64,000 bases of DNA from [Synechococcus] sp. NIES-970 (GTDB lineage Bacteria; Cyanobacteriota; Cyanobacteriia; Cyanobacteriales; MRBY01), in contig AP017959.1 of assembly GCA_002356215.1 (NCBI GenBank), positions 1,116,001 through 1,180,000 on the forward strand, given 5' to 3'. This document shows, one piece after another, positions 1-64,000 of the stretch. The notes under the pieces were generated by a model, which was not told the origin of the DNA, ran no database searches, and saw nothing but the letters and a program-made list of their open reading frames with translations. Position 1 is the stretch's first letter, and the number at the start of each line of letters is the position of its first letter. Position numbers and translations under genes: made by a program.

Positions 1-45
1 AACCAGGCTGGCGATCGCCAAAAGATAACATGCCCGGGATGCCAT
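1..45 (-). CDS. Possible N-terminus of a secreted protein, cut by the window edge
   Basis: An open frame reads leftward from an ATG at 45 off the window edge. It gives 15 residues, starting MASRACYLLAIASLV, which look like the start of a signal peptide or membrane anchor. An AGGA-like ribosome site lies just upstream at 48-51. Nothing else can be said, because the rest lies outside the window. It could also be chance. Confidence 0.35.
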   Translation of the reverse strand, partial: MASRACYLLAIASLV

Positions 46-233
46 AATCCTGATTTAACTGCCTAAGAAGATCCATAAAGTTAAGGTAATGTAAATTTTA
101 CGATCAAAGCAAAAAGGTGAATTGCCCATGCTTTCACAAATAATCATCCCAGGGGAATGAAAAAATCAGTCAATTAAAAAAATTAATTGGCAAAGATCAC
201 AAGAATATAGTTATTTGAAATATCTCTCAAAAA

Positions 234-274
234 TAAAAAAGGGCCGATCTCCTTGGGGAAACCAACCCTTATTT
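234..274 (-). terminator. Likely terminator of ycf35
   Basis: Read on the minus strand just after the ycf35 stop, AAGGG pairs with CCCTT around a nested TTGG/CCAA stem and is followed by a T-rich stretch. The remaining 46-233 interval is AT-rich and shows no gene. Confidence 0.45.
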
Positions 275-294
275 TCGTGGGAACGCATTGGGAG

Positions 295-648
295 TTACTT
301 TTGCAACACCAGCTTCACGTTGGCATTGTTGAGACCACGTTGCTTCATGTCAGCAAGGGTCTTATTGATGGCATATTTTTGATTGATAGAATTGATCAAT
401 TCAGTCTGATTGTGCTTCTTAGCAACGCCCCAAAGATCAGCAATGAGGTCAAAGCTACCATCGGCGTTGCGTGTCCAACCCAGGTCGTAGTCCCCTTCTA
501 GGGTTGCCACAATATCTGCTTGGATCTGTTGGCCATTGTAACCACGAACTGCAGTGTCAGTATTCACTGAAATACCGAGATCCTGTAGGGAGGTCTTGAG
601 GACTAAAGCATCGGTGATTTTAGTCCGGAGAGTGCTAAAGTGAGACAT
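295..648 (-). CDS. ycf35: Ycf35 family protein (DUF1257)
   Basis: This is a 117-residue soluble protein of the Ycf35 / DUF1257 family, which is conserved in cyanobacteria and in some algal plastids and has no established biochemical function. The N-terminus MSHFSTLRTKI and the repeated D-L-G-I and D-L-G-W elements fit the family, and the length is normal. It lies 127 bp downstream of the Ycf46 ATPase gene on the same strand, and both are plastid-retained ycf genes, so they may be co-transcribed. A terminator-like hairpin follows. The family call is from recognition of the sequence; the function is unknown. Confidence 0.85.
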   Translation of the reverse strand: MSHFSTLRTKITDALVLKTSLQDLGISVNTDTAVRGYNGQQIQADIVATLEGDYDLGWTRNADGSFDLIADLWGVAKKHNQTELINSINQKYAINKTLADMKQRGLNNANVKLVLQK

Positions 649-747
649 TGGAATCGTTCTCCAAAAACAACAACATTTGAGTTTTTTTGTGTAAAGACCA
701 CCTGTGAAAGTGGCTTTTAGGCTGTCAGCAAGCTGGGAATCTTACTG

Positions 748-771
748 ACCTTAATCTGGGACGAGATTAAG
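748..771. repeat. 8-bp perfect hairpin directly after ycf46
   Basis: CTTAATCT (750-757) and AGATTAAG (764-771) are perfect inverted copies around a 6-base loop, ending four bases before the Ycf46 stop codon region. No T-tract follows, so it is more likely an mRNA 3'-end or processing hairpin between ycf46 and ycf35 than a strong terminator. Confidence 0.4.
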
Positions 772-775
772 CTTG

Positions 776-2275
776 TTAGAACTCCAATCGCTGGTATTCA
801 GCAACGGAGGCTGAAGCAGGCCGGGCTCTTTGTCTGGCCCAATCGCGGAGGCTATTGACCTGTTCAGTCATGGTGCGGGAAAGGGGAAGAGTCGCCTTGA
901 TTGCCGCAATGATATCCAGTTGGGTGAACTCCCGCCCTTGGGCAAAAGCTTCATACATGGCGGCAATGATTGCCTGTTCAATTTCCGCACCGGAAAAACC
1001 TTCTGAAATATTCGCCAGTTGTGCTGTGTCGAAGCGATCGCCAACGGGCCGACGTTTGTGGAGATGGATGTTAAAAATGGCTTCCCGTTCACTGGGATTG
1101 GGCAGATCAACGAAAAAGATCTCATCAAAACGTCCCTTGCGGAGAAACTCTCCCGGTAAGCGATCGACGCGGTTTGCCGTCGCCATCACGAACACGGGCG
1201 ACTCTTTTTCCTGCATCCAAGTGAGAAAGGAGCCAAAGATCCGACTGGATGTGCCCCCATCAGAATCGGCAGAACCAGAGGAGCCAGCAAAAGCTTTATC
1301 TAATTCATCAATAAATAGGATGGCTGGGGAAATAGATTCAGCAGTTTTGAGGGCACTGCGGAGATTAGCCTCCGATTTGCCTACGGTAGAGCCGTCATAA
1401 ACGCGGCCCATATCTAAACGCAGCAGGGGCAGTCCCCAGAGCCGGGAGGTGGTTTTTGCGAGGAGAGATTTCCCACAACCGGGAACACCAAGAATCAGCA
1501 TTCCCTTGGGTTGGGGCAAGCCATATTCCCGGGCCGCTTCAGTGAAGGCGTTAGAGCGCTGCTTCAACCAGCGTTTTAGCTCTTCTAGGCCACCGATGGC
1601 GTCAATGGTTTCATCTTCTTCGATAAATTCGAGAATACCGTTGCGACGGATGAGCTGCTTTTTCTCAGAAAGGACAATCTCCACTTCCGATTCTGTCAAT
1701 TTTTTTGCCTTGACTTGGGCTTTGCGATAGACTTTTTCGGCTTCGTCTTTGGTGAGCCCTAGGGCAGCCTTGAGGAGTTTTTCTCGCACCACGGGGGAAA
1801 TGGGTTGCCGGGGGTTGAGGTATTGGCCCAAAACTTGGTCAAGTTCGTCGAGGGTCGGGAACGGAAAATCAAGGACAACGATGTCTTTTTCTAACTCCAG
1901 GGGCACTTTTTGGTAGGGAGACATCAGAATAATGTGCTTCTGGGCGCCTTTAAAGCTGGCGATCGCATCCCGCAACCACCGGACGGTGCTGGGATCATCG
2001 AGAAAGGGATGTAAATCTTTGAAGATAAAAATGCCAGGATCACTGTGGTGAATGACTTCGCGAATCGCCGCCTCTGCAGAGAGGGTGCGAGTCTGGGGTT
2101 TTCGGTCAGAGGCATAGGCCACCAGACCGTGGGTCATTGTCCAAACAAAGACATTTTCGTATTCACACAGTTGGGCAATGTGGGCGATCGCCGCTTCCGC
2201 CCGCTCCTCTTCAGGGGTGATGAGGTAAATCAGGGGGTATTGAGCTTGGATAAGGGTATTGAGCTCTTCTTTCAT
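776..2275 (-). CDS. ycf46: AAA-family ATPase, Ycf46-like
   Basis: This is a 499-residue AAA ATPase of the Ycf46 type. Residues 1-210 form the family's N-terminal region. The AAA core follows, with Walker A GVPGCGKS at about 263-270, Walker B ILFIDELD at about 319-326, and sensor/arginine-finger segments (ATANRVDRLP, LRKGRFDEIFF) near 365-390. The length is normal for the family. Homologues are cytoplasmic; a link to inorganic carbon use has been reported in another cyanobacterium, but the substrate is not known. The ATG at 2275 starts a well-conserved MKEELNTLIQ beginning. ycf35 lies downstream on the same strand. Confidence 0.9.
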   Translation of the reverse strand: MKEELNTLIQAQYPLIYLITPEEERAEAAIAHIAQLCEYENVFVWTMTHGLVAYASDRKPQTRTLSAEAAIREVIHHSDPGIFIFKDLHPFLDDPSTVRWLRDAIASFKGAQKHIILMSPYQKVPLELEKDIVVLDFPFPTLDELDQVLGQYLNPRQPISPVVREKLLKAALGLTKDEAEKVYRKAQVKAKKLTESEVEIVLSEKKQLIRRNGILEFIEEDETIDAIGGLEELKRWLKQRSNAFTEAAREYGLPQPKGMLILGVPGCGKSLLAKTTSRLWGLPLLRLDMGRVYDGSTVGKSEANLRSALKTAESISPAILFIDELDKAFAGSSGSADSDGGTSSRIFGSFLTWMQEKESPVFVMATANRVDRLPGEFLRKGRFDEIFFVDLPNPSEREAIFNIHLHKRRPVGDRFDTAQLANISEGFSGAEIEQAIIAAMYEAFAQGREFTQLDIIAAIKATLPLSRTMTEQVNSLRDWARQRARPASASVAEYQRLEF

Positions 2276-2377
2276 GGGTTTAGTCCTGATGATTAACGGG
2301 GGAAGAAGGGAACCAGCACCCCATCGACCTGGGTGGGGATTTAAGGGAAGGAAAAAAGGCGATCGCCAGTTAGATAG

Positions 2378-2716
2378 CTAGCAGGGAACGAGCTCTGCGC
2401 CATCCGTTGCACCCTTTGCACTTTGCAAATCTTGGGCAATCTCTTCATCAAGGAGGATCGTCGGCTGCCGCTTGAGGGATACCAGTTGTCCATCCCGCAG
2501 GACCACGGCGCCTTCGCAATCGGGGCAGATATGGACGCGGTGGGTCTGACCATAGCTGGCTTGCACTTCTTCGACGACCTCCGGGTGCTGGAGATAGAAA
2601 GCTACAGCTTTTTCGACAAGGGCAGACATGGAGTCGGCATCGAGGGCAGCCTTGATTTTGAGTTGGCGGTGGACTGCCTGGGGCAGGTAGAGGGTGACTT
2701 TTTGCTTATCTTGCAT
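2378..2716 (-). CDS. Small RHH-like protein with a CxxC element
   Basis: I prefer the ATG at 2716 (MQDKQKVTLYLP), giving 112 residues; the longer upstream reading looks non-coding. The first 45 residues (VTLYLPQAVHRQLKIKAAL, then a second helix) look like a ribbon-helix-helix DNA-binding fold as in CopG-type antitoxins or repressors. A short segment HICPDCEGAVVL near 73-84 carries one CxxC pair, and the tail is acidic. No toxin partner is adjacent: the minus-strand neighbour is ycf46 about 100 bp downstream, and a FIST gene is divergent. Function unknown; a stand-alone regulator is plausible. Confidence 0.7.
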   Translation of the reverse strand: MQDKQKVTLYLPQAVHRQLKIKAALDADSMSALVEKAVAFYLQHPEVVEEVQASYGQTHRVHICPDCEGAVVLRDGQLVSLKRQPTILLDEEIAQDLQSAKGATDGAELVPC

Positions 2717-2975
2717 ACAACTAAGGGAAGCTTTACCCGATGGGGTATACCGCCCTACTGTACCCAGCCAGCCTGGGGGCGTCAAGATGCTATAGCGTCA
2801 TGCCAGCTTTTTTGTAATAATCTGTTACAGTTTTGCGCTGGAATAAAGGTGATCGTCCGTCCCTAAAAGCCCTTGCTGGGGAGCAATATCCCCTGGAAGA
2901 TGCCCTGTTTTATCGGGCCTTTTCCCTGTAAGCTAAAGACTTTCGGAGATCCTCAAAATCGCACTAAATTTAGAA

Positions 2976-4292
2976 ATGTCTAATATGCTCAAGGCGTTGT
3001 GGAAAAAGTTAGGAATCACCGGGGGGCAATCAACGGCGATCACTCACCCGTTTCAGTGGCGTAATGCCCTTTCGACCCAAGCATCCCTCGAAGGGGCGAT
3101 CGATGAGGCGATCGCCCAGATCCAGAGTCACTTTTCAGGGACCGCAGACCTTGTGATTGTCTTTATTTCCGCTGCCTTTGCCAGTGAATATGCCCGGGTT
3201 TTGCCCCTCCTCACAGAAAAATTGCCCTGTAAGGTATTGATCGGCTGTGGTGGCCTGAGCATTATTGGCACCGATGCCCAGGGGAAAACCCAGGAATGTG
3301 AAGAACAGCCCGCCCTCAGTTTGACGGTGGCCCATTTACCCGATGTGGCCGTGATTCCTTTCCATGTCACCGACAAAGATTTACCCGATTTAGATAGTGC
3401 CCCTGACCAGTGGCAAGGGGTGTTTGGGGCTCCGGCGGGTGCAGAACCAAGTTTTGTGCTTTTATCAGATCCATTTTCTTCAAATATTACGGATTTGCTG
3501 GCTGGGCTAGATTTTGCCTATCCTAAAGCTCCGAAGGTGGGAGGACTCACCAGCTCGGGGGGGAGAGTACCCAGTGGCCTATTTTATTACGTTGCAGAAC
3601 AAGATACCGGGCCGATGTTGTTGCGTTCTGGGACGGTGGGGGTGGCACTCACGGGCAATATTCAAATGGAAACGATCGTCGCCCAGGGTTGCCGGCCCAT
3701 TGGGGAGGTTTACCAAATTACCCAATGCGATCGCAACATCATCACGGAATTGTCGGTGGCAGATGGCGATCGCCTCCACCAGGGTTCTCCTTTACGCCTG
3801 CTGCAAGATTTACTAGCCGAATTGGATGCAGAAGACCAGGCCCTTGCCCAGGATTCTTTGTTCATTGGCATTGCCATGGATGAATTTAAGCAGAAACTCA
3901 TCCACGGTGATTTTTTAGTGCGGAATTTATTGGGCGTCGACCCCAGGGCTGGGGCAATGGCGGTGGGCGATCGCATTCGCGCCGGACAAAGAATTCAATT
4001 CCACCTGCGGGATGCCGAAACCTCCGCCGAAGATCTTTCGGTCCTGTTACAGCAATTTCGCGAACAATCGGCATTACAGCCCCCCTTTGGCGCACTCATG
4101 TTTAGTTGTTTGGGCCGGGGCAAAGGGCTTTATGGTGAGCCAAACTTTGATTCGACACTGTTTGGCTCAGTCTTTCCAGAATCAAATGTCGGCGGATTTT
4201 TCTGTAACGGAGAAATTGGTCCCGTAGGCGATCGCACTTTTCTCCATGGCTACACTTCCGTGTTTGGCATTGTGCATCCCAAGCATTCATAA
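2976..4292 (+). CDS. FIST domain signal-transduction protein
   Basis: This 438-residue soluble protein matches the FIST N plus FIST C architecture, a sensory module thought to bind small ligands such as amino acids. The N-terminal FIST domain spans roughly residues 45-245 (VIVFISAAFASEY, LIGCGGLSIIG, VGGLTSSGG) and the C-terminal part roughly 245-430 (FSCLGRGKGLYG, VGGFFCNGEIGPVG). No kinase, HAMP or cyclase domain is attached and no two-component gene is adjacent, so it is a stand-alone version. The start may be either ATG at 2976 or the one at 2985; no clear ribosome site distinguishes them. Confidence 0.85.
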   Translation: MSNMLKALWKKLGITGGQSTAITHPFQWRNALSTQASLEGAIDEAIAQIQSHFSGTADLVIVFISAAFASEYARVLPLLTEKLPCKVLIGCGGLSIIGTDAQGKTQECEEQPALSLTVAHLPDVAVIPFHVTDKDLPDLDSAPDQWQGVFGAPAGAEPSFVLLSDPFSSNITDLLAGLDFAYPKAPKVGGLTSSGGRVPSGLFYYVAEQDTGPMLLRSGTVGVALTGNIQMETIVAQGCRPIGEVYQITQCDRNIITELSVADGDRLHQGSPLRLLQDLLAELDAEDQALAQDSLFIGIAMDEFKQKLIHGDFLVRNLLGVDPRAGAMAVGDRIRAGQRIQFHLRDAETSAEDLSVLLQQFREQSALQPPFGALMFSCLGRGKGLYGEPNFDSTLFGSVFPESNVGGFFCNGEIGPVGDRTFLHGYTSVFGIVHPKHS

Positions 4293-4341
4293 AAATCAGC
4301 AGCATCATCGGCAATACCCCAAATGCCTAGAATGATAATCA

Positions 4342-5532
4342 TCACACTGGCTGATGCACCTTACCCACCACAAACTTTAGGTAACGGCCCTCGGGGAAAG
4401 CAGCGGGCAGCGGGTGATCGATTGGTTGACCTGCTTCGTGGATAATTTGGAGATATTTGTTTGCAGAAGCCGCCGCGTTTGACAGCATTTCCTTAAAAGC
4501 TTCGGGACTGACTTGGCTGGTACAACTGGCGGACACCAGCAAGCCACCAGGGGCCACACATTGGAGGGCCAGGGCGTTTAATTTGGTGTAGGCGCGGATG
4601 GCCGCAAAACGATTTTTCTTATTTTTCGCGAAACTGGGGGGATCGAGAATGACAATATCAAAGGTTTGTTTTTCCTGGGCATAGCGGTTTAAGACGTCAA
4701 AACAATCAGCGGTGACAAAGGTATGTTGCTGAGGATTGAAGTGATTTAAATGCACATTGGTTTTGGCCACGTCCGCAAGCTGTTTGCCCACATCCACATT
4801 GGTCACATGGCTTGCGCCGCCCCGCAGGGCATAGAAAGAAAAAGCGCCAGTGTAAGAAAAGCAGTTGAGGACTGTTTTATCACGACTGATTTCGCCAAGA
4901 TATTTGCGGTTTTCGCGGTGGTCAAGGAAAAGCCCTGTTTTTTGTCCGGTTTGGAGATTGACCTGAAACACGAGGCCATGTTCGGTGACGGTGATGTCTC
5001 CCTTGGGTTCTTTGCCCCAGAGCAATTGGGTTTTGCTATCGGTGCTGCGATCTTCGAGGTTTTCTAAATGCTTGGTGCGCCAGAGGATCCCTTGGAGAGG
5101 GGCGACTTCCCGCAATGCCCGCACGAGCCAATCTAGTAACCCATTGGCTGCTTCCATGTAGGTTTGGATCACGGCATATTCACCATAGAGATCGACCGTA
5201 ATCCCTGGTAGGCGATCGCCTTCCCCGAATAGCCAACGGTAAGCGGTACAATGCTGGTCTCGCAGGGGTTGGCGCAAATCCCAGGCGGCCTGCACCTGGG
5301 CCTTAAACCAGGGGGGATCGGGGAGATAGCGTTGGGAAAAAATACGGATGGCGATCGGGCTTTTGTTATCCCAGAGGCCAAAGCCTGTCCAACCGCCACA
5401 TTTGACCCGGAGCCATTCCCCTGTCTCGAAGCGAAGATTGTGGGGTAATTTGTCCCGATAAATCCAGGGGTGGCCTTGGCTGAGGTGTTTTTTGAGTTGG
5501 GGAGAAACGGTGATTTCGCGGAGCTTGGCCAT
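4342..5532 (-). CDS. Class I rRNA methyltransferase, RlmI-like
   Basis: This 396-residue protein matches the YccW/RlmI-type SAM-dependent rRNA cytosine-5 methyltransferases. A PUA-like RNA-binding domain forms the first ~75 residues (LKKHLSQGHPWIYRDKL). The Rossmann methyltransferase core covers about 200-390, with FLDHRENRKYL, the SAM motif VLNCFSYTGAFS, and the catalytic region VILDPPSFAKNKK followed by VSASCTSQV, which contains a cysteine. The target is inferred to be large-subunit rRNA; the exact base cannot be told from sequence. It ends close to the FIST gene in a convergent arrangement. Confidence 0.87.
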   Translation of the reverse strand: MAKLREITVSPQLKKHLSQGHPWIYRDKLPHNLRFETGEWLRVKCGGWTGFGLWDNKSPIAIRIFSQRYLPDPPWFKAQVQAAWDLRQPLRDQHCTAYRWLFGEGDRLPGITVDLYGEYAVIQTYMEAANGLLDWLVRALREVAPLQGILWRTKHLENLEDRSTDSKTQLLWGKEPKGDITVTEHGLVFQVNLQTGQKTGLFLDHRENRKYLGEISRDKTVLNCFSYTGAFSFYALRGGASHVTNVDVGKQLADVAKTNVHLNHFNPQQHTFVTADCFDVLNRYAQEKQTFDIVILDPPSFAKNKKNRFAAIRAYTKLNALALQCVAPGGLLVSASCTSQVSPEAFKEMLSNAAASANKYLQIIHEAGQPIDHPLPAAFPEGRYLKFVVGKVHQPV

Positions 5533-5627
5533 CAGGGGAGCGTCAAAATTGAATCTAGCTCATCCTATAGTATTGGCTCCCTTTGGTGAATTTTCGTCCA
5601 TGGTGTTTCAGGGCTGCCCCTGTCCCC

Positions 5628-6626
5628 CTAGAAATGTTGGAAAGTTTCGCTGCGACTTAAAGGGATTTTTCGACCAGTGCCATCGGCGATCGCCACCGTT
5701 TGATCAACGGTAATCTGGCCAATAATTGCCCCCTGCCCCGGCAACATTTGTAAGAGGCTTTGGGCGGCAAGCGTTGGTAGACAGAGCACCAACTGAAAAT
5801 CTTCACCGCCGTATAGAGCCCACTGGCGGGAAATTTCTGGGGGCTGGTAACGACGGAGGGCAGGGGAAATGGGGAGTTGATCAGCTTGGAGCACGGCGCC
5901 AACCCCGCTGCACTGACAAATTTGGAGCACCGCATCGGCTAGCCCGTCGCTACTGTCCATGCCGGCGAGGGGCCAAGTTAAAGCAAGGGCCGTTAAATAG
6001 TTCAACGCATCGAGCCTGGGTAAGGGCATTTGGTGGGCATCGATGAGCGCTTGGCGATCGCCGGCGGCTAATCCCTGGGCGGCGGGCGTATCGGGTTCGA
6101 GGAGTAACTCTAAGCCCGCCCGGGAATCCCCATGGTGGCCCGTCACCACGATGGCATCCCCTGGTCTGGCAGCAGTCCGTTGAATGATGCGGTTCGGTGA
6201 AACAGTGCCCAGGGCCGTAATCGCAACAGTTTTCACGGGCGATCGCGTTAAATCTCCACCAACTAAGGGTGTATGGTAACGGCTTAAACAGGCGGCCATT
6301 CCTTGGTAGAGCTGGTCTAGCCAAGGCATCGGGGTTTCTGGGGGCAAAGACAGCCCGACGGTGATGCCGATTGGGGTTGCGCCCATGGCGGCGAGGTCTG
6401 ATAAATTTGCGGCCACCGCCCGCCAGCCTACTTTTTCCGCAGGCATTGTGCGATCGCTAAAATGCACCCCATCCACGAGAATATCCGTGGTGACGACCAA
6501 AGATTCCTGAGGTGGAAGCGCCAAAACTGCACCATCATCGCCAATGATTTCTGCTGGGCAGAACTGCTGGAGCCGCCGGAGAATTTCCGCTTCACCAAAA
6601 TCCTTGAGATATTTCACATCAGCCAT
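5628..6626 (-). CDS. thiL: Thiamine-monophosphate kinase
   Basis: ThiL phosphorylates thiamine monophosphate to the active cofactor thiamine diphosphate in the cytoplasm, using ATP. The 332-residue protein has family landmarks in order: IGDDGAVL near residue 30, VVTTDILVDGVHF near 45-57, the ANLSDLAAMGA stretch near 73-83, VGGDLTRSP near 122, and GMDSSDGLADA near 218-228, which supply Mg and phosphate ligands. Length is normal. Start ATG at 6626. Its pathway partners thiE and thiS lie far away at the other end of the window, so the thiamine genes are not clustered here. Confidence 0.95.
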   Translation of the reverse strand: MADVKYLKDFGEAEILRRLQQFCPAEIIGDDGAVLALPPQESLVVTTDILVDGVHFSDRTMPAEKVGWRAVAANLSDLAAMGATPIGITVGLSLPPETPMPWLDQLYQGMAACLSRYHTPLVGGDLTRSPVKTVAITALGTVSPNRIIQRTAARPGDAIVVTGHHGDSRAGLELLLEPDTPAAQGLAAGDRQALIDAHQMPLPRLDALNYLTALALTWPLAGMDSSDGLADAVLQICQCSGVGAVLQADQLPISPALRRYQPPEISRQWALYGGEDFQLVLCLPTLAAQSLLQMLPGQGAIIGQITVDQTVAIADGTGRKIPLSRSETFQHF

Positions 6627-6678
6627 GGTCGCCTATTGAGAGGGTTACGGAGGATCAAGATAGGGGCTTCAAAAACAT

Positions 6679-6731
6679 AGTAATTTACTAAATCCATTAC
6701 TTTTTTGTAAAATCAAAGGAAAAGTAATGGA
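6679..6731. promoter_or_regulatory. Palindrome plus 12-bp inverted repeat over a start codon
   Basis: TAGTAA-T-TTACTA (6679-6691) is a perfect palindrome. It is followed by TCCATTACTTTT (6693-6704) and its exact inverse AAAAGTAATGGA (6720-6731), with a 15-base spacer holding the AAAGGA ribosome site. The ATG at 6727 is inside the right arm. The core ATTACT/AGTAAT is repeated in these elements. It could be an operator for a dimeric repressor, an mRNA hairpin masking the start, or both. Confidence 0.6.
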
Positions 6732-7332
6732 CTATGACCCCATGGGTACACAAAATAAGGCGGTCACCGCCTATCTCCCCGAAGAAATTGAAGCATGTCT
6801 GGCCGCTTTCTGTTTAGAAAATGGTCTTTCGCGCCAAGGGAAAAAAAGTGGCAAGGAAAAACCCGCCCTCGGCACAGGCATTGTGGAGGTGCTGCGACTC
6901 TTTTTTAGCACTGACTTGAATAGCAGCTTTCCAGCACCTGTTTTAGACAAGGATGAACTCCAGGCGATCGTTTCCGAGACTCTACCCGACCATGTACCGA
7001 CTCAGGCCTGGGTTCAATCAGAAATTCAACAGGCGATCGCCCAACTCAAGTCCGAAATGGCGACACCTGCGACCCTAAACAGTAACCCGGAGGCGTCCTC
7101 CGTTGCGGTCGAATTATCTGAATCCGGTAACGAAAAAAAAAAGAAGCTGATCCTCAAGCAAGCTGATCTCGCCCGTCGCCTCCGGTCTAATGCCTCCACC
7201 CTCAGCCGCCACCACCAGAAAGGCGGCGAACATTTTGCCCAGTGGTCCAAGGCCAAAGACCCGGAGGCGATCGCCTGGCAATATCGCGGCATTGAAGACA
7301 GCAGCAAAATGTTTGAAATGATTGACGAGTAA
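6727..7332 (+). CDS. Putative DNA-binding protein of unknown role
   Basis: This 201-residue protein is not one I can name. The N-terminus (KAVTAYLPEEIEACLAAFCL, to about residue 60) resembles a ribbon-helix-helix fold. A variable middle follows (about 75-135), with a run of five lysines near 137-141. The C-terminal part (LKQADLARRLRSNASTLSRH, about 144-163) looks like a helix-turn-helix with a basic recognition helix. Together with the inverted repeats over its own start codon this suggests an autoregulated DNA-binding protein, which is an inference. It is divergent from thiL and convergent with the GH38 gene. ATG 6727 is supported by AAAGGA at 6715-6720. Confidence 0.7.
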   Translation: MDYDPMGTQNKAVTAYLPEEIEACLAAFCLENGLSRQGKKSGKEKPALGTGIVEVLRLFFSTDLNSSFPAPVLDKDELQAIVSETLPDHVPTQAWVQSEIQQAIAQLKSEMATPATLNSNPEASSVAVELSESGNEKKKKLILKQADLARRLRSNASTLSRHHQKGGEHFAQWSKAKDPEAIAWQYRGIEDSSKMFEMIDE

Positions 7333-7343
7333 TAAGTGTTCTT

Positions 7344-10300
7344 TTAGGCCGACGGTTGATCAAGTCGGTAACTGTAAATTTTCCAGGGTGAAATTTGAAA
7401 ATTCAGCGCTGGGCCGAAAGAATCTTCGAGGCCATTGACTGCTTCGGTGATTTCCCAGTCCAATGTGGTGTGAAAATTCAACGCCGCTTGTTCTCCATGG
7501 GCTTCATAGAAACGGAGAATATAACCGGATTGGGTTTCCGCTCTTTTGAGAGCAAGCAGAATCAAATTATTTGCCCCCAAATTCAAAAAAGAATGCTCTG
7601 GTGCTAATTTTTGATTTTGGTGAGCAATTGTTGGGAAATAGGCCCGTAACGGGGCATTAAAGGCCCGGGCCATTTGCACTGTCTTTGCCTGTTGCCAAGA
7701 CTTTTGATGGGGATAAATCGCATAGGCAAGTTGATGGCGGCCACGGTCTGCCGCTGGGTCTGGCCAGCGAGGACTTTTGAGTAATGTTAGGCGCAGTTGC
7801 TGGGCTTTTGCATCATAACCATGGTGATTTTTCGTCAGAATGCTCACCCCATAATCTGCGTTATGAAAATTTGCCCACCGCAGAGCTGGCACTTCCCATT
7901 TTGCTGGATCGGCTTCCGGTTGACGGGCGATCGCCCCACAGGGGGTTTCGTAGGTGCAACTGGCATCGGGTAAGTCGAAGGGAAAAGCCACCTTCAACAC
8001 AACCTGGTCTTCCTGCCAGTCGGCAGTGGTATAAATTTTGAGGAGCTGACTATCCTGTTCTAAGTGGTAATCCTGGGTAAACGTAGATTGGCTTAACTGT
8101 TTTTTAACGCGGATAATCGCGCGGACTGGATTTTTTTCTTGCCAGTGAATCGAAACGAGTTGGGCCGGTGCTAAGGGGTTTGTTTCATAATCTGGTGCAA
8201 TGTCCCAGGCATCCCAATATTGGCCTTGATCTGCAAATGCTTGGAACTGATTACTAGGGCCAGCAAAAATATTTTTCTGTTGCACTTTATCAAAGCACTG
8301 GGCAATATCCCCCGTTGCTGGATCAATTGCTACTTTTAAAAACGCATTTTCTAAAATAAATTCTGTTTCGTTTTCTAAATCTGCGGCTTTTTGAATAGGC
8401 GCCTGGGGATTTGGCACTAACCAATAAAGGGCATAACCAACACTGGGAACAACCGCCTGAAAAGACAAAAAATAGGGCCGCTCATCATTATCAGTATTAT
8501 CAGTTGATATTTCAGTGATCATTTGCGTTTTTACCATTGCGCCAGTGCAGTCATAAACACTAATCGGTTGGGCAATGGGGCAGCTAAAAGTTTCCGAGCG
8601 CTCCCAGTTGAGATCATTAAATAGCAGCAAGGGCTGAGCGTTGTCAGCTGGCGGGTTTTCGTAGTTAATCTGCTGGGCGATCGCCCCTAAACTTTGGGTT
8701 AATATTGCTTCCCCGGCGCTGAGCACAGCTTGCCACTGTTGATTTGCTTCCGTGAAGACTTCTGGAATAGAAGTCCCCGGTAAAATGTCATGGAATTGAT
8801 TAAACAAAACCTTTTTCCAGAGATGGGTGATTTGGGCTTGAAAATCTAATTTTGTTTGATTTTCTCGGGATAAATTTTGGGCGATCGCCGACCAGATTTC
8901 CACTTGCCGCAGCAGAATTTCACATTGACTATTAAAAACTTTTTGATCCCGGTGTACGGTATAGCAACCCCGGTGCAATTCGAGATACAGTTCATCTTCC
9001 CAAATGGGTAAATTGGGCGTATTTTTGACCTGTTGGAGATAGGTTTCAACGGTTGAGAATTGCAGTTGCGGGAAAAATGGTGACTGCTGCCATTTACGGG
9101 CCACCTGCAACATATCTTTGGTCGGGCCGCCCCCATGATCTCCCACCCCAGGCAGCCAAAAGATATCCCGTAAACCTGTTTGCTGCTCCCATTTCAGGGC
9201 GTAATTGGTCATGGTGACCGGGTTTGTATCCATAATCCCCGTGACATTGGGGGGCGTCATCAGTGTCAATAGTTCACTGCCATCGGGCGATCGCCACCAA
9301 AACAACCCATGGGGAAAGGGATTTGTGTCGTTCCAATGGAGTTTGCCTGTGCCAAAGGCTTCGATGGCGCAGTGTTTCGCCAGTTGAGGCAGTTGATTGG
9401 GAAAACCGAAGGTATCCGGTAGCCAGGCGGTCGTCGAACGCTTCCCAAATTTCTCCAAAAAGTATTGCTGACCATAAAGAAATTGACGAATAATCGACTC
9501 TCCTGACACTAAATTCACATCGGGTTCTACCCACATTCCCCCCAGCATTTCCCAGGCATCGCGCTCAATGGCTTGTTTGATGTTTTGCCACAGTTCCGGG
9601 CGATTTTTTTCGATCCATTCATACAAAGCTGGGGTGCTATGGCCGAAAACAAGTTCTGGAAATTCCTGCTGGAGATTGATCACCGATTGAAAGGTGCGCT
9701 GCCCAACGACCCAAGTTTCATCCGTTGTCCACAGCCAAGCCATATCGAGGTGCGCGTGACCTAGCACATAAAATTTTCGGTCTTTAATCAAGTTCGCCAG
9801 GGGAATTAGTGCAGCGCGAATTTCTGTGAGGCTGTGCTGAAATTGCTCAGTTTCAGTGACTAAATTCCAGGGGATATTGTTTAGTTCTTGTTCTAGGAGT
9901 GCAATTTTTTCAGGTGCATCCTGCAAATAATGACTAAGAATTTGCAGCTCTGTGGCGAAACTGCTCGGTTCAATCTGCGCTAAATCCGGTGCTTCAAAAA
10001 GCAACTCTGACTTCATCAACGCGCCAATGTCATGACCGGGACTTACTAAGGCGATCGCCACGGCAAAAGTTTCACCAGGCTGGGCCTTGTCTGTTAATAA
10101 CAAGCGCGTTGATGAATCAAACAAATCGCCTTCGCAAACCAGTTTGCCATTGACAAAGATTGCCGCAATTTCTGCCCACCAGGTCAGATTTAGCCGTGCG
10201 TTTAAACCTGAAATATCATAGCTACACAGATATTTGGGAATGACAATTTCTTGGTGAAACCAGGCAAGCTTTAAACCCTTTTCGAAAACCAGATAGTCCT

Positions 10301-10472
10301 TTTCATTCGGTTGAATCGCTTGGCATTTTTGGGCCTGAAAAGAGGTGAATTCCGGCTTAAATTGTTTACTGGTAACCCTGTCTTCTTGGTACATCCGCCA
10401 AGCATGTTGCGTCGGCAGCGTCACAAAAGACCGGAGCCGATCAATGGTTGTTTGAATCAAGGGGGAAGCCAT
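7344..10472 (-). CDS. Alpha-mannosidase, glycoside hydrolase family 38
   Basis: The 1,042-residue protein matches GH38, retaining zinc-dependent alpha-mannosidases. After an N-terminal beta domain, the catalytic barrel starts near residue 238 with the zinc site HAHLDMAWLW. The segment WLPDTFGFPNQLPQL near 345-360 carries the catalytic-nucleophile aspartate. Further zinc/substrate elements (LPGVGDHGGGPT, ELHRGCYTVHRDQK) follow, then the middle helical domain and a large C-terminal beta domain. No signal peptide is visible, so it is probably cytoplasmic and may recycle mannose-containing oligosaccharides. It is a single-gene unit, convergent with the gene at 6727; the SGNH hydrolase gene is 36 bp upstream on the same strand and could share a transcript. 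Confidence 0.92.
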   Translation of the reverse strand: MASPLIQTTIDRLRSFVTLPTQHAWRMYQEDRVTSKQFKPEFTSFQAQKCQAIQPNEKDYLVFEKGLKLAWFHQEIVIPKYLCSYDISGLNARLNLTWWAEIAAIFVNGKLVCEGDLFDSSTRLLLTDKAQPGETFAVAIALVSPGHDIGALMKSELLFEAPDLAQIEPSSFATELQILSHYLQDAPEKIALLEQELNNIPWNLVTETEQFQHSLTEIRAALIPLANLIKDRKFYVLGHAHLDMAWLWTTDETWVVGQRTFQSVINLQQEFPELVFGHSTPALYEWIEKNRPELWQNIKQAIERDAWEMLGGMWVEPDVNLVSGESIIRQFLYGQQYFLEKFGKRSTTAWLPDTFGFPNQLPQLAKHCAIEAFGTGKLHWNDTNPFPHGLFWWRSPDGSELLTLMTPPNVTGIMDTNPVTMTNYALKWEQQTGLRDIFWLPGVGDHGGGPTKDMLQVARKWQQSPFFPQLQFSTVETYLQQVKNTPNLPIWEDELYLELHRGCYTVHRDQKVFNSQCEILLRQVEIWSAIAQNLSRENQTKLDFQAQITHLWKKVLFNQFHDILPGTSIPEVFTEANQQWQAVLSAGEAILTQSLGAIAQQINYENPPADNAQPLLLFNDLNWERSETFSCPIAQPISVYDCTGAMVKTQMITEISTDNTDNDERPYFLSFQAVVPSVGYALYWLVPNPQAPIQKAADLENETEFILENAFLKVAIDPATGDIAQCFDKVQQKNIFAGPSNQFQAFADQGQYWDAWDIAPDYETNPLAPAQLVSIHWQEKNPVRAIIRVKKQLSQSTFTQDYHLEQDSQLLKIYTTADWQEDQVVLKVAFPFDLPDASCTYETPCGAIARQPEADPAKWEVPALRWANFHNADYGVSILTKNHHGYDAKAQQLRLTLLKSPRWPDPAADRGRHQLAYAIYPHQKSWQQAKTVQMARAFNAPLRAYFPTIAHQNQKLAPEHSFLNLGANNLILLALKRAETQSGYILRFYEAHGEQAALNFHTTLDWEITEAVNGLEDSFGPALNFQISPWKIYSYRLDQPSA

Positions 10473-10508
10473 GGAAAACCTTCAGCCAAAAGACTGCCTG
10501 ATTTTACC

Positions 10509-11243
10509 CTAAACCCCGAAAGAGACGGTTGTTTTACCGGTCAGGGCACAACTGTTCCCCCCATCGAGTTGGGCGATCGCCTGCCAGTTGATCACATCCT
10601 GAAAAAGCATCGCATAGCCTTCGCTATTGGGGTGGAGACCATCGTCGCTGAGGTGATCATTGACCCAGTGAGTGCCACGATTGAGCCAGAGATCGAAAAT
10701 ATCGAGGTAGGGAATCTGGCGATCGCCACATTGCTTTTTCGTCACTTCCTTATACCGGTGCTGCTCGTCGTGGCTGTAATAAAGACAATCTAAAAAAGGC
10801 ATCTTTGCTTCATTTACCGGTACTTGACCGATAAAAATCACAGGGCAAAGCCGTTGCGCTGTGTCGAGCAGGGCATCTAGTTGCGTTTGAAATAAGGCGA
10901 AATCTGTAAAACTTTTGCCATCGGGCCGGCCTAGGCGCGGCGAATCATTCACCCCGACAGACAACAAAATCAAATCCGGTTGCTTGTGGCGCAGTTCACC
11001 CCGTTGTTGATATTCCGTTTGGAGGCGATCGCCCACGAGTTTGACCGTATCACCGCGCACACCGAGATTGTAGAGCACGTGACCCTGGGGGTTCCCCATC
11101 CAGTGGAGCCGCAACTGTTCCACCCAGCCGCCCCGCACCGGATCGCCAAAGCCATAGACCAGGCTGTCACCAAAGGCCACTACCCGCAGCGGGTGGCGTT
11201 GGGCATAACTGGGGTTGATGTGGGTGGGACTCAGGGCGGTCAT
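10509..11243 (-). CDS. SGNH/GDSL-type esterase
   Basis: This 244-residue hydrolase carries the four SGNH blocks: Ser in FGDSLVYGFGD (block I, about 24-34), Gly in LGVRGDT (about 60), Asn in VGVNDSP (about 96-102), and Asp/His in DDGLHPNSEGY near the C-terminus. Such enzymes cleave acyl, acetyl or thioester groups; the substrate here cannot be told. There is no clear signal peptide, so it is probably cytoplasmic. It lies directly upstream of the alpha-mannosidase gene on the same strand (36 bp), so a role in removing acetyl groups from a sugar chain is possible but only an inference. Confidence 0.85.
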   Translation of the reverse strand: MTALSPTHINPSYAQRHPLRVVAFGDSLVYGFGDPVRGGWVEQLRLHWMGNPQGHVLYNLGVRGDTVKLVGDRLQTEYQQRGELRHKQPDLILLSVGVNDSPRLGRPDGKSFTDFALFQTQLDALLDTAQRLCPVIFIGQVPVNEAKMPFLDCLYYSHDEQHRYKEVTKKQCGDRQIPYLDIFDLWLNRGTHWVNDHLSDDGLHPNSEGYAMLFQDVINWQAIAQLDGGNSCALTGKTTVSFGV

Positions 11244-11304
11244 GGCAGAGGGGCAACATTAATGTTTGCTTCACAAATCTACAACAGAAATGCGGCCCTA
11301 ACTT

Positions 11305-12462
11305 CTATTGATAGCGATTTTCAATCATTTGGCGCAGTTGGGAACGATTGAGCTTGCCCTGGGCATTGCGCGGTAATTTTTCCAAGAGGAGCCAATGTTT
11401 CGGCTGTTTGTAGGGACTCAGTTGGGAGGCGATCGCCGTTTTCAAAGTTTGTAGTGCCACCTGCTTTTTTAAACTGACGGCGGCGGCGACGGTTTCGCCC
11501 CAGTAGGGATCAGGAAAGCCCACAATGGCGACATCTTGGACGAGGTCTGTGGCAAAGATCACTGATTCAATTTCTGCCGGATAGATATTTTCGCCGCCGC
11601 TGATTATTTTCTGGCTTTGGCGGCCGAATAAATGTAGATAACCGGCGGTGTCTAAGTAGCCAACATCATCGGTTTCTAAGATTTTGCGATCGCTGAACTG
11701 GGGATAATACCCCTGGAATAATGAAGTGGCCTCAATGGAGATGAGCTGTTGCGCAGAAAATGAGAGTTTCCCATGGGGCAATACTTGTCCGGCGCAATTT
11801 TTCCCAGCTAAAAAATCCTCTGGTTTTAGGGCGACCACCTGGGAGGCGGTTTCGGTCATGCCGTAGGTGAGGGCCAGTTGGATCTGGAATTTCCGCGCTT
11901 TGTCGAGGAGCGATCGCCAGGGGGGAGCACCGCCGAGCAGCACCAGACGAAATTGGGCCAACCATTCGGGACAAATCTCCAGCAACACCTGCAGCTGGGT
12001 CGGCACCAGGGACAGACAAAATTCCCTAACGTTCAAATCCGGCAAAACACCCCGCTTAAGATCTGCATAATTGCCCAATCTAAAAACGCCTTGGCTGACG
12101 TGCGATCGCCACAGTTGCATGAGGCCGCTCACGTGGTACAGGGGCAAAATACAAAAACAATTGACCTGCTCCAGTTGGAAAAATTGCTGGAAGCCCCTCA
12201 CCGAAGCCGATAGGGTTGCAGGGGTATGGATTGCAAACTTTAACTGGCCAGAGGTGCCGCCCGTGGGGATCAGAATATGGGATTTTTGGCTGAAAATTTC
12301 GGGCGGTTGGGTTCGTTGGCACAACTGCTTTAACTGCTCCCGCTCCGATTGCTGCCAAGTGGGATTGACCAGGAGGACAGATTTTCCCTGGGCGATCGCC
12401 TGGTGAAATTCCGTCGCGAAAATCACCGGATCTGTTTGGTCAATAATTTCTAGAGATGACAT
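11305..12462 (-). CDS. menE: o-Succinylbenzoate-CoA ligase
   Basis: MenE activates o-succinylbenzoate with ATP and CoA in the phylloquinone (vitamin K1) pathway, which supplies the photosystem I quinone. Adenylate-forming enzyme motifs are present: the P-loop-like ILIPTGGTSGQLKFA near residue 65, YGMTETAS near 197, the hinge GRQSQKIISGGENIYPAEIE near 275-295, and the C-terminal lysine region PRNAQGKLNRSQL. At 385 residues it is shorter than typical ~450-490-residue ligases because the N-terminal region is reduced; both functional domains are still there. A generic acyl-CoA synthetase remains possible, but the size and hinge fit MenE. It is divergent from the gene at 12529. Confidence 0.85.
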   Translation of the reverse strand: MSSLEIIDQTDPVIFATEFHQAIAQGKSVLLVNPTWQQSEREQLKQLCQRTQPPEIFSQKSHILIPTGGTSGQLKFAIHTPATLSASVRGFQQFFQLEQVNCFCILPLYHVSGLMQLWRSHVSQGVFRLGNYADLKRGVLPDLNVREFCLSLVPTQLQVLLEICPEWLAQFRLVLLGGAPPWRSLLDKARKFQIQLALTYGMTETASQVVALKPEDFLAGKNCAGQVLPHGKLSFSAQQLISIEATSLFQGYYPQFSDRKILETDDVGYLDTAGYLHLFGRQSQKIISGGENIYPAEIESVIFATDLVQDVAIVGFPDPYWGETVAAAVSLKKQVALQTLKTAIASQLSPYKQPKHWLLLEKLPRNAQGKLNRSQLRQMIENRYQ

Positions 12463-12528
12463 CGGCCCAGAGAACAGAATCCTTTAGAATACGGAGGCCC
12501 GCGCCCCGCAGATCATGATTATTCCATA

Positions 12529-12828
12529 ATGTTTTCCAAAGAAACTCTCTTCGCCCTATCGCTGTTTCCTTATCTCGGTTTTTTGTGGTTTCTCACCAAA
12601 TCCGGCAAAACCCCGAAATTAGTCCTGGTCGGCTTCTATGTGCTCCTCGTTTTTGTGGCGATCTCGATCCCCGCTGGTCTCTATGCCCAGGTGCATTACG
12701 GTGAAGAACTGGCCAATGTGGACTGGCTCCATGGCAGCGCCGAATCTTTCTTGACCCTTTCTAACGTCCTGGTGGTGCTCGGTTTCGTGGGGGCGATCGC
12801 CAAGCTCAAGGAAACCAAATCCGAGTAA
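12529..12828 (+). CDS. DUF3593-type small membrane protein
   Basis: This 99-residue protein has three predicted membrane helices (about residues 7-22, 31-50 and 73-90) and matches the small DUF3593 family found in cyanobacteria and chloroplasts. Function unknown. It ends 12 bp before the convergent cruE stop codon, and its ATG lies 66 bp from the divergent menE start, so the two may share a promoter region. Length is normal for the family. Confidence 0.75.
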   Translation: MFSKETLFALSLFPYLGFLWFLTKSGKTPKLVLVGFYVLLVFVAISIPAGLYAQVHYGEELANVDWLHGSAESFLTLSNVLVVLGFVGAIAKLKETKSE

Positions 12829-12840
12829 TGTGGCGAGCAA

Positions 12841-14778
12841 CTAGATTTTGATTACCCCTTCTGGGTTGACCGATAAAATGGGCCGCCGTTGAATGCCTTC
12901 TTTGTAAAGAATGCTATTGGCCGCCAGCAAACCGCTGCTAATGGCCCGCTCCATTAAGCCACAGGGGAAGGGCATTTTCACCCAATCCCCCGCATACATC
13001 AAGTTGGTGATTTCACTTTCGGTCGTCGGGCGATCGCCATAGCTATTGGGCGGATAGCCAGAGAAATTCTTCTGGTTCACCAACTGACGGTGGATCACCG
13101 TCGCCCCCTTCAGTTCCGGCACGATCTCATAGAGTTCATTCTCAAAGGTTTCCAGCAGAGCCGCCTGGGTGGGAAATTCTTTTTCCTTGTAGCAGTAGGC
13201 ATGGAGTTCTACCACACTGCCCCCAGTGTGATCGGCCCATTCCTTAAACTGAGTCTGGATCTTGTGATAAAGGGTAATGCTATCGGTTAAGGCGTAGCCC
13301 GACAGGGAGGCAAATTTACTATGCTCCCAGGGGAAATCCCGGTCTAGCCAGAAACGTGCCACCGCAAAGGGATCGGATACGACTAATTTATCCACCTTCC
13401 GCACCGCTTCCCCATCAATATCCCCCGTCAGCCGGGTAAAGAGATGGCGCGTTCCAGGTACGTCAGCGGCGATCACCACATAATCTGCGTCTAAGGTGGC
13501 CCGCTGGAGGTCATTACTGGGGTTTTGGGCGACCAACTGCACCTGCTCGTGGTCACGGTCTTGCACTTTAAATTGGGGAAGGTCCCGTTGGGCCGGACCA
13601 CTGAGGCGCTTGCCATTAGCATCGTAGCGAGCACCATGGCAAGGACAGAGGAAAGATCCATCCGCTTGACGACCAACGGTGCAACCCTGGTGGGTACAGG
13701 TGAGGGATAGGCCATCCTCTGTTGCCGGATTTACCGCATAGACTGTGTCCCCAGCACCATAGTAGGCCAGCACTTCATCGGGAATCAGTTCATTTTTGCT
13801 GACCCAGAAGGGAATATCAGTCTGTTCATCCCCCTGTTGGTAGGTGACAGCTTGAATTTGATTGCCTTCACAGCGAATTTCACTAACAGACACATCGGTC
13901 AGGATTTGGCCCCCTTTGGCGCGGATCGCGTTGGCGATCGGCTGGACTAGGCTGGTGCCCATGTCATCGACAGTGCCATTAAAAGCGAGACCTTCGGGAT
14001 TCCCAAAGAAATAGAAATGGAAAAATTGCAGTAGTTCCCCAGTGCTGAGGGTGTCAGGGGCATTGAGGCTGGATTTGGCAAAGGGCAAGAAGTAAAGATC
14101 ATAGAGCCCCTGGGGAAATTCGCCCCGGACCCAGTCGGCGACGGTGATCGCGTCGTAAGCATCATAGGTGCGGGGAATCTTAAAACCTGTGATCGCGTGG
14201 AACACTTCTAGGTGTTTAATTTTGGTGAGATTGATCCCCCAGCGAAGACGATTGGGGGAAGAAATGGCCAAATCAACGATGTTCCAGGGAAAGGCCGTAT
14301 TACTGGGCCGAAAGACCTCCGGTTGGTAGCGGTCTGGGTCTTTGAAGACGAGGGAGTAGTAGTCCAAGGACTGGAAATTATCCCGAATGCTGAGTTCACT
14401 GACCAGGCTCTTGAGGTTGTAATACTGGGGAAAGAAACCATGGAAGCCATGCTCCATCATGAATTCCTCTTCACCTACATCGATCGGCCAGCTGGCAACT
14501 TTACCCCCAAGTTGGGGCGCTTTTTCCAGGAGGGTCACCTGGAACCCCCGTTGACTGAGTTCATAAGCAGAGGCTAAACCGGCCAGACCGCCCCCAATGA
14601 CAACAACTTTTTTCCCTTGGGTGTGGTGACGGGGCAGATCCAATGATTCTTGCTGGTGGATCGTCGGGTGGGGTTTGGCGAAGCGGGTGTAGCCCACCAT
14701 CGATCCTGCGGCCCCCACGCCGAGAAGTTTTAGGGCACTCCGTCGAGAAATAGGGGGGAGGGAATTGTTGTCAGTCAT
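12841..14778 (-). CDS. cruE: Carotenoid chi-ring synthase, CruE type
   Basis: A CrtU/CruE-family enzyme that desaturates beta-carotene rings and shifts a methyl group, giving the aromatic rings of renierapurpurin on the way to synechoxanthin. With the preferred ATG at 14778 (MTDNNSLPP) it has 645 residues. Near the N-terminus [10 protein letters not shown] is a twin-arginine-like signal. The FAD site [18 protein letters not shown] is at about 58-75. An inserted Rieske [2Fe-2S] domain has CTHQGC at about 361-366 and CPCHGARYD at 378-386; the C-terminal FAD motif is [18 protein letters not shown]. UniProt-type descriptions of this family list both FAD and a 2Fe-2S cluster. The Rieske loop has the extra cysteine pair seen in cytochrome b6f Rieske proteins. 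Single-gene unit, convergent with the DUF3593 gene. Confidence 0.85.
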
Positions 14779-14879
14779 ACCATTCGGTCTAATTGCACAT
14801 CTAGTGTTAATTATTATGAACCGATTTTCTGATGACACGCTGTTTTTGTGGGTATTTCGTCATATTTAGGCCGAAAGGC

Positions 14880-15770
14880 TTAGTTGCGACGGATATTGAA
14901 GCAGCACCACTCGTCTTTTTTCCAGAGGGCAGCGATCGCCCAGCCATTTTGTTCGAGGGTATCGGCGACGGGCTGAATTTGTTCAATCAAAATGCCACTG
15001 AGAATTCCCCAGGTGCTGGGTTTGACGATCGCCGACATTTGGGGGATCAAGTCGATAATGATTTCAGCGAGAATATTACAGACGATGCCATCGAAGGGCT
15101 CTGGGTGCAGCTCAATGAGGGTATCGAGGCTCCCCTGGGCGATCGCCATGCGGTCTGGGCCGATGTGATTGAGGGCGCAGTTACTCTCAGACGCTTCCAC
15201 GGCGAGGATATCGGTGTCTACCCCAAAGCTTTGCTTCGCCCCCAAAAGCAGAGCACCGATGGAAAGAATCCCTGAACCACAGCCAATATCAGCAATCACC
15301 TGGGTTTCCGGTTGGTAGCTGAGGCGCATTTCCAGCGCTTCGAGACACAATTGAGTGGTCTGGTGGGCCCCTGTCCCAAAGGCTGAACCGGGATCCAGAC
15401 GGAGAATCTTGCGGTCTGATTGTTTGGGCACCTCTAACCAAGCAGGATAAATGAGCAGGCGATCGCCTATCTCCTGAGGTTGCCAGTGGCTTTTCCAACT
15501 GCTTGACCAATCTTCTTCATCGATCAAGTGCCATTTCACCATCGGTTTTGGTAAACGGGCCAACAGAGCATCCTGCTTGAGCAATAGTGCTAAGGCCGCT
15601 AAATCCAGATAATCAAATTCTGCTTCGGGACTATAGGCACGAATCAAGTAGGATTTTCCTTGCTTTTCCCCTGCCATTCCCCGACAGCCAAAATCATCCA
15701 AGCGCCAGAAGATTGTTTCTTCAGCACTCGGGTCACAGCGGATCTGTAGTTCCCACCAATTCGTTGCCAT
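14880..15770 (-). CDS. prmA: Ribosomal protein L11 methyltransferase
   Basis: PrmA trimethylates ribosomal protein L11 using SAM. The 296-residue protein has the small N-terminal substrate-binding domain (about 1-75, starting [15 protein letters not shown]), a linker, and the Rossmann catalytic domain. Key motifs are [20 protein letters not shown] near 124-143, the SAM loop [13 protein letters not shown] near 160-172, and the post-motif [12 protein letters not shown] near 230. Length and order are normal. serA lies 65 bp upstream and rimM further on, all on the same strand. Confidence 0.95.
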
Positions 15771-15834
15771 ACTTTTCTGAATTCCGACAGAGCGAGGGGA
15801 AGCCGCAAGAATACTCTCCCCCTCAAGATTAACC

Positions 15835-17412
15835 TTACAGCTTCACCGTATAGGCGTCCCGAATTCCCGTGATTTTCATAATTTCAGGGAGTACGCCTTC
15901 CGGCAGGGGATCATCTAGGCTGAGGACCATGACCGCATCCCCCCGAACAATCTTGCGGCCCACCTGCATACTGGCGATATTGACATTGAAGCTACCCAAA
16001 AGGGACCCAATTTTACCAATAATCCCCGGTACATCACGGTGTAGCGTAAAGAGCATATAGCCCGTCGGCGGCACGTTGATGGGGAAATCATTAATGCTGG
16101 TGATGCGAATATCTCCATCACTCAGGAGCGCTCCATTCACAGAGTAAGTGCCGTCAGATCCGGTCGCCTCTAAGTGCATCGAAGCCGTATAATCCCGTTC
16201 CGATTCATCGCGGGTTTCGATAATGCGGATGCCCCGTTCCTTCGCTTCAATTTCCGCATTCACATAGTTGACGCGTTCCCGGAGTGCCGGAGAAAGTAAA
16301 CCTTTAATTGCTGCCACCACAAGGGGCTTCGTTTCCTTCTCTGCGAGATCCCCCTGTAGAGTGACACTCAGTTTCTCGATGCGACCACCGGCCAACTGAC
16401 CCACCATATTCCCCAGGGTTTCAGCCAACTGGAGATAGGGACGGAGTTTTTCCATCACATTGGCATTGAGGCCGGGGATATTCACCGCAGAGCGGGCGGG
16501 TAAACCGAGGATCACATCACGGATTTGTTCGGCCACGTCGATCGCCACGTTCACTTGGGCTTCGGCGGTGGAGGCGCCTAGGTGCGGCGTGAGGACGACA
16601 TTATCGAGATCCCGGAGTTCCGATTCTCCCAGGGGTTCTTCTTCAAACACATCTAGGGCTGCCCCACCGAGGCGTCCCTCACGGATTGCCTTGGCTACAG
16701 CCACTTCATCCACAACACCGCCCCGGGCGCAGTTAATGATCCGGGTAGTGGGTTTCATTTTGGCGATCGAAGCTTCCCCGATTAAGTGAGTCGTTTCAGG
16801 CGTTTTGGGGACATGGAGCGTAATGTAGTCCGCTTCCCGGAACAGGTAATCGAGGTCAACGAGGCGACAACCGAGCTGTCCGGCCCGTTCTTCGGAAATG
16901 AAGGGATCGTAGGCGAGGAGTTTCATGCCGAGGGCTTTACCGACGCTGGCTACATGGGCGCCAATTTTACCAAGACCAACAACGCCTAGGGTTTTTTTGT
17001 AGACTTCTGAACCGACGAATTTTTTTCGGTTCCATTCCTTGCCCTGGACGGATTGATTCGCATCGGGGATATGACGGGAAAGGGACAGCATCATTGCCAG
17101 GGCATGTTCAGCAGCAGCAATGGTGTTGCCTTCGGGGGAATTCACGACGATGATTCCTTGGCGGGTGGCGGCGGGAATATCGACATTATCAACGCCAACT
17201 CCGGCGCGGCCAATGATTTTTAAGTTTTTACCAGCTTCGATCACTTCCCGGGTGACCTTTGTACCGGAGCGAATCATCAGGGCATCGTATTCGGGAATAA
17301 TGCTGATGAGTTCTTCTAGGGGGAGTCCGACTTTGATGTCTACTTGGGCGACCTGGGAGAGGATATCGATTCCGGCCTGGTCAATGGAGTCGGAAACAAG
17401 AACTTTAGCCAT
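15835..17412 (-). CDS. serA: D-3-phosphoglycerate dehydrogenase
   Basis: SerA oxidises 3-phosphoglycerate to 3-phosphohydroxypyruvate with NAD+, the first step of the phosphorylated serine pathway. The 525-residue protein is the long type: the catalytic/NAD domain includes [13 protein letters not shown] near 146, the catalytic Arg in [10 protein letters not shown] near 231, a Glu in DVFEEEPL and the His in LTPHLGAST near 281. An intervening domain (about 320-450) is followed by a C-terminal ACT domain ([19 protein letters not shown], from about 450) that usually gives serine feedback inhibition. Start ATG at 17412. The ~220 bp upstream to rimM hold no gene. Confidence 0.97.
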
Positions 17413-17631
17413 AGCAGTTGAATTAAATATAAATGTTTCGTTTGGGCAGGATACTGCGAGAATCGTCGCTGGGGAATTGGTTAGGGGAAATTGACCGCAG
17501 GGACGATGAAGACAGATCCTTAAGTTTTTGTATAGGACAAAGGAATATTCTAGCCCGACTGCTTACCCTGAACAGATTTTTCCCAGGAGGCGATCGCCTT
17601 TTCTATTTATTTACAAAGCAAATTCGGGGAG

Positions 17632-18189
17632 TTAAATATCAAAAAGTCCGGGCGGGACATCTACTTCCAGGCGATTTTCCAGCAGATCTACCACCGGGAC
17701 GATCGCCTTGACGAAAGGAACCAAGTGTTTTTTCTGGTTAGCATCGGCCACTTCGAGGACATCCTGGGCGGCTGTGTAAAGATCCGTAACAACCCCGAGT
17801 TTTTCTTTACTGGTGAAATCAAAAACCTCAAGACCAATGAGATCACTCACATGGTATTCGTCGGTGTCTAACTCTGGGCGATCGCCTGCCCGGACGAGTA
17901 CATTCGCCCCCCGGATACTTTCGGCCTGGGTGCGGTCTTGGATATGTTCAAACTTGACCACGAACAAATATTTACCAGGAATTTGGCGGCCCCGTTCGAG
18001 TTCCACCGATTGGGGCGCTTGGTTAGGGAGCTGTAACCAGCGCTGGCCTGGTACTTCAAAGCGCTCGGGAAAATCGGTACTGGGGTTGATACGCACTTCC
18101 CCTTTGAGGCCCTGGGCGGCGACTACTTGCCCGATGATGATCCAATCTTGTTCTGCCACGCTACTTTTTCCCTCGCTTGGGACAATCAA
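17632..18189 (-). CDS. rimM: 16S rRNA processing protein RimM
   Basis: RimM binds the 30S head (protein S19) and helps mature 16S rRNA. The 185-residue protein has the N-terminal RimM barrel (IIGQVVAAQGLKGEVRI near 18-34) and the C-terminal PRC-barrel (DLIGLEVFDFTSKEKLGVV, VPFVKAIVPVVDL, ending LEVDVPPGLFDI). Its length is normal. It is not next to trmD or rpsP here, unlike in many bacteria. It is divergent from the thioredoxin-like gene at 18294. Confidence 0.95.
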   Translation of the reverse strand: MIVPSEGKSSVAEQDWIIIGQVVAAQGLKGEVRINPSTDFPERFEVPGQRWLQLPNQAPQSVELERGRQIPGKYLFVVKFEHIQDRTQAESIRGANVLVRAGDRPELDTDEYHVSDLIGLEVFDFTSKEKLGVVTDLYTAAQDVLEVADANQKKHLVPFVKAIVPVVDLLENRLEVDVPPGLFDI

Positions 18190-18293
18190 AAAAACTTGAG
18201 TTTTTCACTTTAGCTGATTATCAGATTTTTTCTGGCCTAGGGCTCGTCTTAAAATAACTTTATGGATTCACTCTGGAGATCAAACAACTGGCC

Positions 18294-18848
18294 ATGACTG
18301 ACGCAACTTCTGGACAAAACAAACTCAAGGGTCTGGTAATTGGCCTGGTGGCGATCGCCCTCGCCGTATCCTTAGCCCTTGGCATTAAATTTCAGCCCGC
18401 CGCTGCTACCCTCGAAACCCAGGCCGCCGAAGCGATGCCCCTCACCGTTGCCTTAGAAAATGGCCGCCCCACCCTGATGGAGTTCTACGCCGATTGGTGT
18501 ACCAGTTGTCAGGCGATGGCCGAAGATCTACATCAACTGAAACAAAGCTATGGTGATCGCCTCAATTTCGTGATGTTAAACGTAGACAACGGCAAATGGC
18601 TGCCAGAGGTTCTGAAATACCGCGTTGACGGGATTCCCCACTTTGTTTTCTTAGATGAAACAGGTCAGGCGATCGCCGAAACCATCGGCGAACAACCCCG
18701 CAGTATCCTCGAAGCAGATCTTGGCGCCTTACTAGCCCACGATGATCTGCCCTATACCTACAACCAAGGGCAAGTGTCTAAACTCAATAACCCAGGCCAA
18801 CCCCGCCAAAGTGATCCCCGCAGCCACGGCGCTCAGATCAAGAGTTAG
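18294..18848 (+). CDS. Membrane-anchored thioredoxin-like protein (TxlA/HCF164 type)
   Basis: This 184-residue protein has one N-terminal membrane helix (about residues 13-33) followed by a thioredoxin fold. The redox site is ADWCTSCQAMAEDL near 62-75, a C-x-x-C pair with Thr-Ser between, and a cis-proline segment VDGIPHFVFLD near 105-115. TxlA and the plastid HCF164 have this layout and pass reducing power across the thylakoid membrane for cytochrome b6f or c-type cytochrome assembly; that role is inferred by similarity. A perfect 15-bp inverted repeat lies just after the stop codon, before the next gene. Confidence 0.85.
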   Translation: MTDATSGQNKLKGLVIGLVAIALAVSLALGIKFQPAAATLETQAAEAMPLTVALENGRPTLMEFYADWCTSCQAMAEDLHQLKQSYGDRLNFVMLNVDNGKWLPEVLKYRVDGIPHFVFLDETGQAIAETIGEQPRSILEADLGALLAHDDLPYTYNQGQVSKLNNPGQPRQSDPRSHGAQIKS

Positions 18849-18861
18849 CCCTCAGGGCACA

Positions 18862-18911
18862 AGTCGCTTCAAAATTTTCCGCCTATAATTGGAACCAATT
18901 TTGAAGCGACT
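18862..18911. repeat. 15-bp perfect inverted repeat
   Basis: AGTCGCTTCAAAATT (18862-18876) and AATTTTGAAGCGACT (18897-18911) are exact inverse copies with a 20-base loop. They sit 13 bases after the stop of the TxlA-like gene and about 50 bases before the next ATG. There is no T-tract, so a simple intrinsic terminator is not a good fit. An mRNA-stability hairpin or a protein-binding operator for the next gene are alternatives. Confidence 0.6.
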
Positions 18912-18962
18912 GAGTCCCGAAATCCAAGCTTCAGGCTCCATCTACCCCCACAAAAACTGCCA

Positions 18963-19436
18963 ATGAATATCAAATCCTTACTTACCGCCACTGCTTGCTT
19001 ATCCGTTGTGGGCTTTGCTCCTCAAGTAGTTTTAGCCCATACCTTTGAAACTAATTTTCAAGTGCGCTTCGATACCATTGAGCTCGAGGCGTCCTTCGGG
19101 GAAGAAGGTGTGTTGTCTGATGCTCCGGTAACGGTCTTTTCCCCCGACAATCCAGAAGAACCGATCATGGTGGGCCGCACCGATGAGAATGGAAAATTCA
19201 CCTTCCAGGCAGATATTACGAAAGCAGGGGACTGGGCCGTGGAGATCGGGAATGCCAACGATAGCCACTGGGATCGCCTAACCATTCCTGTACAAGCCGA
19301 AGGAATCGATGCCAGCACTATTAGTGCTATCCCCCAACCGGAACATAGCCACGATTATTTTGCTTACTCTTTCTTGGCGACCATGGTCGGCCTAGGCGTA
19401 TTTTTTGGGACTCGCCCCAACAAGGACCGAGCTTAA
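18963..19436 (+). CDS. Exported protein with C-terminal membrane anchor
   Basis: This 157-residue protein has a signal peptide (about 1-25, cleavage likely after VVLA), a short Ig-like or carboxypeptidase-regulatory-like beta domain (about 26-120, with VTVFSPDNPEEP and GRTDENGKFTFQADI), and a final helix (SFLATMVGLGVFFG) before a short charged tail. The histidine-bearing stretch EHSHDYFAY and the general layout recall the accessory membrane components next to nickel/cobalt transporters, but no transporter gene is adjacent. Function unknown; periplasmic, anchored at the C-terminus. Confidence 0.7.
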   Translation: MNIKSLLTATACLSVVGFAPQVVLAHTFETNFQVRFDTIELEASFGEEGVLSDAPVTVFSPDNPEEPIMVGRTDENGKFTFQADITKAGDWAVEIGNANDSHWDRLTIPVQAEGIDASTISAIPQPEHSHDYFAYSFLATMVGLGVFFGTRPNKDRA

Positions 19437-19457
19437 AGTCGTTTAAATATGTCGCTC

Positions 19458-20381
19458 TTACTGTCGCTGCCGTAAGAATCGCAGTAATTTTTCAAACTCT
19501 GCGGGTGGGGGAGCGATCGCCTCAATGGTTTCCCCGGTGATAGGGTGGGCGACCACTAACTTGCAGGCGTGGAGAGCCTGGCCAGTAAGTTTGACCTTAT
19601 CAAAGCGGTTGCTCGTGTAGAGGGGATCCCCGAGAATCGGATTCCCCATATGGGCGCTGTGGACGCGGATCTGGTGGGTGCGCCCTGTTTCCAGTTTGTA
19701 ATAGAGCAGAGAATAATTTCCGAGACGCTCGATGATCTCCCAGTGGGTTACCGCCGGGCGACCTGTTTCATCAACAGTCATTTTTTTGCGATCGCCTTTG
19801 TGTCTAGCAATGGGAGCCTCAATCGTCCCAGCATTTTCCCGGGGGCAACCATAGACAATGCCCATATATTCACGCCTGGCGGTTTTGGCTTTAATTTGCG
19901 CCTGCAAACTCTGGTGGGCCTGGTCCGTTTTCGCGATGGCGATCGCCCCGGTCGTATCCTTATCCAAACGGTGAACAATGCCCGGCCGCTGCACACCGCC
20001 AATGCCGGCCAAATTAGTCCCGCAGTGGGCCAATAAGCCATGGACAAGGGTTCCTGTATAATTCCCCGGCGCTGGATGCACCACCATTCCAGCGGGTTTG
20101 TTAACGATCAGAAAATGCTCATCTTCAAACAAAATTTCTAAATCCATTGCCTCCGGTTCCAGGGCCATCGTTGTCGGGGCCGGGAGGGTCACCACTAGGC
20201 GATCGCCAAGCTTTAATTTTGCCTTTTTAGACTGGCAAAGATCATCATTAAGTTGCACTTGGCCCTGTTCGATTAAGCGCTGTAACCGCGACCGCGACAG
20301 CTCCGGCAACTGTTGTGCCAGCCATTGATCAAGTCGCTCTCCTTGCCCCTCGACTCGTAATTCTAAAATTTGATCCGCCAT
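19458..20381 (-). CDS. RluD-family pseudouridine synthase
   Basis: The 307-residue protein converts specific uridines in large-subunit rRNA (or tRNA) to pseudouridine. It has an N-terminal S4 RNA-binding domain (about 13-65, ERLDQWLAQQLPELSRSR) and the RluA/RluD catalytic domain with the nucleophilic aspartate in HRLDKDTTGAIAIAK near 136-150. The downstream motifs GRTHQIRVHSAHMGNPILGD near 232-252 are intact. The length is typical for RluD-like members; which base is modified cannot be told. It is convergent with the exported protein gene, 21 bp away. Confidence 0.92.
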   Translation of the reverse strand: MADQILELRVEGQGERLDQWLAQQLPELSRSRLQRLIEQGQVQLNDDLCQSKKAKLKLGDRLVVTLPAPTTMALEPEAMDLEILFEDEHFLIVNKPAGMVVHPAPGNYTGTLVHGLLAHCGTNLAGIGGVQRPGIVHRLDKDTTGAIAIAKTDQAHQSLQAQIKAKTARREYMGIVYGCPRENAGTIEAPIARHKGDRKKMTVDETGRPAVTHWEIIERLGNYSLLYYKLETGRTHQIRVHSAHMGNPILGDPLYTSNRFDKVKLTGQALHACKLVVAHPITGETIEAIAPPPAEFEKLLRFLRQRQ

Positions 20382-20560
20382 TTCTATTTACCTCAAAAAA
20401 TTGCCTAAACCATGCTCTGGGCCAACGAATTAGCCCCTATTGCGCTCCCCAACGTAAAAAAACTTTAAAGTCTCAACTATCAATAAAGCCCCAATTTAGG
20501 ATCCGAACAAAAAAATGTTAAAGTGAAGCAAAAGTTCAAAACCCAAGGATTTTTTAAAAC

Positions 20561-20656
20561 ATGGATAGTGTTGCTTACATTGTTGTCCTAGCGATGGCGT
20601 TATCGGTTCTCTTTTTTGCGATCGCCTTCCGTGAACCTCCCCGTATCGAAAAATAA
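20561..20656 (+). CDS. psbT: Photosystem II protein PsbT
   Basis: A 31-residue, single-helix thylakoid membrane protein at the photosystem II dimer interface. The frame reads MDSVAYIVVLAMALSVLFF and then a tail AIAFREPPRIEK, which matches PsbT: the FREPP element is characteristic. The AAGGA ribosome site is at 20545-20549. It is followed by nrdR and rps1 on the same strand, an arrangement common in cyanobacteria. The 180 bp to nrdR show no further gene. Confidence 0.93.
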   Translation: MDSVAYIVVLAMALSVLFFAIAFREPPRIEK

Positions 20657-20836
20657 ACATTGTTTCTTTATAAGATCAACCCTTGATATCATCCCTGGAC
20701 CGAGCGCCCAAATTTGTCCCCCGGGGCAGACTAAACCTTGGTTCAGGCTTTCTCCATTAACTTTCCCTTTTGCACCCCTACGGTAAACAGCGGCCTGACT
20801 CCGCTTACACTGGCTAACCTCTTTGCTTCGGTTCCT

Positions 20837-21385
20837 ATGGAATGCCCCTATTGCCAACATACTGATAGTCGCGTTTTAGAGTCAAGATCCACTGGCGCTG
20901 GCCGCAGTATTCGCCGTCGCCGGGAATGCCTCAGTTGTAAGCACCGCTTCACCACCTACGAACGCATCGAGTTCGTCCCTATTTCCGTGATTAAACGTAA
21001 CGGCCAGAGCGAAGCCTTTGACCGCTCCAAAATTCTCCGGGGTATGGTGCGCGCCTGTGAAAAAACCAGCGTTTTGCCTTCTACCCTTGAGGCGATCGCC
21101 GAAGAAATCGAAGCCCAACTCCAACAAAAACCGAAGCGTAGCATCACCACAGCCCAGATCGGCGATCTCGTTCTCCATCGTCTCCGTCAAGAAAGTGAAG
21201 TCGCCTATGTGCGATTTGCCTCCGTTTATCGCCAGTTCCAAGGAGTTGACGACTTTATCGAAACCCTCAGTCACCTCCAAGAAAGCGCCGAGCAAGCCAA
21301 CCTCTGGATCCAAACCCTAGGGGATGAAGAAAATCCTGAAACCAGTACCACCAGCCCCTCCATGCTCACCCCTTCCGGGAAATAA
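20837..21385 (+). CDS. nrdR: Transcriptional repressor NrdR
   Basis: NrdR represses ribonucleotide reductase genes in response to dATP/ATP. The true start is the ATG at 20837 ([11 protein letters not shown]), giving 182 residues; the upstream extension is non-coding. The zinc ribbon uses CPYC near residue 3 and CLSC near 33, with the RRRRECL patch between. The ATP-cone domain follows (about 47-137, [19 protein letters not shown]). The C-terminal extension beyond about 150 is Ser/Thr/Pro-rich and variable. It lies between psbT and rps1. Confidence 0.95.
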
Positions 21386-21539
21386 GCTACCAAAAAGTTA
21401 CTTAGTTTTACTGTGTGCGCGCCACATCCTAAAAAATAACCTCAGGGACTTATAGATCTACGCTGTTTTTTGAGATACTATTGATATCCTGTATCTTAAT
21501 ATATTTAAACTTTACGTTTATAAGATATGCACCCTGCCA

Positions 21540-21648
21540 TACTACAAACCTATCGTAGTACGGTCTTTCTTGCTGCTGTAAGTTATTTCCCCGAAATCTT
21601 CCTAAGCTTCCTTACTGGGAGCCGTTGCGGAGTTCTCCGATAACTTAC
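21540..21648 (+). promoter_or_regulatory. Structured leader upstream of rps1
   Basis: The 439-bp interval between nrdR and rps1 has no gene. It has a short stem TACTAC/GTAGTA (21540-21545, 21555-21560) and a longer-range pair GTAAGTTAT/ATAACTTAC (21578-21586, 21640-21648) enclosing CGGAG-TT-CTCCG (21628-21639). Together these look like a folded 5' leader of the ribosomal protein S1 gene. S1 represses its own translation in enteric bacteria; whether this leader does so is inference. Confidence 0.4.
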
Positions 21649-21824
21649 CCAAAGCTAGTCCAGGTGATGCTTTCCCATCCCTCGACTATTTCTCCCACCA
21701 ATATATATAGAATCCAAGATCCATTTTAGGCAAATACCTAAGATTTCCATAGTTTGGCGATGTATAGAGGTTGGAGGTCAGCAACAAAAATTCAGGAGAT
21801 TAAACACTAGGAATAGAAACACAC

Positions 21825-22811
21825 ATGGTCAGTCAGAACACAGCTACAGTAGATATTGGTTTTACCCATGACGATTTTGCCGCTCTCTTAGATAAATACG
21901 ATTACCACTTCAGCCCTGGAGATATCGTTCCTGGTACCGTATTCAGCATGGAACCGAGAGGCGCATTGATCGACATCGGTGCAAAAACCGCAGCATATAT
22001 TCCCATCCAAGAGATGTCCATCAACCGCGTGGATGCTCCCGATGAGGTTCTTCAATCTGACGAAACCCGTGAGTTTTTCATTCTCACCGATGAGAACGAA
22101 GATGGTCAGCTAACTCTCTCCATCCGCCGCATTGAATATATGAGAGCGTGGGAGCGTGTCCGTCAGCTACAGGCAGAAGATGCCACTGTTCGTTCCCTTG
22201 TTTTCGCCACCAACCGTGGGGGGGCTCTGGTCCGGATCGAAGGTTTACGGGGCTTTATCCCAGGCTCTCACATCAGCACTCGCCAAGCGAAGGAAGATTT
22301 GGTGGGTCAAGAATTGCCCTTGAAATTCCTTGAAGTAGATGAAGACCGCAACCGTCTGGTTCTCAGCCACCGTCGTGCGTTGGTTGAACGTAAGATGAAC
22401 GGCTTAGAAGTCGGCGAAGTGGTTGTGGGTTCCGTCCGCGGTATTAAGCCCTACGGTGCGTTTATTGATATTGGTGGCGTGAGCGGTCTACTTCACATCT
22501 CTGAAATTTCCCATGACCATATTGATACACCCCACAGCGTCTTTCAGGTGAATGATGAGCTGAAGGTGATGATCATTGATCTCGATGCTGAGCGTGGCCG
22601 AATTTCTCTGTCCACCAAGCAACTCGAACCTGAACCCGGCGATATGCTCAAGAACCGTGACCTCGTGTTTGAAAAAGCAGAGGAAATGGCAGAGAAGTAT
22701 CGTGAAAAACTTCAGGCTGAAGCGGCTGGTTTAACAGTTGAAGATCAAGTTGATGGGACTGAAGATCTAGAAATTGATGAAGAGTACATCAGCGCGACTG
22801 AAGAAGACTAA
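21825..22811 (+). CDS. rpsA: 30S ribosomal protein S1
   Basis: S1 binds mRNA upstream of the start codon and brings it to the 30S subunit. The 328-residue protein is the short cyanobacterial/plastid type (often called rps1A). It has three S1 OB-fold repeats: about 35-105 (GDIVPGTVFSMEPRGALIDIG), 120-185 (ATNRGGALVRIEGLRGFIPG) and 200-270 (GEVVVGSVRGIKPYGAFIDI), then an acidic tail. Enteric S1 has six. ATG at 21825 fits; the nearest GGA-type site is about 13 bases upstream. A terminator follows at 22855. Confidence 0.95.
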   Translation: MVSQNTATVDIGFTHDDFAALLDKYDYHFSPGDIVPGTVFSMEPRGALIDIGAKTAAYIPIQEMSINRVDAPDEVLQSDETREFFILTDENEDGQLTLSIRRIEYMRAWERVRQLQAEDATVRSLVFATNRGGALVRIEGLRGFIPGSHISTRQAKEDLVGQELPLKFLEVDEDRNRLVLSHRRALVERKMNGLEVGEVVVGSVRGIKPYGAFIDIGGVSGLLHISEISHDHIDTPHSVFQVNDELKVMIIDLDAERGRISLSTKQLEPEPGDMLKNRDLVFEKAEEMAEKYREKLQAEAAGLTVEDQVDGTEDLEIDEEYISATEED

Positions 22812-22854
22812 ACTTGTCGGAAATCAACCATTATTAGATTAATAAGTTGAGATA

Positions 22855-22884
22855 GGGGGGAACAAATATTGTTTCCCTTTTTTT
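22855..22884 (+). terminator. Terminator after rps1
   Basis: GGGGAACAA and TTGTTTCCC form an almost perfect stem followed directly by a T-run, about 45 bases past the rps1 stop. Confidence 0.7.
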
Positions 22885-22951
22885 GTCAGTTCATTAGCTG
22901 ATTTGTAGAATTTCAGCGGCTGTTACTACGAAATTTTTCTTAGTTATGTCT

Positions 22952-22982
22952 AAAAAAAGGGAGCTAATTACTCTCTTTTTTT
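22952..22982. terminator. A/T-flanked hairpin, possibly bidirectional
   Basis: AAAAAAAGGGAG (22952-22963) pairs with CTCTCTTTTTTT (22971-22982) with one mismatch around a 7-base loop. The symmetric A-tract/T-tract makes it terminator-like on both strands. The rest of 22885-23508 shows no supportable gene; there is a small 7-bp inverted repeat CAATGGG/CCCATTG at 23404-23432. Confidence 0.45.
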
Positions 22983-23508
22983 GAAAAACTATTGCATCGT
23001 AAAGTCATTGATTGATGGTAAAGATCGTGATTTTCTAAGCAATCGGAGCGACAATTCAATATTCGTTGATGTCGCGTGCTTGGCATTAGGCGCGTTTGTA
23101 GCGGTAATCGCAATTCGTGTTTTCTTACATGTCCGAGGGAAACCACTTCAATTACAAGTTCTGGAGGGAGCATATATATCGGGCATAATCGTCGAATAGG
23201 TTGCGTTTTCAAAGGCGATCGCCGCTTCTTTCGATCTAGCCACAGCAATTCTCTGTTTTCTGATTTACTCTGTTGACAGAAATGCCTAAACGAGCGAAAT
23301 AAATGATTAAAATTATCGCAATATGATGATTTTAGTCACTTTCTAGCGATATTTTCCATGGTTTTCTTTCTTTTAAGTCATGCTAAAGATCGGTTTGATT
23401 CTCCAATGGGAGATATTCTTGTAAACCCATTGTTGTCTTGGGTGATACCGTCGTAAGCATCGGCACTGCTCTCCCTTTTGTACAAGTTTTATCTTGAGCA
23501 TCAATGTC

Positions 23509-24327
23509 CTAAAAACGATTGGAGACGATGCCGGACCATTGCACTTTTTTCTCGTTACTGCGACGGTAGGAAAAGAAATGTTCGGGTTGTTGATAGGTGC
23601 AGTGGGGGGCGATCGCCACTTGTGCGATATCTAAACCCAATTGTTCGAGTTGTAATTGATTCACCCGGCGCACATCAAGACGCACTTTGCCATCATCAGG
23701 ATCAGGCAAAATAGGTGATTCGATCAGATTTTCAAGGGCGAGGAGCATTGCATCGACATCATTGGCTAAATCTTGCAAACCGAGACTAATACCCATTTCC
23801 ACAGCGACATCTGTCGAAACTTGATACACTTCGCCACTAATTGCTGGGCCGAGGGCAACCAGTAAATTTTTTAATTCTGACCCTGCATCGAGAAATTTTT
23901 GGATTGCTTCGGGAATAATTCGTTTTGCTGTGCCACGCCAACCTGCGTGAACTGCTGCCACTTGACCCGTCAGGCGATCGCCAATTAGGGCAGGAGTGCA
24001 ATCTGCCGTGGCCACAAACACCGCCTGTTGTTGTGCAGTCGAAACAATGCCATCGGCAGGAGAAAAATGTTCCCCTTCCCAACTAATTTCATCAGAAGTA
24101 AGCACTGTATTGCCATGGACTTGCTTGACACGGTAGGCCGGAATTTCGGGGTGAAAAACCTTCACTAGGCTTTCTGGTAGTTCCGGGGCAAACGCTTGGG
24201 TAAAAAATCCATGGTTCCAGGAGGCTAATAATTTACAGGTTAAATAGGGCCTATCTTCCCATGTCTGCCATTGCCATTGCTCACTGGCAATCTCGAAGAG
24301 ATCCGCTCTGCGGTGCACTTCACCCAT
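23509..24327 (-). CDS. pgeF: YfiH/PgeF family protein (laccase domain)
   Basis: The 272-residue protein belongs to the YfiH / DUF152 family, described as peptidoglycan-editing factor or as purine nucleoside phosphorylase/adenosine deaminase-like, and historically as polyphenol oxidase. The metal-binding residues are in HGFFTQ near residue 39, ATADCTPALI near 107-116 and VHAGWRGTAKRI near 125-136. The length is slightly long because of an N-terminal ~30-residue extension. It is divergent from pyrH, with 176 bp between the starts. Confidence 0.88.
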   Translation of the reverse strand: MGEVHRRADLFEIASEQWQWQTWEDRPYLTCKLLASWNHGFFTQAFAPELPESLVKVFHPEIPAYRVKQVHGNTVLTSDEISWEGEHFSPADGIVSTAQQQAVFVATADCTPALIGDRLTGQVAAVHAGWRGTAKRIIPEAIQKFLDAGSELKNLLVALGPAISGEVYQVSTDVAVEMGISLGLQDLANDVDAMLLALENLIESPILPDPDDGKVRLDVRRVNQLQLEQLGLDIAQVAIAPHCTYQQPEHFFSYRRSNEKKVQWSGIVSNRF

Positions 24328-24503
24328 TCTTGTTACTCCTGTAGATTTATTTCGCTGTATTTTTAAATTTATAAATTTAATAGTAGTGAAAAAACAAAGT
24401 ATTTTCCTGGGCCAGAAAGTTTTGCCATAGAGATTCGCAGTTTCCGAAAAGCTGCTATTTTAATGGAGGCAAAACGCGAGTTAGATAGGAACGAGACAAA
24501 CCG

Positions 24504-25226
24504 ATGGCGTACCAACGTGTTCTTTTAAAGCTGAGTGGTGAGGCTCTGATGGGGGATCTCGGTTATGGGATCGACCCGCAAATTGTTTCAGATATTGCTA
24601 AGGATATCGCTGCAGTGGTTGCAAGCGGTGTCCAGGTGGCGATTGTTGTGGGCGGTGGTAATATTTTTCGCGGCGTTCAAGCTTCGGCAAAAGGGATGGA
24701 CCGGGCAACGGCAGATTATATCGGGATGATTGCCACGGTCATGAACGCAATGACCCTCCAGGATGCCCTCGAACAAATTGATATTCCCACCAGGGTGCAA
24801 ACGGCGATCGCCATGCAAGAAGTGGCAGAACCCTATATCCGGCGGCGGGCAATCCGCCATTTAGAAAAAGGTCGGGTCGTTATTTTTGGGGCAGGCTCTG
24901 GGAATCCCTTCTTTACCACTGACACCACCGCCGCCCTCCGGGCTGCTGAAATTGATGCGGAAGTGATCTTTAAGGCCACCAAAGTTGATGGTATCTATGA
25001 CAGTGATCCGGCAAAGAATCCTCAGGCAAAACGCTATGAAAGCTTGACCTATAGCCACGTTCTCGCCAATGATTTAAGGGTAATGGATGGGACGGCGATC
25101 GCCCTGTGCAAAGAAAACGACATTCCAATCATGGTGTTTAACCTCTTTGAAAAAAGCAATATCGTCCGTGCCGTTCAAGGTGAACCAGTTGGAACAATTG
25201 TGGGAGGTTCCTGTGCAGTTAAGTGA
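24504..25226 (+). CDS. pyrH: UMP kinase
   Basis: PyrH phosphorylates UMP to UDP with ATP in pyrimidine synthesis; bacterial UMP kinase is a hexamer of the amino-acid-kinase fold. The 240-residue protein has [10 protein letters not shown] near 9-18, [12 protein letters not shown] near 51-62, the regulatory/UMP segment [14 protein letters not shown] near 73-86, and the ATP region [15 protein letters not shown] near 134-148. Its last 14 bases overlap frr, which fits translational coupling. The pair pyrH-frr is one of the most conserved bacterial gene pairs. Confidence 0.97.
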
Positions 25227-25761
25227 ACTCAAAGACAACATGACTAAGACCATTGAGGCGACCCAGCGGTCTTTTAACACCCTCCGGACAGGTAGAGCCA
25301 GTGCCGCCCTCCTCGACCGGATTACCGTGGAATATTACGGTGTCGATACTCCCCTCAAATCCCTGGCGAATATCTCCACCCCAGATTCCAGCACCATTAT
25401 GATTCAGCCCTTTGACCGGGGCAGCATGAATACCATCGAGCGGGCAATTTCCATGTCTGACCTGGGTTTAACGCCCAGCAATGATGGCCAAAACATCCGC
25501 TTAAATATCCCGCCCCTCACAAAAGAGCGCCGCCAAGAACTAGTAAAAACGGCTAGTAAGTTAGCAGAGGAAGGTAAGGTTGCCCTGCGTAATATTCGTC
25601 GGGATGCGATCGACGATGTGCGTAAACAGGAAAAAAATAGTGATATTTCTGAAGATGAAGCCCGGAGCCTCCAGGATGATATCCAGAAGGTGACTGATGA
25701 ATTTACCAAGAAAATCGATGAGCTTCTGAAGGTCAAAGAAAAAGACATTATGACGGTCTAG
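25213..25761 (+). CDS. frr: Ribosome recycling factor
   Basis: RRF splits post-termination ribosomes together with EF-G. I choose the GTG at 25213, giving 182 residues, because GGAGG (25203-25207) is correctly spaced and the protein then has the family's normal length and start. Family landmarks are [20 protein letters not shown] near 27-46 and the second helix region [20 protein letters not shown] near 110-130. It overlaps the end of pyrH by 14 bp. A terminator follows at 25783. Confidence 0.96.
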
Positions 25762-25782
25762 GGGCAAACTCGATAGACTGGG

Positions 25783-25808
25783 GGAAGGCTAGAGGGTCTT
25801 CCTTTTTT
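25783..25808 (+). terminator. Terminator after frr
   Basis: GGAAG (25783-25787) pairs with CTTCC (25798-25802) and is followed by six T's. It closes the pyrH-frr operon before the small gene at 25836. Confidence 0.7.
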
Positions 25809-25835
25809 GTTGATTTTTTTCGGAGATGGGGTCTG

Positions 25836-26099
25836 GTGATGAATGAATTGAAGTCTGATTTAACGCAAATTGATAGTCTCGAATTAGCTCAGGCTCTAGC
25901 GGCAAAGTTGGCGATCGCCCCCAATGATTGGCACCGCCTCAAGGGCAACCGCAAGGCCCAAGCCAGTCAACAACTTACAGCTGCCTTGGTTTTTTTGTTA
26001 AACGATAATCCGGAAGCAGCCTTAATCCATCTCGAACAGGCAAAGGGTTGGTTAGACCGTTCCCTTTCTGCGCCTCCCTGCCCTAGCCATGGTCGCTAG
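25836..26099 (+). CDS. Small hypothetical protein (DUF6439-like)
   Basis: An 87-residue, mostly helical soluble protein. It contains LAQALAAKLAIAPNDWHRLKG and a second segment ALVFLLNDNPEAALIHLEQA that resembles a TPR-like helical hairpin. It fits the small conserved cyanobacterial families of unknown function; I recall DUF6439 for such sequences but cannot verify it. The start may be ATG 25836 or the next ATG at 25839. It lies downstream of the frr terminator, so it probably has its own promoter. Confidence 0.6.
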   Translation: MMNELKSDLTQIDSLELAQALAAKLAIAPNDWHRLKGNRKAQASQQLTAALVFLLNDNPEAALIHLEQAKGWLDRSLSAPPCPSHGR

Positions 26100-26140
26100 C
26101 TAGGGGCTAATTGCAAACCTTGGCTAACTAGGCCTTGGGG

Positions 26141-26185
26141 CAGGCTTAAGTTCTTTAGCCTGGGCGACCCCCGGAGATTTTCCGG
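26141..26185. repeat. Hairpins in a convergent gap
   Basis: CAGGCT/AGCCTG (26141-26146, 26157-26162) and CCGGA/TCCGG (26171-26175, 26181-26185) are two short perfect stems between the convergent genes ending at 26099 and 26215. No T-tract is present. They may act as 3'-end structures for either transcript. Confidence 0.35.
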
Positions 26186-26214
26186 AGACTAGCGATCCAG
26201 ATCAATCGGCATTC

Positions 26215-28743
26215 CTAAAAGTCAGTGAGGTCACCACTCTGCTCCCGTTCAATGAACGCTTGCACCTTGTGGCGGTAGTCCCGCAGGGATTCTTCTACCC
26301 ACTCGCGGCTATCGCTATTGGCATAAATGTGAACCAGGGGCTCCCCGGCATCGGGTAGCACCAAAACCCAATTATCGGAGACTGGATCGATAATCTTCAC
26401 GCCGTCAATGAGCTCCAGGCGATCGCTAGCGTGGATTTCTACCAGATGGCGCATTAAGGAACCCTTGATCCGCCATGGACAACGAATGGTGTAAGACTTA
26501 TGGAAAACCATGGGCAATTCGGCCCGGATTTGTCCCAGCGATCGCTCTTGAATCGTGAGCATTTCGATCAATTTGGCGATCGTAAACATCGCATCAAAGC
26601 CCGGGTGCAATTCTGGAAAAATAAAGCCCATATCACCGCTCCCCCCCAGCACCACATTGGGATTATTACGGCAGGCCTCCATCAGGGCAGTGGGATTTGC
26701 CTTCGTGCGGATCACGTGACCATCGTGGCGGCGGGCAATTTGCTCGATGGCACTAGAGGCGTAAACTGGCACGACCACCGAGCCCCGGGGCCTGGCCATC
26801 AGTAAGATGCTGACCAGCAGGGCCGTTAGACGCTCCCCCTGGATTGACAAACCAGACTCATCTACCAAGGTGAGCTGTTCACCATTCGCCGCCACCTGTA
26901 CCCCCATGCTCGCTCCCAGTGCTTCCACCACGTGGCCCAGTTGCAAGAGGAGCGATTCTTTCTCCGGGCCGACCGGGGAGCTTTGTTTTAAGCTGGCATT
27001 TAACACCACGGCATCGCAGCCAAATTTATTCAATAAAGTTGGGAGAACAGCCCCCGATACGGCATAGGCATAGTCAATTACCACCTTTGAGCCGCTGTGG
27101 GTGAGGGCGCCAACATTGAGATGATCTTCAAAGCGTTGGCTATATTGTTCAATGATCTGGGCCGGATAGGACATTTCGCCGATTTCGGCGATCGCCACCC
27201 GGCGGAGGTCATCTTTAAAATAAGCTCCTTCAATTTTTTTTTCTTTGGCCTTAGAAATATTGATCCCCTGGCTATCAAGGAATTCAATCAGGAGGTGATC
27301 CGAGCGCTCTGGGTGGAGGCGCACATGGATACTTCCTTCTACGTCAAAAATGCTGGTCATGGTGCGGGCAATGGGAATAGCCGTTGCCTGGAGATTTTGC
27401 ACACAGACCCCCGCTGACATTAAACCCGCAATCAAAGAGCGGCTCACCATCCGCGACACACTGCGCTGGTCGCGGGAGACAATCACCATGGAACCTGTTT
27501 TAAGAGTCGAGCCATAGGCGGCCCCAAGCTTCACAGCGAATTCTGGGGTAATGTCAATATTCGCCAGGCCCGAAACCCCCCGCTGACCGAAGAGATTCCT
27601 TTGGGCGGTGCTGCCCCAAATAAGGTTGATATTAACGATCGCCCCGGCTTCAATACGTTTATTGGGCCAAATCCTTACTCCTGTGCCAATGTGGGCTTCT
27701 TCTTCGACGGTAGAAAGCGCACCCACCACCGCCCCTTCAAGGATATGGGCGCGGCGATCAATGCGGCTGCCTCGGACGACGGTACAGGCCCGGAGTTGGA
27801 CTTCTTCCCCCAGGGTGACCCCATTCCAGAGGATCGGCCGCTTCAGGTCCGAGTCCGCCCCCACGGTGACGTTATCACCAATCACTGTGCCTGGTTCGAT
27901 CTGAACCCTGGCCCCAATGCGACAGTTGTCACCAATCATCGCGGGGGGATGAATTTGGGCACTGTCATCAATAAAGGTATTGTGACCAATCCAAATGCCT
28001 GGCGATCGCTCTTCATAGGAATATTGCACCTGGACTTTGCGGGCAAGGGCATCATACTGAGCTTTGCGATAGGCATCCAGGTGACCGACATCACACCAAT
28101 AGCCCTCGGCCACATAGCCATACATCAATTCGCCCCGGTCAAGCAGGAGCGGAAAAAGATCCTTAGAAAAATCCGACTCCTCCTGGGCAGGTAGATACTG
28201 TAAAACTTCCGGCTCCAGGATGTATGTCCCTGTGTTGACCGTATCAGAAAAAATTTCGCTGGTGGAGGGTTTTTCTAAAAAACGGCAAATGCGCCCCCCT
28301 TCGTCGGTGATCACAACGCCAAATTCCACGGGGTTGGGAACACGGGTTAAAACCAGGGTTGCCTTTGATCCTTTTTCTTTGTGGAAGGCGATCGCCGCCG
28401 AGAGGTCAAAATCTGTGACACTATCACCACTGATCACCACAAAGGTTTCAGTCAGTAGTTCTTCGATATTTTTCACACAGCCAGCCGTACCGAGGGGATG
28501 GTCTTCTTCGACGGCATAGTGCATCTTGACCCCAAAATCACGACCATCTTGAAAATAATCCCGCATCACATCGGGCACATAATGGAGGGTTGCGATCACT
28601 TCTGTGATGTTATGGCGCTTGAGCAGATTGAGGATATGTTCGGCAATGGGGCGGTTTAACACGGGCACCATCGGCTTCGGTAAATCGCAGGTCAGGGGCC
28701 GCAACCTCGTCCCCGATCCCCCTGCCATCAAGACTGCACGCAT
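26215..28743 (-). CDS. Nucleotidyltransferase fused to a phosphomannomutase-like domain
   Basis: An 842-residue fusion. Residues 1-230 are a sugar-phosphate nucleotidyltransferase (MRAVLMAGGSGTRLRPLT signature, LPKPMVPV, VISGDSVTDFD, GYWCDVGHLDAY). About 250-370 are left-handed beta-helix hexapeptide repeats. About 385-835 follow the phosphoglucomutase/phosphomannomutase fold. Such proteins are usually annotated mannose-1-phosphate guanylyltransferase, supplying GDP-mannose or a related sugar nucleotide for glycans. Odd: the mutase signatures are degraded. The active-serine loop (normally TASHNP) reads HVRLHPE near 473-479, the metal loop (DGDADR) reads AANGEQ, and the phosphate loop (SGTEP) reads DAGEP. 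So the last domain is probably not a working mutase. The substrate is uncertain. Confidence 0.85.
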   Translation of the reverse strand: MRAVLMAGGSGTRLRPLTCDLPKPMVPVLNRPIAEHILNLLKRHNITEVIATLHYVPDVMRDYFQDGRDFGVKMHYAVEEDHPLGTAGCVKNIEELLTETFVVISGDSVTDFDLSAAIAFHKEKGSKATLVLTRVPNPVEFGVVITDEGGRICRFLEKPSTSEIFSDTVNTGTYILEPEVLQYLPAQEESDFSKDLFPLLLDRGELMYGYVAEGYWCDVGHLDAYRKAQYDALARKVQVQYSYEERSPGIWIGHNTFIDDSAQIHPPAMIGDNCRIGARVQIEPGTVIGDNVTVGADSDLKRPILWNGVTLGEEVQLRACTVVRGSRIDRRAHILEGAVVGALSTVEEEAHIGTGVRIWPNKRIEAGAIVNINLIWGSTAQRNLFGQRGVSGLANIDITPEFAVKLGAAYGSTLKTGSMVIVSRDQRSVSRMVSRSLIAGLMSAGVCVQNLQATAIPIARTMTSIFDVEGSIHVRLHPERSDHLLIEFLDSQGINISKAKEKKIEGAYFKDDLRRVAIAEIGEMSYPAQIIEQYSQRFEDHLNVGALTHSGSKVVIDYAYAVSGAVLPTLLNKFGCDAVVLNASLKQSSPVGPEKESLLLQLGHVVEALGASMGVQVAANGEQLTLVDESGLSIQGERLTALLVSILLMARPRGSVVVPVYASSAIEQIARRHDGHVIRTKANPTALMEACRNNPNVVLGGSGDMGFIFPELHPGFDAMFTIAKLIEMLTIQERSLGQIRAELPMVFHKSYTIRCPWRIKGSLMRHLVEIHASDRLELIDGVKIIDPVSDNWVLVLPDAGEPLVHIYANSDSREWVEESLRDYRHKVQAFIEREQSGDLTDF

Positions 28744-28921
28744 AAAAAATCTCCGCTCTCTACCACAACATCAAAAGTATTGATCAGGCCCATTTCGTAA
28801 GTAATGGCTCAGGCCATGTCCTTGGCTATCTACCTGGCATTGTATTGTGCGGGGCTTGGTTTGATGATGATACTTGTGGAAGCGGTGACAATCCTTAAAA
28901 TTCAAGGGGAGCAGAAAGCAT

Positions 28922-28962
28922 CTAAAAAACAACAAAACCCCACCCGGAGGTGAGGTTTTGTT
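28922..28962 (-). terminator. Terminator of tRNA-fMet
   Basis: Read on the minus strand just after the tRNA, AACAAAACC...CACC pairs with GGTG...GGTTTTGTT around a 4-base loop, followed by a T-rich run (28922-28930). It is a strong intrinsic terminator. Confidence 0.75.
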
Positions 28963-28976
28963 TCTGAATTTCGATT

Positions 28977-29053
<77 letters not shown>

Positions 29054-29232
29054 GCGCTTTTACTAGCATAGAACCTTATTCGGGAAATGACAACCCCCTA
29101 GGTCAGATTTTTTGGGCAATGGAAGTATTTCGAGGGGTCTGGGGTGGAAAAAAGAAAATCCGGGGAAGGCGATCGCCTAAAATAAAAACGCAGATTTTTT
29201 TGCTGATTTCCTCACAATTCCTGGCATCCCCC

Positions 29233-30111
29233 ATGAGCCAAGCCGATCCCCAAGCCTCCCTTGTCCGCCTCAAACAAGCCCTTGCCCAGTTGCAGCAGGT
29301 GGTGAGCAATCTCGAAGCTGATCCCACCGAGATTCCAGCGGCAGCTCTGGACATCCTCAGCAACGACACAGAAAGTTTAATTCAGCAACTACAGCGGGAA
29401 CGGCCAGAAACGACTCCAGAAGTTATTACGCCTGTGGTAGAAGTTCCTGTCAACACGCCGGGGATTGAGGTACCTGTAACCCCCGTCCCCAAGGTGAAAC
29501 CCCGCCGCGTTGAGCCCGTGCCCCGGCGCCCCCGCCGTCAGCCCTGGTGGCAGCAACAGAAGATTTGGATCGGCGTTGCGACGGTGGCGATCGCCTTTAT
29601 TTTTATCTGGAAATTCACCATCCAAACGCCCCAAGTCAGCGAAGAAGTGGCCCAATCCCCCGGGACAGAGTCGACGGAGGAAGTCATCCCAGTCACACCC
29701 CAACCGGAAGCCCCGGCCCCTAAAGTCGCTCCAAACATCTCTGAACCCACCCCGACACCGCTTCCCAGTGCGGCATCACCTAAGCCCCTTACCCCGGAAC
29801 AGCGCTTGATTGCGGCGATCCAAAACCAGCTGGATGAGGTGACCCAACCCTATGGGGACAATATTGTGCGCAGCATCCAAGCTGATTTTGAGACAAACAC
29901 CCTGCGGATCACCGTGGGAGATGCCTGGTACTTACTGCGGGAAGGATTACAGGATCGTTTGGGCATGGATGTTTTGGAGTTGGCCCAACTGCTCGATTTC
30001 AAGAAAATGGTGGTGGAAGATTTGGCCGGGAATTTTGTTGCTCGTAATCCAGTGGTGGGCGATCGCCTAGTGATTGTGCGCCGTTACCAAGACTTTCAGG
30101 GCGATAGTTAA
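29233..30111 (+). CDS. Single-pass membrane protein of unknown function
   Basis: The preferred start is the ATG at 29233 (MSQADPQASLVRLK), giving 292 residues; the longer reading runs back into the tRNA. It has an N-terminal amphipathic helical region (about 10-55), a proline/valine-rich basic linker (about 60-110), one membrane helix WIGVATVAIAFIFIWKFTI at about 115-133, then a second Pro/Thr/Glu-rich linker, and a conserved C-terminal domain (about 190-290, LIAAIQNQLDEVTQ, VVGDRLVIVRRY). The C-terminal domain probably lies in the periplasm or lumen. I do not recognise a named family. The next gene starts 82 bp downstream. Confidence 0.65.
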   Translation: MSQADPQASLVRLKQALAQLQQVVSNLEADPTEIPAAALDILSNDTESLIQQLQRERPETTPEVITPVVEVPVNTPGIEVPVTPVPKVKPRRVEPVPRRPRRQPWWQQQKIWIGVATVAIAFIFIWKFTIQTPQVSEEVAQSPGTESTEEVIPVTPQPEAPAPKVAPNISEPTPTPLPSAASPKPLTPEQRLIAAIQNQLDEVTQPYGDNIVRSIQADFETNTLRITVGDAWYLLREGLQDRLGMDVLELAQLLDFKKMVVEDLAGNFVARNPVVGDRLVIVRRYQDFQGDS

Positions 30112-30193
30112 GCTCGGTTTTCAGCAGTGCGATCGCCTCCCAAACCCGTTAAGATGGGGGCAACAGTGGACTGATTTGGGGTACAACCAGACC

Positions 30194-31381
30194 ATGACAG
30201 CGGGAATGAGCAAACAAGGTAAAGTATCGATTCGACCAGTACAATATCGAGATTTAGCGGCGATCGCCAACTTTGCGACCGAAGCAGAACTCGATGGGAC
30301 TTCCCCCCTAGACATTACCTTGGCGGATCACCTAGAAAACACGAAAAATTTCTATGGCCTCGTTAAGCTCCTGAGTATTTTCCCGAATCCACGCCAATAT
30401 AGCTTCCATGGCTATGTGATTGAGGTGGATAGCCGCTTAGTCGGCTTTGTGAAAATTTCCCCCTTCAACTCCTCCCAGAGCACCTGGCGCGTTGAGCAGG
30501 TGATTGTTGACCCAAGCTTTCCAAAATTGCAATACCATGGCGCAGCCCGGGATCCTGGCTCGGCCCTACTCCGATACTGCTTTGACCATGTGGTGGAAGC
30601 CCGTAACTGGGTGCTGGAAGTCAATGTAAACGCCCAACAGACCCTCAGTCTCTACCGCCAAAATGGGTTTCAGCCCCTCGCTAATCTCACCTATTGGGCG
30701 ATCGCCCCAGAAATCCTCGGTGAATTGGCCCTCCAGGAACCGGCCCTCCCGAACCTGATGCCCGTGGGCAATGCCGATGCCCGCTTGCTTTACCAACTCG
30801 ATACCGCCTCCATGCCACCGATGCTCCGGCAGGTGTTTGACCGCCATGTCCAGGACTTCAAAAGCGACCCCCTCAGTAATCTGGTCTGCCGCGTACAGCA
30901 TTGGACCCAGCATGTAGATGCAGTGGAAGGGTATGTGTTTGAGCCCCAACGGAAGGCAGCGATCGGCTATTTTGCAGTGCAACTGGCTAAACAAGACCAC
31001 AAACCCCACCATGGCCGCCTCACGGTACACCCGGCCTACACTTGGCTCTACCCGGAATTGATGATCAAAATGGCCCAGATTGCCCAAATTCGCCCCGAGC
31101 AGCCTCTTTTGACCACCTCCACAGATTACCAGCCGGAACGGGAGGAATTTTTTGAGACGGTGGGTGCTTCCCCCATGGAACATACTCTCTTGATGTCCCG
31201 CTCGGTGTGGCACAAGGTGCGCGAGTCCCAGCCCTTTGAAGCACTACAATTGTCAGGGGTGCTCCAGGGATTGCAACCGATGCGATCGCCGATTCCCAGT
31301 CGGATCAATTGGTTTAAAAATCACCCAAGCCTAAAACTGCCGAAGGAGCACCACCAGCAGGATTTTTCCCCGGAAAATTAG
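30194..31381 (+). CDS. GNAT-type acetyltransferase
   Basis: The preferred ATG at 30194 (or 30206) gives 395 (or 391) residues. The first ~165 residues are a GNAT fold: VSIRPVQYRDLAAIANFA, then strand VIVDPSFPKL with AARDPGSALLRYCF as the acetyl-CoA-binding helix region and VLEVNVNAQQTLSLYRQNGF near 138-157. The remaining ~230 residues have no clear motif and may be a second, degenerate GNAT-like unit. The substrate is unknown. ruvX follows by 31 bp, so they may be co-transcribed. Confidence 0.75.
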   Translation: MTAGMSKQGKVSIRPVQYRDLAAIANFATEAELDGTSPLDITLADHLENTKNFYGLVKLLSIFPNPRQYSFHGYVIEVDSRLVGFVKISPFNSSQSTWRVEQVIVDPSFPKLQYHGAARDPGSALLRYCFDHVVEARNWVLEVNVNAQQTLSLYRQNGFQPLANLTYWAIAPEILGELALQEPALPNLMPVGNADARLLYQLDTASMPPMLRQVFDRHVQDFKSDPLSNLVCRVQHWTQHVDAVEGYVFEPQRKAAIGYFAVQLAKQDHKPHHGRLTVHPAYTWLYPELMIKMAQIAQIRPEQPLLTTSTDYQPEREEFFETVGASPMEHTLLMSRSVWHKVRESQPFEALQLSGVLQGLQPMRSPIPSRINWFKNHPSLKLPKEHHQQDFSPEN

Positions 31382-31412
31382 TAAGTGTTTTGAGTATTTT
31401 TAGGATCAAGCA

Positions 31413-31847
31413 ATGACGACGGTGGCAGCCCTAGGCCTGGATATTGGCCGCAAACGAATTGGGGTGGCGGGATGCGATCGCCTGGGTCTTTTGGCGACGG
31501 CCCTAACCACCATTGAACGCACTACCCTCGAAGAAGATCTGGCAGCCATTGGCCATTGGGTAGAACAGCGCCAGATTGAAATTCTCGTGGTCGGCTTGCC
31601 TTACGCGATGGATGGCACCATAGGGAAACAGGCCAAACATACCCAAAAGTTTGCCCGCAAGCTAGAAGCGGCTTTCAATCTGCCCTTGGCCTATGTGGAT
31701 GAACGGTTGACCTCTGTGGAGGCCGAAACTCAACTCAAGGCCGCCAAGCAATACGATCGCCAGCAAAAAGGTCTAGTTGATCAGCGGGCCGCCCAAATTA
31801 TCCTCCAGCAGTGGCTCGAAGCCCGTCGGGTTGCCGTAATGCCCTAG
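31413..31847 (+). CDS. ruvX: Putative Holliday junction resolvase RuvX/YqgF
   Basis: A 144-residue RNase H-fold protein of the YqgF/RuvX family, which takes part in pre-16S rRNA 5'-end processing and may also act on DNA junctions. Key residues are in ALGLDIGRKRIGVAG (acidic site near residue 9), VGLPYAMDGTIGKQA near 61-75 and YVDERLTSVEAE near 95-106, with a final DQRAAQIILQQWL near 122-134. Length normal. Its stop codon overlaps the stop of the convergent gene in the 4-nt palindrome CTAG. Confidence 0.93.
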   Translation: MTTVAALGLDIGRKRIGVAGCDRLGLLATALTTIERTTLEEDLAAIGHWVEQRQIEILVVGLPYAMDGTIGKQAKHTQKFARKLEAAFNLPLAYVDERLTSVEAETQLKAAKQYDRQQKGLVDQRAAQIILQQWLEARRVAVMP

Positions 31848-32293
31848 GCGACAGAATCCGCATCATCGGCAACACTGGGGGCAAATAACTCAAAGGCTCT
31901 CTGGGAAAAACGCTGCAGGCGATCGCACACATCCTGGGCCGGTTGATAATTTCCTACCAGTTGCCACTGGGCGATCGTTGAGAGGCGCCACGCTTCCCCT
32001 TCGTGGTTAAAACCCGCCGTTTCGATACCAATAAATTTTTGTACTTGGTCCGCAGGATCAGTAAAAAAGCGAATTTGCACCAACATACTCCGGCCCTGGA
32101 ACCGGGGACTCCAGCCCGGTAGGTGAAACCCGATATCAATGGAATCTGGGTCGACCCATTCGCGCGTTTCTGGGTCATTGCGCCAGGGCTTGAGGTCGGC
32201 CCGCGCATCGGGAAACTCCGCCCGGAATAAATTCACCACCGAGGCGATTTTTGTGGCGAGATCAACCCCCAAAGCCCGTTCTGATGCGTTCAT
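31844..32293 (-). CDS. Conserved hypothetical protein
   Basis: With the ATG at 32293 (MNASERALGVDL) this is a 149-residue soluble protein; ten residues of upstream reading are basic and probably not translated. Visible elements are VVNLFRAEFPDARADLKPW, a beta stretch IDIGFHLPGWSPRF, and WRLSTIAQWQLVGNY. I do not recognise a named domain. It is tail-to-tail with ruvX with a 4-base shared stop, and lies 122 bp downstream of hflX on the same strand, so it could be read through from hflX. Confidence 0.65.
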   Translation of the reverse strand: MNASERALGVDLATKIASVVNLFRAEFPDARADLKPWRNDPETREWVDPDSIDIGFHLPGWSPRFQGRSMLVQIRFFTDPADQVQKFIGIETAGFNHEGEAWRLSTIAQWQLVGNYQPAQDVCDRLQRFSQRAFELFAPSVADDADSVA

Positions 32294-32415
32294 CTTCCAC
32301 CTCCTCCGCAAGATACGCTGCACATCCCTATAGCTTAACGATTTGCCGCCTAAACAAAGAGTATCAATCGCTGTTTCTTGAAAATCATTGGATGATCATA
32401 CTGAGATGCTCTGAC

Positions 32416-34140
32416 TTATAACTGTTTTAGCATTTGGGCCAGCCGTTGACGGAGGGTTTCAAAGCCGAGGCGATCGCTGGCGGAAATGTAGACAGCGTTG
32501 GGATGGAGTAATTTCGCATCCTGGAGCGCCTCGCTAGAAACTTGATCAAGTTTGTTGAAAACCAGGAGCGCCTGGGCGGGCATAATCGGCATATCGGCGA
32601 GGATTTTTTCCACCGATGTCAATTGGTGTCGCCAGGCCGGGTGGGACAAATCCACCACATGGATTAAGGCATCCGCTTCGGTCACTTCCTCTAGGGTTGC
32701 CCGGAACGCATCCACTAACGCCGGCGGGAGCTCATGGATAAACCCCACCGTATCTGTGAGTAAAATCGTTTGGGTTGCGTGGTTTTCATCGGTTAAAGTG
32801 AGGCGTCGCGTCGTCGGATCAAGGGTGGCAAACAGTTGGTCAGCGGCATAAACTTCCGCATTGGTGAGGGCATTGATCAGGGTCGATTTTCCTGCATTGG
32901 TATAGCCCACAATGGCAAAGGTCGGTACATCCTGCCGTTGCCGTTGACTGCGCATCCGGGAGCGATGGGCCTGGAGTTGATCCACTTCCTTTTGGAGGCG
33001 ACTAAGGCGGCTTTGGATCGTGCGCCGCTCTGTTTCTAGCTTCGTTTCTCCAGGCCCCCTCGTACCAATGCCACCCCCCAGGCGGGACATGGCCTGACCC
33101 CGACCTACGAGACGCGGCAACATGTATTCCAGTTGGGCCAATTCTACCTGTAACTTTCCAGCCTGGGATTGGGCCCGTTGAGCAAAGATATCCAGAATGA
33201 CTTCCGTGCGATCGCAAACTTTTACGCCCAATTGCCGTTCAATGTTCCGTCCCTGGGCGGGGGATAAATCCTGATCAAAGACCACCAAATTTGCCCCGAG
33301 GGTTTGCACCTGGAGGGCGATTTCCTCCACCTTACCGGAGCCGACCAGGGTTTGCGGGTGGGGTTTGGCGCGTTTCTGCTCCATTTTTAAGAGCACCTCG
33401 CCGCCAGCGGTGTCTACGAGCCGCTCTAATTCTGTTAAGCCATCCTGAAAACGGCGATCGCCGATCCCTTCCGTTTGTAGCCCGACAAGAATCACCCGGT
33501 CATGGCCCGCTTCTACCCGTTGCGCTGTGAAGTCCCGCCGAAATTCTGCTTCGAGGTTTTCGACTAAATCCAGAAAATCCTGTTGGGCGATCGCCTCCAG
33601 GGATTGCGCCTCAGACACCTGCCAATAGGCGTGGGAAGGGTGATTTTGCGGCAGGAGATGGGACAGATAGACATTTTTTATATAGCCCACCGAGCCCCGC
33701 CCCCGTTGGGTAGAACCGCTCCCCGACAGGGTAAAGGTCACCAACGCATCCAATCTTTGCAACACCATCGATGTTAAACAAGCTTCATTGGGGGGATGAT
33801 CCTTCGGACTAGCCGTCAGACAGCGAATCCCTGATAACCGCTCCGCCCCGTAGCGGGGGAGTTCCAAGGGCGGAATTTGGGTTTCCCGGGGTGCGCCGAC
33901 CCCCACGCGAATCACCTTACCCCGGCGATTAAGATAAATCGACACAGGCTGATTGAGCTCGCTACTGATGGCGGCGATGCGCTGGGCCAGTTCCGGCGTT
34001 GTCAGGCGATCGCCCGGCACTGACTGCTGATAGAGTCGTTGCAGTTGCTTAAGTTGACTACTTTTGAGACCTTTGAGGTTACCGTGAATAGTATCGATGG
34101 GTGTAAGTCCTAGACTGGCGTGAGTAAAAGTTTTGAGCAA
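32416..34140 (-). CDS. hflX: GTPase HflX
   Basis: HflX is a ribosome-associated GTPase that splits stalled or stress-damaged ribosomes. The 574-residue protein is the long cyanobacterial type. An N-terminal ~190-residue extension precedes the HflX domain (LVGSGKVEEIALQ, VFDQDLSPAQGRNIE), a glycine-rich loop GRGQAMSRLGGGIGTRGPGE, a coiled coil, and the G domain with G1 GYTNAGKST, G3 DTVGFI and G4 NKLD. The start given is TTG at 34140; family similarity begins about residue 20 (HGNLKGLKSSQLKQ) with no ATG nearby, so the true start is uncertain by a few codons. Confidence 0.93.
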   Translation of the reverse strand: MLKTFTHASLGLTPIDTIHGNLKGLKSSQLKQLQRLYQQSVPGDRLTTPELAQRIAAISSELNQPVSIYLNRRGKVIRVGVGAPRETQIPPLELPRYGAERLSGIRCLTASPKDHPPNEACLTSMVLQRLDALVTFTLSGSGSTQRGRGSVGYIKNVYLSHLLPQNHPSHAYWQVSEAQSLEAIAQQDFLDLVENLEAEFRRDFTAQRVEAGHDRVILVGLQTEGIGDRRFQDGLTELERLVDTAGGEVLLKMEQKRAKPHPQTLVGSGKVEEIALQVQTLGANLVVFDQDLSPAQGRNIERQLGVKVCDRTEVILDIFAQRAQSQAGKLQVELAQLEYMLPRLVGRGQAMSRLGGGIGTRGPGETKLETERRTIQSRLSRLQKEVDQLQAHRSRMRSQRQRQDVPTFAIVGYTNAGKSTLINALTNAEVYAADQLFATLDPTTRRLTLTDENHATQTILLTDTVGFIHELPPALVDAFRATLEEVTEADALIHVVDLSHPAWRHQLTSVEKILADMPIMPAQALLVFNKLDQVSSEALQDAKLLHPNAVYISASDRLGFETLRQRLAQMLKQL

Positions 34141-34247
34141 GATCTTGAAACACCAAGGGATGATTAAGACCCGCCATAAAAGTCTGGCATCTGGATCAGC
34201 ATAAAAATAACAACTGATTTACCGCCAAGAAATCAATAGCCAAGTGG

Positions 34248-34820
34248 TTACTGATAGCGATCTAAGAGCGTTTGCAGACCCCCTTGGTAACCATCACCAA
34301 CGGCATTAAGACGCCATTCCCCAGCTTCATTGACGACTTCAGCCATCACCAGGGCTGTTTCCGTCGAAAAATGTTCCTGGAGAGAATACCGCAATACTTC
34401 ACCTTTCGTTTCTACATTGACCAAACGAACATAGGCATTTTGTACTTGGCCAAAATTTTGCCGACGGGTTTCCGCATCATAAATAGAAATAATGATGACG
34501 AGTTTTGCGACATTACTCGGGATTTTGCGGAAGTCAATAATAATGACTTCATCGTCACCGTCTCCAGCGCCAGTTCGATTGTCCCCCATTAATTTCACCG
34601 ATTGTTCGGGGTCGGGACTGGTCAAGTTATTGTAAAAAATGAAATGCTGGTCGGAGATGAGTTTGCCATTTGCCCCTAGCATAAAAATAGAAGCATCAAG
34701 GTCAAAATCTCCCCCAGAACCCTGTTTTACATCCCAACCTAAACCAATAAAAGCAGCAGTGAGACTGGGTGCGGCCTTCTTGAGGGAGATGCCTTGGCCT
34801 TTGTTTAGATTAATCGTCAT
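34248..34820 (-). CDS. TerD-family stress protein
   Basis: A 190-residue TerD-domain protein, a calcium-binding family linked to tellurite resistance and general stress. The N-terminus MTINLNKGQGISLKKAAPS and the segments GGDFDLDASIFML near 37-50, GAGDGDDEVIIIDF near 82-95 and YDAETRRQNFGQVQNAY near 113-130 are typical, the acidic groups being the likely Ca2+ sites. No other ter genes are nearby, so it is a stand-alone copy. The start codon is only 18 bp from the divergent lpxD start. Confidence 0.9.
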   Translation of the reverse strand: MTINLNKGQGISLKKAAPSLTAAFIGLGWDVKQGSGGDFDLDASIFMLGANGKLISDQHFIFYNNLTSPDPEQSVKLMGDNRTGAGDGDDEVIIIDFRKIPSNVAKLVIIISIYDAETRRQNFGQVQNAYVRLVNVETKGEVLRYSLQEHFSTETALVMAEVVNEAGEWRLNAVGDGYQGGLQTLLDRYQ

Positions 34821-34838
34821 TTTCTATCGATAAATTCA

Positions 34839-35864
34839 ATGAACGTTTCTGAATTAATTCAAGTTTTAACGCCTGATCTCATTATGGATCATTCCCTTGG
34901 GAGTGACCCGGAGATTGTTGGAGCGGCGGCGATCGACACAGCTAAGTCCCAAGAAATTAGCTATGTCGAAGGGGGAAAATTTGCCGCTAGGGTAGATACT
35001 ACCGAGGCTTCGGTGTTGATTTTACCGATAGATGAAGATTTGCAACAACGGGCCACAGAGCGGGGTATTGCTTGGATTAGTACAAAAGCTCCTCGTTTAC
35101 TGTTTGCGGCGGTGATCAAGGTTTTTTATCAGCCTTTTCGGCCTGCCCCAGGCATTCATCCCACAGCGGCGATTGATCCGTCAGTGCGGTTGGGAGTAGA
35201 TGTTTCGATTGGGGCCTATGTGGTGATTTATCCGGGGGTAGAAATTGGCGATCGCACCTGCATCATGGCCAATGCCGTGATTTATCCGGGGGTAAAAATT
35301 GGCGAAAATAGCTTATTGCATGCTAACTGCACGATCCATGAGCGAGCCGAAATTGGCGACAATTGTGTGATCCATAGCGGTGCCGTGATTGGTGCGGAAG
35401 GGTTTGGATTTGTACCGACACCCCAGGGCTGGTTCAAGATGGAACAGTCGGGCATCGTTGTCTTAGAAAATGGCGTGGAAATTGGCTGTAACAGTGCGGT
35501 CGATCGCCCAGCGGTGGGAGAAACGCGCATTAAAGCGAATACAAAACTGGATAATCTCGTCCATGTGGCCCATGGCTGCACCATCGGCTCAAATACTGCT
35601 TTAGCGGGTCAAGTGGGTTTAGCTGGCGGGGTAAAGGTCGGTAATAACGTCTTACTCGCGGGACAAGTAGGTGTTTCGAATCAAGCTGTGATCGGCGATG
35701 GAGCGATCATCAGTGCCCAGTCTGGGGTGGCTAATCGTGTGCCTGCCGGAGAAGTTTATTCCGGCACTCCGGCCATACCCCATGCGGTCTATCGCAAGGT
35801 TTCTGTTGTCCTCAAGCGTTTACCGGAGATGTATGACGCTTTCCGTAAGCTTAAAAAGAATTAG
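34839..35864 (+). CDS. lpxD: UDP-3-O-acylglucosamine N-acyltransferase
   Basis: LpxD adds the N-linked acyl chain to UDP-3-O-acyl-glucosamine in lipid A-type synthesis. The 341-residue protein has the N-terminal LpxD uridine-binding domain (about 1-100) and a left-handed beta-helix of hexapeptide repeats (about 105-310, e.g. IGAYVVIYPGVEIGD, IGAEGFGFVPTP). The catalytic histidine is in LVHVAHGCTIG near 242-252. Length normal. Its stop overlaps the stop of the convergent dihydrouridine synthase by 4 bases. The start is 18 bp from the divergent TerD gene. Confidence 0.93.
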   Translation: MNVSELIQVLTPDLIMDHSLGSDPEIVGAAAIDTAKSQEISYVEGGKFAARVDTTEASVLILPIDEDLQQRATERGIAWISTKAPRLLFAAVIKVFYQPFRPAPGIHPTAAIDPSVRLGVDVSIGAYVVIYPGVEIGDRTCIMANAVIYPGVKIGENSLLHANCTIHERAEIGDNCVIHSGAVIGAEGFGFVPTPQGWFKMEQSGIVVLENGVEIGCNSAVDRPAVGETRIKANTKLDNLVHVAHGCTIGSNTALAGQVGLAGGVKVGNNVLLAGQVGVSNQAVIGDGAIISAQSGVANRVPAGEVYSGTPAIPHAVYRKVSVVLKRLPEMYDAFRKLKKN

Positions 35865-36889
35865 ATCATCGCCATTTGAGGGCTTTGAATTGGGCAAGGT
35901 TCCTGGGTATTTTGAATTGTCTCAATGGCAGCATCGAGGAGAGCTTGACCTTCGGGGACGGTATTGATTTTATTCAGGTGATCGCGAAATTCTGCCGCCC
36001 CGGCAAAATCCCGGCAATACCAAGTCAAATGTTTGCGGGCTTGGTAAATGCCCTTTTGCCCTTTGTAGGCCCAGAGTCCATCTAGATGTTCCTTGGCGCA
36101 TTCCAGCAGTTCCACCACCGTCGGTTGGGGGCGTCGTTGGCCCGTCTTGAGGAAATGATCAATTTCTCCTACCAAGAAAGGATATCCCAGGGTCCCCCGG
36201 GAGCACATCACCCCATCGGCGCCGGTTTCTTCTAGGCAGGCGATCGCCGCTTCCACCGAAAAAATATCCCCATTGGCAATCACTGGAATCGAGAGGGCCG
36301 CTTTGACTTTTTTAATCCATTGCCATTGGGCCTTGCCCGTATAACCCTGGGCCCGGGTACGACCGTGGACTGTCAACATTTGGGCCCCGGCTGCTTCTAG
36401 ACGTTTGGCAAAATCGAGAATAACAATTTCCTCCTCACTCCAGCCCAAGCGGGTTTTCACGGTCACAGGCACATCCACCGCTTCCACCACTGCCCGTACG
36501 ATCGCCTCGGCTACATCTGGTTGCCGGAGCAGGGAGCTTCCCCCCCCTTTGCGGGTAATTTTATTGACGGGGCAACCCATATTGATATCGATGGTTTGGG
36601 CACCCTCGGCCACCGCTTTTTTTGCCGCTTCCCCCATAAAGTCAGGCCGACAATCGAATAGTTGAATACTGATGGGCTGTTCTCCTGGGTCAATTTCCAT
36701 CAACCTGGGTAGGGTCGCGAGGTGGTGGACTTCCTGGGCCCGCACCATTTCGGTGTACATCATCGAATTGGGGGCATAGCGGCGCACCAGGCGCCGAAAG
36801 ACTAAATCTGTGACCCCGGACAAAGGGGCTTGTAGCACACGGCTCTGGAGAGTGACTGGGCCAATTTTGAGGGGGGCATCAAAGGTCAT
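35861..36889 (-). CDS. dusB: tRNA-dihydrouridine synthase (DusB-like)
   Basis: An FMN-dependent enzyme that reduces uridines in the tRNA D-loop. With the ATG at 36889 (MTFDAPLKIGPVTL) it has 342 residues. FMN barrel motifs include VLQAPLSGVTDLVFR near 18-32, the catalytic cysteine in INMGCPVNKITRKGGGS near 98-114, VTVKTRLGW near 141 and VHGRTRAQGYTG near 176-187. It is closest to DusB/Dus1-type enzymes; the exact symbol is not certain. It follows the EAL response-regulator gene by 40 bp and phoH further up, so a three-gene operon is likely. Confidence 0.9.
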   Translation of the reverse strand: MTFDAPLKIGPVTLQSRVLQAPLSGVTDLVFRRLVRRYAPNSMMYTEMVRAQEVHHLATLPRLMEIDPGEQPISIQLFDCRPDFMGEAAKKAVAEGAQTIDINMGCPVNKITRKGGGSSLLRQPDVAEAIVRAVVEAVDVPVTVKTRLGWSEEEIVILDFAKRLEAAGAQMLTVHGRTRAQGYTGKAQWQWIKKVKAALSIPVIANGDIFSVEAAIACLEETGADGVMCSRGTLGYPFLVGEIDHFLKTGQRRPQPTVVELLECAKEHLDGLWAYKGQKGIYQARKHLTWYCRDFAGAAEFRDHLNKINTVPEGQALLDAAIETIQNTQEPCPIQSPQMAMI

Positions 36890-36929
36890 AGGCGATCGCC
36901 CTTGGTTGCCAAGATGGGTTAAAAAAGGT

Positions 36930-38672
36930 TTAGGAGTTAGGGGCATCAAAGGTCACCAAATTACACCGGAATATTGTTGGGTCAAAGGCCAAGCGTTCGA
37001 ACTCTGCCCCATGAATGGGGTAGCCCAGCAGGAACCCTTGGCCATAGTCACAGTGCAATTGCCGTAAGCAGTCCAGTTCAGCTTGGTGCTCGATCCCTTC
37101 GGCGATCGCCTGGCGCTGTTGCCCATGGGCCGTAGTGATCAGGGTCGAGACAAGGGTTTTTTGGGCTTGATTTTGGTGTAGATTTCGAATCAAGGCCGGG
37201 TCAAGTTTGAGATAATCGAAGGGGAATTTTTTTAAATAATCAAGGGAGCTGTACCCTTGGCCAAAACCTGTAAGGGCAATTTTTACCCCCAAAGTCTTGA
37301 TCGCTTTGAGCCGCCGGATCGAAGTGGCCGGATTTTTGAGCAGGGTAGCCTCGGCAAACTCTAGGGTTAGACAGGCTGGTGTCAAGGCATTTTCAATGAA
37401 AAGGCGGCTTAGCTCTTGGTGAAAATTTGCCTGGTTAAATTGCGCCGCCGAGAGGTTAATCATGATCTGGTAGGCAGGACTAGCTGGGATCTGCCAGTGG
37501 CGCAGCTGACGACAAATTTGATTGAGCTTGTACTGGTCTAGGGTATCGAGGAGATTATTGTCCTTGGCGATCGCCAGAAGCTCAGGAATTGAAATGGCTC
37601 CCCGTAGGGGATGTTCCCAATGGAGTAGGGTTTCTGCCCCCACCATTGCACCGCTACCGAGATCAAACTGGGGCTGATAGAGAATGGTAAGCTGCTCGTG
37701 TTGGAGGGCATTCTGTAAATCTTTCGCTAGGTCAATGTCACTGGGATAGACCAACTGAGTAGGGGGGTGACGACTGGCCCACTGGTAACCCTTGGGGCCT
37801 TGGGCCGCTTGGGCCTGGGCGACTAAATCTGCCAAATTGTCTGCATCAGCCGGATATTGAGCAATCCCCACGGTGGCGGGGAGGGACAATTGCTCTCCCC
37901 CAAGGGTCAAGGGATCCTGGAATATCTTGACGATCGCCTGGGCGATCGCCTCGATCTGGTCATGGGTTTGGGGGGCACTTAATAGAGCACAAAATTGGTC
38001 TTCGGCTAACCGCACCAACCATCCTTGCTGGCGGCAGATTTCAGTTAGGCGGCCCACAATCCCTTGATCTAAGCTAGCCCGCTTCGAGACATCACGATGG
38101 GCACAAACGGCGCCATATCCAGCCAAACGAATCGTCAATAGCGACAACTGCCCTTGGGTCGCGTCAGGAAAATTGCAGGCGATCGCCTCAAAAATTTCCT
38201 GGAGGCGAAAGCGATCATCACAGTAACCATTCCCTTCTTGCTGAGCCGGTTCAGGGGGACATTCAAAATTTATATCCTGAGGCTCAAAATGCTGCTGGAA
38301 GGAAGAAACTTTACTTAAACGGGCGGCGATCGCCGATAACAAGTCTTCCTTCGTGAAGGGCTTTGTCAAATAATCATCTGCCCCGAGGCGCATGCCCTGG
38401 CGAATATCCTGTCTTTCCGCACAGGCCGTCAGAAAAATGAACGGGATCATGGCCGTTTCTGGCTGGCTTTGGAGCTGTTGCAAAACCCCATAACCATCAA
38501 TCCCTGGCATCATGACATCACAAATAATCAGATCCGGTCGAGCCATCATCGCCAGCCTAACTCCCCCTTGACCCTCCGCTGCCTCTAGGACTTCATACTG
38601 CTTCTGGCTAAGAATTTTACGGATGAGTTTGCGCACAATCTCATCATCTTCAATGATTAAAATGGTCGTCAT
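36930..38672 (-). CDS. Response regulator with degenerate GGDEF and EAL domains
   Basis: A 580-residue protein with an intact receiver domain (about 1-125: EDD near 8-10, phospho-acceptor Asp in IICDVMMPG near 52, KPF near 103), a linker, a GGDEF-like domain (about 165-310) in which the GGDEF signature is replaced by LAEDQF, and an EAL-like domain (about 320-570). The EAL domain keeps INLSAAQ, KLDPALI and AEGIEH, but EAL reads ETL and the metal-binding DDFG motif reads TGFG in LTGFGQGYSSL. Loss of both Asp residues argues against c-di-GMP hydrolysis; a role as nucleotide-binding effector or partner of another signalling protein is plausible. The upstream gene is phoH (33 bp). No histidine kinase is adjacent. 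Confidence 0.9.
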   Translation of the reverse strand: MTTILIIEDDEIVRKLIRKILSQKQYEVLEAAEGQGGVRLAMMARPDLIICDVMMPGIDGYGVLQQLQSQPETAMIPFIFLTACAERQDIRQGMRLGADDYLTKPFTKEDLLSAIAARLSKVSSFQQHFEPQDINFECPPEPAQQEGNGYCDDRFRLQEIFEAIACNFPDATQGQLSLLTIRLAGYGAVCAHRDVSKRASLDQGIVGRLTEICRQQGWLVRLAEDQFCALLSAPQTHDQIEAIAQAIVKIFQDPLTLGGEQLSLPATVGIAQYPADADNLADLVAQAQAAQGPKGYQWASRHPPTQLVYPSDIDLAKDLQNALQHEQLTILYQPQFDLGSGAMVGAETLLHWEHPLRGAISIPELLAIAKDNNLLDTLDQYKLNQICRQLRHWQIPASPAYQIMINLSAAQFNQANFHQELSRLFIENALTPACLTLEFAEATLLKNPATSIRRLKAIKTLGVKIALTGFGQGYSSLDYLKKFPFDYLKLDPALIRNLHQNQAQKTLVSTLITTAHGQQRQAIAEGIEHQAELDCLRQLHCDYGQGFLLGYPIHGAEFERLAFDPTIFRCNLVTFDAPNS

Positions 38673-38705
38673 AATCCCATTCTTTTTGGGCAGCTTACTG
38701 TCACC

Positions 38706-39713
38706 TTATTCCCCTCTAGTCTGATTTCCAGAAAAGCGCTTTGGACTCGCAGGACCGTAATTTTCAAAGCGCTCATAGGCTCCGACAATTTTCTGGACGA
38801 GGGGATGACGCACCACATCCGCATCCGTGAGGTAGCAAAAACCAATTCCCTCAACGGACTTGAGAACCTTGCTTGCCGTAATCAATCCCGAAGACTGATG
38901 ACTAGGGAGGTCTGTTTGGGTGATGTCTCCGGTGATTACCATCTTAGAGCCGAAACCTAACCGTGTCAGCACCATTTTTAGTTGGGCTGGGGTTGTGTTT
39001 TGGGCTTCATCAACGATTACAAAAGAATTACTCAGGGTTCGTCCCCGCATGTAGGCGAGGGGGGCGATTTCAATACGACCTTTCTCCATCAGCTCGGGCA
39101 ACTTTAGGGGATCAATGAATTGATAGAGGGCATCATAGAGGGGTCGCAGGAAAGGATCTACTTTTTGTTGAAGATCACCGGGGAGAAATCCCAGTTTTTC
39201 ACCGGCCTCCACGGCGGGCCTTGTTAAGATCAAGCGTTCTACTTGGTCCTGGAGGAGGGCTTGCACCGCTAGTACGGCGGCAAGGAAGGTTTTCCCTGTA
39301 CCGGCTGGACCAATACCAAAGGTAATGTCATGTTTTTGAATGAGCTGCACATATTGCCGCTGCCGAAAGGTTTTGGCCCGGATGTATTCGCCGCGGCGGG
39401 TTTTGCCGAGGGTTTGTTTTTGGAGGTCTTGGTACTCTTCGACCTGGTGGGTGTCGATTGCATGGAAGGCGGTGAGGAAGTCTGGTTGGGAAATGTGTTG
39501 GGCGGTTTCCCAGAAGGGCTGAAGAAAGTAGAGGGCTTTGATGCAGCGGTCGACGGCTTTTTCACGACCCCGCACCAAGATATCTTGTCCCCGTAAAACA
39601 ACGCTTGTCCCTGTGTGTTGGGCCAAAAATTTGAGATTTTCTTCTTTGATACCGGAGAGGGCGATCGCGCTTTCTAGGCTGGGTAGCGGGATGGTTTGGG
39701 AAGCTTCACTCAT
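38706..39713 (-). CDS. phoH: PhoH family ATPase
   Basis: The 335-residue protein matches PhoH/PhoL: Walker A GPAGTGKTFLAAV near 136-148, Walker B-like FVIVDEAQNTTP near 228-239, and ILTRPAVEAGEKLGFLPGD near 165-183, which is the family's hallmark. An N-terminal KH/RNA-binding-like segment (VVLRGQDILVRGREK) precedes it. It is probably an RNA- or nucleic-acid-associated ATPase; PhoH-like genes often respond to phosphate. Start ATG 39713. It heads a same-strand set with the EAL regulator and the Dus gene. Confidence 0.93.
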   Translation of the reverse strand: MSEASQTIPLPSLESAIALSGIKEENLKFLAQHTGTSVVLRGQDILVRGREKAVDRCIKALYFLQPFWETAQHISQPDFLTAFHAIDTHQVEEYQDLQKQTLGKTRRGEYIRAKTFRQRQYVQLIQKHDITFGIGPAGTGKTFLAAVLAVQALLQDQVERLILTRPAVEAGEKLGFLPGDLQQKVDPFLRPLYDALYQFIDPLKLPELMEKGRIEIAPLAYMRGRTLSNSFVIVDEAQNTTPAQLKMVLTRLGFGSKMVITGDITQTDLPSHQSSGLITASKVLKSVEGIGFCYLTDADVVRHPLVQKIVGAYERFENYGPASPKRFSGNQTRGE

Positions 39714-39859
39714 GAATTAGGCGTTGGGGGAAAGATTAGGCTTCTATTATAGGCAGCTATTGCAGGCGCCTTGGGGATGGCCGGGCGATCGCCTTTCACC
39801 TTTGCTGCAGTGGCCGCAGCCCTGGGCTTTTCGCTTGAGAAGGTCGGGATGAATGCACA

Positions 39860-40567
39860 TTACCCAGTCGGATTTGTTTCAAAGATATAGCCGACACCAC
39901 GGATAGTCTTAATCGGTGTTTGGTGTTCCATCAGGGCTTCTAATTTGCGACGAATTTGGCCGATGTGGACATCTACAACCCGTTGATCGCCCACATAGTC
40001 ATAGCCCCACACCGCCTGGATCAATTCGGCACGTCGCCAGACTTTATCGGCATGGGTCGCCAAAAAGTAGAGTAGGTTGAATTCGAGGGCGGTGAGGCTA
40101 ATGGGCTCGCCATGGATAGATACTGCATGGCGCATGGAGTCGATGGTCAGCGCCCCACAGGTGAAGTTTTGCACTGGGGTCTGTGGGGTGGCGGCTGGCG
40201 ATCGCCGCCGCCGTAAAATTGCCTGAACCCGATGTTCTAATTCAATGATGTCAAAGGGTTTGGTGAGATAATCATCGGCCCCTTGGCTGAAACCACGCAC
40301 TTTATCGGTAGCATCGGCGCGGCTGGTCAGCATGAGAATGTAGGTATCCTTTGAGGCCTGCATCTGTTCGCAGAGGGCATAGCCGAGGGTATCTGGTAGA
40401 TTGATATCGAGAATCACCAGGTCAGGGTCAAGGGATTGGAAGGTCTCCCAGGCAGATTGTCCATCACCTGCTTCAGATACCGCATAGCCTCTCTGGCTGA
40501 GGAAGCGGGAGATGAGGGTACGAATTGCAGGATCATCGTCAACGACTAAAATTTTGGCACTAGCCAT
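39860..40567 (-). CDS. OmpR/PhoB-type response regulator
   Basis: A 235-residue two-component regulator with an N-terminal receiver (VVDDDPAIR near 7-15, phospho-Asp in LVILDINLP near 53, LTSRADA, TKPFDIIELE near 103-112) and a C-terminal winged-helix DNA-binding domain (about 134-230, LTALEFNLLYFLATH, VWGYDYVGDQRVVDVHIGQI). The sequence is not clearly RpaA or RpaB; it could be an NblR-type regulator but I do not assign a symbol. No kinase is adjacent. It is divergent from the gene at 40798 with ~230 bp between. Confidence 0.93.
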   Translation of the reverse strand: MASAKILVVDDDPAIRTLISRFLSQRGYAVSEAGDGQSAWETFQSLDPDLVILDINLPDTLGYALCEQMQASKDTYILMLTSRADATDKVRGFSQGADDYLTKPFDIIELEHRVQAILRRRRSPAATPQTPVQNFTCGALTIDSMRHAVSIHGEPISLTALEFNLLYFLATHADKVWRRAELIQAVWGYDYVGDQRVVDVHIGQIRRKLEALMEHQTPIKTIRGVGYIFETNPTG

Positions 40568-40797
40568 AGACTTTTCGGGGTGTTTTCAGGAAACGGCCAA
40601 TGAAGGTCAGTTTCAATAGTTTACGATGAGATTCCCCATCGGGTTGTGTTTAGTTTAAATCTTGAAATTTTGTGCTAGGTAGGGCGGCGATCGCCTTCCA
40701 GAAAAGACGAGAATAAGAAACTGGTTGCCGATTGGGTTAAATTAAGAGACATAAGGACATTTCCATTGCGCCATTGCATGCTCACAGGAGGAGGAGA

Positions 40798-41418
40798 ATG
40801 AGCGAACAAAATCCCTATAAAACCCTTGGGCTTGTAGAAACAGCTTCGTTTGAGGAGATCCAGGCCGCCAAGCAAAAACTCAGCACCCAATACCAAGGCG
40901 ATCGCGCGGTGGTGGATGAACTCGAAGCCGCCTATGATGCGATTATCATGGATCGCCTGAGACAAAGACAACAGGGAACTCTAGAAGTACCAGATCAAAT
41001 CCGCTTTGCCGAAACGCCGCCCAAGGAAGCTAAAGTAGCGCCAGTCACTCTGGATATGGGGAGACTACCCCAATGGCTGACAGACCTACGGGATACCCCA
41101 GAGCCGCAGACCTTGAACCTAGCCTTGGGGATCAACGGGGCGATCGCCATTGTCGGTTTATTTCTGAGTCCAGAACTGGCTTCGACAATCTTGACTGCAG
41201 CCCTCATGGTCAACATCTACCTGATCTATCGCAAAGAGCAACGATTTGGCCGGGCCGCCCTTATCAGTGTTGTTGCACTGATTCTGGGCATTGGTCTTGG
41301 CAGTGGTCTCAATGCTCTCCTCTCTAGCCTAAACGTTACCTTGGCGATCGCCACCGAGCAAATTTTACTCATTGCCAGTAGCCTGACCTTTGGCCTCAGC
41401 ACCAGCTTATTACGCTAG
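40798..41418 (+). CDS. CPP1-like membrane protein (degenerate J domain)
   Basis: The preferred ATG at 40798 follows an excellent AGGAGGAGGA ribosome site and gives 206 residues. The N-terminal ~60 residues resemble a J-like domain (NPYKTLGLVETASFEEIQAAK) without the HPD motif, and the C-terminal part has three to four membrane helices (about 107-205). This matches the CPP1-like / DUF3353 family, whose plant members assist protochlorophyllide oxidoreductase stability in plastids. A related chaperone-like role in thylakoids is inferred. It is convergent with nusB. Confidence 0.82.
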   Translation: MSEQNPYKTLGLVETASFEEIQAAKQKLSTQYQGDRAVVDELEAAYDAIIMDRLRQRQQGTLEVPDQIRFAETPPKEAKVAPVTLDMGRLPQWLTDLRDTPEPQTLNLALGINGAIAIVGLFLSPELASTILTAALMVNIYLIYRKEQRFGRAALISVVALILGIGLGSGLNALLSSLNVTLAIATEQILLIASSLTFGLSTSLLR

Positions 41419-41488
41419 GGACCGGTAATTGGCCTGCTCCCCAGTAGGACACAAAACCCAAGCCAAAAAACAAATCCTACTTCACTCC

Positions 41489-42130
41489 TTATTCCGGAGA
41501 CCCTTCCGTCCGCATCCGGTCTGTCACCCGGCGCAACACCCCATTGATGAAACGGTGGCCATCCTCATCAGAGTAACGTTTAGCCAACTCCACCGCCTCA
41601 TTGATGGCAACTTTGTAGGGTGTCTCTAAAAATAAAATTTCAGCCACCGCAATGCGTAAAATATCTCGATCAAGGCGCGGCAAACGATGATATTGCCAAT
41701 CCACCAAAGATTGCTCAATGGTTTCTTTAATCTGCTCATTGCGACGTCGGAGCGTTGTAAGAATGTCCAAGGCAAACCCACGGACTTCGTGCTGTCGCGT
41801 TAACTGTAAAAATTCCGGCAACTCCACCACATGACCCAAACGATTAATCGCAGCTCTCGTTAAGGTCAACGCATCTTGCACCATGGTGCGCGCACTTTTG
41901 ACGTTGACAGCTAAGGTTTCGCTTCTCAGGAGTTGGTCTTCAGCCCGGGAAACTTCGCTGGCCGCATCTTCTAAAGCATCATGAATTTCGCCATTTAACG
42001 CTCGCACCGCCGCCAACATTAATTCATCTAGTTCCACCGCTTCTAGCTTTTCCGGATTTCCTTTGATTTGACTCAAACTCAAGAGAGCAATTTCACGGGC
42101 AACACTACGGGGCTGTTTACGGGCGGGCAT
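41489..42130 (-). CDS. nusB: Transcription antitermination factor NusB
   Basis: NusB joins the NusE-boxA RNA complex in rRNA antitermination. With ATG at 42130 ([17 protein letters not shown]) it has 213 residues, longer than the usual ~140 because of a mid-protein insertion (about 50-95), as seen in cyanobacteria. The conserved C-terminal core has [20 protein letters not shown] near 154-173 and [20 protein letters not shown] near 176-195. The DUF502 gene is 55 bp upstream on the same strand. A weak 7-bp inverted repeat (AGTAGGA/TCCTACT) lies in the convergent gap at 41443-41481. Confidence 0.93.
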
Positions 42131-42185
42131 AGTCAAAGGGGGGATAAACAATAAAAGCTAAAGATCGCTCAGACGCACCATTAAA

Positions 42186-42950
42186 CTACACTTCTTCTTC
42201 CAGAGAAAGCATATCTACCTGGGGGGTATTCAAGTCATCGAGGGAGCGCTCTAACTCGCGGGGCTTTTTGCGGCGGTTTAAGTTTAAGGGCATAGTTGCC
42301 CGCATCGGCTTCCGGTCAGCTTCCAGATCAGGGCTAACAATACCGCCAGAAATCAAGATTTTGAACGCGTCTTCGATGGACATCGAAATGTTAATCACTT
42401 CATTTTCGGGAACCATCGCGTACCATCCAGAGGTGGGGTTCGGGGTGGTTGGGATAAACACACTCAGGAGTGGATCGCTCACTTGAGCTTGGAGCTGGGG
42501 GCTAACGGCCCCGGTCACAAAGCCAAGGGTCCATACTCCCGGTCGGGGATATTCCACCATAACGACACGCCGGAATCGACTCTGGGAATCTCGTAAAAGG
42601 GTTTCGAGGAGCTGTTTGAGGGTTTTGTAGATTGCGCCGGCCAGGGGGATTCCCTGTAGAATTTGTTCCCCGAGATCTAAAAGCCAGCGGCCGACAAAAT
42701 TTCGTGCCATCAAGCCGATGACCAGAATGAAGGTGAGAGGAACAGTAATACCAACACCGATGTTTAGAGCATTGGTTAAAATCGGATCTAGGCCATCAAA
42801 GGGATTGATTTGCTTCGGAATCTGAGTCAGGAAATTAATCACCCAAGTAGCGATGGTAATCGTCAACCAAATCGTGGTTGCTAGGGGAATCACGACAAGC
42901 AACCCGGCAATCAGATCATTTTTTAAATCTTGCTTTAGACGCTCTAACAC
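42186..42950 (-). CDS. DUF502 family membrane protein
   Basis: A 254-residue protein with two N-terminal membrane helices (about 14-42 and 58-82), then a soluble domain with VEYPRPGVWTLGFVTG near 151-166 and FIPTTPNPTSGWYAMVP near 185-201, the DUF502 signature. The acidic tail is variable. Homologues are membrane proteins, one group of which acts in plants (COV-like), but no bacterial function is established. It probably forms an operon with nusB. The 244 bp upstream to the HpsJ-like gene hold no supported gene. Confidence 0.82.
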   Translation of the reverse strand: MLERLKQDLKNDLIAGLLVVIPLATTIWLTITIATWVINFLTQIPKQINPFDGLDPILTNALNIGVGITVPLTFILVIGLMARNFVGRWLLDLGEQILQGIPLAGAIYKTLKQLLETLLRDSQSRFRRVVMVEYPRPGVWTLGFVTGAVSPQLQAQVSDPLLSVFIPTTPNPTSGWYAMVPENEVINISMSIEDAFKILISGGIVSPDLEADRKPMRATMPLNLNRRKKPRELERSLDDLNTPQVDMLSLEEEV

Positions 42951-43194
42951 GGTAGGACTGGGTTTCCTTAGGGAAGATGGTGGTGGACGAAGGGGATGAT
43001 AAAAAGCGGTGCTATCAAATGGCCTGTCGACGGAGATTTGTTGATCTCAGGGGTGCTGAGAAGGGAAAAATCGGTGAAATGTTAAGAAAAAAGACGACGT
43101 ATTCTATTTTACTGAATTCTCCAGGGTTGCCAATGTGTTTTATTGAAACTTTGCCAGGGGAGATCACAGAAATTGAGTCTCCCCTTAAACCTAT

Positions 43195-44025
43195 TTATTC
43201 GGGATCAACTGGTGTTTCGGATGCTGTGGGTGTAGGTGTGCCTCCGGTGTTTGTACGCGCATTTTGAATCCCGAACCAACCAACCAGTAAATAACCGAGA
43301 CCGAGGAGAAGACTCCGCACGCCAGTTTGTAATATCTCTTGAATCATATTGCGGGTGGCCCGGCCGCGCTCTTCGGCTTGGGCTTCAACAACGCCGCGTT
43401 GTAATTCTTCCAGGCGGGCATTGAGGGCGTCTGGATCGGCGGCGAGGTCTTTAAATCGGTTGAGCTGTTCTCTCTGGGCTTCGGCCTGGGCAATTTGTTG
43501 GGGAGGGATTTGGCCAGAATTGAGGGCTGCGTCGATTTGTTGGAGTTGCTGGTCGAGTTCCTGCTGTGCTTCGGGATCTTGGGCAAGGGCTTGGAGTTGG
43601 GAAAACTGGGCTTGGACTTCTTGCTCTTGTTGCTGACTTTCTTGCTCGATGCGGGCGATCGCCTCTTGGCGGAGTCCTTGGAGATTATTGAGATGTACGG
43701 GAATGAGCACGAGGAAAATCACCCCGAGGATTAGGGCAAAGATAAAACTCAGGAAGCGGCCATCGGTGATCGAAACCCGGAGTTTAGCCTCTTTTTTACC
43801 AGCATTGGCCTCTAACCAACTGCCCAATAGGAGTGCAACGATCCCGATCAGGGGGTTAATCCCTTTGCCCACCACCTGATTGGTGAAATTAATTTGCCAA
43901 GCATCGTTGAGGGGCATCCAAGGGAAGGCAACAACGACGTAGTCTACGAGGGAAGAAATTAGGAGTATGGCACCTAAAACCCTGAGGGTTAAGGATGTGA
44001 AGGAAGCAAAACGGACGTTATTCAT
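43195..44025 (-). CDS. HpsJ-like membrane protein with coiled coil
   Basis: A 276-residue protein with membrane helices near 13-32, 51-68, 88-112 and 233-252. Between the third and fourth lies a long Gln/Glu/Ala-rich coiled coil (about 118-220). The layout and N-terminus fit the HpsJ family, named from hormogonium polysaccharide genes in filamentous cyanobacteria; in a unicellular strain the role is unknown. No polysaccharide genes are adjacent. A short Thr/Pro-rich tail ends the protein. It is divergent from pgl. Confidence 0.7.
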   Translation of the reverse strand: MNNVRFASFTSLTLRVLGAILLISSLVDYVVVAFPWMPLNDAWQINFTNQVVGKGINPLIGIVALLLGSWLEANAGKKEAKLRVSITDGRFLSFIFALILGVIFLVLIPVHLNNLQGLRQEAIARIEQESQQQEQEVQAQFSQLQALAQDPEAQQELDQQLQQIDAALNSGQIPPQQIAQAEAQREQLNRFKDLAADPDALNARLEELQRGVVEAQAEERGRATRNMIQEILQTGVRSLLLGLGYLLVGWFGIQNARTNTGGTPTPTASETPVDPE

Positions 44026-44120
44026 ACTTTATGTATCAGTCGATGGGCGTTTTTAGGGGTCGCCACTAGAATGACGAGTAACGCCATTTTAGGGGGCATC
44101 GTTCGTCCTCTGTAAAGTTT

Positions 44121-44879
44121 ATGACAAAATACTTGGAAATTCTGGACGATCAGCTGGAGCTGATAAAACGCTCCCGTCGCATTGTTGTCAGCCGCATTCA
44201 AGAGGCGATCGCCCGTCGCGGGATCTGTACCATTGCCCTTGCTGGTGGCAGTACGCCCAAGCCCCTCTATGAAAAATTGGCCCAGGAAAACCTCCCCTGG
44301 GAGCAGATTCATATTTTTTGGGGTGATGAGCGCTACGTCCCCGCCGATCACCCAGACAGTAACCAGCGCATGGCTCGGCAAGTCTGGTTAGACCAAGTAC
44401 CCATTCCCCCGGATAATATCCACCCGATGCCCACCGACGCTGCGGACCCATACCTGGATGCGGCCACCTATGACGCTACCCTCAGGGCCTTTTTTGGCGA
44501 TCAGACCTGGCCTGCCTTCGATATTATTTTGTTGGGCATGGGTGATGATGGCCACACGGCTTCACTGTTCCCCCAGACGGCGGCTTTGGCAGTAAGCGAT
44601 CGCCTGATCACCGTCGGAGAGAAACAAGGGGAACCCAGACTGACCTTCACTGTGCCCCTGATTAACGCAGCCCACCACATTATCTTTCTGGTTGCAGGCC
44701 ACAATAAGCAGGAAGCGCTCCAACAAATCTTTCACAGCGAGGCCGATGGTTTTGCCTATCCCAGTAAGCTCATTGAGCCTGACCATGGCATCCTCTGGTG
44801 GCTTCTAGATGCGGCGGCGGGCGATCGCCTCACCCCCCACGACACCATCTATCAAACGAATCCCCACCCAGCGCTTTAA
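44121..44879 (+). CDS. pgl: 6-phosphogluconolactonase
   Basis: Pgl hydrolyses 6-phosphogluconolactone in the oxidative pentose phosphate pathway. The 252-residue protein carries ALAGGSTPKPLYEKLA near 39-54, FWGDERYVP near 65-73, DHPDSNQRMARQVWL near 75-90, and the active-site stretch ILLGMGDDGHTASLFP near 134-149, all in the family order. Length normal (DevB-type). No zwf or gnd is adjacent. The zinc-ribbon/FHA gene starts 38 bp downstream. Confidence 0.95.
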   Translation: MTKYLEILDDQLELIKRSRRIVVSRIQEAIARRGICTIALAGGSTPKPLYEKLAQENLPWEQIHIFWGDERYVPADHPDSNQRMARQVWLDQVPIPPDNIHPMPTDAADPYLDAATYDATLRAFFGDQTWPAFDIILLGMGDDGHTASLFPQTAALAVSDRLITVGEKQGEPRLTFTVPLINAAHHIIFLVAGHNKQEALQQIFHSEADGFAYPSKLIEPDHGILWWLLDAAAGDRLTPHDTIYQTNPHPAL

Positions 44880-44917
44880 AATAAAACCATTCTTTCCCCT
44901 GTGCCTATCCCACGGTC

Positions 44918-45754
44918 ATGATTAGTTGTCCCAACTGTAACCATCAAAATCCTGACGGCGCCGTCCAGTGCGAAGCCTGTTATACTCCCCTCCCCCAAGC
45001 AGCGGTCTGCCCCCAATGTGGTGCTACCGTCCAGAGCAATGCTGCTTTTTGCGGTCAATGTGGCTTTAACCTCAAGCAAGCAGTGGCCAATATCACCTCG
45101 GAACTGCCCCCTACCGTTATCCCAAACCCTCCCACTGCACCGACTAGCCCCCCTGAGCTCGACCTGAATTTTCCAGAAGTCCCGGATCTCGAATTGCCCG
45201 ATTTTCCAGATTTTTTCGAGGCAGAAGAAGCCGCAAACCCTACGGTGGCCTTAGGTACACCTGAGCCGTCAAATTTCGACATCCTAGAAACACCCGACTC
45301 TCCTAGTTTCCCACCAGAGGTGCCGCTGGAAGCAGAAATGGGCTTTGGCAGTGCTGTAGAGATGCCCAATGCTTCCTCTCCATCTATGGCGACGTCCCCC
45401 CCTGTGGCCGCAACCCAAATCCAGGTACAAACAGCGAGCCTGCTCCATGTCCAAACCGATGTATCCCTTGAAATTCCGGCCCATCTAACGGTCATTCACA
45501 TTGGTAAACCCAACGATACAGTGCCCCCAGATATTGATGTATCTGGTTTTCCGAATTCCGAAGTCGTTTCCCGCATCCATGCCGACCTACGCCAAGAAGC
45601 AGGGATTTATTATGTCGAAGATACAGGGAGTTCTAACGGTACCTATATCAACCATGCGCCCCTCCCCGTGGGCAATCGCCATCGACTCCGGCCAGGCGAT
45701 CGCCTGGGCCTTGGTAAAGGCGATAAAGTAACCTTCATTTTTCAAATGAGCTAA
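44918..45754 (+). CDS. Zinc-ribbon plus FHA domain protein
   Basis: A 278-residue protein. The N-terminus has two consecutive zinc-ribbon-like units: CPNCNHQ and CEAC at about 4-22, then CPQCG and CGQCG at about 31-49. A long acidic, Pro-rich disordered region runs to about 170. The C-terminus is an FHA domain (about 185-275) with VVSRIHADLRQE and DTGSSNGTYIN, the phosphothreonine-binding signature. Such proteins read Ser/Thr-kinase signals, but no kinase gene is adjacent. Partner unknown. A GC hairpin follows at 45772. Confidence 0.85.
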   Translation: MISCPNCNHQNPDGAVQCEACYTPLPQAAVCPQCGATVQSNAAFCGQCGFNLKQAVANITSELPPTVIPNPPTAPTSPPELDLNFPEVPDLELPDFPDFFEAEEAANPTVALGTPEPSNFDILETPDSPSFPPEVPLEAEMGFGSAVEMPNASSPSMATSPPVAATQIQVQTASLLHVQTDVSLEIPAHLTVIHIGKPNDTVPPDIDVSGFPNSEVVSRIHADLRQEAGIYYVEDTGSSNGTYINHAPLPVGNRHRLRPGDRLGLGKGDKVTFIFQMS

Positions 45755-45771
45755 AACAGAGAGCCCTGATT

Positions 45772-45796
45772 CCCCCCTCAAATCCCTGGGGGGTTT
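45772..45796 (+). terminator. GC-rich hairpin after the FHA gene
   Basis: CCCCCC (45772-45777) and GGGGGG (45788-45793) form a 6-bp stem followed by TTT. It lies 18 bases after the stop and before the ndh operon. It is only a weak terminator candidate because the T-tract is short. Confidence 0.45.
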
Positions 45797-45910
45797 CGAT
45801 GACGGAGTTTTCCGGAACAACGATATACTAATTCAGTGATGTCACTTTTGTTGGAAATCCCTGCCTCGATACATTTCCTAATAATCCATCGTGCAGGCTA
45901 AAGAACCCCT

Positions 45911-47029
45911 ATGAATTCAGGAATCGATCTCCAAGGTAGTTTTATCGAAACCCTCCAATCCCTTGGGTTACCCCACGAAATCGCAAAGACCATTTGGTTA
46001 CCCCTCCCCCTGTTGCTCATGATTATTGGCGCAACGGTGGGAGTTTTGGTTGTGGTGTGGCTAGAGCGTAAAATTTCTGCCGCCGCCCAACAACGGGTTG
46101 GGCCAGAATATGCAGGGCCCCTGGGGGTTCTTCAACCAGTTGCCGATGGTCTTAAACTTGTTTTTAAAGAAGATGTAGTGCCAGCAAAAACAGACCCTTG
46201 GCTGTTCACCCTCGGGCCTGCCCTCGTTGTGATTCCTGTGTTTTTGTCCTATCTCATCGTCCCCTTCGGCCAAAACCTTGTGATCACAGACCTAAACGTG
46301 GGAATTTTTCTCTGGATTTCCCTCTCGAGCATCGCCCCCATTGGTCTGTTGATGTCTGGGTACTCTTCGAACAACAAATATGCTCTGCTGGGGGGCCTCC
46401 GCGCCGCCGCCCAATCAATCAGCTATGAAATTCCTTTAGCTTTGGCTGTTCTGGCGATCGCCATGATGTCCAATAGTCTTAGTACCATTGACATCGTCGA
46501 ACAACAATCTGGCTATGGCATTTTGGGCTGGAACATTTGGCGACAACCCATTGGCTTCCTGATTTTTTGGATCTCAGCCCTCGCCGAATGTGAGCGTCTT
46601 CCCTTCGACCTCCCTGAAGCCGAAGAAGAACTGGTGGCAGGCTACCAAACGGAATATTCCGGCATGAAATTTGGCTTATTCTATGTGGGTTCCTACGTAA
46701 ACCTCGTTCTCTCGGCCCTGATCGTTTCTATTCTGTACTTGGGTGGTTGGGAATTTCCTATTCCCCTCGATAAGCTCGCAAACTGGCTGAGTATCGACCC
46801 CAATACCCCTTGGCTCCAGCTCATTACCGCTTCTTTGGGGATCATTATGACCCTGGTCAAAACCTACGCCCTTGTTTTCATTGCCGTATTGCTGCGCTGG
46901 ACTCTGCCTCGGGTGCGCATTGATCAACTCTTAAACTTCGGCTGGAAGTTTCTTTTGCCCGTTGCCCTGGTGAACCTACTCCTCACAGCGGCTTTAAAAT
47001 TGGCCTTTCCCTTTGCCTTTGGTGGCTAG
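45911..47029 (+). CDS. ndhA: NDH-1 subunit A
   Basis: NdhA is the membrane subunit (NuoH homologue) at the plastoquinone-binding junction of the thylakoid/plasma membrane NDH-1 complex, used in respiration, cyclic electron flow and CO2 uptake. The 372-residue protein has eight or so membrane helices and conserved loops [36 protein letters not shown] and [18 protein letters not shown]. It heads ndhA-ndhI-ndhG-ndhE, an order shared with plastid genomes. Start ATG at 45911 is clear. Confidence 0.97.
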
Positions 47030-47072
47030 AGCCTAAATTTTCTTTTTTGTCTACCTTCTCAACCCATGTCCT

Positions 47073-47681
47073 ATGTTTAAGATCCTCAAACAAGTCGGTG
47101 ACTATGCCAAGGATGCAGCCCAGGCAGCCAAATATATTGGTCAGGGTCTTTCGGTGACGTTTGACCACATGCGGCGGCGCCCAGTAACGGTGCAGTACCC
47201 CTACGAAAAACTTATTCCTTCCGAGCGTTTTCGGGGGCGGATCCACTACGAATTTGATAAATGCATTGCCTGTGAAGTGTGTGTACGGGTATGCCCGATC
47301 AACCTACCCGTCGTAGATTGGGAATTTGATAAAGCCACGAAAAAGAAAACTCTCAAGCACTACAGCATTGACTTTGGGGTTTGTATTTTCTGTGGCAACT
47401 GCGTTGAATATTGCCCGACCAATTGCCTCTCCATGACCGAAGAGTATGAATTGGCCACCTACGATCGCCACGAATTAAACTATGACAGCGTGGCCCTCGG
47501 TCGCCTCCCCTACAAAGTCACCCAAGACCCGATGGTGACCCCCCTACGGGAACTGGCTTACTTGCCCCAGGGGGTCATTGAGCCCCATGGTCTCCCCAAA
47601 GGGGCTCAACGGGCTGGGGAGCATCCCGAAGATATTCTGGCCCGGTTGAAAGCTGATCAAGCCAAAGAAACCGCCGAATAG
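47073..47681 (+). CDS. ndhI: NDH-1 subunit I
   Basis: NdhI (NuoI homologue) carries two [4Fe-4S] clusters (N6a/N6b) that pass electrons toward plastoquinone. Both ferredoxin-like motifs are intact: [12 protein letters not shown] near 64-75 and [12 protein letters not shown] near 105-116. The 202-residue length is normal. It starts 43 bp after ndhA and is followed by ndhG. Confidence 0.97.
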
Positions 47682-47735
47682 GTTGATTTAAAGATTAAGT
47701 GCAGGTGTGAATTTAGCAGGAGTTTTAACAAAGCT

Positions 47736-48353
47736 GTGAATTTAGCAGAAGGTGTTCAAATTGTTTCGTTCGCCATCCTAACGGTGATGATGGTAGGTTC
47801 AGCGCTTGGGGTTGTCCTCTTTGAAAATATCGTTTATTCAGCCTTTTTGTTGGGGGGCGTTTTCATCAGCATTTCTGGGTTTTATATTTTGCTCAATGCT
47901 GATTTCGTCGCGGCGGCTCAGGTATTGATTTACGTTGGGGCGATCAATGTCTTGATTTTGTTTGCAATCATGTTGGTAAACAAACAAGAAGATTTCACCA
48001 AGCTACCGGGGCGTCTATTGCGTCAAGGGGCAACGGCCCTAGTGTGCTTAGGCTTATTTGCACTCCTCGGCACCATGGTTCTGGTCACCCCCTGGGCTTT
48101 ATCGAGTCTCTCTCCGGCAGCGGTGGGCAACTCCGTGGTAGCGATCGCCAAACATTTCTTTAGCGATTTTCTGCTCCCCTTTGAGCTCGCCTCCCTCCTG
48201 CTCCTTATTGCGATGGTAGGAGCAATTATCTTGGCCCGCCGCGATATTATCCCTGAGATATCTGACACCGCAGTTGGTGGTACTGGCCTACAGCTGCCTG
48301 AGCGTCCCCGGGAGCTCGCTGCAACCAATAGCCCTAAATCTGAACAAAATTAA
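47736..48353 (+). CDS. ndhG: NDH-1 subunit G
   Basis: NdhG (NuoJ homologue) is a five-helix membrane subunit of the proton-pumping arm. The 205-residue frame begins with GTG at 47736 (NLAEGVQIVSFAILTV); an AGGAG lies at 47718-47722. Motifs include SAFLLGGVFISISGFYILLN and VGAINVLILFAIMLVNK. Odd: the start region TGTGAATTTAGCAG is duplicated 29 bases upstream (47706-47719), out of frame. ndhE follows by 6-15 bp. Confidence 0.95.
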   Translation: MNLAEGVQIVSFAILTVMMVGSALGVVLFENIVYSAFLLGGVFISISGFYILLNADFVAAAQVLIYVGAINVLILFAIMLVNKQEDFTKLPGRLLRQGATALVCLGLFALLGTMVLVTPWALSSLSPAAVGNSVVAIAKHFFSDFLLPFELASLLLLIAMVGAIILARRDIIPEISDTAVGGTGLQLPERPRELAATNSPKSEQN

Positions 48354-48368
48354 GCTTTTTTGACACCC

Positions 48369-48680
48369 ATGCAAATTCAACTTGAATATATTCTGATTCT
48401 TGCTGCTGCCCTTTTTTGCATCGGCATCTATGGTTTAGTCACGAGCCGTAACGCCGTCCGGGTTTTGATGTCCATTGAACTGTTGCTCAATTCGGTCAAC
48501 CTCAACTTCATGGGCTTTTCTAACTTCCTTGACCCCGGAGAAATCAAAGGCCAAGTCTTCACTGTTTTTGTCCTTACCGTAGCTGCCGCCGAAGCCGCCG
48601 TGGGTTTAGCGATCATTCTGGCCATTTACCGGAACCGCAACACCATCGATATGGAGCAGTTCAACCTCCTGAAGTGGTAG
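48369..48680 (+). CDS. ndhE: NDH-1 subunit E
   Basis: NdhE (NuoK homologue) is a three-helix proton-translocating subunit. The ATG at 48369 ([13 protein letters not shown]) gives 103 residues; an in-frame TTG at 48360 is less likely. The conserved Glu residues lie in [15 protein letters not shown] near 33-47 and in [15 protein letters not shown] near 77-91. It ends the ndhAIGE operon, with a strong terminator 40 bp after the stop. Confidence 0.96.
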
Positions 48681-48720
48681 AAAAGAAGCTTTCTAAACGT
48701 TAATAAACTTTATTTTTGCG

Positions 48721-48752
48721 AGAGGAACCAATGCATTGGTTCCTCTTTTTTT
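48721..48752 (+). terminator. Strong terminator of the ndhAIGE operon
   Basis: AGAGGAACCAA (48721-48731) and TTGGTTCCTCT (48736-48746) form a perfect 11-bp stem with the loop TGCA, followed by a run of T's. Confidence 0.9.
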
Positions 48753-48927
48753 CTTTACAATCCATCAGGTTAGCAAATAATAACAAGCCGAATAAAAACT
48801 TTAACTTAACTGTCAAGGTCTTGAGATACCATGAAGACCACAGCAACACGGGCCATATTTTTTGTTGTCCGCTGCTGCATCGCGACCCTTGCTAGGCGAT
48901 CGCGCTATAGAAATAAAGGAAAAATAT

Positions 48928-50394
48928 ATGGTTTCGACACTTTCTCCTCACACAACCCAATTACCCAACATTTGTGGTCAAGAGCAGGAAATTTCTCAGA
49001 TTGTCAATCACACCGAAAAAATCTTCCTCGACCGGAGTGACCTTAATCTAGATCAAATCAATGCGGGGTTTGCCTGTGCCCTCCATATGCACCAGCCCAC
49101 CATTCCCGCTGGGCCCGATGGCGCTTTGATCTGCAATCTGCAGCACATGATGGAAAACCCCCATGACGGTGATAACCACAATGCCTCGGTATTTGCCTGG
49201 TGCTATAGCCGCATGGGGGATTTTATCCCGGAGCTCGTCGAAGCTGGCTGCAGCCCCCGGATCATGCTGGACTATTCTGGAAATTTGCTCTGGGGTCTGA
49301 AGCAGATGGGGCGCGAGGATGTGTTGAATAATCTCAAAAAAATTACCACTGATGCTCGCTATCAACCCTATGTGGAATGGCTCGGCACCATGTGGAGCCA
49401 TGCGGTGGCCCCCTCAACACCGATTCCTGATTTAAAACTCCAGATCCAGGCCTGGCAACATTACTTCGCTGAGATCTTTGGGGTAGAAGCCCTGAAGCGA
49501 GTTAAGGGATTTTCGCCCCCAGAAATGCACCTCCCGAACCACCCAGACACCCTGTTTGAATACATCAAAGCCCTCAAGGAATGTGGCTACCGCTGGCTGT
49601 TGGTCCAGGAGCACTCCGTCGAACATCTTGATGGTTCTGGGTTGCACCATGACGAGAAGTATTTGCCCAATCGCTTGGTGGTGAAAAATTCCCGGGGCGA
49701 AGAGATTAGCATTACGGCCCTAATTAAAACCCAGGGCTCTGACACTAAGCTTGTGGCTCAAATGCAGCCCTACTATGAGGCAAAGAGCCGGGGTCGCCAA
49801 GAATTAGCCGGTCAATCTGTGCCCTGTCTAGTTTCTCAGATCGCTGATGGTGAAAATGGCGGCGTGATGATGAATGAGTTTCCTGGTGGTTACCTGCCCG
49901 CTTGGCACGACATCAAAAACGATGGTAGTGTGGCTGGATTTAACGGCACAGAATACCTGGAACTGCTGGATGCGAAGGGCATCAGCGAAGCAGATTACCC
50001 CGTTTGTCAGGCGGTGGGCCAGGCAAAAATTTGGGCTCGTCTTGCTGCTGAAAATCAAGAGGTTACCCCGGAAACGGTCAATCAGGCGATCGCCTACTTG
50101 AATGAACATGACCACCAGTTCCATGTGGATGGCGCTTCCTGGACCAACGACCTCAGTTGGGTAAAGGGCTATGAAAATGTCCTGGAGCCGATGAACGAAC
50201 TGAGCGCCAAATTCCACGAAAAATATGACCGTCTAGTGGCCGAGGATCCCAGTGTGACGAAAACCGAGGCTTACCAACGGTCTTTGCTCTACCTGCTGTT
50301 AGTAGAAACCAGTTGTTTCCGCTATTGGGGTCAAGGTACCTGGACCGACTATGCCCGGAAGCTCTACGCCGACGGTCTGGCCAGCTTGGGTTAG
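48928..50394 (+). CDS. Glycoside hydrolase family 57 protein
   Basis: I prefer the ATG at 48928 (MVSTLSPHTTQ), with AAAGGA at 48914-48919, giving 488 residues. GH57 motif 1, HMHQPTIP, lies near residue 53-60, and the GFSPPEMHLP and VQEHSVEHL segments fit the family's later conserved blocks. GH57 enzymes act on alpha-glucans (amylases, branching enzymes, 4-alpha-glucanotransferases); this subgroup's substrate cannot be told, and some members are uncharacterised. No glycogen gene is adjacent. A GC-rich terminator follows. Confidence 0.83.
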   Translation: MVSTLSPHTTQLPNICGQEQEISQIVNHTEKIFLDRSDLNLDQINAGFACALHMHQPTIPAGPDGALICNLQHMMENPHDGDNHNASVFAWCYSRMGDFIPELVEAGCSPRIMLDYSGNLLWGLKQMGREDVLNNLKKITTDARYQPYVEWLGTMWSHAVAPSTPIPDLKLQIQAWQHYFAEIFGVEALKRVKGFSPPEMHLPNHPDTLFEYIKALKECGYRWLLVQEHSVEHLDGSGLHHDEKYLPNRLVVKNSRGEEISITALIKTQGSDTKLVAQMQPYYEAKSRGRQELAGQSVPCLVSQIADGENGGVMMNEFPGGYLPAWHDIKNDGSVAGFNGTEYLELLDAKGISEADYPVCQAVGQAKIWARLAAENQEVTPETVNQAIAYLNEHDHQFHVDGASWTNDLSWVKGYENVLEPMNELSAKFHEKYDRLVAEDPSVTKTEAYQRSLLYLLLVETSCFRYWGQGTWTDYARKLYADGLASLG

Positions 50395-50423
50395 AACCCA
50401 GCCCATAGAAATGAAATGGTTGC

Positions 50424-50451
50424 ACTCCCCCGGCCCAGGTCGGGGGAGTTT
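50424..50451 (+). terminator. Terminator after the GH57 gene
   Basis: CTCCCCCG (50425-50432) and CGGGGGAG (50441-50448), extended by an A-T pair, form a strong stem followed by TTT. Confidence 0.65.
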
Positions 50452-50501
50452 CCCTTAGGGGAAAGCGGTATCCTAAAAGAAGACTAAAGCGATCGCCCAC
50501 C

Positions 50502-51665
50502 ATGCAAATTTACCTTGATTACAGCGCCACAACCCCTCCTCACCCTTTGGTACTCCAGCGGGTGCAGGCAGTTTGTACCGAGGGCTGGGGCAATCCTTCG
50601 AGTTTGCACAGTTGGGGAAACCGGGCCGCAACGCTCCTGGAAACAGCGCGGTGTCAGGTGGCCAGCTTGATTGGGGCCGCCAATCCCGATGAAATCGTGT
50701 TTACAGCGGGGGGCACAGAGGCAGACAACCTCGCTATTTTCGGCATTACCAGTCAATACCCAGAACCCCAACATCTGATCATTTCCCAGGTGGAACATCC
50801 GGCGATCGCCCGGGCTGCCGATACCCTTGAAACCCAGGGCTGGCAAGTGACCCGCCTCGGCGTTGATGGTCAAGGACGCATTGCCCCAACGGATCTAGAA
50901 CAGGCGATCCAGAGCAATACGGTTTTAATTTCGATCATCTACGGCCAGAGTGAAATTGGCACCATTCAACCCATCGCCGCACTAGGGGCGATCGCCAAAA
51001 AACAGGGCATTTTATTCCACACCGATGCCGTCCAAGCCGTAGGCCGCATTCCCATCGATCTGCAAACCCTGCCGGTAGATCTCCTGTCCCTTTCGGGTCA
51101 CAAAATCTATGGCCTCCAGGGGGCGGGGGCGCTATACGTGCGCGATGGCGTAGAACTCAAGCCTCAAATCTACGGCGGTGGTCAAGAAAGAAGCTTGCGC
51201 TCTGGAACCCAGAATTTGCCTGGGATCGTCGCTTTGGGGACTGCGGCAGAACTAGCAGAACAAACCCTTCCAGAAGAATCTTTGCGTTTACTAATGATGC
51301 GGAATCAATTATTGCGCTTGGGGGCTAACCATGGTCATCTGCAAATTACCGGCGATTGTGACCAGCGTTTGCCTCACCATGTGAGCTTTGCCCTCCGTCA
51401 AGATTCTCCCTTGCTGGGCCTCACGGGGAAAGCTATTGTCCGTCAACTGAATCTGGCAGGCATTGCCATTAGTGCGGGATCCGCTTGCCACAGCGGGAAG
51501 TTAAACCCCAGTGCAATCCTCAAGGCAATTGGTTATGGCGATCGCCAAGCCCTTTCGGGGATTCGTCTCACCCTGGGTGCGCAAACCCAAACGGAAGATA
51601 TAGAATGGACGACGATCGCCCTTCAACAAATTTTAGAACGGCAATACACCGCAGTCCTGGTCTAA
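50502..51665 (+). CDS. Cysteine desulfurase, NifS/IscS family
   Basis: A pyridoxal-phosphate enzyme that takes sulfur from cysteine for Fe-S clusters and other sulfur transfers. The 387-residue protein has the N-terminal IYLDYSATTPPHP, the PLP-binding lysine in SLSGHKIYGLQGAG near 196-209 and the persulfide cysteine in SAGSACHSGKLNPSA near 325-339, which marks the short-loop NifS/IscS class. Length normal. The KaiB-like gene starts 15 bp after its stop and is presumably co-transcribed. No iscU or sufE is adjacent. Confidence 0.93.
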   Translation: MQIYLDYSATTPPHPLVLQRVQAVCTEGWGNPSSLHSWGNRAATLLETARCQVASLIGAANPDEIVFTAGGTEADNLAIFGITSQYPEPQHLIISQVEHPAIARAADTLETQGWQVTRLGVDGQGRIAPTDLEQAIQSNTVLISIIYGQSEIGTIQPIAALGAIAKKQGILFHTDAVQAVGRIPIDLQTLPVDLLSLSGHKIYGLQGAGALYVRDGVELKPQIYGGGQERSLRSGTQNLPGIVALGTAAELAEQTLPEESLRLLMMRNQLLRLGANHGHLQITGDCDQRLPHHVSFALRQDSPLLGLTGKAIVRQLNLAGIAISAGSACHSGKLNPSAILKAIGYGDRQALSGIRLTLGAQTQTEDIEWTTIALQQILERQYTAVLV

Positions 51666-51679
51666 TCCCACCGAAATAC

Positions 51680-52018
51680 ATGGCTTCTGATTTTGCTAAC
51701 GATCCATCCTCCAGACCGGATGCGGCTGCTCCGACCCATCACAAACAACATGAGTTTTATGTGCTTTACCTCTATGTTGCGGGTAGTAGCAGTAACTCCC
51801 GTTGGGCAATTAATGAATTAGAAAATATTTGCCAAGAATATCTCAGCGATCGCCATGAAATTCGGATTATTGATGTCTATGAGCATCCAGATTTAGCCGA
51901 ATCAGAGCGGATCGTTGCGACCCCGACCCTGATCAAAAAATTACCACCCCCCCTACGCAAATTTATTGGTGATCTTTCAGATCGAGAAAGCATCTTAATT
52001 GGCCTCGACATTTGGTAA
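51680..52018 (+). CDS. KaiB family protein
   Basis: This is a 112-residue KaiB-fold protein. The N-terminal ~25 residues are a variable extension. The core has YVLYLYVAGSSSNSRWAINE near 33-52, the strand IRIIDVYEHPDLAESERI, ATPTLIKKLPPPLRK near 84-98 and the ending FIGDLSDRESILIGLDIW, all KaiB hallmarks, including the LPPP element. It ends right after GLDIW and lacks the acidic tail of canonical circadian KaiB. No kaiA or kaiC is adjacent, so it is more likely a KaiB2/KaiB3-type paralogue than the core clock gene; the class is an inference. It starts 15 bp behind the cysteine desulfurase stop. Confidence 0.88.
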   Translation: MASDFANDPSSRPDAAAPTHHKQHEFYVLYLYVAGSSSNSRWAINELENICQEYLSDRHEIRIIDVYEHPDLAESERIVATPTLIKKLPPPLRKFIGDLSDRESILIGLDIW

Positions 52019-52087
52019 AACCATAGGGTTAATACGCCCTAGCCGCTATACTGACAGACGTTCCGTTTCAAGATTCTGTGGGCTCTT

Positions 52088-52936
52088 ATGGCTGGGGAAA
52101 ATCCTGAGGTACAACTTTCGCGGCGCTTGGCATTGGTGGGGATGATCATCACCCTAATTTTTGTGGCGATCGCCCTCGGCGCACCTTTATTTGAAAACCT
52201 AGGCTGGCTCAAGGATCCCCTCGATTCCCTCAGCTTTCCCATCCACACTGCTCCCAGTGGAGAACATTGGTTTGGGACTAGTCGCCAGGGTTATGATGTT
52301 TTTTCCCGCACCCTTTTTGGAACCCAAGCGGCCCTGAAGGTAGTGTTGTTAGCCACCAGCCTAAGCCTGATCATCGGTGTGCCCCTGGGGATGGTCAGCG
52401 GCTATTTTGGGGGCAAGGTCGATCGCCTGCTGCTGTTTTTGATGGATACGATCTATACCCTGCCGGGTCTGTTGCTGTCGGTGACCCTCGCCTTTGTGGT
52501 GGGGAAAGGGGTCATCAATGCGGCGATCGCCTTGAGCATTTCCTATGTGCCTCAGTATTTTCGGTTAGTCCGCAACCGCACTACCAGCGCCAAAACTGAA
52601 CTGTTTATCGAAGCGGCCCAGGCGATGGGGGCAACACCGAGTCGCATTTTGTCGAAATATCTCTTTCGTAATGTGATTCAGAGCGTGCCGGTGCTATTTA
52701 CCCTCAATGCCGCCGATGCGATTTTGATTCTGGGGGGCTTGGGCTTTTTGGGTCTGGGGCTGCCCGATGGGACGCCAGAATGGGGCCATGATCTGCGCCT
52801 CGCCCTCGATGCTCTGCCGACGGGCATCTGGTGGACAGCGCTGTTTCCGGGGTTGACCATGACCTTGATGGTGATGGGTCTATCGCTGCTGGGGGAAGGA
52901 CTCAACGCTTGGCTCAATCCAGGCGATCGCCGTTAA
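52088..52936 (+). CDS. ABC transporter permease, DppC/OppC type
   Basis: A 282-residue inner-membrane permease of peptide/nickel-type importers. It has six or so helices, first at about 15-36, and the cytoplasmic EAA loop EAAQAMGATPSRILSKYL near 178-195, which contacts the ATPase. Length is typical of DppC/OppC. No partner permease, ATPase or binding-protein gene lies in this window, so the rest of the transporter must be encoded elsewhere. The substrate is unknown. Its stop overlaps the convergent acyltransferase stop by four bases (TTAA). Confidence 0.88.
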   Translation: MAGENPEVQLSRRLALVGMIITLIFVAIALGAPLFENLGWLKDPLDSLSFPIHTAPSGEHWFGTSRQGYDVFSRTLFGTQAALKVVLLATSLSLIIGVPLGMVSGYFGGKVDRLLLFLMDTIYTLPGLLLSVTLAFVVGKGVINAAIALSISYVPQYFRLVRNRTTSAKTELFIEAAQAMGATPSRILSKYLFRNVIQSVPVLFTLNAADAILILGGLGFLGLGLPDGTPEWGHDLRLALDALPTGIWWTALFPGLTMTLMVMGLSLLGEGLNAWLNPGDRR

Positions 52937-53808
52937 CCACATTCTTCGGGCTGAGATTCCGCTTCGGTGATCAGTTGGTCTAAGGCCTGTTGCATTTCCG
53001 CTAAAACCCGTTGGTAACAGGCTTCCACATAGAGGCGATCGCCCGCTGCTTCCCGGCCAGACCTGTCAAAGCGGATTGGCGGACAAACCCTGGTGTACAT
53101 TTTTGTGGGCAAAGGAAAATTAGGGAGGGGGCCAAAGGCAATGCCCCAGGGTAATCCGAGATAAACAGGAAATACCTCCGGGTCGATATTAAACAGCCAG
53201 GGTAAGTTCAACGTTTTGAGAAATTTCTTCAGGGGTTCGTAAATATCGTCAATGACAAAAATGCTGTCGTGGGCGCCCCAGGAAATCAGCGGCACAATGG
53301 GCACACCCTGGCGGAGGGCCAGTTTAATAAAGCCCCGACGCTCGGCAAAATAAATTTTGTTCCGGAGGGCATGGGGCCGAAACACATCCTGGCCACCACC
53401 GGGATAAACCAGCACATTTGCCCCAGCTTTCAGGGCGGCGATCGCCATTTTTGGGTGCGCTTGCACAGCCCCGGTTTTCACGGCAATTTTTGCGAGTTCT
53501 GGGAAAGCCAACCAAATATTCGGGTGCATCAGGCCATAGGTGGGCCGCTCGACCCCAAAGCGCTGAAACCAGTCGTACATCATCATCCACATATCTGGCG
53601 CCGCGAGGCCGCCATTGTGGGATCCCACCGCCAACACGGGCTCATCGGTGGGTAAATTTTCCCAACCGCTCGTTTCTACCCGAAAATAATACTTGTACAG
53701 CCACTCCCACAGGGGCAGCAAGCGCCGGATGGTTTCAGGGTCACGCCCAGCGAGGGACCACCCATCCAATGGTGGATCTAAGGGCGGAAATGGCGGAAAA
53801 AGCTGCAT
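52933..53808 (-). CDS. Acyltransferase of the LPLAT/DAGAT-like group
   Basis: A 291-residue protein of the glycerol-phosphate-type acyltransferase superfamily. The active-site histidine probably lies in AVGSHNGGLAAPDMWM near 56-71, and the substrate-binding block VLVYPGGGQDVFRPH near 133-147 resembles the diacylglycerol-acyltransferase-like subgroup. A Pro-rich N-terminus precedes it. It probably transfers a fatty acyl chain to a lipid acceptor at the membrane; the acceptor is unknown. It is convergent with the ABC permease and divergent from the SDR gene. Confidence 0.8.
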   Translation of the reverse strand: MQLFPPFPPLDPPLDGWSLAGRDPETIRRLLPLWEWLYKYYFRVETSGWENLPTDEPVLAVGSHNGGLAAPDMWMMMYDWFQRFGVERPTYGLMHPNIWLAFPELAKIAVKTGAVQAHPKMAIAALKAGANVLVYPGGGQDVFRPHALRNKIYFAERRGFIKLALRQGVPIVPLISWGAHDSIFVIDDIYEPLKKFLKTLNLPWLFNIDPEVFPVYLGLPWGIAFGPLPNFPLPTKMYTRVCPPIRFDRSGREAAGDRLYVEACYQRVLAEMQQALDQLITEAESQPEECG

Positions 53809-53891
53809 AATTGGTGAAAAAAAGCGTTACAGTGCTTAAATTTATCGCGCTTAAAGATTATGACATGGTTTTTTGAGGAGGGTCTTTTCTG

Positions 53892-54719
53892 GTGAGAATT
53901 GCGATTATCGGTTGCGGCTACGTGGGCCGGGCGATCGCCCGACAATGGACAAAGGCAGGTCATCAGGTGAGCGTCACCACCACCACCCCAGAAAAAGTAG
54001 CCCAGTTGGCGGATCTTGCCCACCAGGTGAAGGTGCTCAAGGGCGACCAACCGGAAGCGCTCCAGGAACTCTGTGAAGGCCAAGATGTGATTCTCTTAGC
54101 CGTCGGCTCAAAGGGGCGCACTACAGAAAATTACCGTTTGGCTTATCTGAAAACTGCTCAAAATCTCGTCCAAGTCCTCGCCCATAATGACACCGTTAAG
54201 CAGGTGATCTACACCAGTAGCTATGCGATCGTCGGTAACCATGATGGCGCTTGGGTTGATGAAACGACCCTCGACAAGCCGCCCCATATTTTTGCGGAAA
54301 TTCTTCTGGAAACAGAACAGGTCTTGCAGGCGATCGCCACTGATTTACGCCGGGTATGTATCCTCCGTTTGGGGGGGATTTATGGGCCAGGGCGAGAAAT
54401 CAAGAAAATTTTTCAACGGGCCATGGGTCAAGTGCGCCCCGGCAATGGCAGCGAATATGGCAACTGGATTCACTTAGAAGATATTGTGGCGGCCCTTGAA
54501 TTCGCCCAAGCGAAACAGTTGGACGGCCTCTTTAACCTCGTTTGCGATGAACCCCTGCCCCGGCGAGAATTATTGGCTCGCCTCGCGGCAAAATATGATT
54601 TACCTCCAGTGATCTGGGATCCTAGCCAACCTTCAGAGCGCCCCATGAATGTGCGGGTCTCGAACCGAAAGCTAAAAGATCTCGGTTTTGTCTGTCGTTA
54701 TCCCACCATTGAAGTTTAG
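53892..54719 (+). CDS. Atypical NAD(P)-dependent epimerase/dehydratase (SDR)
   Basis: A 275-residue Rossmann-fold protein starting at GTG 53892, with a GGAGGG-like site at 53876-53882. The nucleotide-binding loop is IIGCGYVGRAIARQW near 5-19. The extended-SDR segments YTSSYAIVGNHDG and LRLGGIYGPGREIK follow, but a clear YxxxK catalytic pair is not visible, so it may be an atypical SDR. The substrate is unknown. The EI24 gene is 43 bp downstream on the same strand. Confidence 0.83.
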   Translation: MRIAIIGCGYVGRAIARQWTKAGHQVSVTTTTPEKVAQLADLAHQVKVLKGDQPEALQELCEGQDVILLAVGSKGRTTENYRLAYLKTAQNLVQVLAHNDTVKQVIYTSSYAIVGNHDGAWVDETTLDKPPHIFAEILLETEQVLQAIATDLRRVCILRLGGIYGPGREIKKIFQRAMGQVRPGNGSEYGNWIHLEDIVAALEFAQAKQLDGLFNLVCDEPLPRRELLARLAAKYDLPPVIWDPSQPSERPMNVRVSNRKLKDLGFVCRYPTIEV

Positions 54720-54762
54720 GGACTGTTAAAACCTGTAGGCGATCGCCTCAAGGAAATGCACT

Positions 54763-55581
54763 ATGGCCATTGATTTTGTGCGGGGCGCCAGTTACCCCTT
54801 CCGGGCGGTGAGATTCCTCTCCCAGCATCCCCGGCTCTGGCAATATCTAGCGATCCCTCTGGGGTTGAATATCGTGATCGGCGGCCTCCTCTATTTTTTC
54901 TCCCTCCGCTGGGCTTGGGGTCAGGCGATCGCCAGTTATCGTTGGATCAATAGCGGCCTCACAAACCTCATTGATCGTCTCCCGGACTGGCTGCAATGGC
55001 TGGACTATGGTGCGAATGTGGCAGCGATTGGCGTTGGCTTTATTTTGATTACCGCCATTTTTATTGCCGTGGGGCTCATTCTTGTGCAGTTTGGCGTTGT
55101 TTTGGGGGCGCCTTGGTATGGCCAACTGTCAGAGCACATCGAAAAGCTGCGCACCAATCGCCTCGAAATCGTTGAAGTCGGCTTTTTCCGGGATATTGGC
55201 CGGGCAATTTTATTTGAACTCAAAAAGCTCATCTTGGTTTTGACCCTATCGCCATTCTTGTTTGGGGTAAATTTTCTGCCTGGCATCGGCAGTATTTTGT
55301 CTTCCTTTGGCGGGCTGACCCTGAGCATCACAATTATCTGTCTTGATTTTTTTGATGCACCCCTAGAGCGACGACGGCTGAGTTTTCGGCAAAAATTGCA
55401 CCAGGTCTATCGGGCCTTGCCGGGCAGTGCGGGGTTTGGCCTCATGTGTTTGGGTTTAGTTAGCTTTCCTTTATTAAATTTGCTGACTATCCCTATCTGT
55501 GTGGCATCGGGAACGCTTTTTGTGTGCGATCGCCTGCTTTCTCAAGCAAATCTTGCTATTAATCCTGATGAAAGTCAGTAG
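54763..55581 (+). CDS. EI24 domain membrane protein (CysZ-like)
   Basis: A 272-residue membrane protein of the EI24 / CysZ family with four to six hydrophobic segments (about 25-45, 83-120, 150-170, 180-200, 225-255). CysZ is a sulfate-uptake protein in some bacteria; the cyanobacterial members are not well characterised. The start ATG at 54763 is clear. It is the last gene before the AT-rich accessory island, so the boundary lies between 55582 and 55757. Confidence 0.78.
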   Translation: MAIDFVRGASYPFRAVRFLSQHPRLWQYLAIPLGLNIVIGGLLYFFSLRWAWGQAIASYRWINSGLTNLIDRLPDWLQWLDYGANVAAIGVGFILITAIFIAVGLILVQFGVVLGAPWYGQLSEHIEKLRTNRLEIVEVGFFRDIGRAILFELKKLILVLTLSPFLFGVNFLPGIGSILSSFGGLTLSITIICLDFFDAPLERRRLSFRQKLHQVYRALPGSAGFGLMCLGLVSFPLLNLLTIPICVASGTLFVCDRLLSQANLAINPDESQ

Positions 55582-55757
55582 TTTATTTTTTCAAAAGTAG
55601 TCTTGATAATTTTGCAATAGTTAAAATGCAGAACGTTAGCCTGATATTTTGCCTAAATATAAAAATCAACTGGCTGAGGCGATCGCCTTCATTTTTTTCA
55701 TCACAAATAGGATGTATTAACGTAGTGTAATGCCTCAATCGCAACTGTATCTAAAGG

Positions 55758-56516
55758 TTATACGTCTTCCATATATTCTTTTGCGACAGAGCGAATACAA
55801 AAGCTTGTAAATTCTCGTAAATTACCTAGAGGAACCATCGGAACGGGAGAAATGACCCCGTTTTTATCTGAGGAGCTAATTTGTGGAATTATAGATCCTC
55901 CATATGATTTTGACGATAATTGTTTACCTACATGTAGATATTTAGAACGGAATTCATATAATTCTGAAACCATATTTCTTGCTGGTTCACCACAATATTT
56001 ATGTATCAGATCTTTAACACGTGAAGATATCTTATATTGGGTCTGTCCACATACTTTACACGTCTCTGAATTCGGCGCATCTATAAGAGATAAAACCTCT
56101 AAGCTTGACAAATATCTCACAACAGCAGTTTCGTGATAATTTTTGGAGGCTTGTAACCAAATTTCTCCTTGTTCTTCAGCGTAGCAAGCTGAATGAAAAT
56201 GCTGACATGCAGATAGTAAATATCTAAAATTCTGATTACAGTTATTAGACAAAAAATATTTAATAATTGTTTGAAACAAAGATGTTATGACTAACTTTTC
56301 GTTGACAATAGGGTGATCATCTATCCAATCAGAAGAGATTAGATCTTCATGATTATTGAGAATCTTTAGTTCAGGTAAATCTTCAATGATTTCAGGCTCT
56401 TTAGACTCAAAATATAAATTGGCAAAAGAAGATAATATATCAATGATAACATAACTCCTTTTTTTGAATTCTGATTTGGCATCAAGAGAATCAAATGCTT
56501 CTACAGACAATACCAA
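55758..56516 (-). CDS. HEPN-type protein, C-terminal part of a split gene
   Basis: This frame has 252 residues and no ATG near its start: only TTG codons (56516, 56510) could serve. It carries a CxxC (CKVCG, near 153-157) and, near 184-196, ELYEFRSKYLHVG, which has the R-x4-H motif of HEPN ribonuclease/effector domains and resembles Apea-type HEPN proteins. It overlaps the preceding frame by 16 bp. The frame stays open upstream to 56537, where an A8 run lies. With one more A, both frames fuse into one protein of about 400 residues. So it is either the 3' part of a frameshifted gene, a product of slippage, or a coupled second gene. Base composition is AT-rich, unlike the neighbours. Confidence 0.65.
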   Translation of the reverse strand: MVLSVEAFDSLDAKSEFKKRSYVIIDILSSFANLYFESKEPEIIEDLPELKILNNHEDLISSDWIDDHPIVNEKLVITSLFQTIIKYFLSNNCNQNFRYLLSACQHFHSACYAEEQGEIWLQASKNYHETAVVRYLSSLEVLSLIDAPNSETCKVCGQTQYKISSRVKDLIHKYCGEPARNMVSELYEFRSKYLHVGKQLSSKSYGGSIIPQISSSDKNGVISPVPMVPLGNLREFTSFCIRSVAKEYMEDV

Positions 56517-56959
56517 ATCATTTGAAGGATATTTTTTTTACTGTCAGTTATGTAGAAAATTGGTTCAATTTTATTTGCATAAAAAGACCGACCGTAAGCA
56601 TGAGGATATCTAAAATTTGACTTCACCCAAAAAGAGCTTATTTTGGATTTTTCTGCTTTGCGTAGACACTCTTTAAGTTTTAATAGATATTTATTTTCAA
56701 GGTTATAAATATTTTCAATTAATACACCTGTTATGATCTTACGTGTTTTATATGTCACACCAACTTTCAATGTATTTCCCAATCCGATATCTGGATATCC
56801 AAACCAAATTATTTTGTTTTTTCCATCTCTCCTGGGAGAAAACTGCCACTGAAGCTTGCCAAATTCTTTTCTGATTTCCGCCCAAAAAGCTCGAAGTAAA
56901 ATATTGCTTTCTAATTCACTCTTAGGATTTTTGCTGAGTTGTATATGCATAAATTCCAT
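56501..56959 (-). CDS. N-terminal part of the split HEPN gene
   Basis: With ATG 56959 (MEFMHIQLSKNPK) this frame has 152 residues; ATG 56950 is an alternative. It reads as a real protein, with WQFSPRRDGKNKIIWFGYP near 42-60 and SSFWVKSNFRYPHAYGRSF near 111-129, but I do not recognise the domain. The frame runs into the A8 tract at 56532-56539 and then ends after a short tail (NILQMIWYCL) that looks out of context. It probably forms the N-terminal domain of the downstream HEPN gene. A 19-bp palindrome sits about 57 bp upstream. AT-rich, without HIP1 sites. Confidence 0.6.
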   Translation of the reverse strand: MEFMHIQLSKNPKSELESNILLRAFWAEIRKEFGKLQWQFSPRRDGKNKIIWFGYPDIGLGNTLKVGVTYKTRKIITGVLIENIYNLENKYLLKLKECLRKAEKSKISSFWVKSNFRYPHAYGRSFYANKIEPIFYITDSKKNILQMIWYCL

Positions 56960-57015
56960 GCCCAAAAAATAAAATCACACCTTTGAAATCATCAAAAATC
57001 TTAAATTATTCCTTA

Positions 57016-57034
57016 TATTTCTTCAGAAGAAATA
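57016..57034. promoter_or_regulatory. 19-bp perfect palindrome upstream of the HEPN gene
   Basis: TATTTCTTC-A-GAAGAAATA is a 9+1+9 perfect palindrome, about 57 bp upstream of the ATG at 56959. Its position suits an operator near the promoter. A T-tract does not follow, so a terminator for brnA is less likely. The remaining 56960-57147 interval is AT-rich with no gene. Confidence 0.5.
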
Positions 57035-57147
57035 ATCTTATTTTTGGAGTTGATTGTATTTATGTAATGAGCTTAGAGTTTTGACGCTAGACATTTTTTA
57101 TTACATGACATGATTCGAGAAACCATGGTAGTTGATTTCTACAAAAT

Positions 57148-57393
57148 TCATGAATTTTCTGGTGTATTTAACATTTGATCATGTAATTTCAAGGAATTTT
57201 GCTGAACCAGGCGCATTAATAAACGTAATCCTTCATTAACAGCACTTGAGTCAGGAAAAAGTTTAGCGACATCAGGTTCTAAATTGACCGTAACGGTCGG
57301 TTGTTTTCTTCCCTGTCCACGAGCCACAACGGTCATATTGGTAAAATCATATTCAGGACGTAAGTCGTCATCCATTTCAGAGGTCTGATTCAT
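57148..57393 (-). CDS. brnA: BrnA-like antitoxin
   Basis: With the ATG at 57393 (MNQTSEMDDDLRPEYDF) this is an 81-residue protein. The C-terminal half (VTVNLEPDVAKLFPDSSAV, then a helix NEGLRLLMRLVQ) fits a ribbon-helix-helix antitoxin fold as in BrnA, and the N-terminal part would wrap the toxin. It overlaps the BrnT gene by 17 bp, with the toxin gene first, the usual BrnTA order. It should neutralise the toxin and, with it, repress the operon at the inverted repeat upstream. Confidence 0.8.
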   Translation of the reverse strand: MNQTSEMDDDLRPEYDFTNMTVVARGQGRKQPTVTVNLEPDVAKLFPDSSAVNEGLRLLMRLVQQNSLKLHDQMLNTPENS

Positions 57394-57652
57394 AAGCCTT
57401 TCGTTCTTTACTGGTTGCCAGGCGGGCGCTGATGAGACGTGTAATATTTTCTCGTTCTGTATAAGCAACAACAAGCAACCTAGCCCTGGCTGATTCTCCC
57501 ATTATAATAAATCGTTTTTCGTTGATTGAGTGGTCTATATCTTCAAAGATTAAAAATAAAGGATCGTCAAAGACAGAGGTTGCTTCATCAAAAGAGACTT
57601 GATGCTTCTCTAGGTTGATTTTGGCTTTATTTTCATCCCAATCGAACAACAT
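57377..57652 (-). CDS. brnT: BrnT family toxin
   Basis: BrnT is a RelE-fold ribonuclease toxin that inhibits translation. The 91-residue protein has the family pattern LFDWDENKAKINLEKHQVSF at 2-21, EATSVFDDPLFLIFED near 23-38, and the conserved RLLVVAYTERENITRLISA near 59-77 followed by TSKERKAYE. Length is typical (~90). The antitoxin gene follows with 17 bp overlap. A 20-bp inverted-repeat operator candidate sits 13 bp before its start. Confidence 0.9.
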   Translation of the reverse strand: MLFDWDENKAKINLEKHQVSFDEATSVFDDPLFLIFEDIDHSINEKRFIIMGESARARLLVVAYTERENITRLISARLATSKERKAYESDL

Positions 57653-57665
57653 GGACGAGATCTAA

Positions 57666-57685
57666 AATAATTGATTCTAATTATT
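57666..57685. promoter_or_regulatory. Inverted repeat, candidate BrnTA operator
   Basis: AATAATT (57666-57672) and AATTATT (57679-57685) are perfect inverse copies with a 6-base spacer, 13 bp upstream of the brnT start codon. BrnA is known to autorepress its operon by binding an inverted repeat, so this is the natural candidate. The T/A-only arms are common in AT-rich DNA, so chance is possible. Confidence 0.4.
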
Positions 57686-57737
57686 GTAGGTGATCGCCCT
57701 CCCACCTCATAGTAGAAGGACGATATACTTTTATGAA

Positions 57738-60700
57738 TTAATCAACCCCTTCAATGGGAGCAAAACCTTGTCTTTGAACATTTTCTGTTACATGACGTGG
57801 TTCGAGGAATTGTAATAAATAATCAGGTCCCCCAGCCTTGGAGCCAACACCCGACATCTTGAAGCCACCAAACGGTTGACGCGAAACGATCGCCCCCGTA
57901 ATCCCACGATTAATGTAGAGATTACCGACTTCAAAATCCTCCGTTGCCATGTCAATATGTTTGGGAGTTCGTGAATAAATGCCACCCGTTAAAGCATAAT
58001 CTGTGCCATTCGCAACCGCTAATGCTTCCTCAAAAGTTTTCACTTTAATCACTGCTAAAACAGGACCAAAAATTTCCTCTTGGGCAATAATATGATCCGC
58101 TTTTACTTCGGTGAAAATAGTGGGAGAAACATAGAAACCGTTATCTGGAACTGCTGTTTCAAAGGCAACTTTTGATTGTTCCTTTGCCTTGAGAATATAA
58201 TCCTTGATTTTCGCTTGGGCAGAGCCATCAATCACTGGTCCCATTTTGACGCTGGGATGATCAGTTTCACCGACTTTAATCGATTTCACCGCCTCCACCA
58301 AACGATCCACAAAAGTATCGTGAACGCTGTCCATCACAATGACCCGTGAACAGGCAGAACATTTTTGACCGCTATAACCAAAGGCTGAATGTAGTACACC
58401 TGCAACAGCTTGATCGAGGTCGGCACTGGCATCGACGATGATGGCATTTTTGCCGCCCATTTCGGCAATGACGCGCTTCAAATGTTTTTGACCCGGTTGC
58501 ACGATCGCCGCATTGGCGTAGATATTACAGCCCACCTCGCGGGAACCGGTGAAGGCAATTAGGTGGACATCGGGATGTTTGACCATCGCCGCGCCCACGG
58601 TGGAGCCACGCCCCGGCACAAACTGAAACACGCCCTTGGGAATACCCGCTTCCACAAGGATTTCGGCGATTTTTGCCCCGATCACACTCGAAGTTTCGGC
58701 GGGCTTGAGCAGCGTACAGTTACCCGTGACCAGTGCCGCGACAGTCATCCCAGTGGCGATCGCAAAGGGGAAATTCCACGGAGAAATCACCAGCGTAATG
58801 CCTCGCGGTTGGTAGAAATAACGGTTTGTTTCGCCTGCAACATCGTACTTTTTAAAGCCGCGCACCTGCGACAAATCATCGGCTTTCACGGTGTAGCCAT
58901 TGTGCAAACGCTCCATTTCGTCGGCATAATAACGACAAAAATCGATCGCCTCGGACACTTCAGGATCCGCCTCCCGCAAAACTTTGCCCGTTTCCAGACA
59001 AATCCACGCATTCAACTCATGGCGACGGGCTTCCATCAAATCGCCAGCTTTACGGAGCATATTGGCGCGTTCCGACACAGGCGTTTTCTTCCATGCGGGA
59101 AAGGCAGCCTTAGCGGCGGCGATCGCCTCCATGCCTTGCGCTTCGGAAATCAGCCCGACCTTACCGATTAATTCAGTCGAGCGGGACGGATTCACCGACT
59201 CAATAAAATTCTCCGGTTGCACATATTCGCCATTAATCAGCGGCAGATAGGTTTTGCCCAATTCTTCCTTAACGCGCATCAACGCATATTTACCCTTGTC
59301 GCGCAGGTCGGGGTCGGCATAATCAGTGTTTGGCGCAGCTTTAAAAGTGATCGGACTGACGGCGATATCATGAATAGTTGCGTCTAAATTACCTTGGGGT
59401 GGTGCAATCAATTCTTCAATTGGTCTTTCTTCCAGATTTTGCCGTAAAAAAGAGCTATTTGCCGTATTTTCCAGCAAACGCCGAATCAGATACGCCATCC
59501 CCGGCAGAATTTTACCGTAGGGACAATAGACCCGCACGCGATGCCCCTGTTGCACCAGCGCCTTCGCCAATTGGTCGCCCATGCCGTACAACACCTGACA
59601 TTCAAAGCGACGACGGGGAATTTTCAACTCGGTGGCGATCGCACAGGCTAGAGCCTGAGTCCGCACATTATGACTGGCGATCGCAGCATACAAATACTCG
59701 TGATTTTCCAAGAGCAACTGCACCATCCGCTCATAATTGATATCTGTTGCGCCTTTTTCATTAAATACGGGCTGTTCCCAGTGATTCTGCAAAGCAGTAA
59801 TGGTTTCTTGATCCCAGTACGCCCCCTTCACCAGACGCACCGTGACAGGCGTACCCCGTTTTTTCGCCCATTCAATCAAATTTTCCAGATCAGCGTAGGA
59901 ATCCCGCAGATAGCCCTGCAACGTCATGCCGATATCACTGCGCGTCTTAAATTCTTCCTCCAGCAGCACCTCTTTCAAAATCGCCAGCGTCAGGGTTTTG
60001 TAGCTGTAATGCTCCATGTCAAAATGCACCGCGACGCCCAATTCCTTCGCCTGCCGCAACAACAAGCGCACCCGATCTGCTACTGCTTCTTTACTACCCA
60101 CCGGATCGAGGGGGTCAAACTGGGAATAAAACGCCGTCAACTTCACCGAAACTTGCACCTTGGGCAGATCCTCGCCATCCGCCTGATCAATCTGGGGCAC
60201 CATTGACCAATGTTTTGCCTCTACCGCTAAATCTGTCATTAGATCAAGGTAGGTCTGCTGATATTGCGCCGCTTCGGATTCTGTGATCACCGCTTCACCG
60301 AGCAGATCAATCGTAAAACCCATCTTCTCTTTACGGAGTTTTTCGATGGTTTTGAGTACTTGTTTGGTATTTTCGCCAGAGATATATTTAAATGCTAGAG
60401 TTTCCACCGCTTTACTAATGGTTGCTGCAGCAAGCTGGGCTGGCGGTGAATTGGACTCCGTAAAATTGAGAATATTTTTGAGTGTAGTGGGCAGTTCAAC
60501 GGAGGATTCGCCTAGATACTGTTGGAGATGTTGGGCGATCGCCGTATTATCGGGCAGCGCAGGCAACGCATCAATGAACCGGAACAGCTGCACCCGTAAA
60601 TGGGGATTACCCATCGTCCAACCGAGCAATTTATCATCTAGGCGCATTTGATCCTGTAATTTCGCCAAAAATGATCGTTTTTCCCGTGTTGCTGAGATTA

Positions 60701-60752
60701 ACTCCCTGGCGATCGCCTGAGTTTTTGATTCGTAACTGCGTTGAGCATCCAT
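57738..60752 (-). CDS. putA: Bifunctional proline dehydrogenase / P5C dehydrogenase
   Basis: PutA oxidises proline to glutamate in two steps. With ATG 60752 (MDAQRSYESK) it has 1,004 residues. The FAD proline dehydrogenase barrel covers about 120-480 (VSVKLTAFYSQFDP, VHFDMEHYSYKTL, RLVKGAYWDQE, HNVRTQAL). The NAD aldehyde dehydrogenase covers about 515-985, with general-base Glu in VIAEMGGKNAIIVDA, the catalytic Cys in GYSGQKCSACSRVIV and QEEIFGPVLAVI near the end. No N-terminal RHH DNA-binding domain is present, so this minimal PutA is not self-regulating. Single-gene unit. The 450 bp upstream hold nothing I can support. Confidence 0.96.
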   Translation of the reverse strand: MDAQRSYESKTQAIARELISATREKRSFLAKLQDQMRLDDKLLGWTMGNPHLRVQLFRFIDALPALPDNTAIAQHLQQYLGESSVELPTTLKNILNFTESNSPPAQLAAATISKAVETLAFKYISGENTKQVLKTIEKLRKEKMGFTIDLLGEAVITESEAAQYQQTYLDLMTDLAVEAKHWSMVPQIDQADGEDLPKVQVSVKLTAFYSQFDPLDPVGSKEAVADRVRLLLRQAKELGVAVHFDMEHYSYKTLTLAILKEVLLEEEFKTRSDIGMTLQGYLRDSYADLENLIEWAKKRGTPVTVRLVKGAYWDQETITALQNHWEQPVFNEKGATDINYERMVQLLLENHEYLYAAIASHNVRTQALACAIATELKIPRRRFECQVLYGMGDQLAKALVQQGHRVRVYCPYGKILPGMAYLIRRLLENTANSSFLRQNLEERPIEELIAPPQGNLDATIHDIAVSPITFKAAPNTDYADPDLRDKGKYALMRVKEELGKTYLPLINGEYVQPENFIESVNPSRSTELIGKVGLISEAQGMEAIAAAKAAFPAWKKTPVSERANMLRKAGDLMEARRHELNAWICLETGKVLREADPEVSEAIDFCRYYADEMERLHNGYTVKADDLSQVRGFKKYDVAGETNRYFYQPRGITLVISPWNFPFAIATGMTVAALVTGNCTLLKPAETSSVIGAKIAEILVEAGIPKGVFQFVPGRGSTVGAAMVKHPDVHLIAFTGSREVGCNIYANAAIVQPGQKHLKRVIAEMGGKNAIIVDASADLDQAVAGVLHSAFGYSGQKCSACSRVIVMDSVHDTFVDRLVEAVKSIKVGETDHPSVKMGPVIDGSAQAKIKDYILKAKEQSKVAFETAVPDNGFYVSPTIFTEVKADHIIAQEEIFGPVLAVIKVKTFEEALAVANGTDYALTGGIYSRTPKHIDMATEDFEVGNLYINRGITGAIVSRQPFGGFKMSGVGSKAGGPDYLLQFLEPRHVTENVQRQGFAPIEGVD

Positions 60753-61202
60753 AATCACGGCTTCGCTGTCCTAAAGGTGAGTCTGACATTTCATTTTAAG
60801 AAATTGCCCTAGCCGTAATTCTTTTGTTTGTCAGCATTTCAGTACTTAGTGAAGCAAAAAGAACAATTTGCGATCATCTAAATTAAAAGTTTTTCAAAAA
60901 ATATCCCTCACAGGAGCATCGTCGAGGTACTGAATATATATGCGCTTAGAAACTGGGTATTAGAGTAAGCATCAATAATTTTTAGTAATCTAAAGAACGT
61001 TAAAAGTAGATCTCATTGAGTCATGTTTACAGCGTAAATCGGCAATTTTAAATATAAAAAAGCAATATATCAATGTAAATGATGAGTGTTTGCGATATTT
61101 CAAATAAAGTCTGGACCAAAGAAGTTATCTAATGATCCAGAGATTTATTTGCATAAAAAACCAACTTATCAATTAAAGCCTAAACGTCTGTCATTCATAT
61201 TT
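60753..61202. other. AT-rich intergenic stretch without a gene
   Basis: The interval between putA and queC is AT-rich and carries no HIP1 site and no supported frame. It must hold the putA promoter and the 3' end of the queE-queC transcript. No clear hairpin or riboswitch is visible. Confidence 0.6.
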
Positions 61203-61892
61203 TTAAAAACGATCACTGCTAGCTCCTTTTTGGCTGGTCAACTCTGGATAGCCCGCTTTGATTAGGGCTTCATCCCGGATGCGGCAGGAGTCACACAGAC
61301 CACAGGGATGGTCGCCGCCTTGGTAACAAGACCAGGTTTCAGCAATGGGGACACCGAGTTTAACTGCTTTTTGGATAATTTCTACCTTGGTATCGAGCAC
61401 CAGGGGCGCAACCAGTTGGGGCGCATGGCCTTCGACACCCACCTTAGAAGATAGATCTGCCAATTTCTGGTAGGCAGCGAGGTACTCGGGGCGACAGTCA
61501 GGATAACCGGAATAGTCCACCGCATTGATCCCCAGGTAAATGGCTTCTGCCTGTTTTGCTTCGGCGAGAGATAAGGCGATCGCCAAAAAAACGGTATTCC
61601 GGCCAGGGACATAGGTGGAAGGAATTTCGTCAGTTTGGACACCTGTTTGGGGAATTGCTTGGTTGGCATCAGTCAGGGAAGAACCACCCCAGCGGGATAA
61701 ATTCACATCCATGACGAAATGCTCCGTGATTCCCAGGTGTTCGGCGATGCGCTGGGCGGCGATCAATTCGCGACTGTGTTTTTGCCCATAGCGAAAGGAG
61801 AGGGCAATCACTTCATAGCCATCGGCGATCGCCTGGGCAGCGCTGGTGGCCGAATCTAAACCACCGGAGAGCAGAACAACGGCCCGTTTCAT
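61203..61892 (-). CDS. queC: 7-cyano-7-deazaguanine synthase
   Basis: QueC makes preQ0 from 7-carboxy-7-deazaguanine with ammonia and ATP, in the queuosine tRNA-modification pathway. The 229-residue protein has the ATP-pyrophosphatase loop [13 protein letters not shown] near 7-19, [11 protein letters not shown] near 33-43, and the zinc cysteines in [18 protein letters not shown] near 190-207. The start codon follows the queE stop directly with no gap, so the two genes are translated as one operon. Confidence 0.95.
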
Positions 61893-62549
61893 CTACTGCA
61901 CCCCCAAAAATTTGTGGGTCTGGAGGCCAAGCCGCCATTCGGGGTGAGCCAAGATGTAATCAAAAATCAGACTCTGGCTGGCGGGATTTTCCCATTGGGG
62001 CTGGAGATATTTGGGGACATCAGCCGCAATTTGTGCAGCTTGGGTTTCGGCCCATTGGAAATCTGTGGCTTGATCGATCACAACTTTTAATTCACTGACA
62101 TGGTCATAAACCTCTGGCAGTGGTGCTTTAAAGAGCTTAGGGGAAAGGGTAATCCAGTCAAAATCACCACTGAGGGGATGGGCGCCGGAGGTTTCTAAAT
62201 GCAGGGGGAAACCCATCGCTTTTAAACCCGTGGTGAGGGGGCCAAGATCATGCATTAAAGGTTCACCACCAGTGATCACAATAATTTTGGGTTGCGCTGC
62301 TACCACCTGTTCTTTTAACTGGGCGACGGTAATCTGGGGATGGCGTTTGGGGTTCCAGGAAATTTTTGTGTCGCACCAGGGACAACCCACATCACACCCG
62401 GCAAGGCGAATGAAAAAAGCCGCTGTGCCAAACCAAAAGCCTTCCCCCTGGATCGAATGGAAGGTTTCCACGACGGGATAGGTGACGGCTGCCACATCTA
62501 AAGGATCAACAGAATCAGACAAGGGTCGCGGTGCGGTATGAATGGCCAT
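61893..62549 (-). CDS. queE: 7-carboxy-7-deazaguanine synthase
   Basis: QueE is a radical-SAM enzyme that converts carboxytetrahydropterin to 7-carboxy-7-deazaguanine, the step before QueC. The ATG at 62549 (MAIHTAPRPLSD) gives 218 residues. The cluster-binding cysteines are in AGCDVGCPWCDTKISW near 50-65, and the SAM-binding GGEPLMHD near 94-101 follows. Start region VVETFHSIQGEGFW is typical. It is followed directly by queC. Confidence 0.95.
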   Translation of the reverse strand: MAIHTAPRPLSDSVDPLDVAAVTYPVVETFHSIQGEGFWFGTAAFFIRLAGCDVGCPWCDTKISWNPKRHPQITVAQLKEQVVAAQPKIIVITGGEPLMHDLGPLTTGLKAMGFPLHLETSGAHPLSGDFDWITLSPKLFKAPLPEVYDHVSELKVVIDQATDFQWAETQAAQIAADVPKYLQPQWENPASQSLIFDYILAHPEWRLGLQTHKFLGVQ

Positions 62550-62700
62550 GGCCTTGGGCAACGGAAAATAACACAGGGTTAATACTTTATTCTAAAAGGC
62601 GATCGCCTGTCGCTGGGGCAATGACAAAAAAAGCCCAGAGATCGCCCTAGGAATCAGCTAAAGTAAAGATTTGCCCCCACCCGTCACGTTTACTGCCTCC

Positions 62701-63768
62701 ATGGTTACACCCCACCGATCTGATACCACCGCAGTTTTTCGCATCCTCGATGCCAACCTCGACCGAGCCCGGGAAGGACTCCGGATCATCGAGGAATGGT
62801 TCCGTTTTGGTCTCAATCACACCGAACTGGCCGCCCGTTGTAAAGAAATGCGCCAAACCCTGGCCCAGTGGCACCACGACGAACTCCGCGCCGCCCGGGA
62901 TACCCCCAACGATGTGGGCACAGCTTTAAGCCATCCCCAGGAAGAAGTCCGCGCTGATGTCCAAGCCCTGCTCCGGGCAAATCTCTGCCGTGTCGAGGAA
63001 GCGCTGCGGGTGCTAGAGGAATACGCCAAACTCTATAAAACGGAGATGGCGATCGCCTGCAAACAAATGCGTTATCAGGTCTATGCCCTCGAAAGTCAAC
63101 TATTTAGCCCCCATCTGCAACAGCGTCTAGAAACGGCACGGCTCTATCTGGTGACCTCTCCCCATGACCGGCTCCTTGAAATCGTCGAAGCGGCCCTCCA
63201 GGGGGGCGTTGAAATCGTGCAATACCGCGATAAGGAAACCCCCGATGAACAGCGCTTCGCCCAGGCGATCGCCTTGAAAAAATTATGCGATCGCTACCAA
63301 GCCCTTTTTCTCGTCAATGACCGCGTGGACCTTGCCCTAGCCGTGGACGCCGATGGAGTACATCTGGGTCAAACAGATTTACCCATCGCCACCGCCCGGC
63401 AAATTTTAGGCCCCAGTAAAATTATTGGCTGCTCCACCACTAATCCTACGGAACTCGAAAAAGCCCTCAATGAAGGGGCCGATTATGTGGGCGTTGGCCC
63501 CGTCTATGAAACCCCCACCAAACCAGGGAAAGCCGCAGCGGGTCACAGTTATGTCAGCTATGCCAAAGACCATTGCCCCGTGCCCTGGTTTGCCATCGGA
63601 AGCATTGATACCGAAAACCTAGGAGATGTTCTGGCGGCCGGAGCTGAACGGGTGGCGGTGGTGCGTTCATTGATGCACAGCGAAAACCCGACCTTGACAG
63701 CACAATATTTTGCCGCACAACTAAAGCGTCAACAAACCCTACAGGATTGCGAGGAGGCCACCGCATAA
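62701..63768 (+). CDS. thiE: Thiamine-phosphate synthase with N-terminal extension
   Basis: ThiE joins HMP pyrophosphate and thiazole phosphate to thiamine monophosphate. I choose the ATG at 62701 (MVTPHRSD), giving 355 residues. The C-terminal ~205 residues are the TIM-barrel ThiE: YLVTSPHDRLLEIVEAAL, GGVEIVQYRDKETP, DADGVHLGQTDLPI, IIGCSTTNPTE and VGVGPVYETPTKPG. The first ~130 residues form a helical extension (ILDANLDRAREGLRIIEEW) found in cyanobacterial and related ThiE proteins, whose role is unclear. thiS follows immediately, with its ATG next to the stop. Confidence 0.95.
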   Translation: MVTPHRSDTTAVFRILDANLDRAREGLRIIEEWFRFGLNHTELAARCKEMRQTLAQWHHDELRAARDTPNDVGTALSHPQEEVRADVQALLRANLCRVEEALRVLEEYAKLYKTEMAIACKQMRYQVYALESQLFSPHLQQRLETARLYLVTSPHDRLLEIVEAALQGGVEIVQYRDKETPDEQRFAQAIALKKLCDRYQALFLVNDRVDLALAVDADGVHLGQTDLPIATARQILGPSKIIGCSTTNPTELEKALNEGADYVGVGPVYETPTKPGKAAAGHSYVSYAKDHCPVPWFAIGSIDTENLGDVLAAGAERVAVVRSLMHSENPTLTAQYFAAQLKRQQTLQDCEEATA

Positions 63769-63972
63769 ATGATTGATGTTTGGGTCAATGGTGAACTAAA
63801 AACCGCGCCGAGCGAATTGTCCTTGCCTCGTTTTCTGGAGCAGTTGGGCTTGAATCCGCGCCTCGTGGCTGTGGAATATAACGGCGAAATTCTCCACCGT
63901 CAGCATTGGGAACATACTCTAATTCAGCCAGGCGATCGCCTGGAGATTGTCACCATTGTCGGTGGCGGCTGA
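63769..63972 (+). CDS. thiS: Sulfur-carrier protein ThiS
   Basis: ThiS is the ubiquitin-like protein that delivers sulfur as a C-terminal thiocarboxylate for the thiamine thiazole ring. The 67-residue protein has GGG-type ending IVTIVGGG at the C-terminus, the essential di-glycine, and family elements VNGELKTAP and LVAVEYNGEILHR. The GAGGAGG site at 63751-63757 and the ATG directly after the thiE stop show coupled translation. thiF/thiG are not in this window. Confidence 0.95.
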   Translation: MIDVWVNGELKTAPSELSLPRFLEQLGLNPRLVAVEYNGEILHRQHWEHTLIQPGDRLEIVTIVGGG

Positions 63973-64000
63973 GGGTTACACTACAGAACAACACATCTCC

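Follow-up and report, generated by a model that had tools for sequence, protein, structure and literature searches.

The 201-codon reading frame studied here, from [Synechococcus] sp. NIES-970, begins amid a cluster of short repeats and encodes a protein with parts resembling two kinds of DNA-binding domain. The initial annotation had described the repeats as a 12-bp inverted repeat holding the start codon, next to a 13-bp palindrome, and had proposed autorepression at the DNA or RNA level. What are these repeats, and does the encoded protein act on them? We compared the locus with the rest of the window (the 64,000-nucleotide stretch analysed, contig AP017959.1, positions 1,116,001 to 1,180,000), with its orthologues and with more distant relatives. 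Judged by these comparisons, the repeats are copies of one motif, very probably the site that the encoded protein binds to regulate its own gene.

Three copies of an 11-bp motif

The inverted repeat is present as described, TCCATTACTTTT (6693-6704) pairing with AAAAGTAATGGA (6720-6731) at 12 of 12 positions across a 15-nt loop, and the ATG at 6727 does lie in its right arm. Perfect 12-bp inverted repeats with loops of 3-40 nt occur at two places in the 64 kb (6693-6731 and 18862-18911), compared with a mean of 0.075 and a maximum of 2 in 40 dinucleotide shuffles of the window. At the second place, which lies between two ORFs, the inverted repeat is perfect over 15 bp (AGTCGCTTCAAAATT / AATTTTGAAGCGACT, 20-nt loop) and has no T run 3' of it. 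The palindrome was also found, but it spans 6678-6690 and thus starts one base to the left of its annotated position; alone it is unremarkable, as palindromes of the 6+1+6 form number 19 in the window and 18.55 on average in 20 shuffles. The ribosome site assigned to the loop, AAAGGA (6715-6720), lies within it except for its last base.

The ATTACT/AGTAAT unit, which had been noted to recur, proved to belong to three copies of an 11-bp motif, AGT-N5-ACT, within window positions 6678-6734 (sites A, B and C; Table 1), of which B is degenerate in one half. A and B are spaced 12 bp apart and B and C 32 bp, and site C is located just 5' of the conserved reading frame. Three 11-bp sites are a more fitting description of the pattern than a hairpin with a palindrome beside it. 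The AGT-N5-ACT plan was first drawn from the window and its orthologues; the later tests use other sequences.

Table 1. Features of the locus, in window coordinates
Feature	Position	Strand	Description
thiL (thiamine-phosphate kinase)	5628..6626	-	divergent neighbour
Site A	6678..6690 (core AGT-N5-ACT 6679-6689)	n/a	TAGTAATTTACTA, core AGTAATTTACT; palindrome; right half is the predicted -35
Predicted -35	6684..6689	+	TTTACT (TTGACT in L002 and L003); overlaps site A; consensus match only
Site B	6691..6701	+	AATCCATTACT, left half degenerate; left arm of inverted repeat
12-bp inverted repeat	6693..6731	n/a	sites B and C facing each other
Predicted -10	6708..6713	+	TAAAAT (TAGAAT in L005, TATAAT in L006); in inverted-repeat loop
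Site C	6723..6733	-	AGTAATGGACT, other strand AGTCCATTACT; right arm of inverted repeat, includes ATG 6727
Upstream ATG	6727..6729	+	start in the initial annotation; inside site C
Whole reading frame	6727..7332	+	201 aa; no Pfam or NCBIfam family
Alternative start ATG	6742..6744	+	aligns with starts of relatives outside the genus (mostly MAT.../MAV...)
N-terminal RHH-like domain	6742..6930	+	by sequence: strand, helix, long loop, helix
C-terminal HTH-like domain	7141..7311	+	common to many cyanobacterial proteins

In its own genome the strict form of the motif, AGTMNNTTACT, is not enriched, with 23 matches (two places being counted on both strands) against 39 for the reversed control, and the same holds for the 12-mer with one mismatch allowed (24 vs 31). 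No place in the genome other than this locus has two strict sites within 200 bp, which fits a local, autoregulatory role. A regulon reading was considered and rejected, given a strict motif that is not enriched in the genome and is clustered nowhere except here. The third-best motif match of the window, at 27071-27083 (TAGTCAATTACCA), is a lone site, probably due to chance, within an ORF of 842 aa on the opposite strand whose product by eye resembles a sugar-nucleotide transferase.

The sites are conserved with the gene in the genus

The gene was found in all six genus genomes searched (L001 to L006); two of the relatives at this locus are named, Picosynechococcus sp. PCC 7117 and a Limnothrix MAG, and two of the records recur in our sets under second labels (L003 = L031, L006 = L032). 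In the Limnothrix MAG orthologue (L006/L032) the reading frame shifts within the interdomain linker, reflecting either a sequencing error or a broken gene. In the six upstream regions AGT-N5-ACT occurs 11 times, compared with 0.20 in dinucleotide shuffles (maximum 2). Site C is identical in all orthologues, with AGTAATGGACTATG at the gene start kept in 6/6, while ACTAAATCCATTACTT of site B is kept in four (window, L002, L003 and L006). In L004 and L005 site B is lost and site A changed, leaving only C at a matrix score of at least 9; the upstream sites reaching this score number 3, 3, 3, 1, 1 and 3 from L001 to L006.

Sequence identity between the window and L002 to L006 is 90, 89, 67, 65 and 77% over the 60-bp block, and 51, 44, 42, 47 and 47% over the 49 bp before it. 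Between L002 and L003, 57/60 positions agree in the block and 39/50 before it; for L004 and L005 the counts are 44/64 and 33/55. Asp2 and Tyr3 are each written with a single codon in 6/6 orthologues, and they are among the five of 42 invariant degenerate residues in the first 58 codons that keep one codon.

The same motif precedes most relatives examined outside the genus

Searching 388 genomes drawn from the order with a profile of the N-terminal domain gave matches in 20, which belong to families f1, f2, f8, f20, f22, f25 and f31. A search of f22 (2 genomes) yielded three relatives in genome G052 (L127-L129), whereas the phylum sample (386 genomes), f8 (50 genomes) and f31 (11 genomes) gave no further relatives; among viral contigs, 13 pattern matches led to no confirmed relative. 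We analysed the 200 nt upstream of 19 family members outside the genus, leaving out L061 (a near copy of L060) and L076 (a short fragment). These regions contain 38 copies of AGT-N5-ACT, compared with 3.0 in dinucleotide shuffles (maximum 9, n=300), although the kinship among the relatives means that shuffle tests overstate independence. Of the 19 regions, 14 hold at least one exact copy, and exact copies precede family members in f1, f2, f8, f20, f22 and f31. The five without one are L057, L070 and L073 (all from G029), L058 and L072. In L059, L064, L065, L066 and L071 exact copies stand 15-22 nt upstream of the start codon. Arrangements vary, with up to eight sites per upstream region; between neighbouring sites at a score of at least 8 (77 sites, 19 regions), 25 of 61 spacings are 11-13 bp, 12 bp, the distance from A to B in the window, being the commonest. 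L087 has a second cluster of seven motif sites at about -917 to -726 from the start of the family gene, between two other ORFs.

When all 3-Nk-3 patterns (k 0-12) were counted outside the genus, AGT-N4-TAC came first (64 vs 5.6) and AGT-N5-ACT second (38 vs 3.1). Expectation maximization with 40 random starts on the 19 regions converged on AGTAnnnTACT, with the same two best places in the window (A and C). A matrix trained on 18 of the 19 regions (L069 left out; seeded with the AGT-N5-ACT pattern from the window and orthologues) ranked A, C and B as 1, 2 and 4 among 63,988 window places. Training on a single family had a similar outcome among distinct places: A was first, C second and B fourth with f8 alone (5 regions), and A first, C second and B fifth with f31 alone (8 regions). 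With the single region of f20 or f22, A was first, and C and B fell outside the top six. L127-L129, which played no part in training, all show a site at -23, with additional sites at -68 in L127 and -11 in L129.

Motif copies within the genes of relatives

The motif continues into the coding sequence of the relatives. Using the matrix trained on upstream regions only, we found 65 sites with a score of at least 9 in the first 450 nt of 20 relatives' genes (8,607 bp) and none beyond (4,923 bp), compared with 21 in 105,231 bp of 115 other ORFs from the same 18 loci. Of the 65, 45 have their AGT in frame, with 15 and 5 in the other two frames. Intragenic sites were noted in L077, L081, L084-L088, L090-L092 and L127-L129, mostly read in frame as Ser-x-(hydrophobic)-Pro. 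Across 26 family genes, words of the form Ser-x-(Leu, Val, Ile, Met or Tyr)-Pro have AGT as their Ser codon in 38/42 cases, compared with 127/452 elsewhere in these genes (Fisher 1e-15); where the third residue is Leu, its codon is TTA in 17/21 compared with 165/558 (3e-6). These P values are too small, since the genes are related to each other. The control ORFs use AGT in 7/35 words and 566/2,436 other Ser codons. L083, a near copy of L082, was left out of the codon test and of the homologue part of the control comparison. The amino acids alone do not demand the codons seen. Within the genus, L002-L005 retain the SNVP word, which the window and L006 have lost.

It is quite possible, if short of an even bet, that these relatives carry a dual-coding array, in which sites start about 200 bp upstream of the gene and run to about 450 bp within it, so that the protein's own binding sites spell out its linker. 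The plasmid array would then act as an operator as well as a centromere or copy-control site, and the window would hold a reduced chromosomal form that has lost the inner site. If the protein does bind the intragenic sites, these would clearly exemplify a gene whose own DNA-binding sites have shaped the protein it encodes, and might be a novel element for plasmid maintenance in cyanobacteria.

The encoded protein

The initial annotation had assigned the product an RHH-like and an HTH-like part, and our profile comparisons give moderate support to the former. In the N-terminal 63 residues, Tyr11 and Cys24 are invariant in 22/22 members. The best PDB match of this domain is SvtR (2kel), over the first strand and helix, with E 0.003 for the 22-sequence profile (A4) and 0.052 for a nine-sequence profile (A1). 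Aligned by hhalign to 10 RHH_1 (PF01402) hits, the domain again matched over the first strand and helix (26 columns, probability 65, E 6e-5). Pfam returned no RHH match for the window protein; RHH_5 matched one of 22 members (E 0.12) and RHH_1 none. The monomer model of the domain is of low confidence (pLDDT 61.7), with helices at 14-26 and 47-61 after a coil and no strand; Foldseek searches with it gave no match at E 0.001. The model of the whole protein was not usable (pLDDT 43.7). The N-terminal domain is thus likely, though not proven, to be RHH.

The C-terminal part looks like a helix-turn-helix domain, in keeping with the annotation: HTH_3 matches it in 5 of 11 members (best E 3.3e-5), the window member not being among them. 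A paralogue in the same genome (G000:C1:2470740-2470868) shares this domain, and several cyanobacterial proteins that have it show membrane-like N-terminal segments by eye. Nothing below E 0.1 was found in PHROGs, and the matches that four proteins had in PADLOC were weak (best E 2e-4) and scattered.

Predicted promoter and start codon

A candidate promoter overlapping the sites is readable in all six orthologues, in which TTTACT or TTGACT sits 17-22 bp before TAAAAT, TAGAAT or TATAAT. From L001 to L006 the spacers measure 18, 19, 19, 18, 17 and 22 bp, the last of which is long for a promoter. A promoter prediction tool concurs for the window promoter. A weak promoter toward thiL, overlapping sites A and B, is also predicted on the minus strand (6711-6682); if it is real, thiL could share control.

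The -10 ends 9-14 bp upstream of codon 6727 in the six orthologues, and in the window it would place the transcription start near 6719-6722. The role of ATG 6727 as start codon is doubtful: an SD-like GGA(A) precedes it by eye in L001-L004, but not in L005 and L006, and the starts of relatives fit 6742. In 22 relatives outside the genus, the codon matching 6742 is ATG in 18 and GTG or TTG in four, and 20 of them have no in-frame ATG upstream of it, the two from G029 having one three codons up. A script set these starts, taking the Met (or GTG/TTG) closest before the domain; the Met at 6742 is its counterpart in the window. Translation may therefore start at ATG 6742 rather than 6727.

Neighbouring genes and a plasmid link

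The gene and the divergent thiL are separated by 100 bp; its other neighbour is a glycosidase like mannosylglycerate hydrolase, with a match below the cut-off, and no ParA adjoins it. Among eight neighbours of relatives scanned, two exceeded curated cut-offs, namely the plasmid replication protein CyRepA1 near the gene of L088 (one ORF between) and a ParA adjoining that of L081, which has another small gene beside it that is RHH-like by eye. The other six comprise two without a match and four with matches below cut-offs. Many of the relatives' contigs are short, and others carry genes that look recombinase-like by eye. From the CyRepA1 and ParA neighbours, the short contigs and the recombinase-like genes we infer loosely that the family is mostly plasmid-borne and the genus copy a chromosomal descendant. 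The link is loose since the plasmid collection matched the window protein only through its C-terminal part (two matches) and, in tblastn searches of PLSDB plasmids with three relatives, none of these. Searches of phages with the window protein gave no match.

Discussion

We propose that sites A, B and C form an operator at which the product, putatively a dimeric RHH-type protein, represses its own gene at the DNA level, a reading to which we assign a probability of about 0.8 from sequence comparison. Computation shows the motif itself, shows that it is conserved together with the gene both within the genus and outside it, and places it over a predicted promoter that is readable in all six orthologues. 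Binding by the protein and repression as its outcome we infer, the latter by analogy with the RHH repressors TrcR (PMC10272220) and Omega (PMC9499535), as these sources describe them. The product would bind AGT-N5-ACT sites as a dimer. A dimer on A would cover the -35, one on B would lie in the promoter spacer 12 bp from A, and one on C would cover the predicted transcription start and the start codon. Together they could block RNA polymerase and so keep the level of the protein low.

Of the two levels of autorepression originally put forward, the comparison favors DNA, the sites being conserved and lying over the predicted promoter. Control at the RNA level, in which the inverted repeat would form an mRNA hairpin hiding the start codon or ribosome site, appears very improbable. 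A stable fold is predicted for 6688-6736 (-14.3 kcal/mol, z -4.9), as well as for L002 (z -4.1) and L003 (z -3.8), but it is weak in L006 (z -1.4) and absent in L004 and L005 (z about 0). Moreover, the predicted -10 lies inside the hairpin loop, which makes transcription of the left arm improbable, and among relatives outside the genus the arrangement of the motif varies (RNA folding covered the six orthologues). That the repeats arose by chance is scarcely credible. Taken alone, the 13-bp palindrome is no rarer in shuffled sequence, but the matrix and conservation tests make chance very unlikely as a source of the whole pattern.

Other roles for a genuine binding site must also be weighed. 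The motif might constitute a centromere-like or iteron array for plasmid upkeep, as the parS of RHH ParB proteins does, with the chromosomal copy a leftover or in a similar role. The CyRepA1 and ParA genes beside two relatives are in line with this, as are upstream regions with up to eight sites and sites that run on into the gene. We nevertheless regard it as unlikely, as the window has just three sites, two of them strong, and no adjoining ParA, the ParA of L081 has another small gene, RHH-like by eye, beside it, and no PLSDB plasmid was matched by the three relatives. Alternatively, the sites could be the operator of another regulator that controls this gene and its relatives, since a conserved motif alone does not name its binder and TrcR, an Anabaena RHH repressor, is reported to act near the -10 boxes of its own and other genes (PMC10272220). 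This is improbable in light of the exact copies that accompany family members across six families and extend into their coding regions, the lack of enrichment of the strict motif, or of a second close pair, in the own genome, and the matrix score of 0 for the published TrcR site. Autorepression through A, B and C is therefore the reading we favor; it offers an operator, with a defined motif, that can be put to the test for a DNA-binding protein without a Pfam or NCBIfam match.

Among the matches listed from the open-licence PMC literature, no paper on this protein family or motif was found, and comparison was made with RHH systems from other sources. SvtR of virus SIRV1 (PDB 2kel), an RHH protein that represses its own gene (PMC5569661), is the best solved-structure match of the N-terminal profile; it comes from an archaeal virus and is described there as a 6.6-kDa stand-alone RHH protein without a C-terminal HTH, whereas an HTH-like part is present here. 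The resemblance to CopG-type RHH_1 proteins (PF01402) lies in the first strand and helix, while the stretch between the two helices is longer here by eye and RHH_1 itself gives no Pfam match. Like our sites, the short repeats bound by the RHH protein Omega, the ParB of pSM19035, form runs over promoters, in its case those of its own and other genes (PMC9499535). Omega repeats are 7-bp WATCACW units and its partner is a ParA, according to the same source; here the unit is the 11-bp AGT-N5-ACT, often about 12 bp apart, with no ParA adjoining the window gene. Finally, TrcR (all0854) of Anabaena PCC 7120 is an RHH autorepressor whose conserved motif covers the -10 and transcription start of its own promoter, and a homologue is carried by the Nodularia phage vB_NpeS-2AV2 (PMC10272220). 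The A4 profile found no match in this phage (1,075 stretches of at least 40 codons, pieces overlapping), which serves as a proxy and is not TrcR itself. The TrcR motif given in that report, ATACTACACTTGTATTAC, differs from ours, and the published 18-mer reaches a best matrix score of 0. Each of the two systems combines a cyanobacterial protein, RHH in TrcR and RHH-like here, with a conserved motif in its own promoter, and for TrcR autorepression has been shown (PMC10272220).
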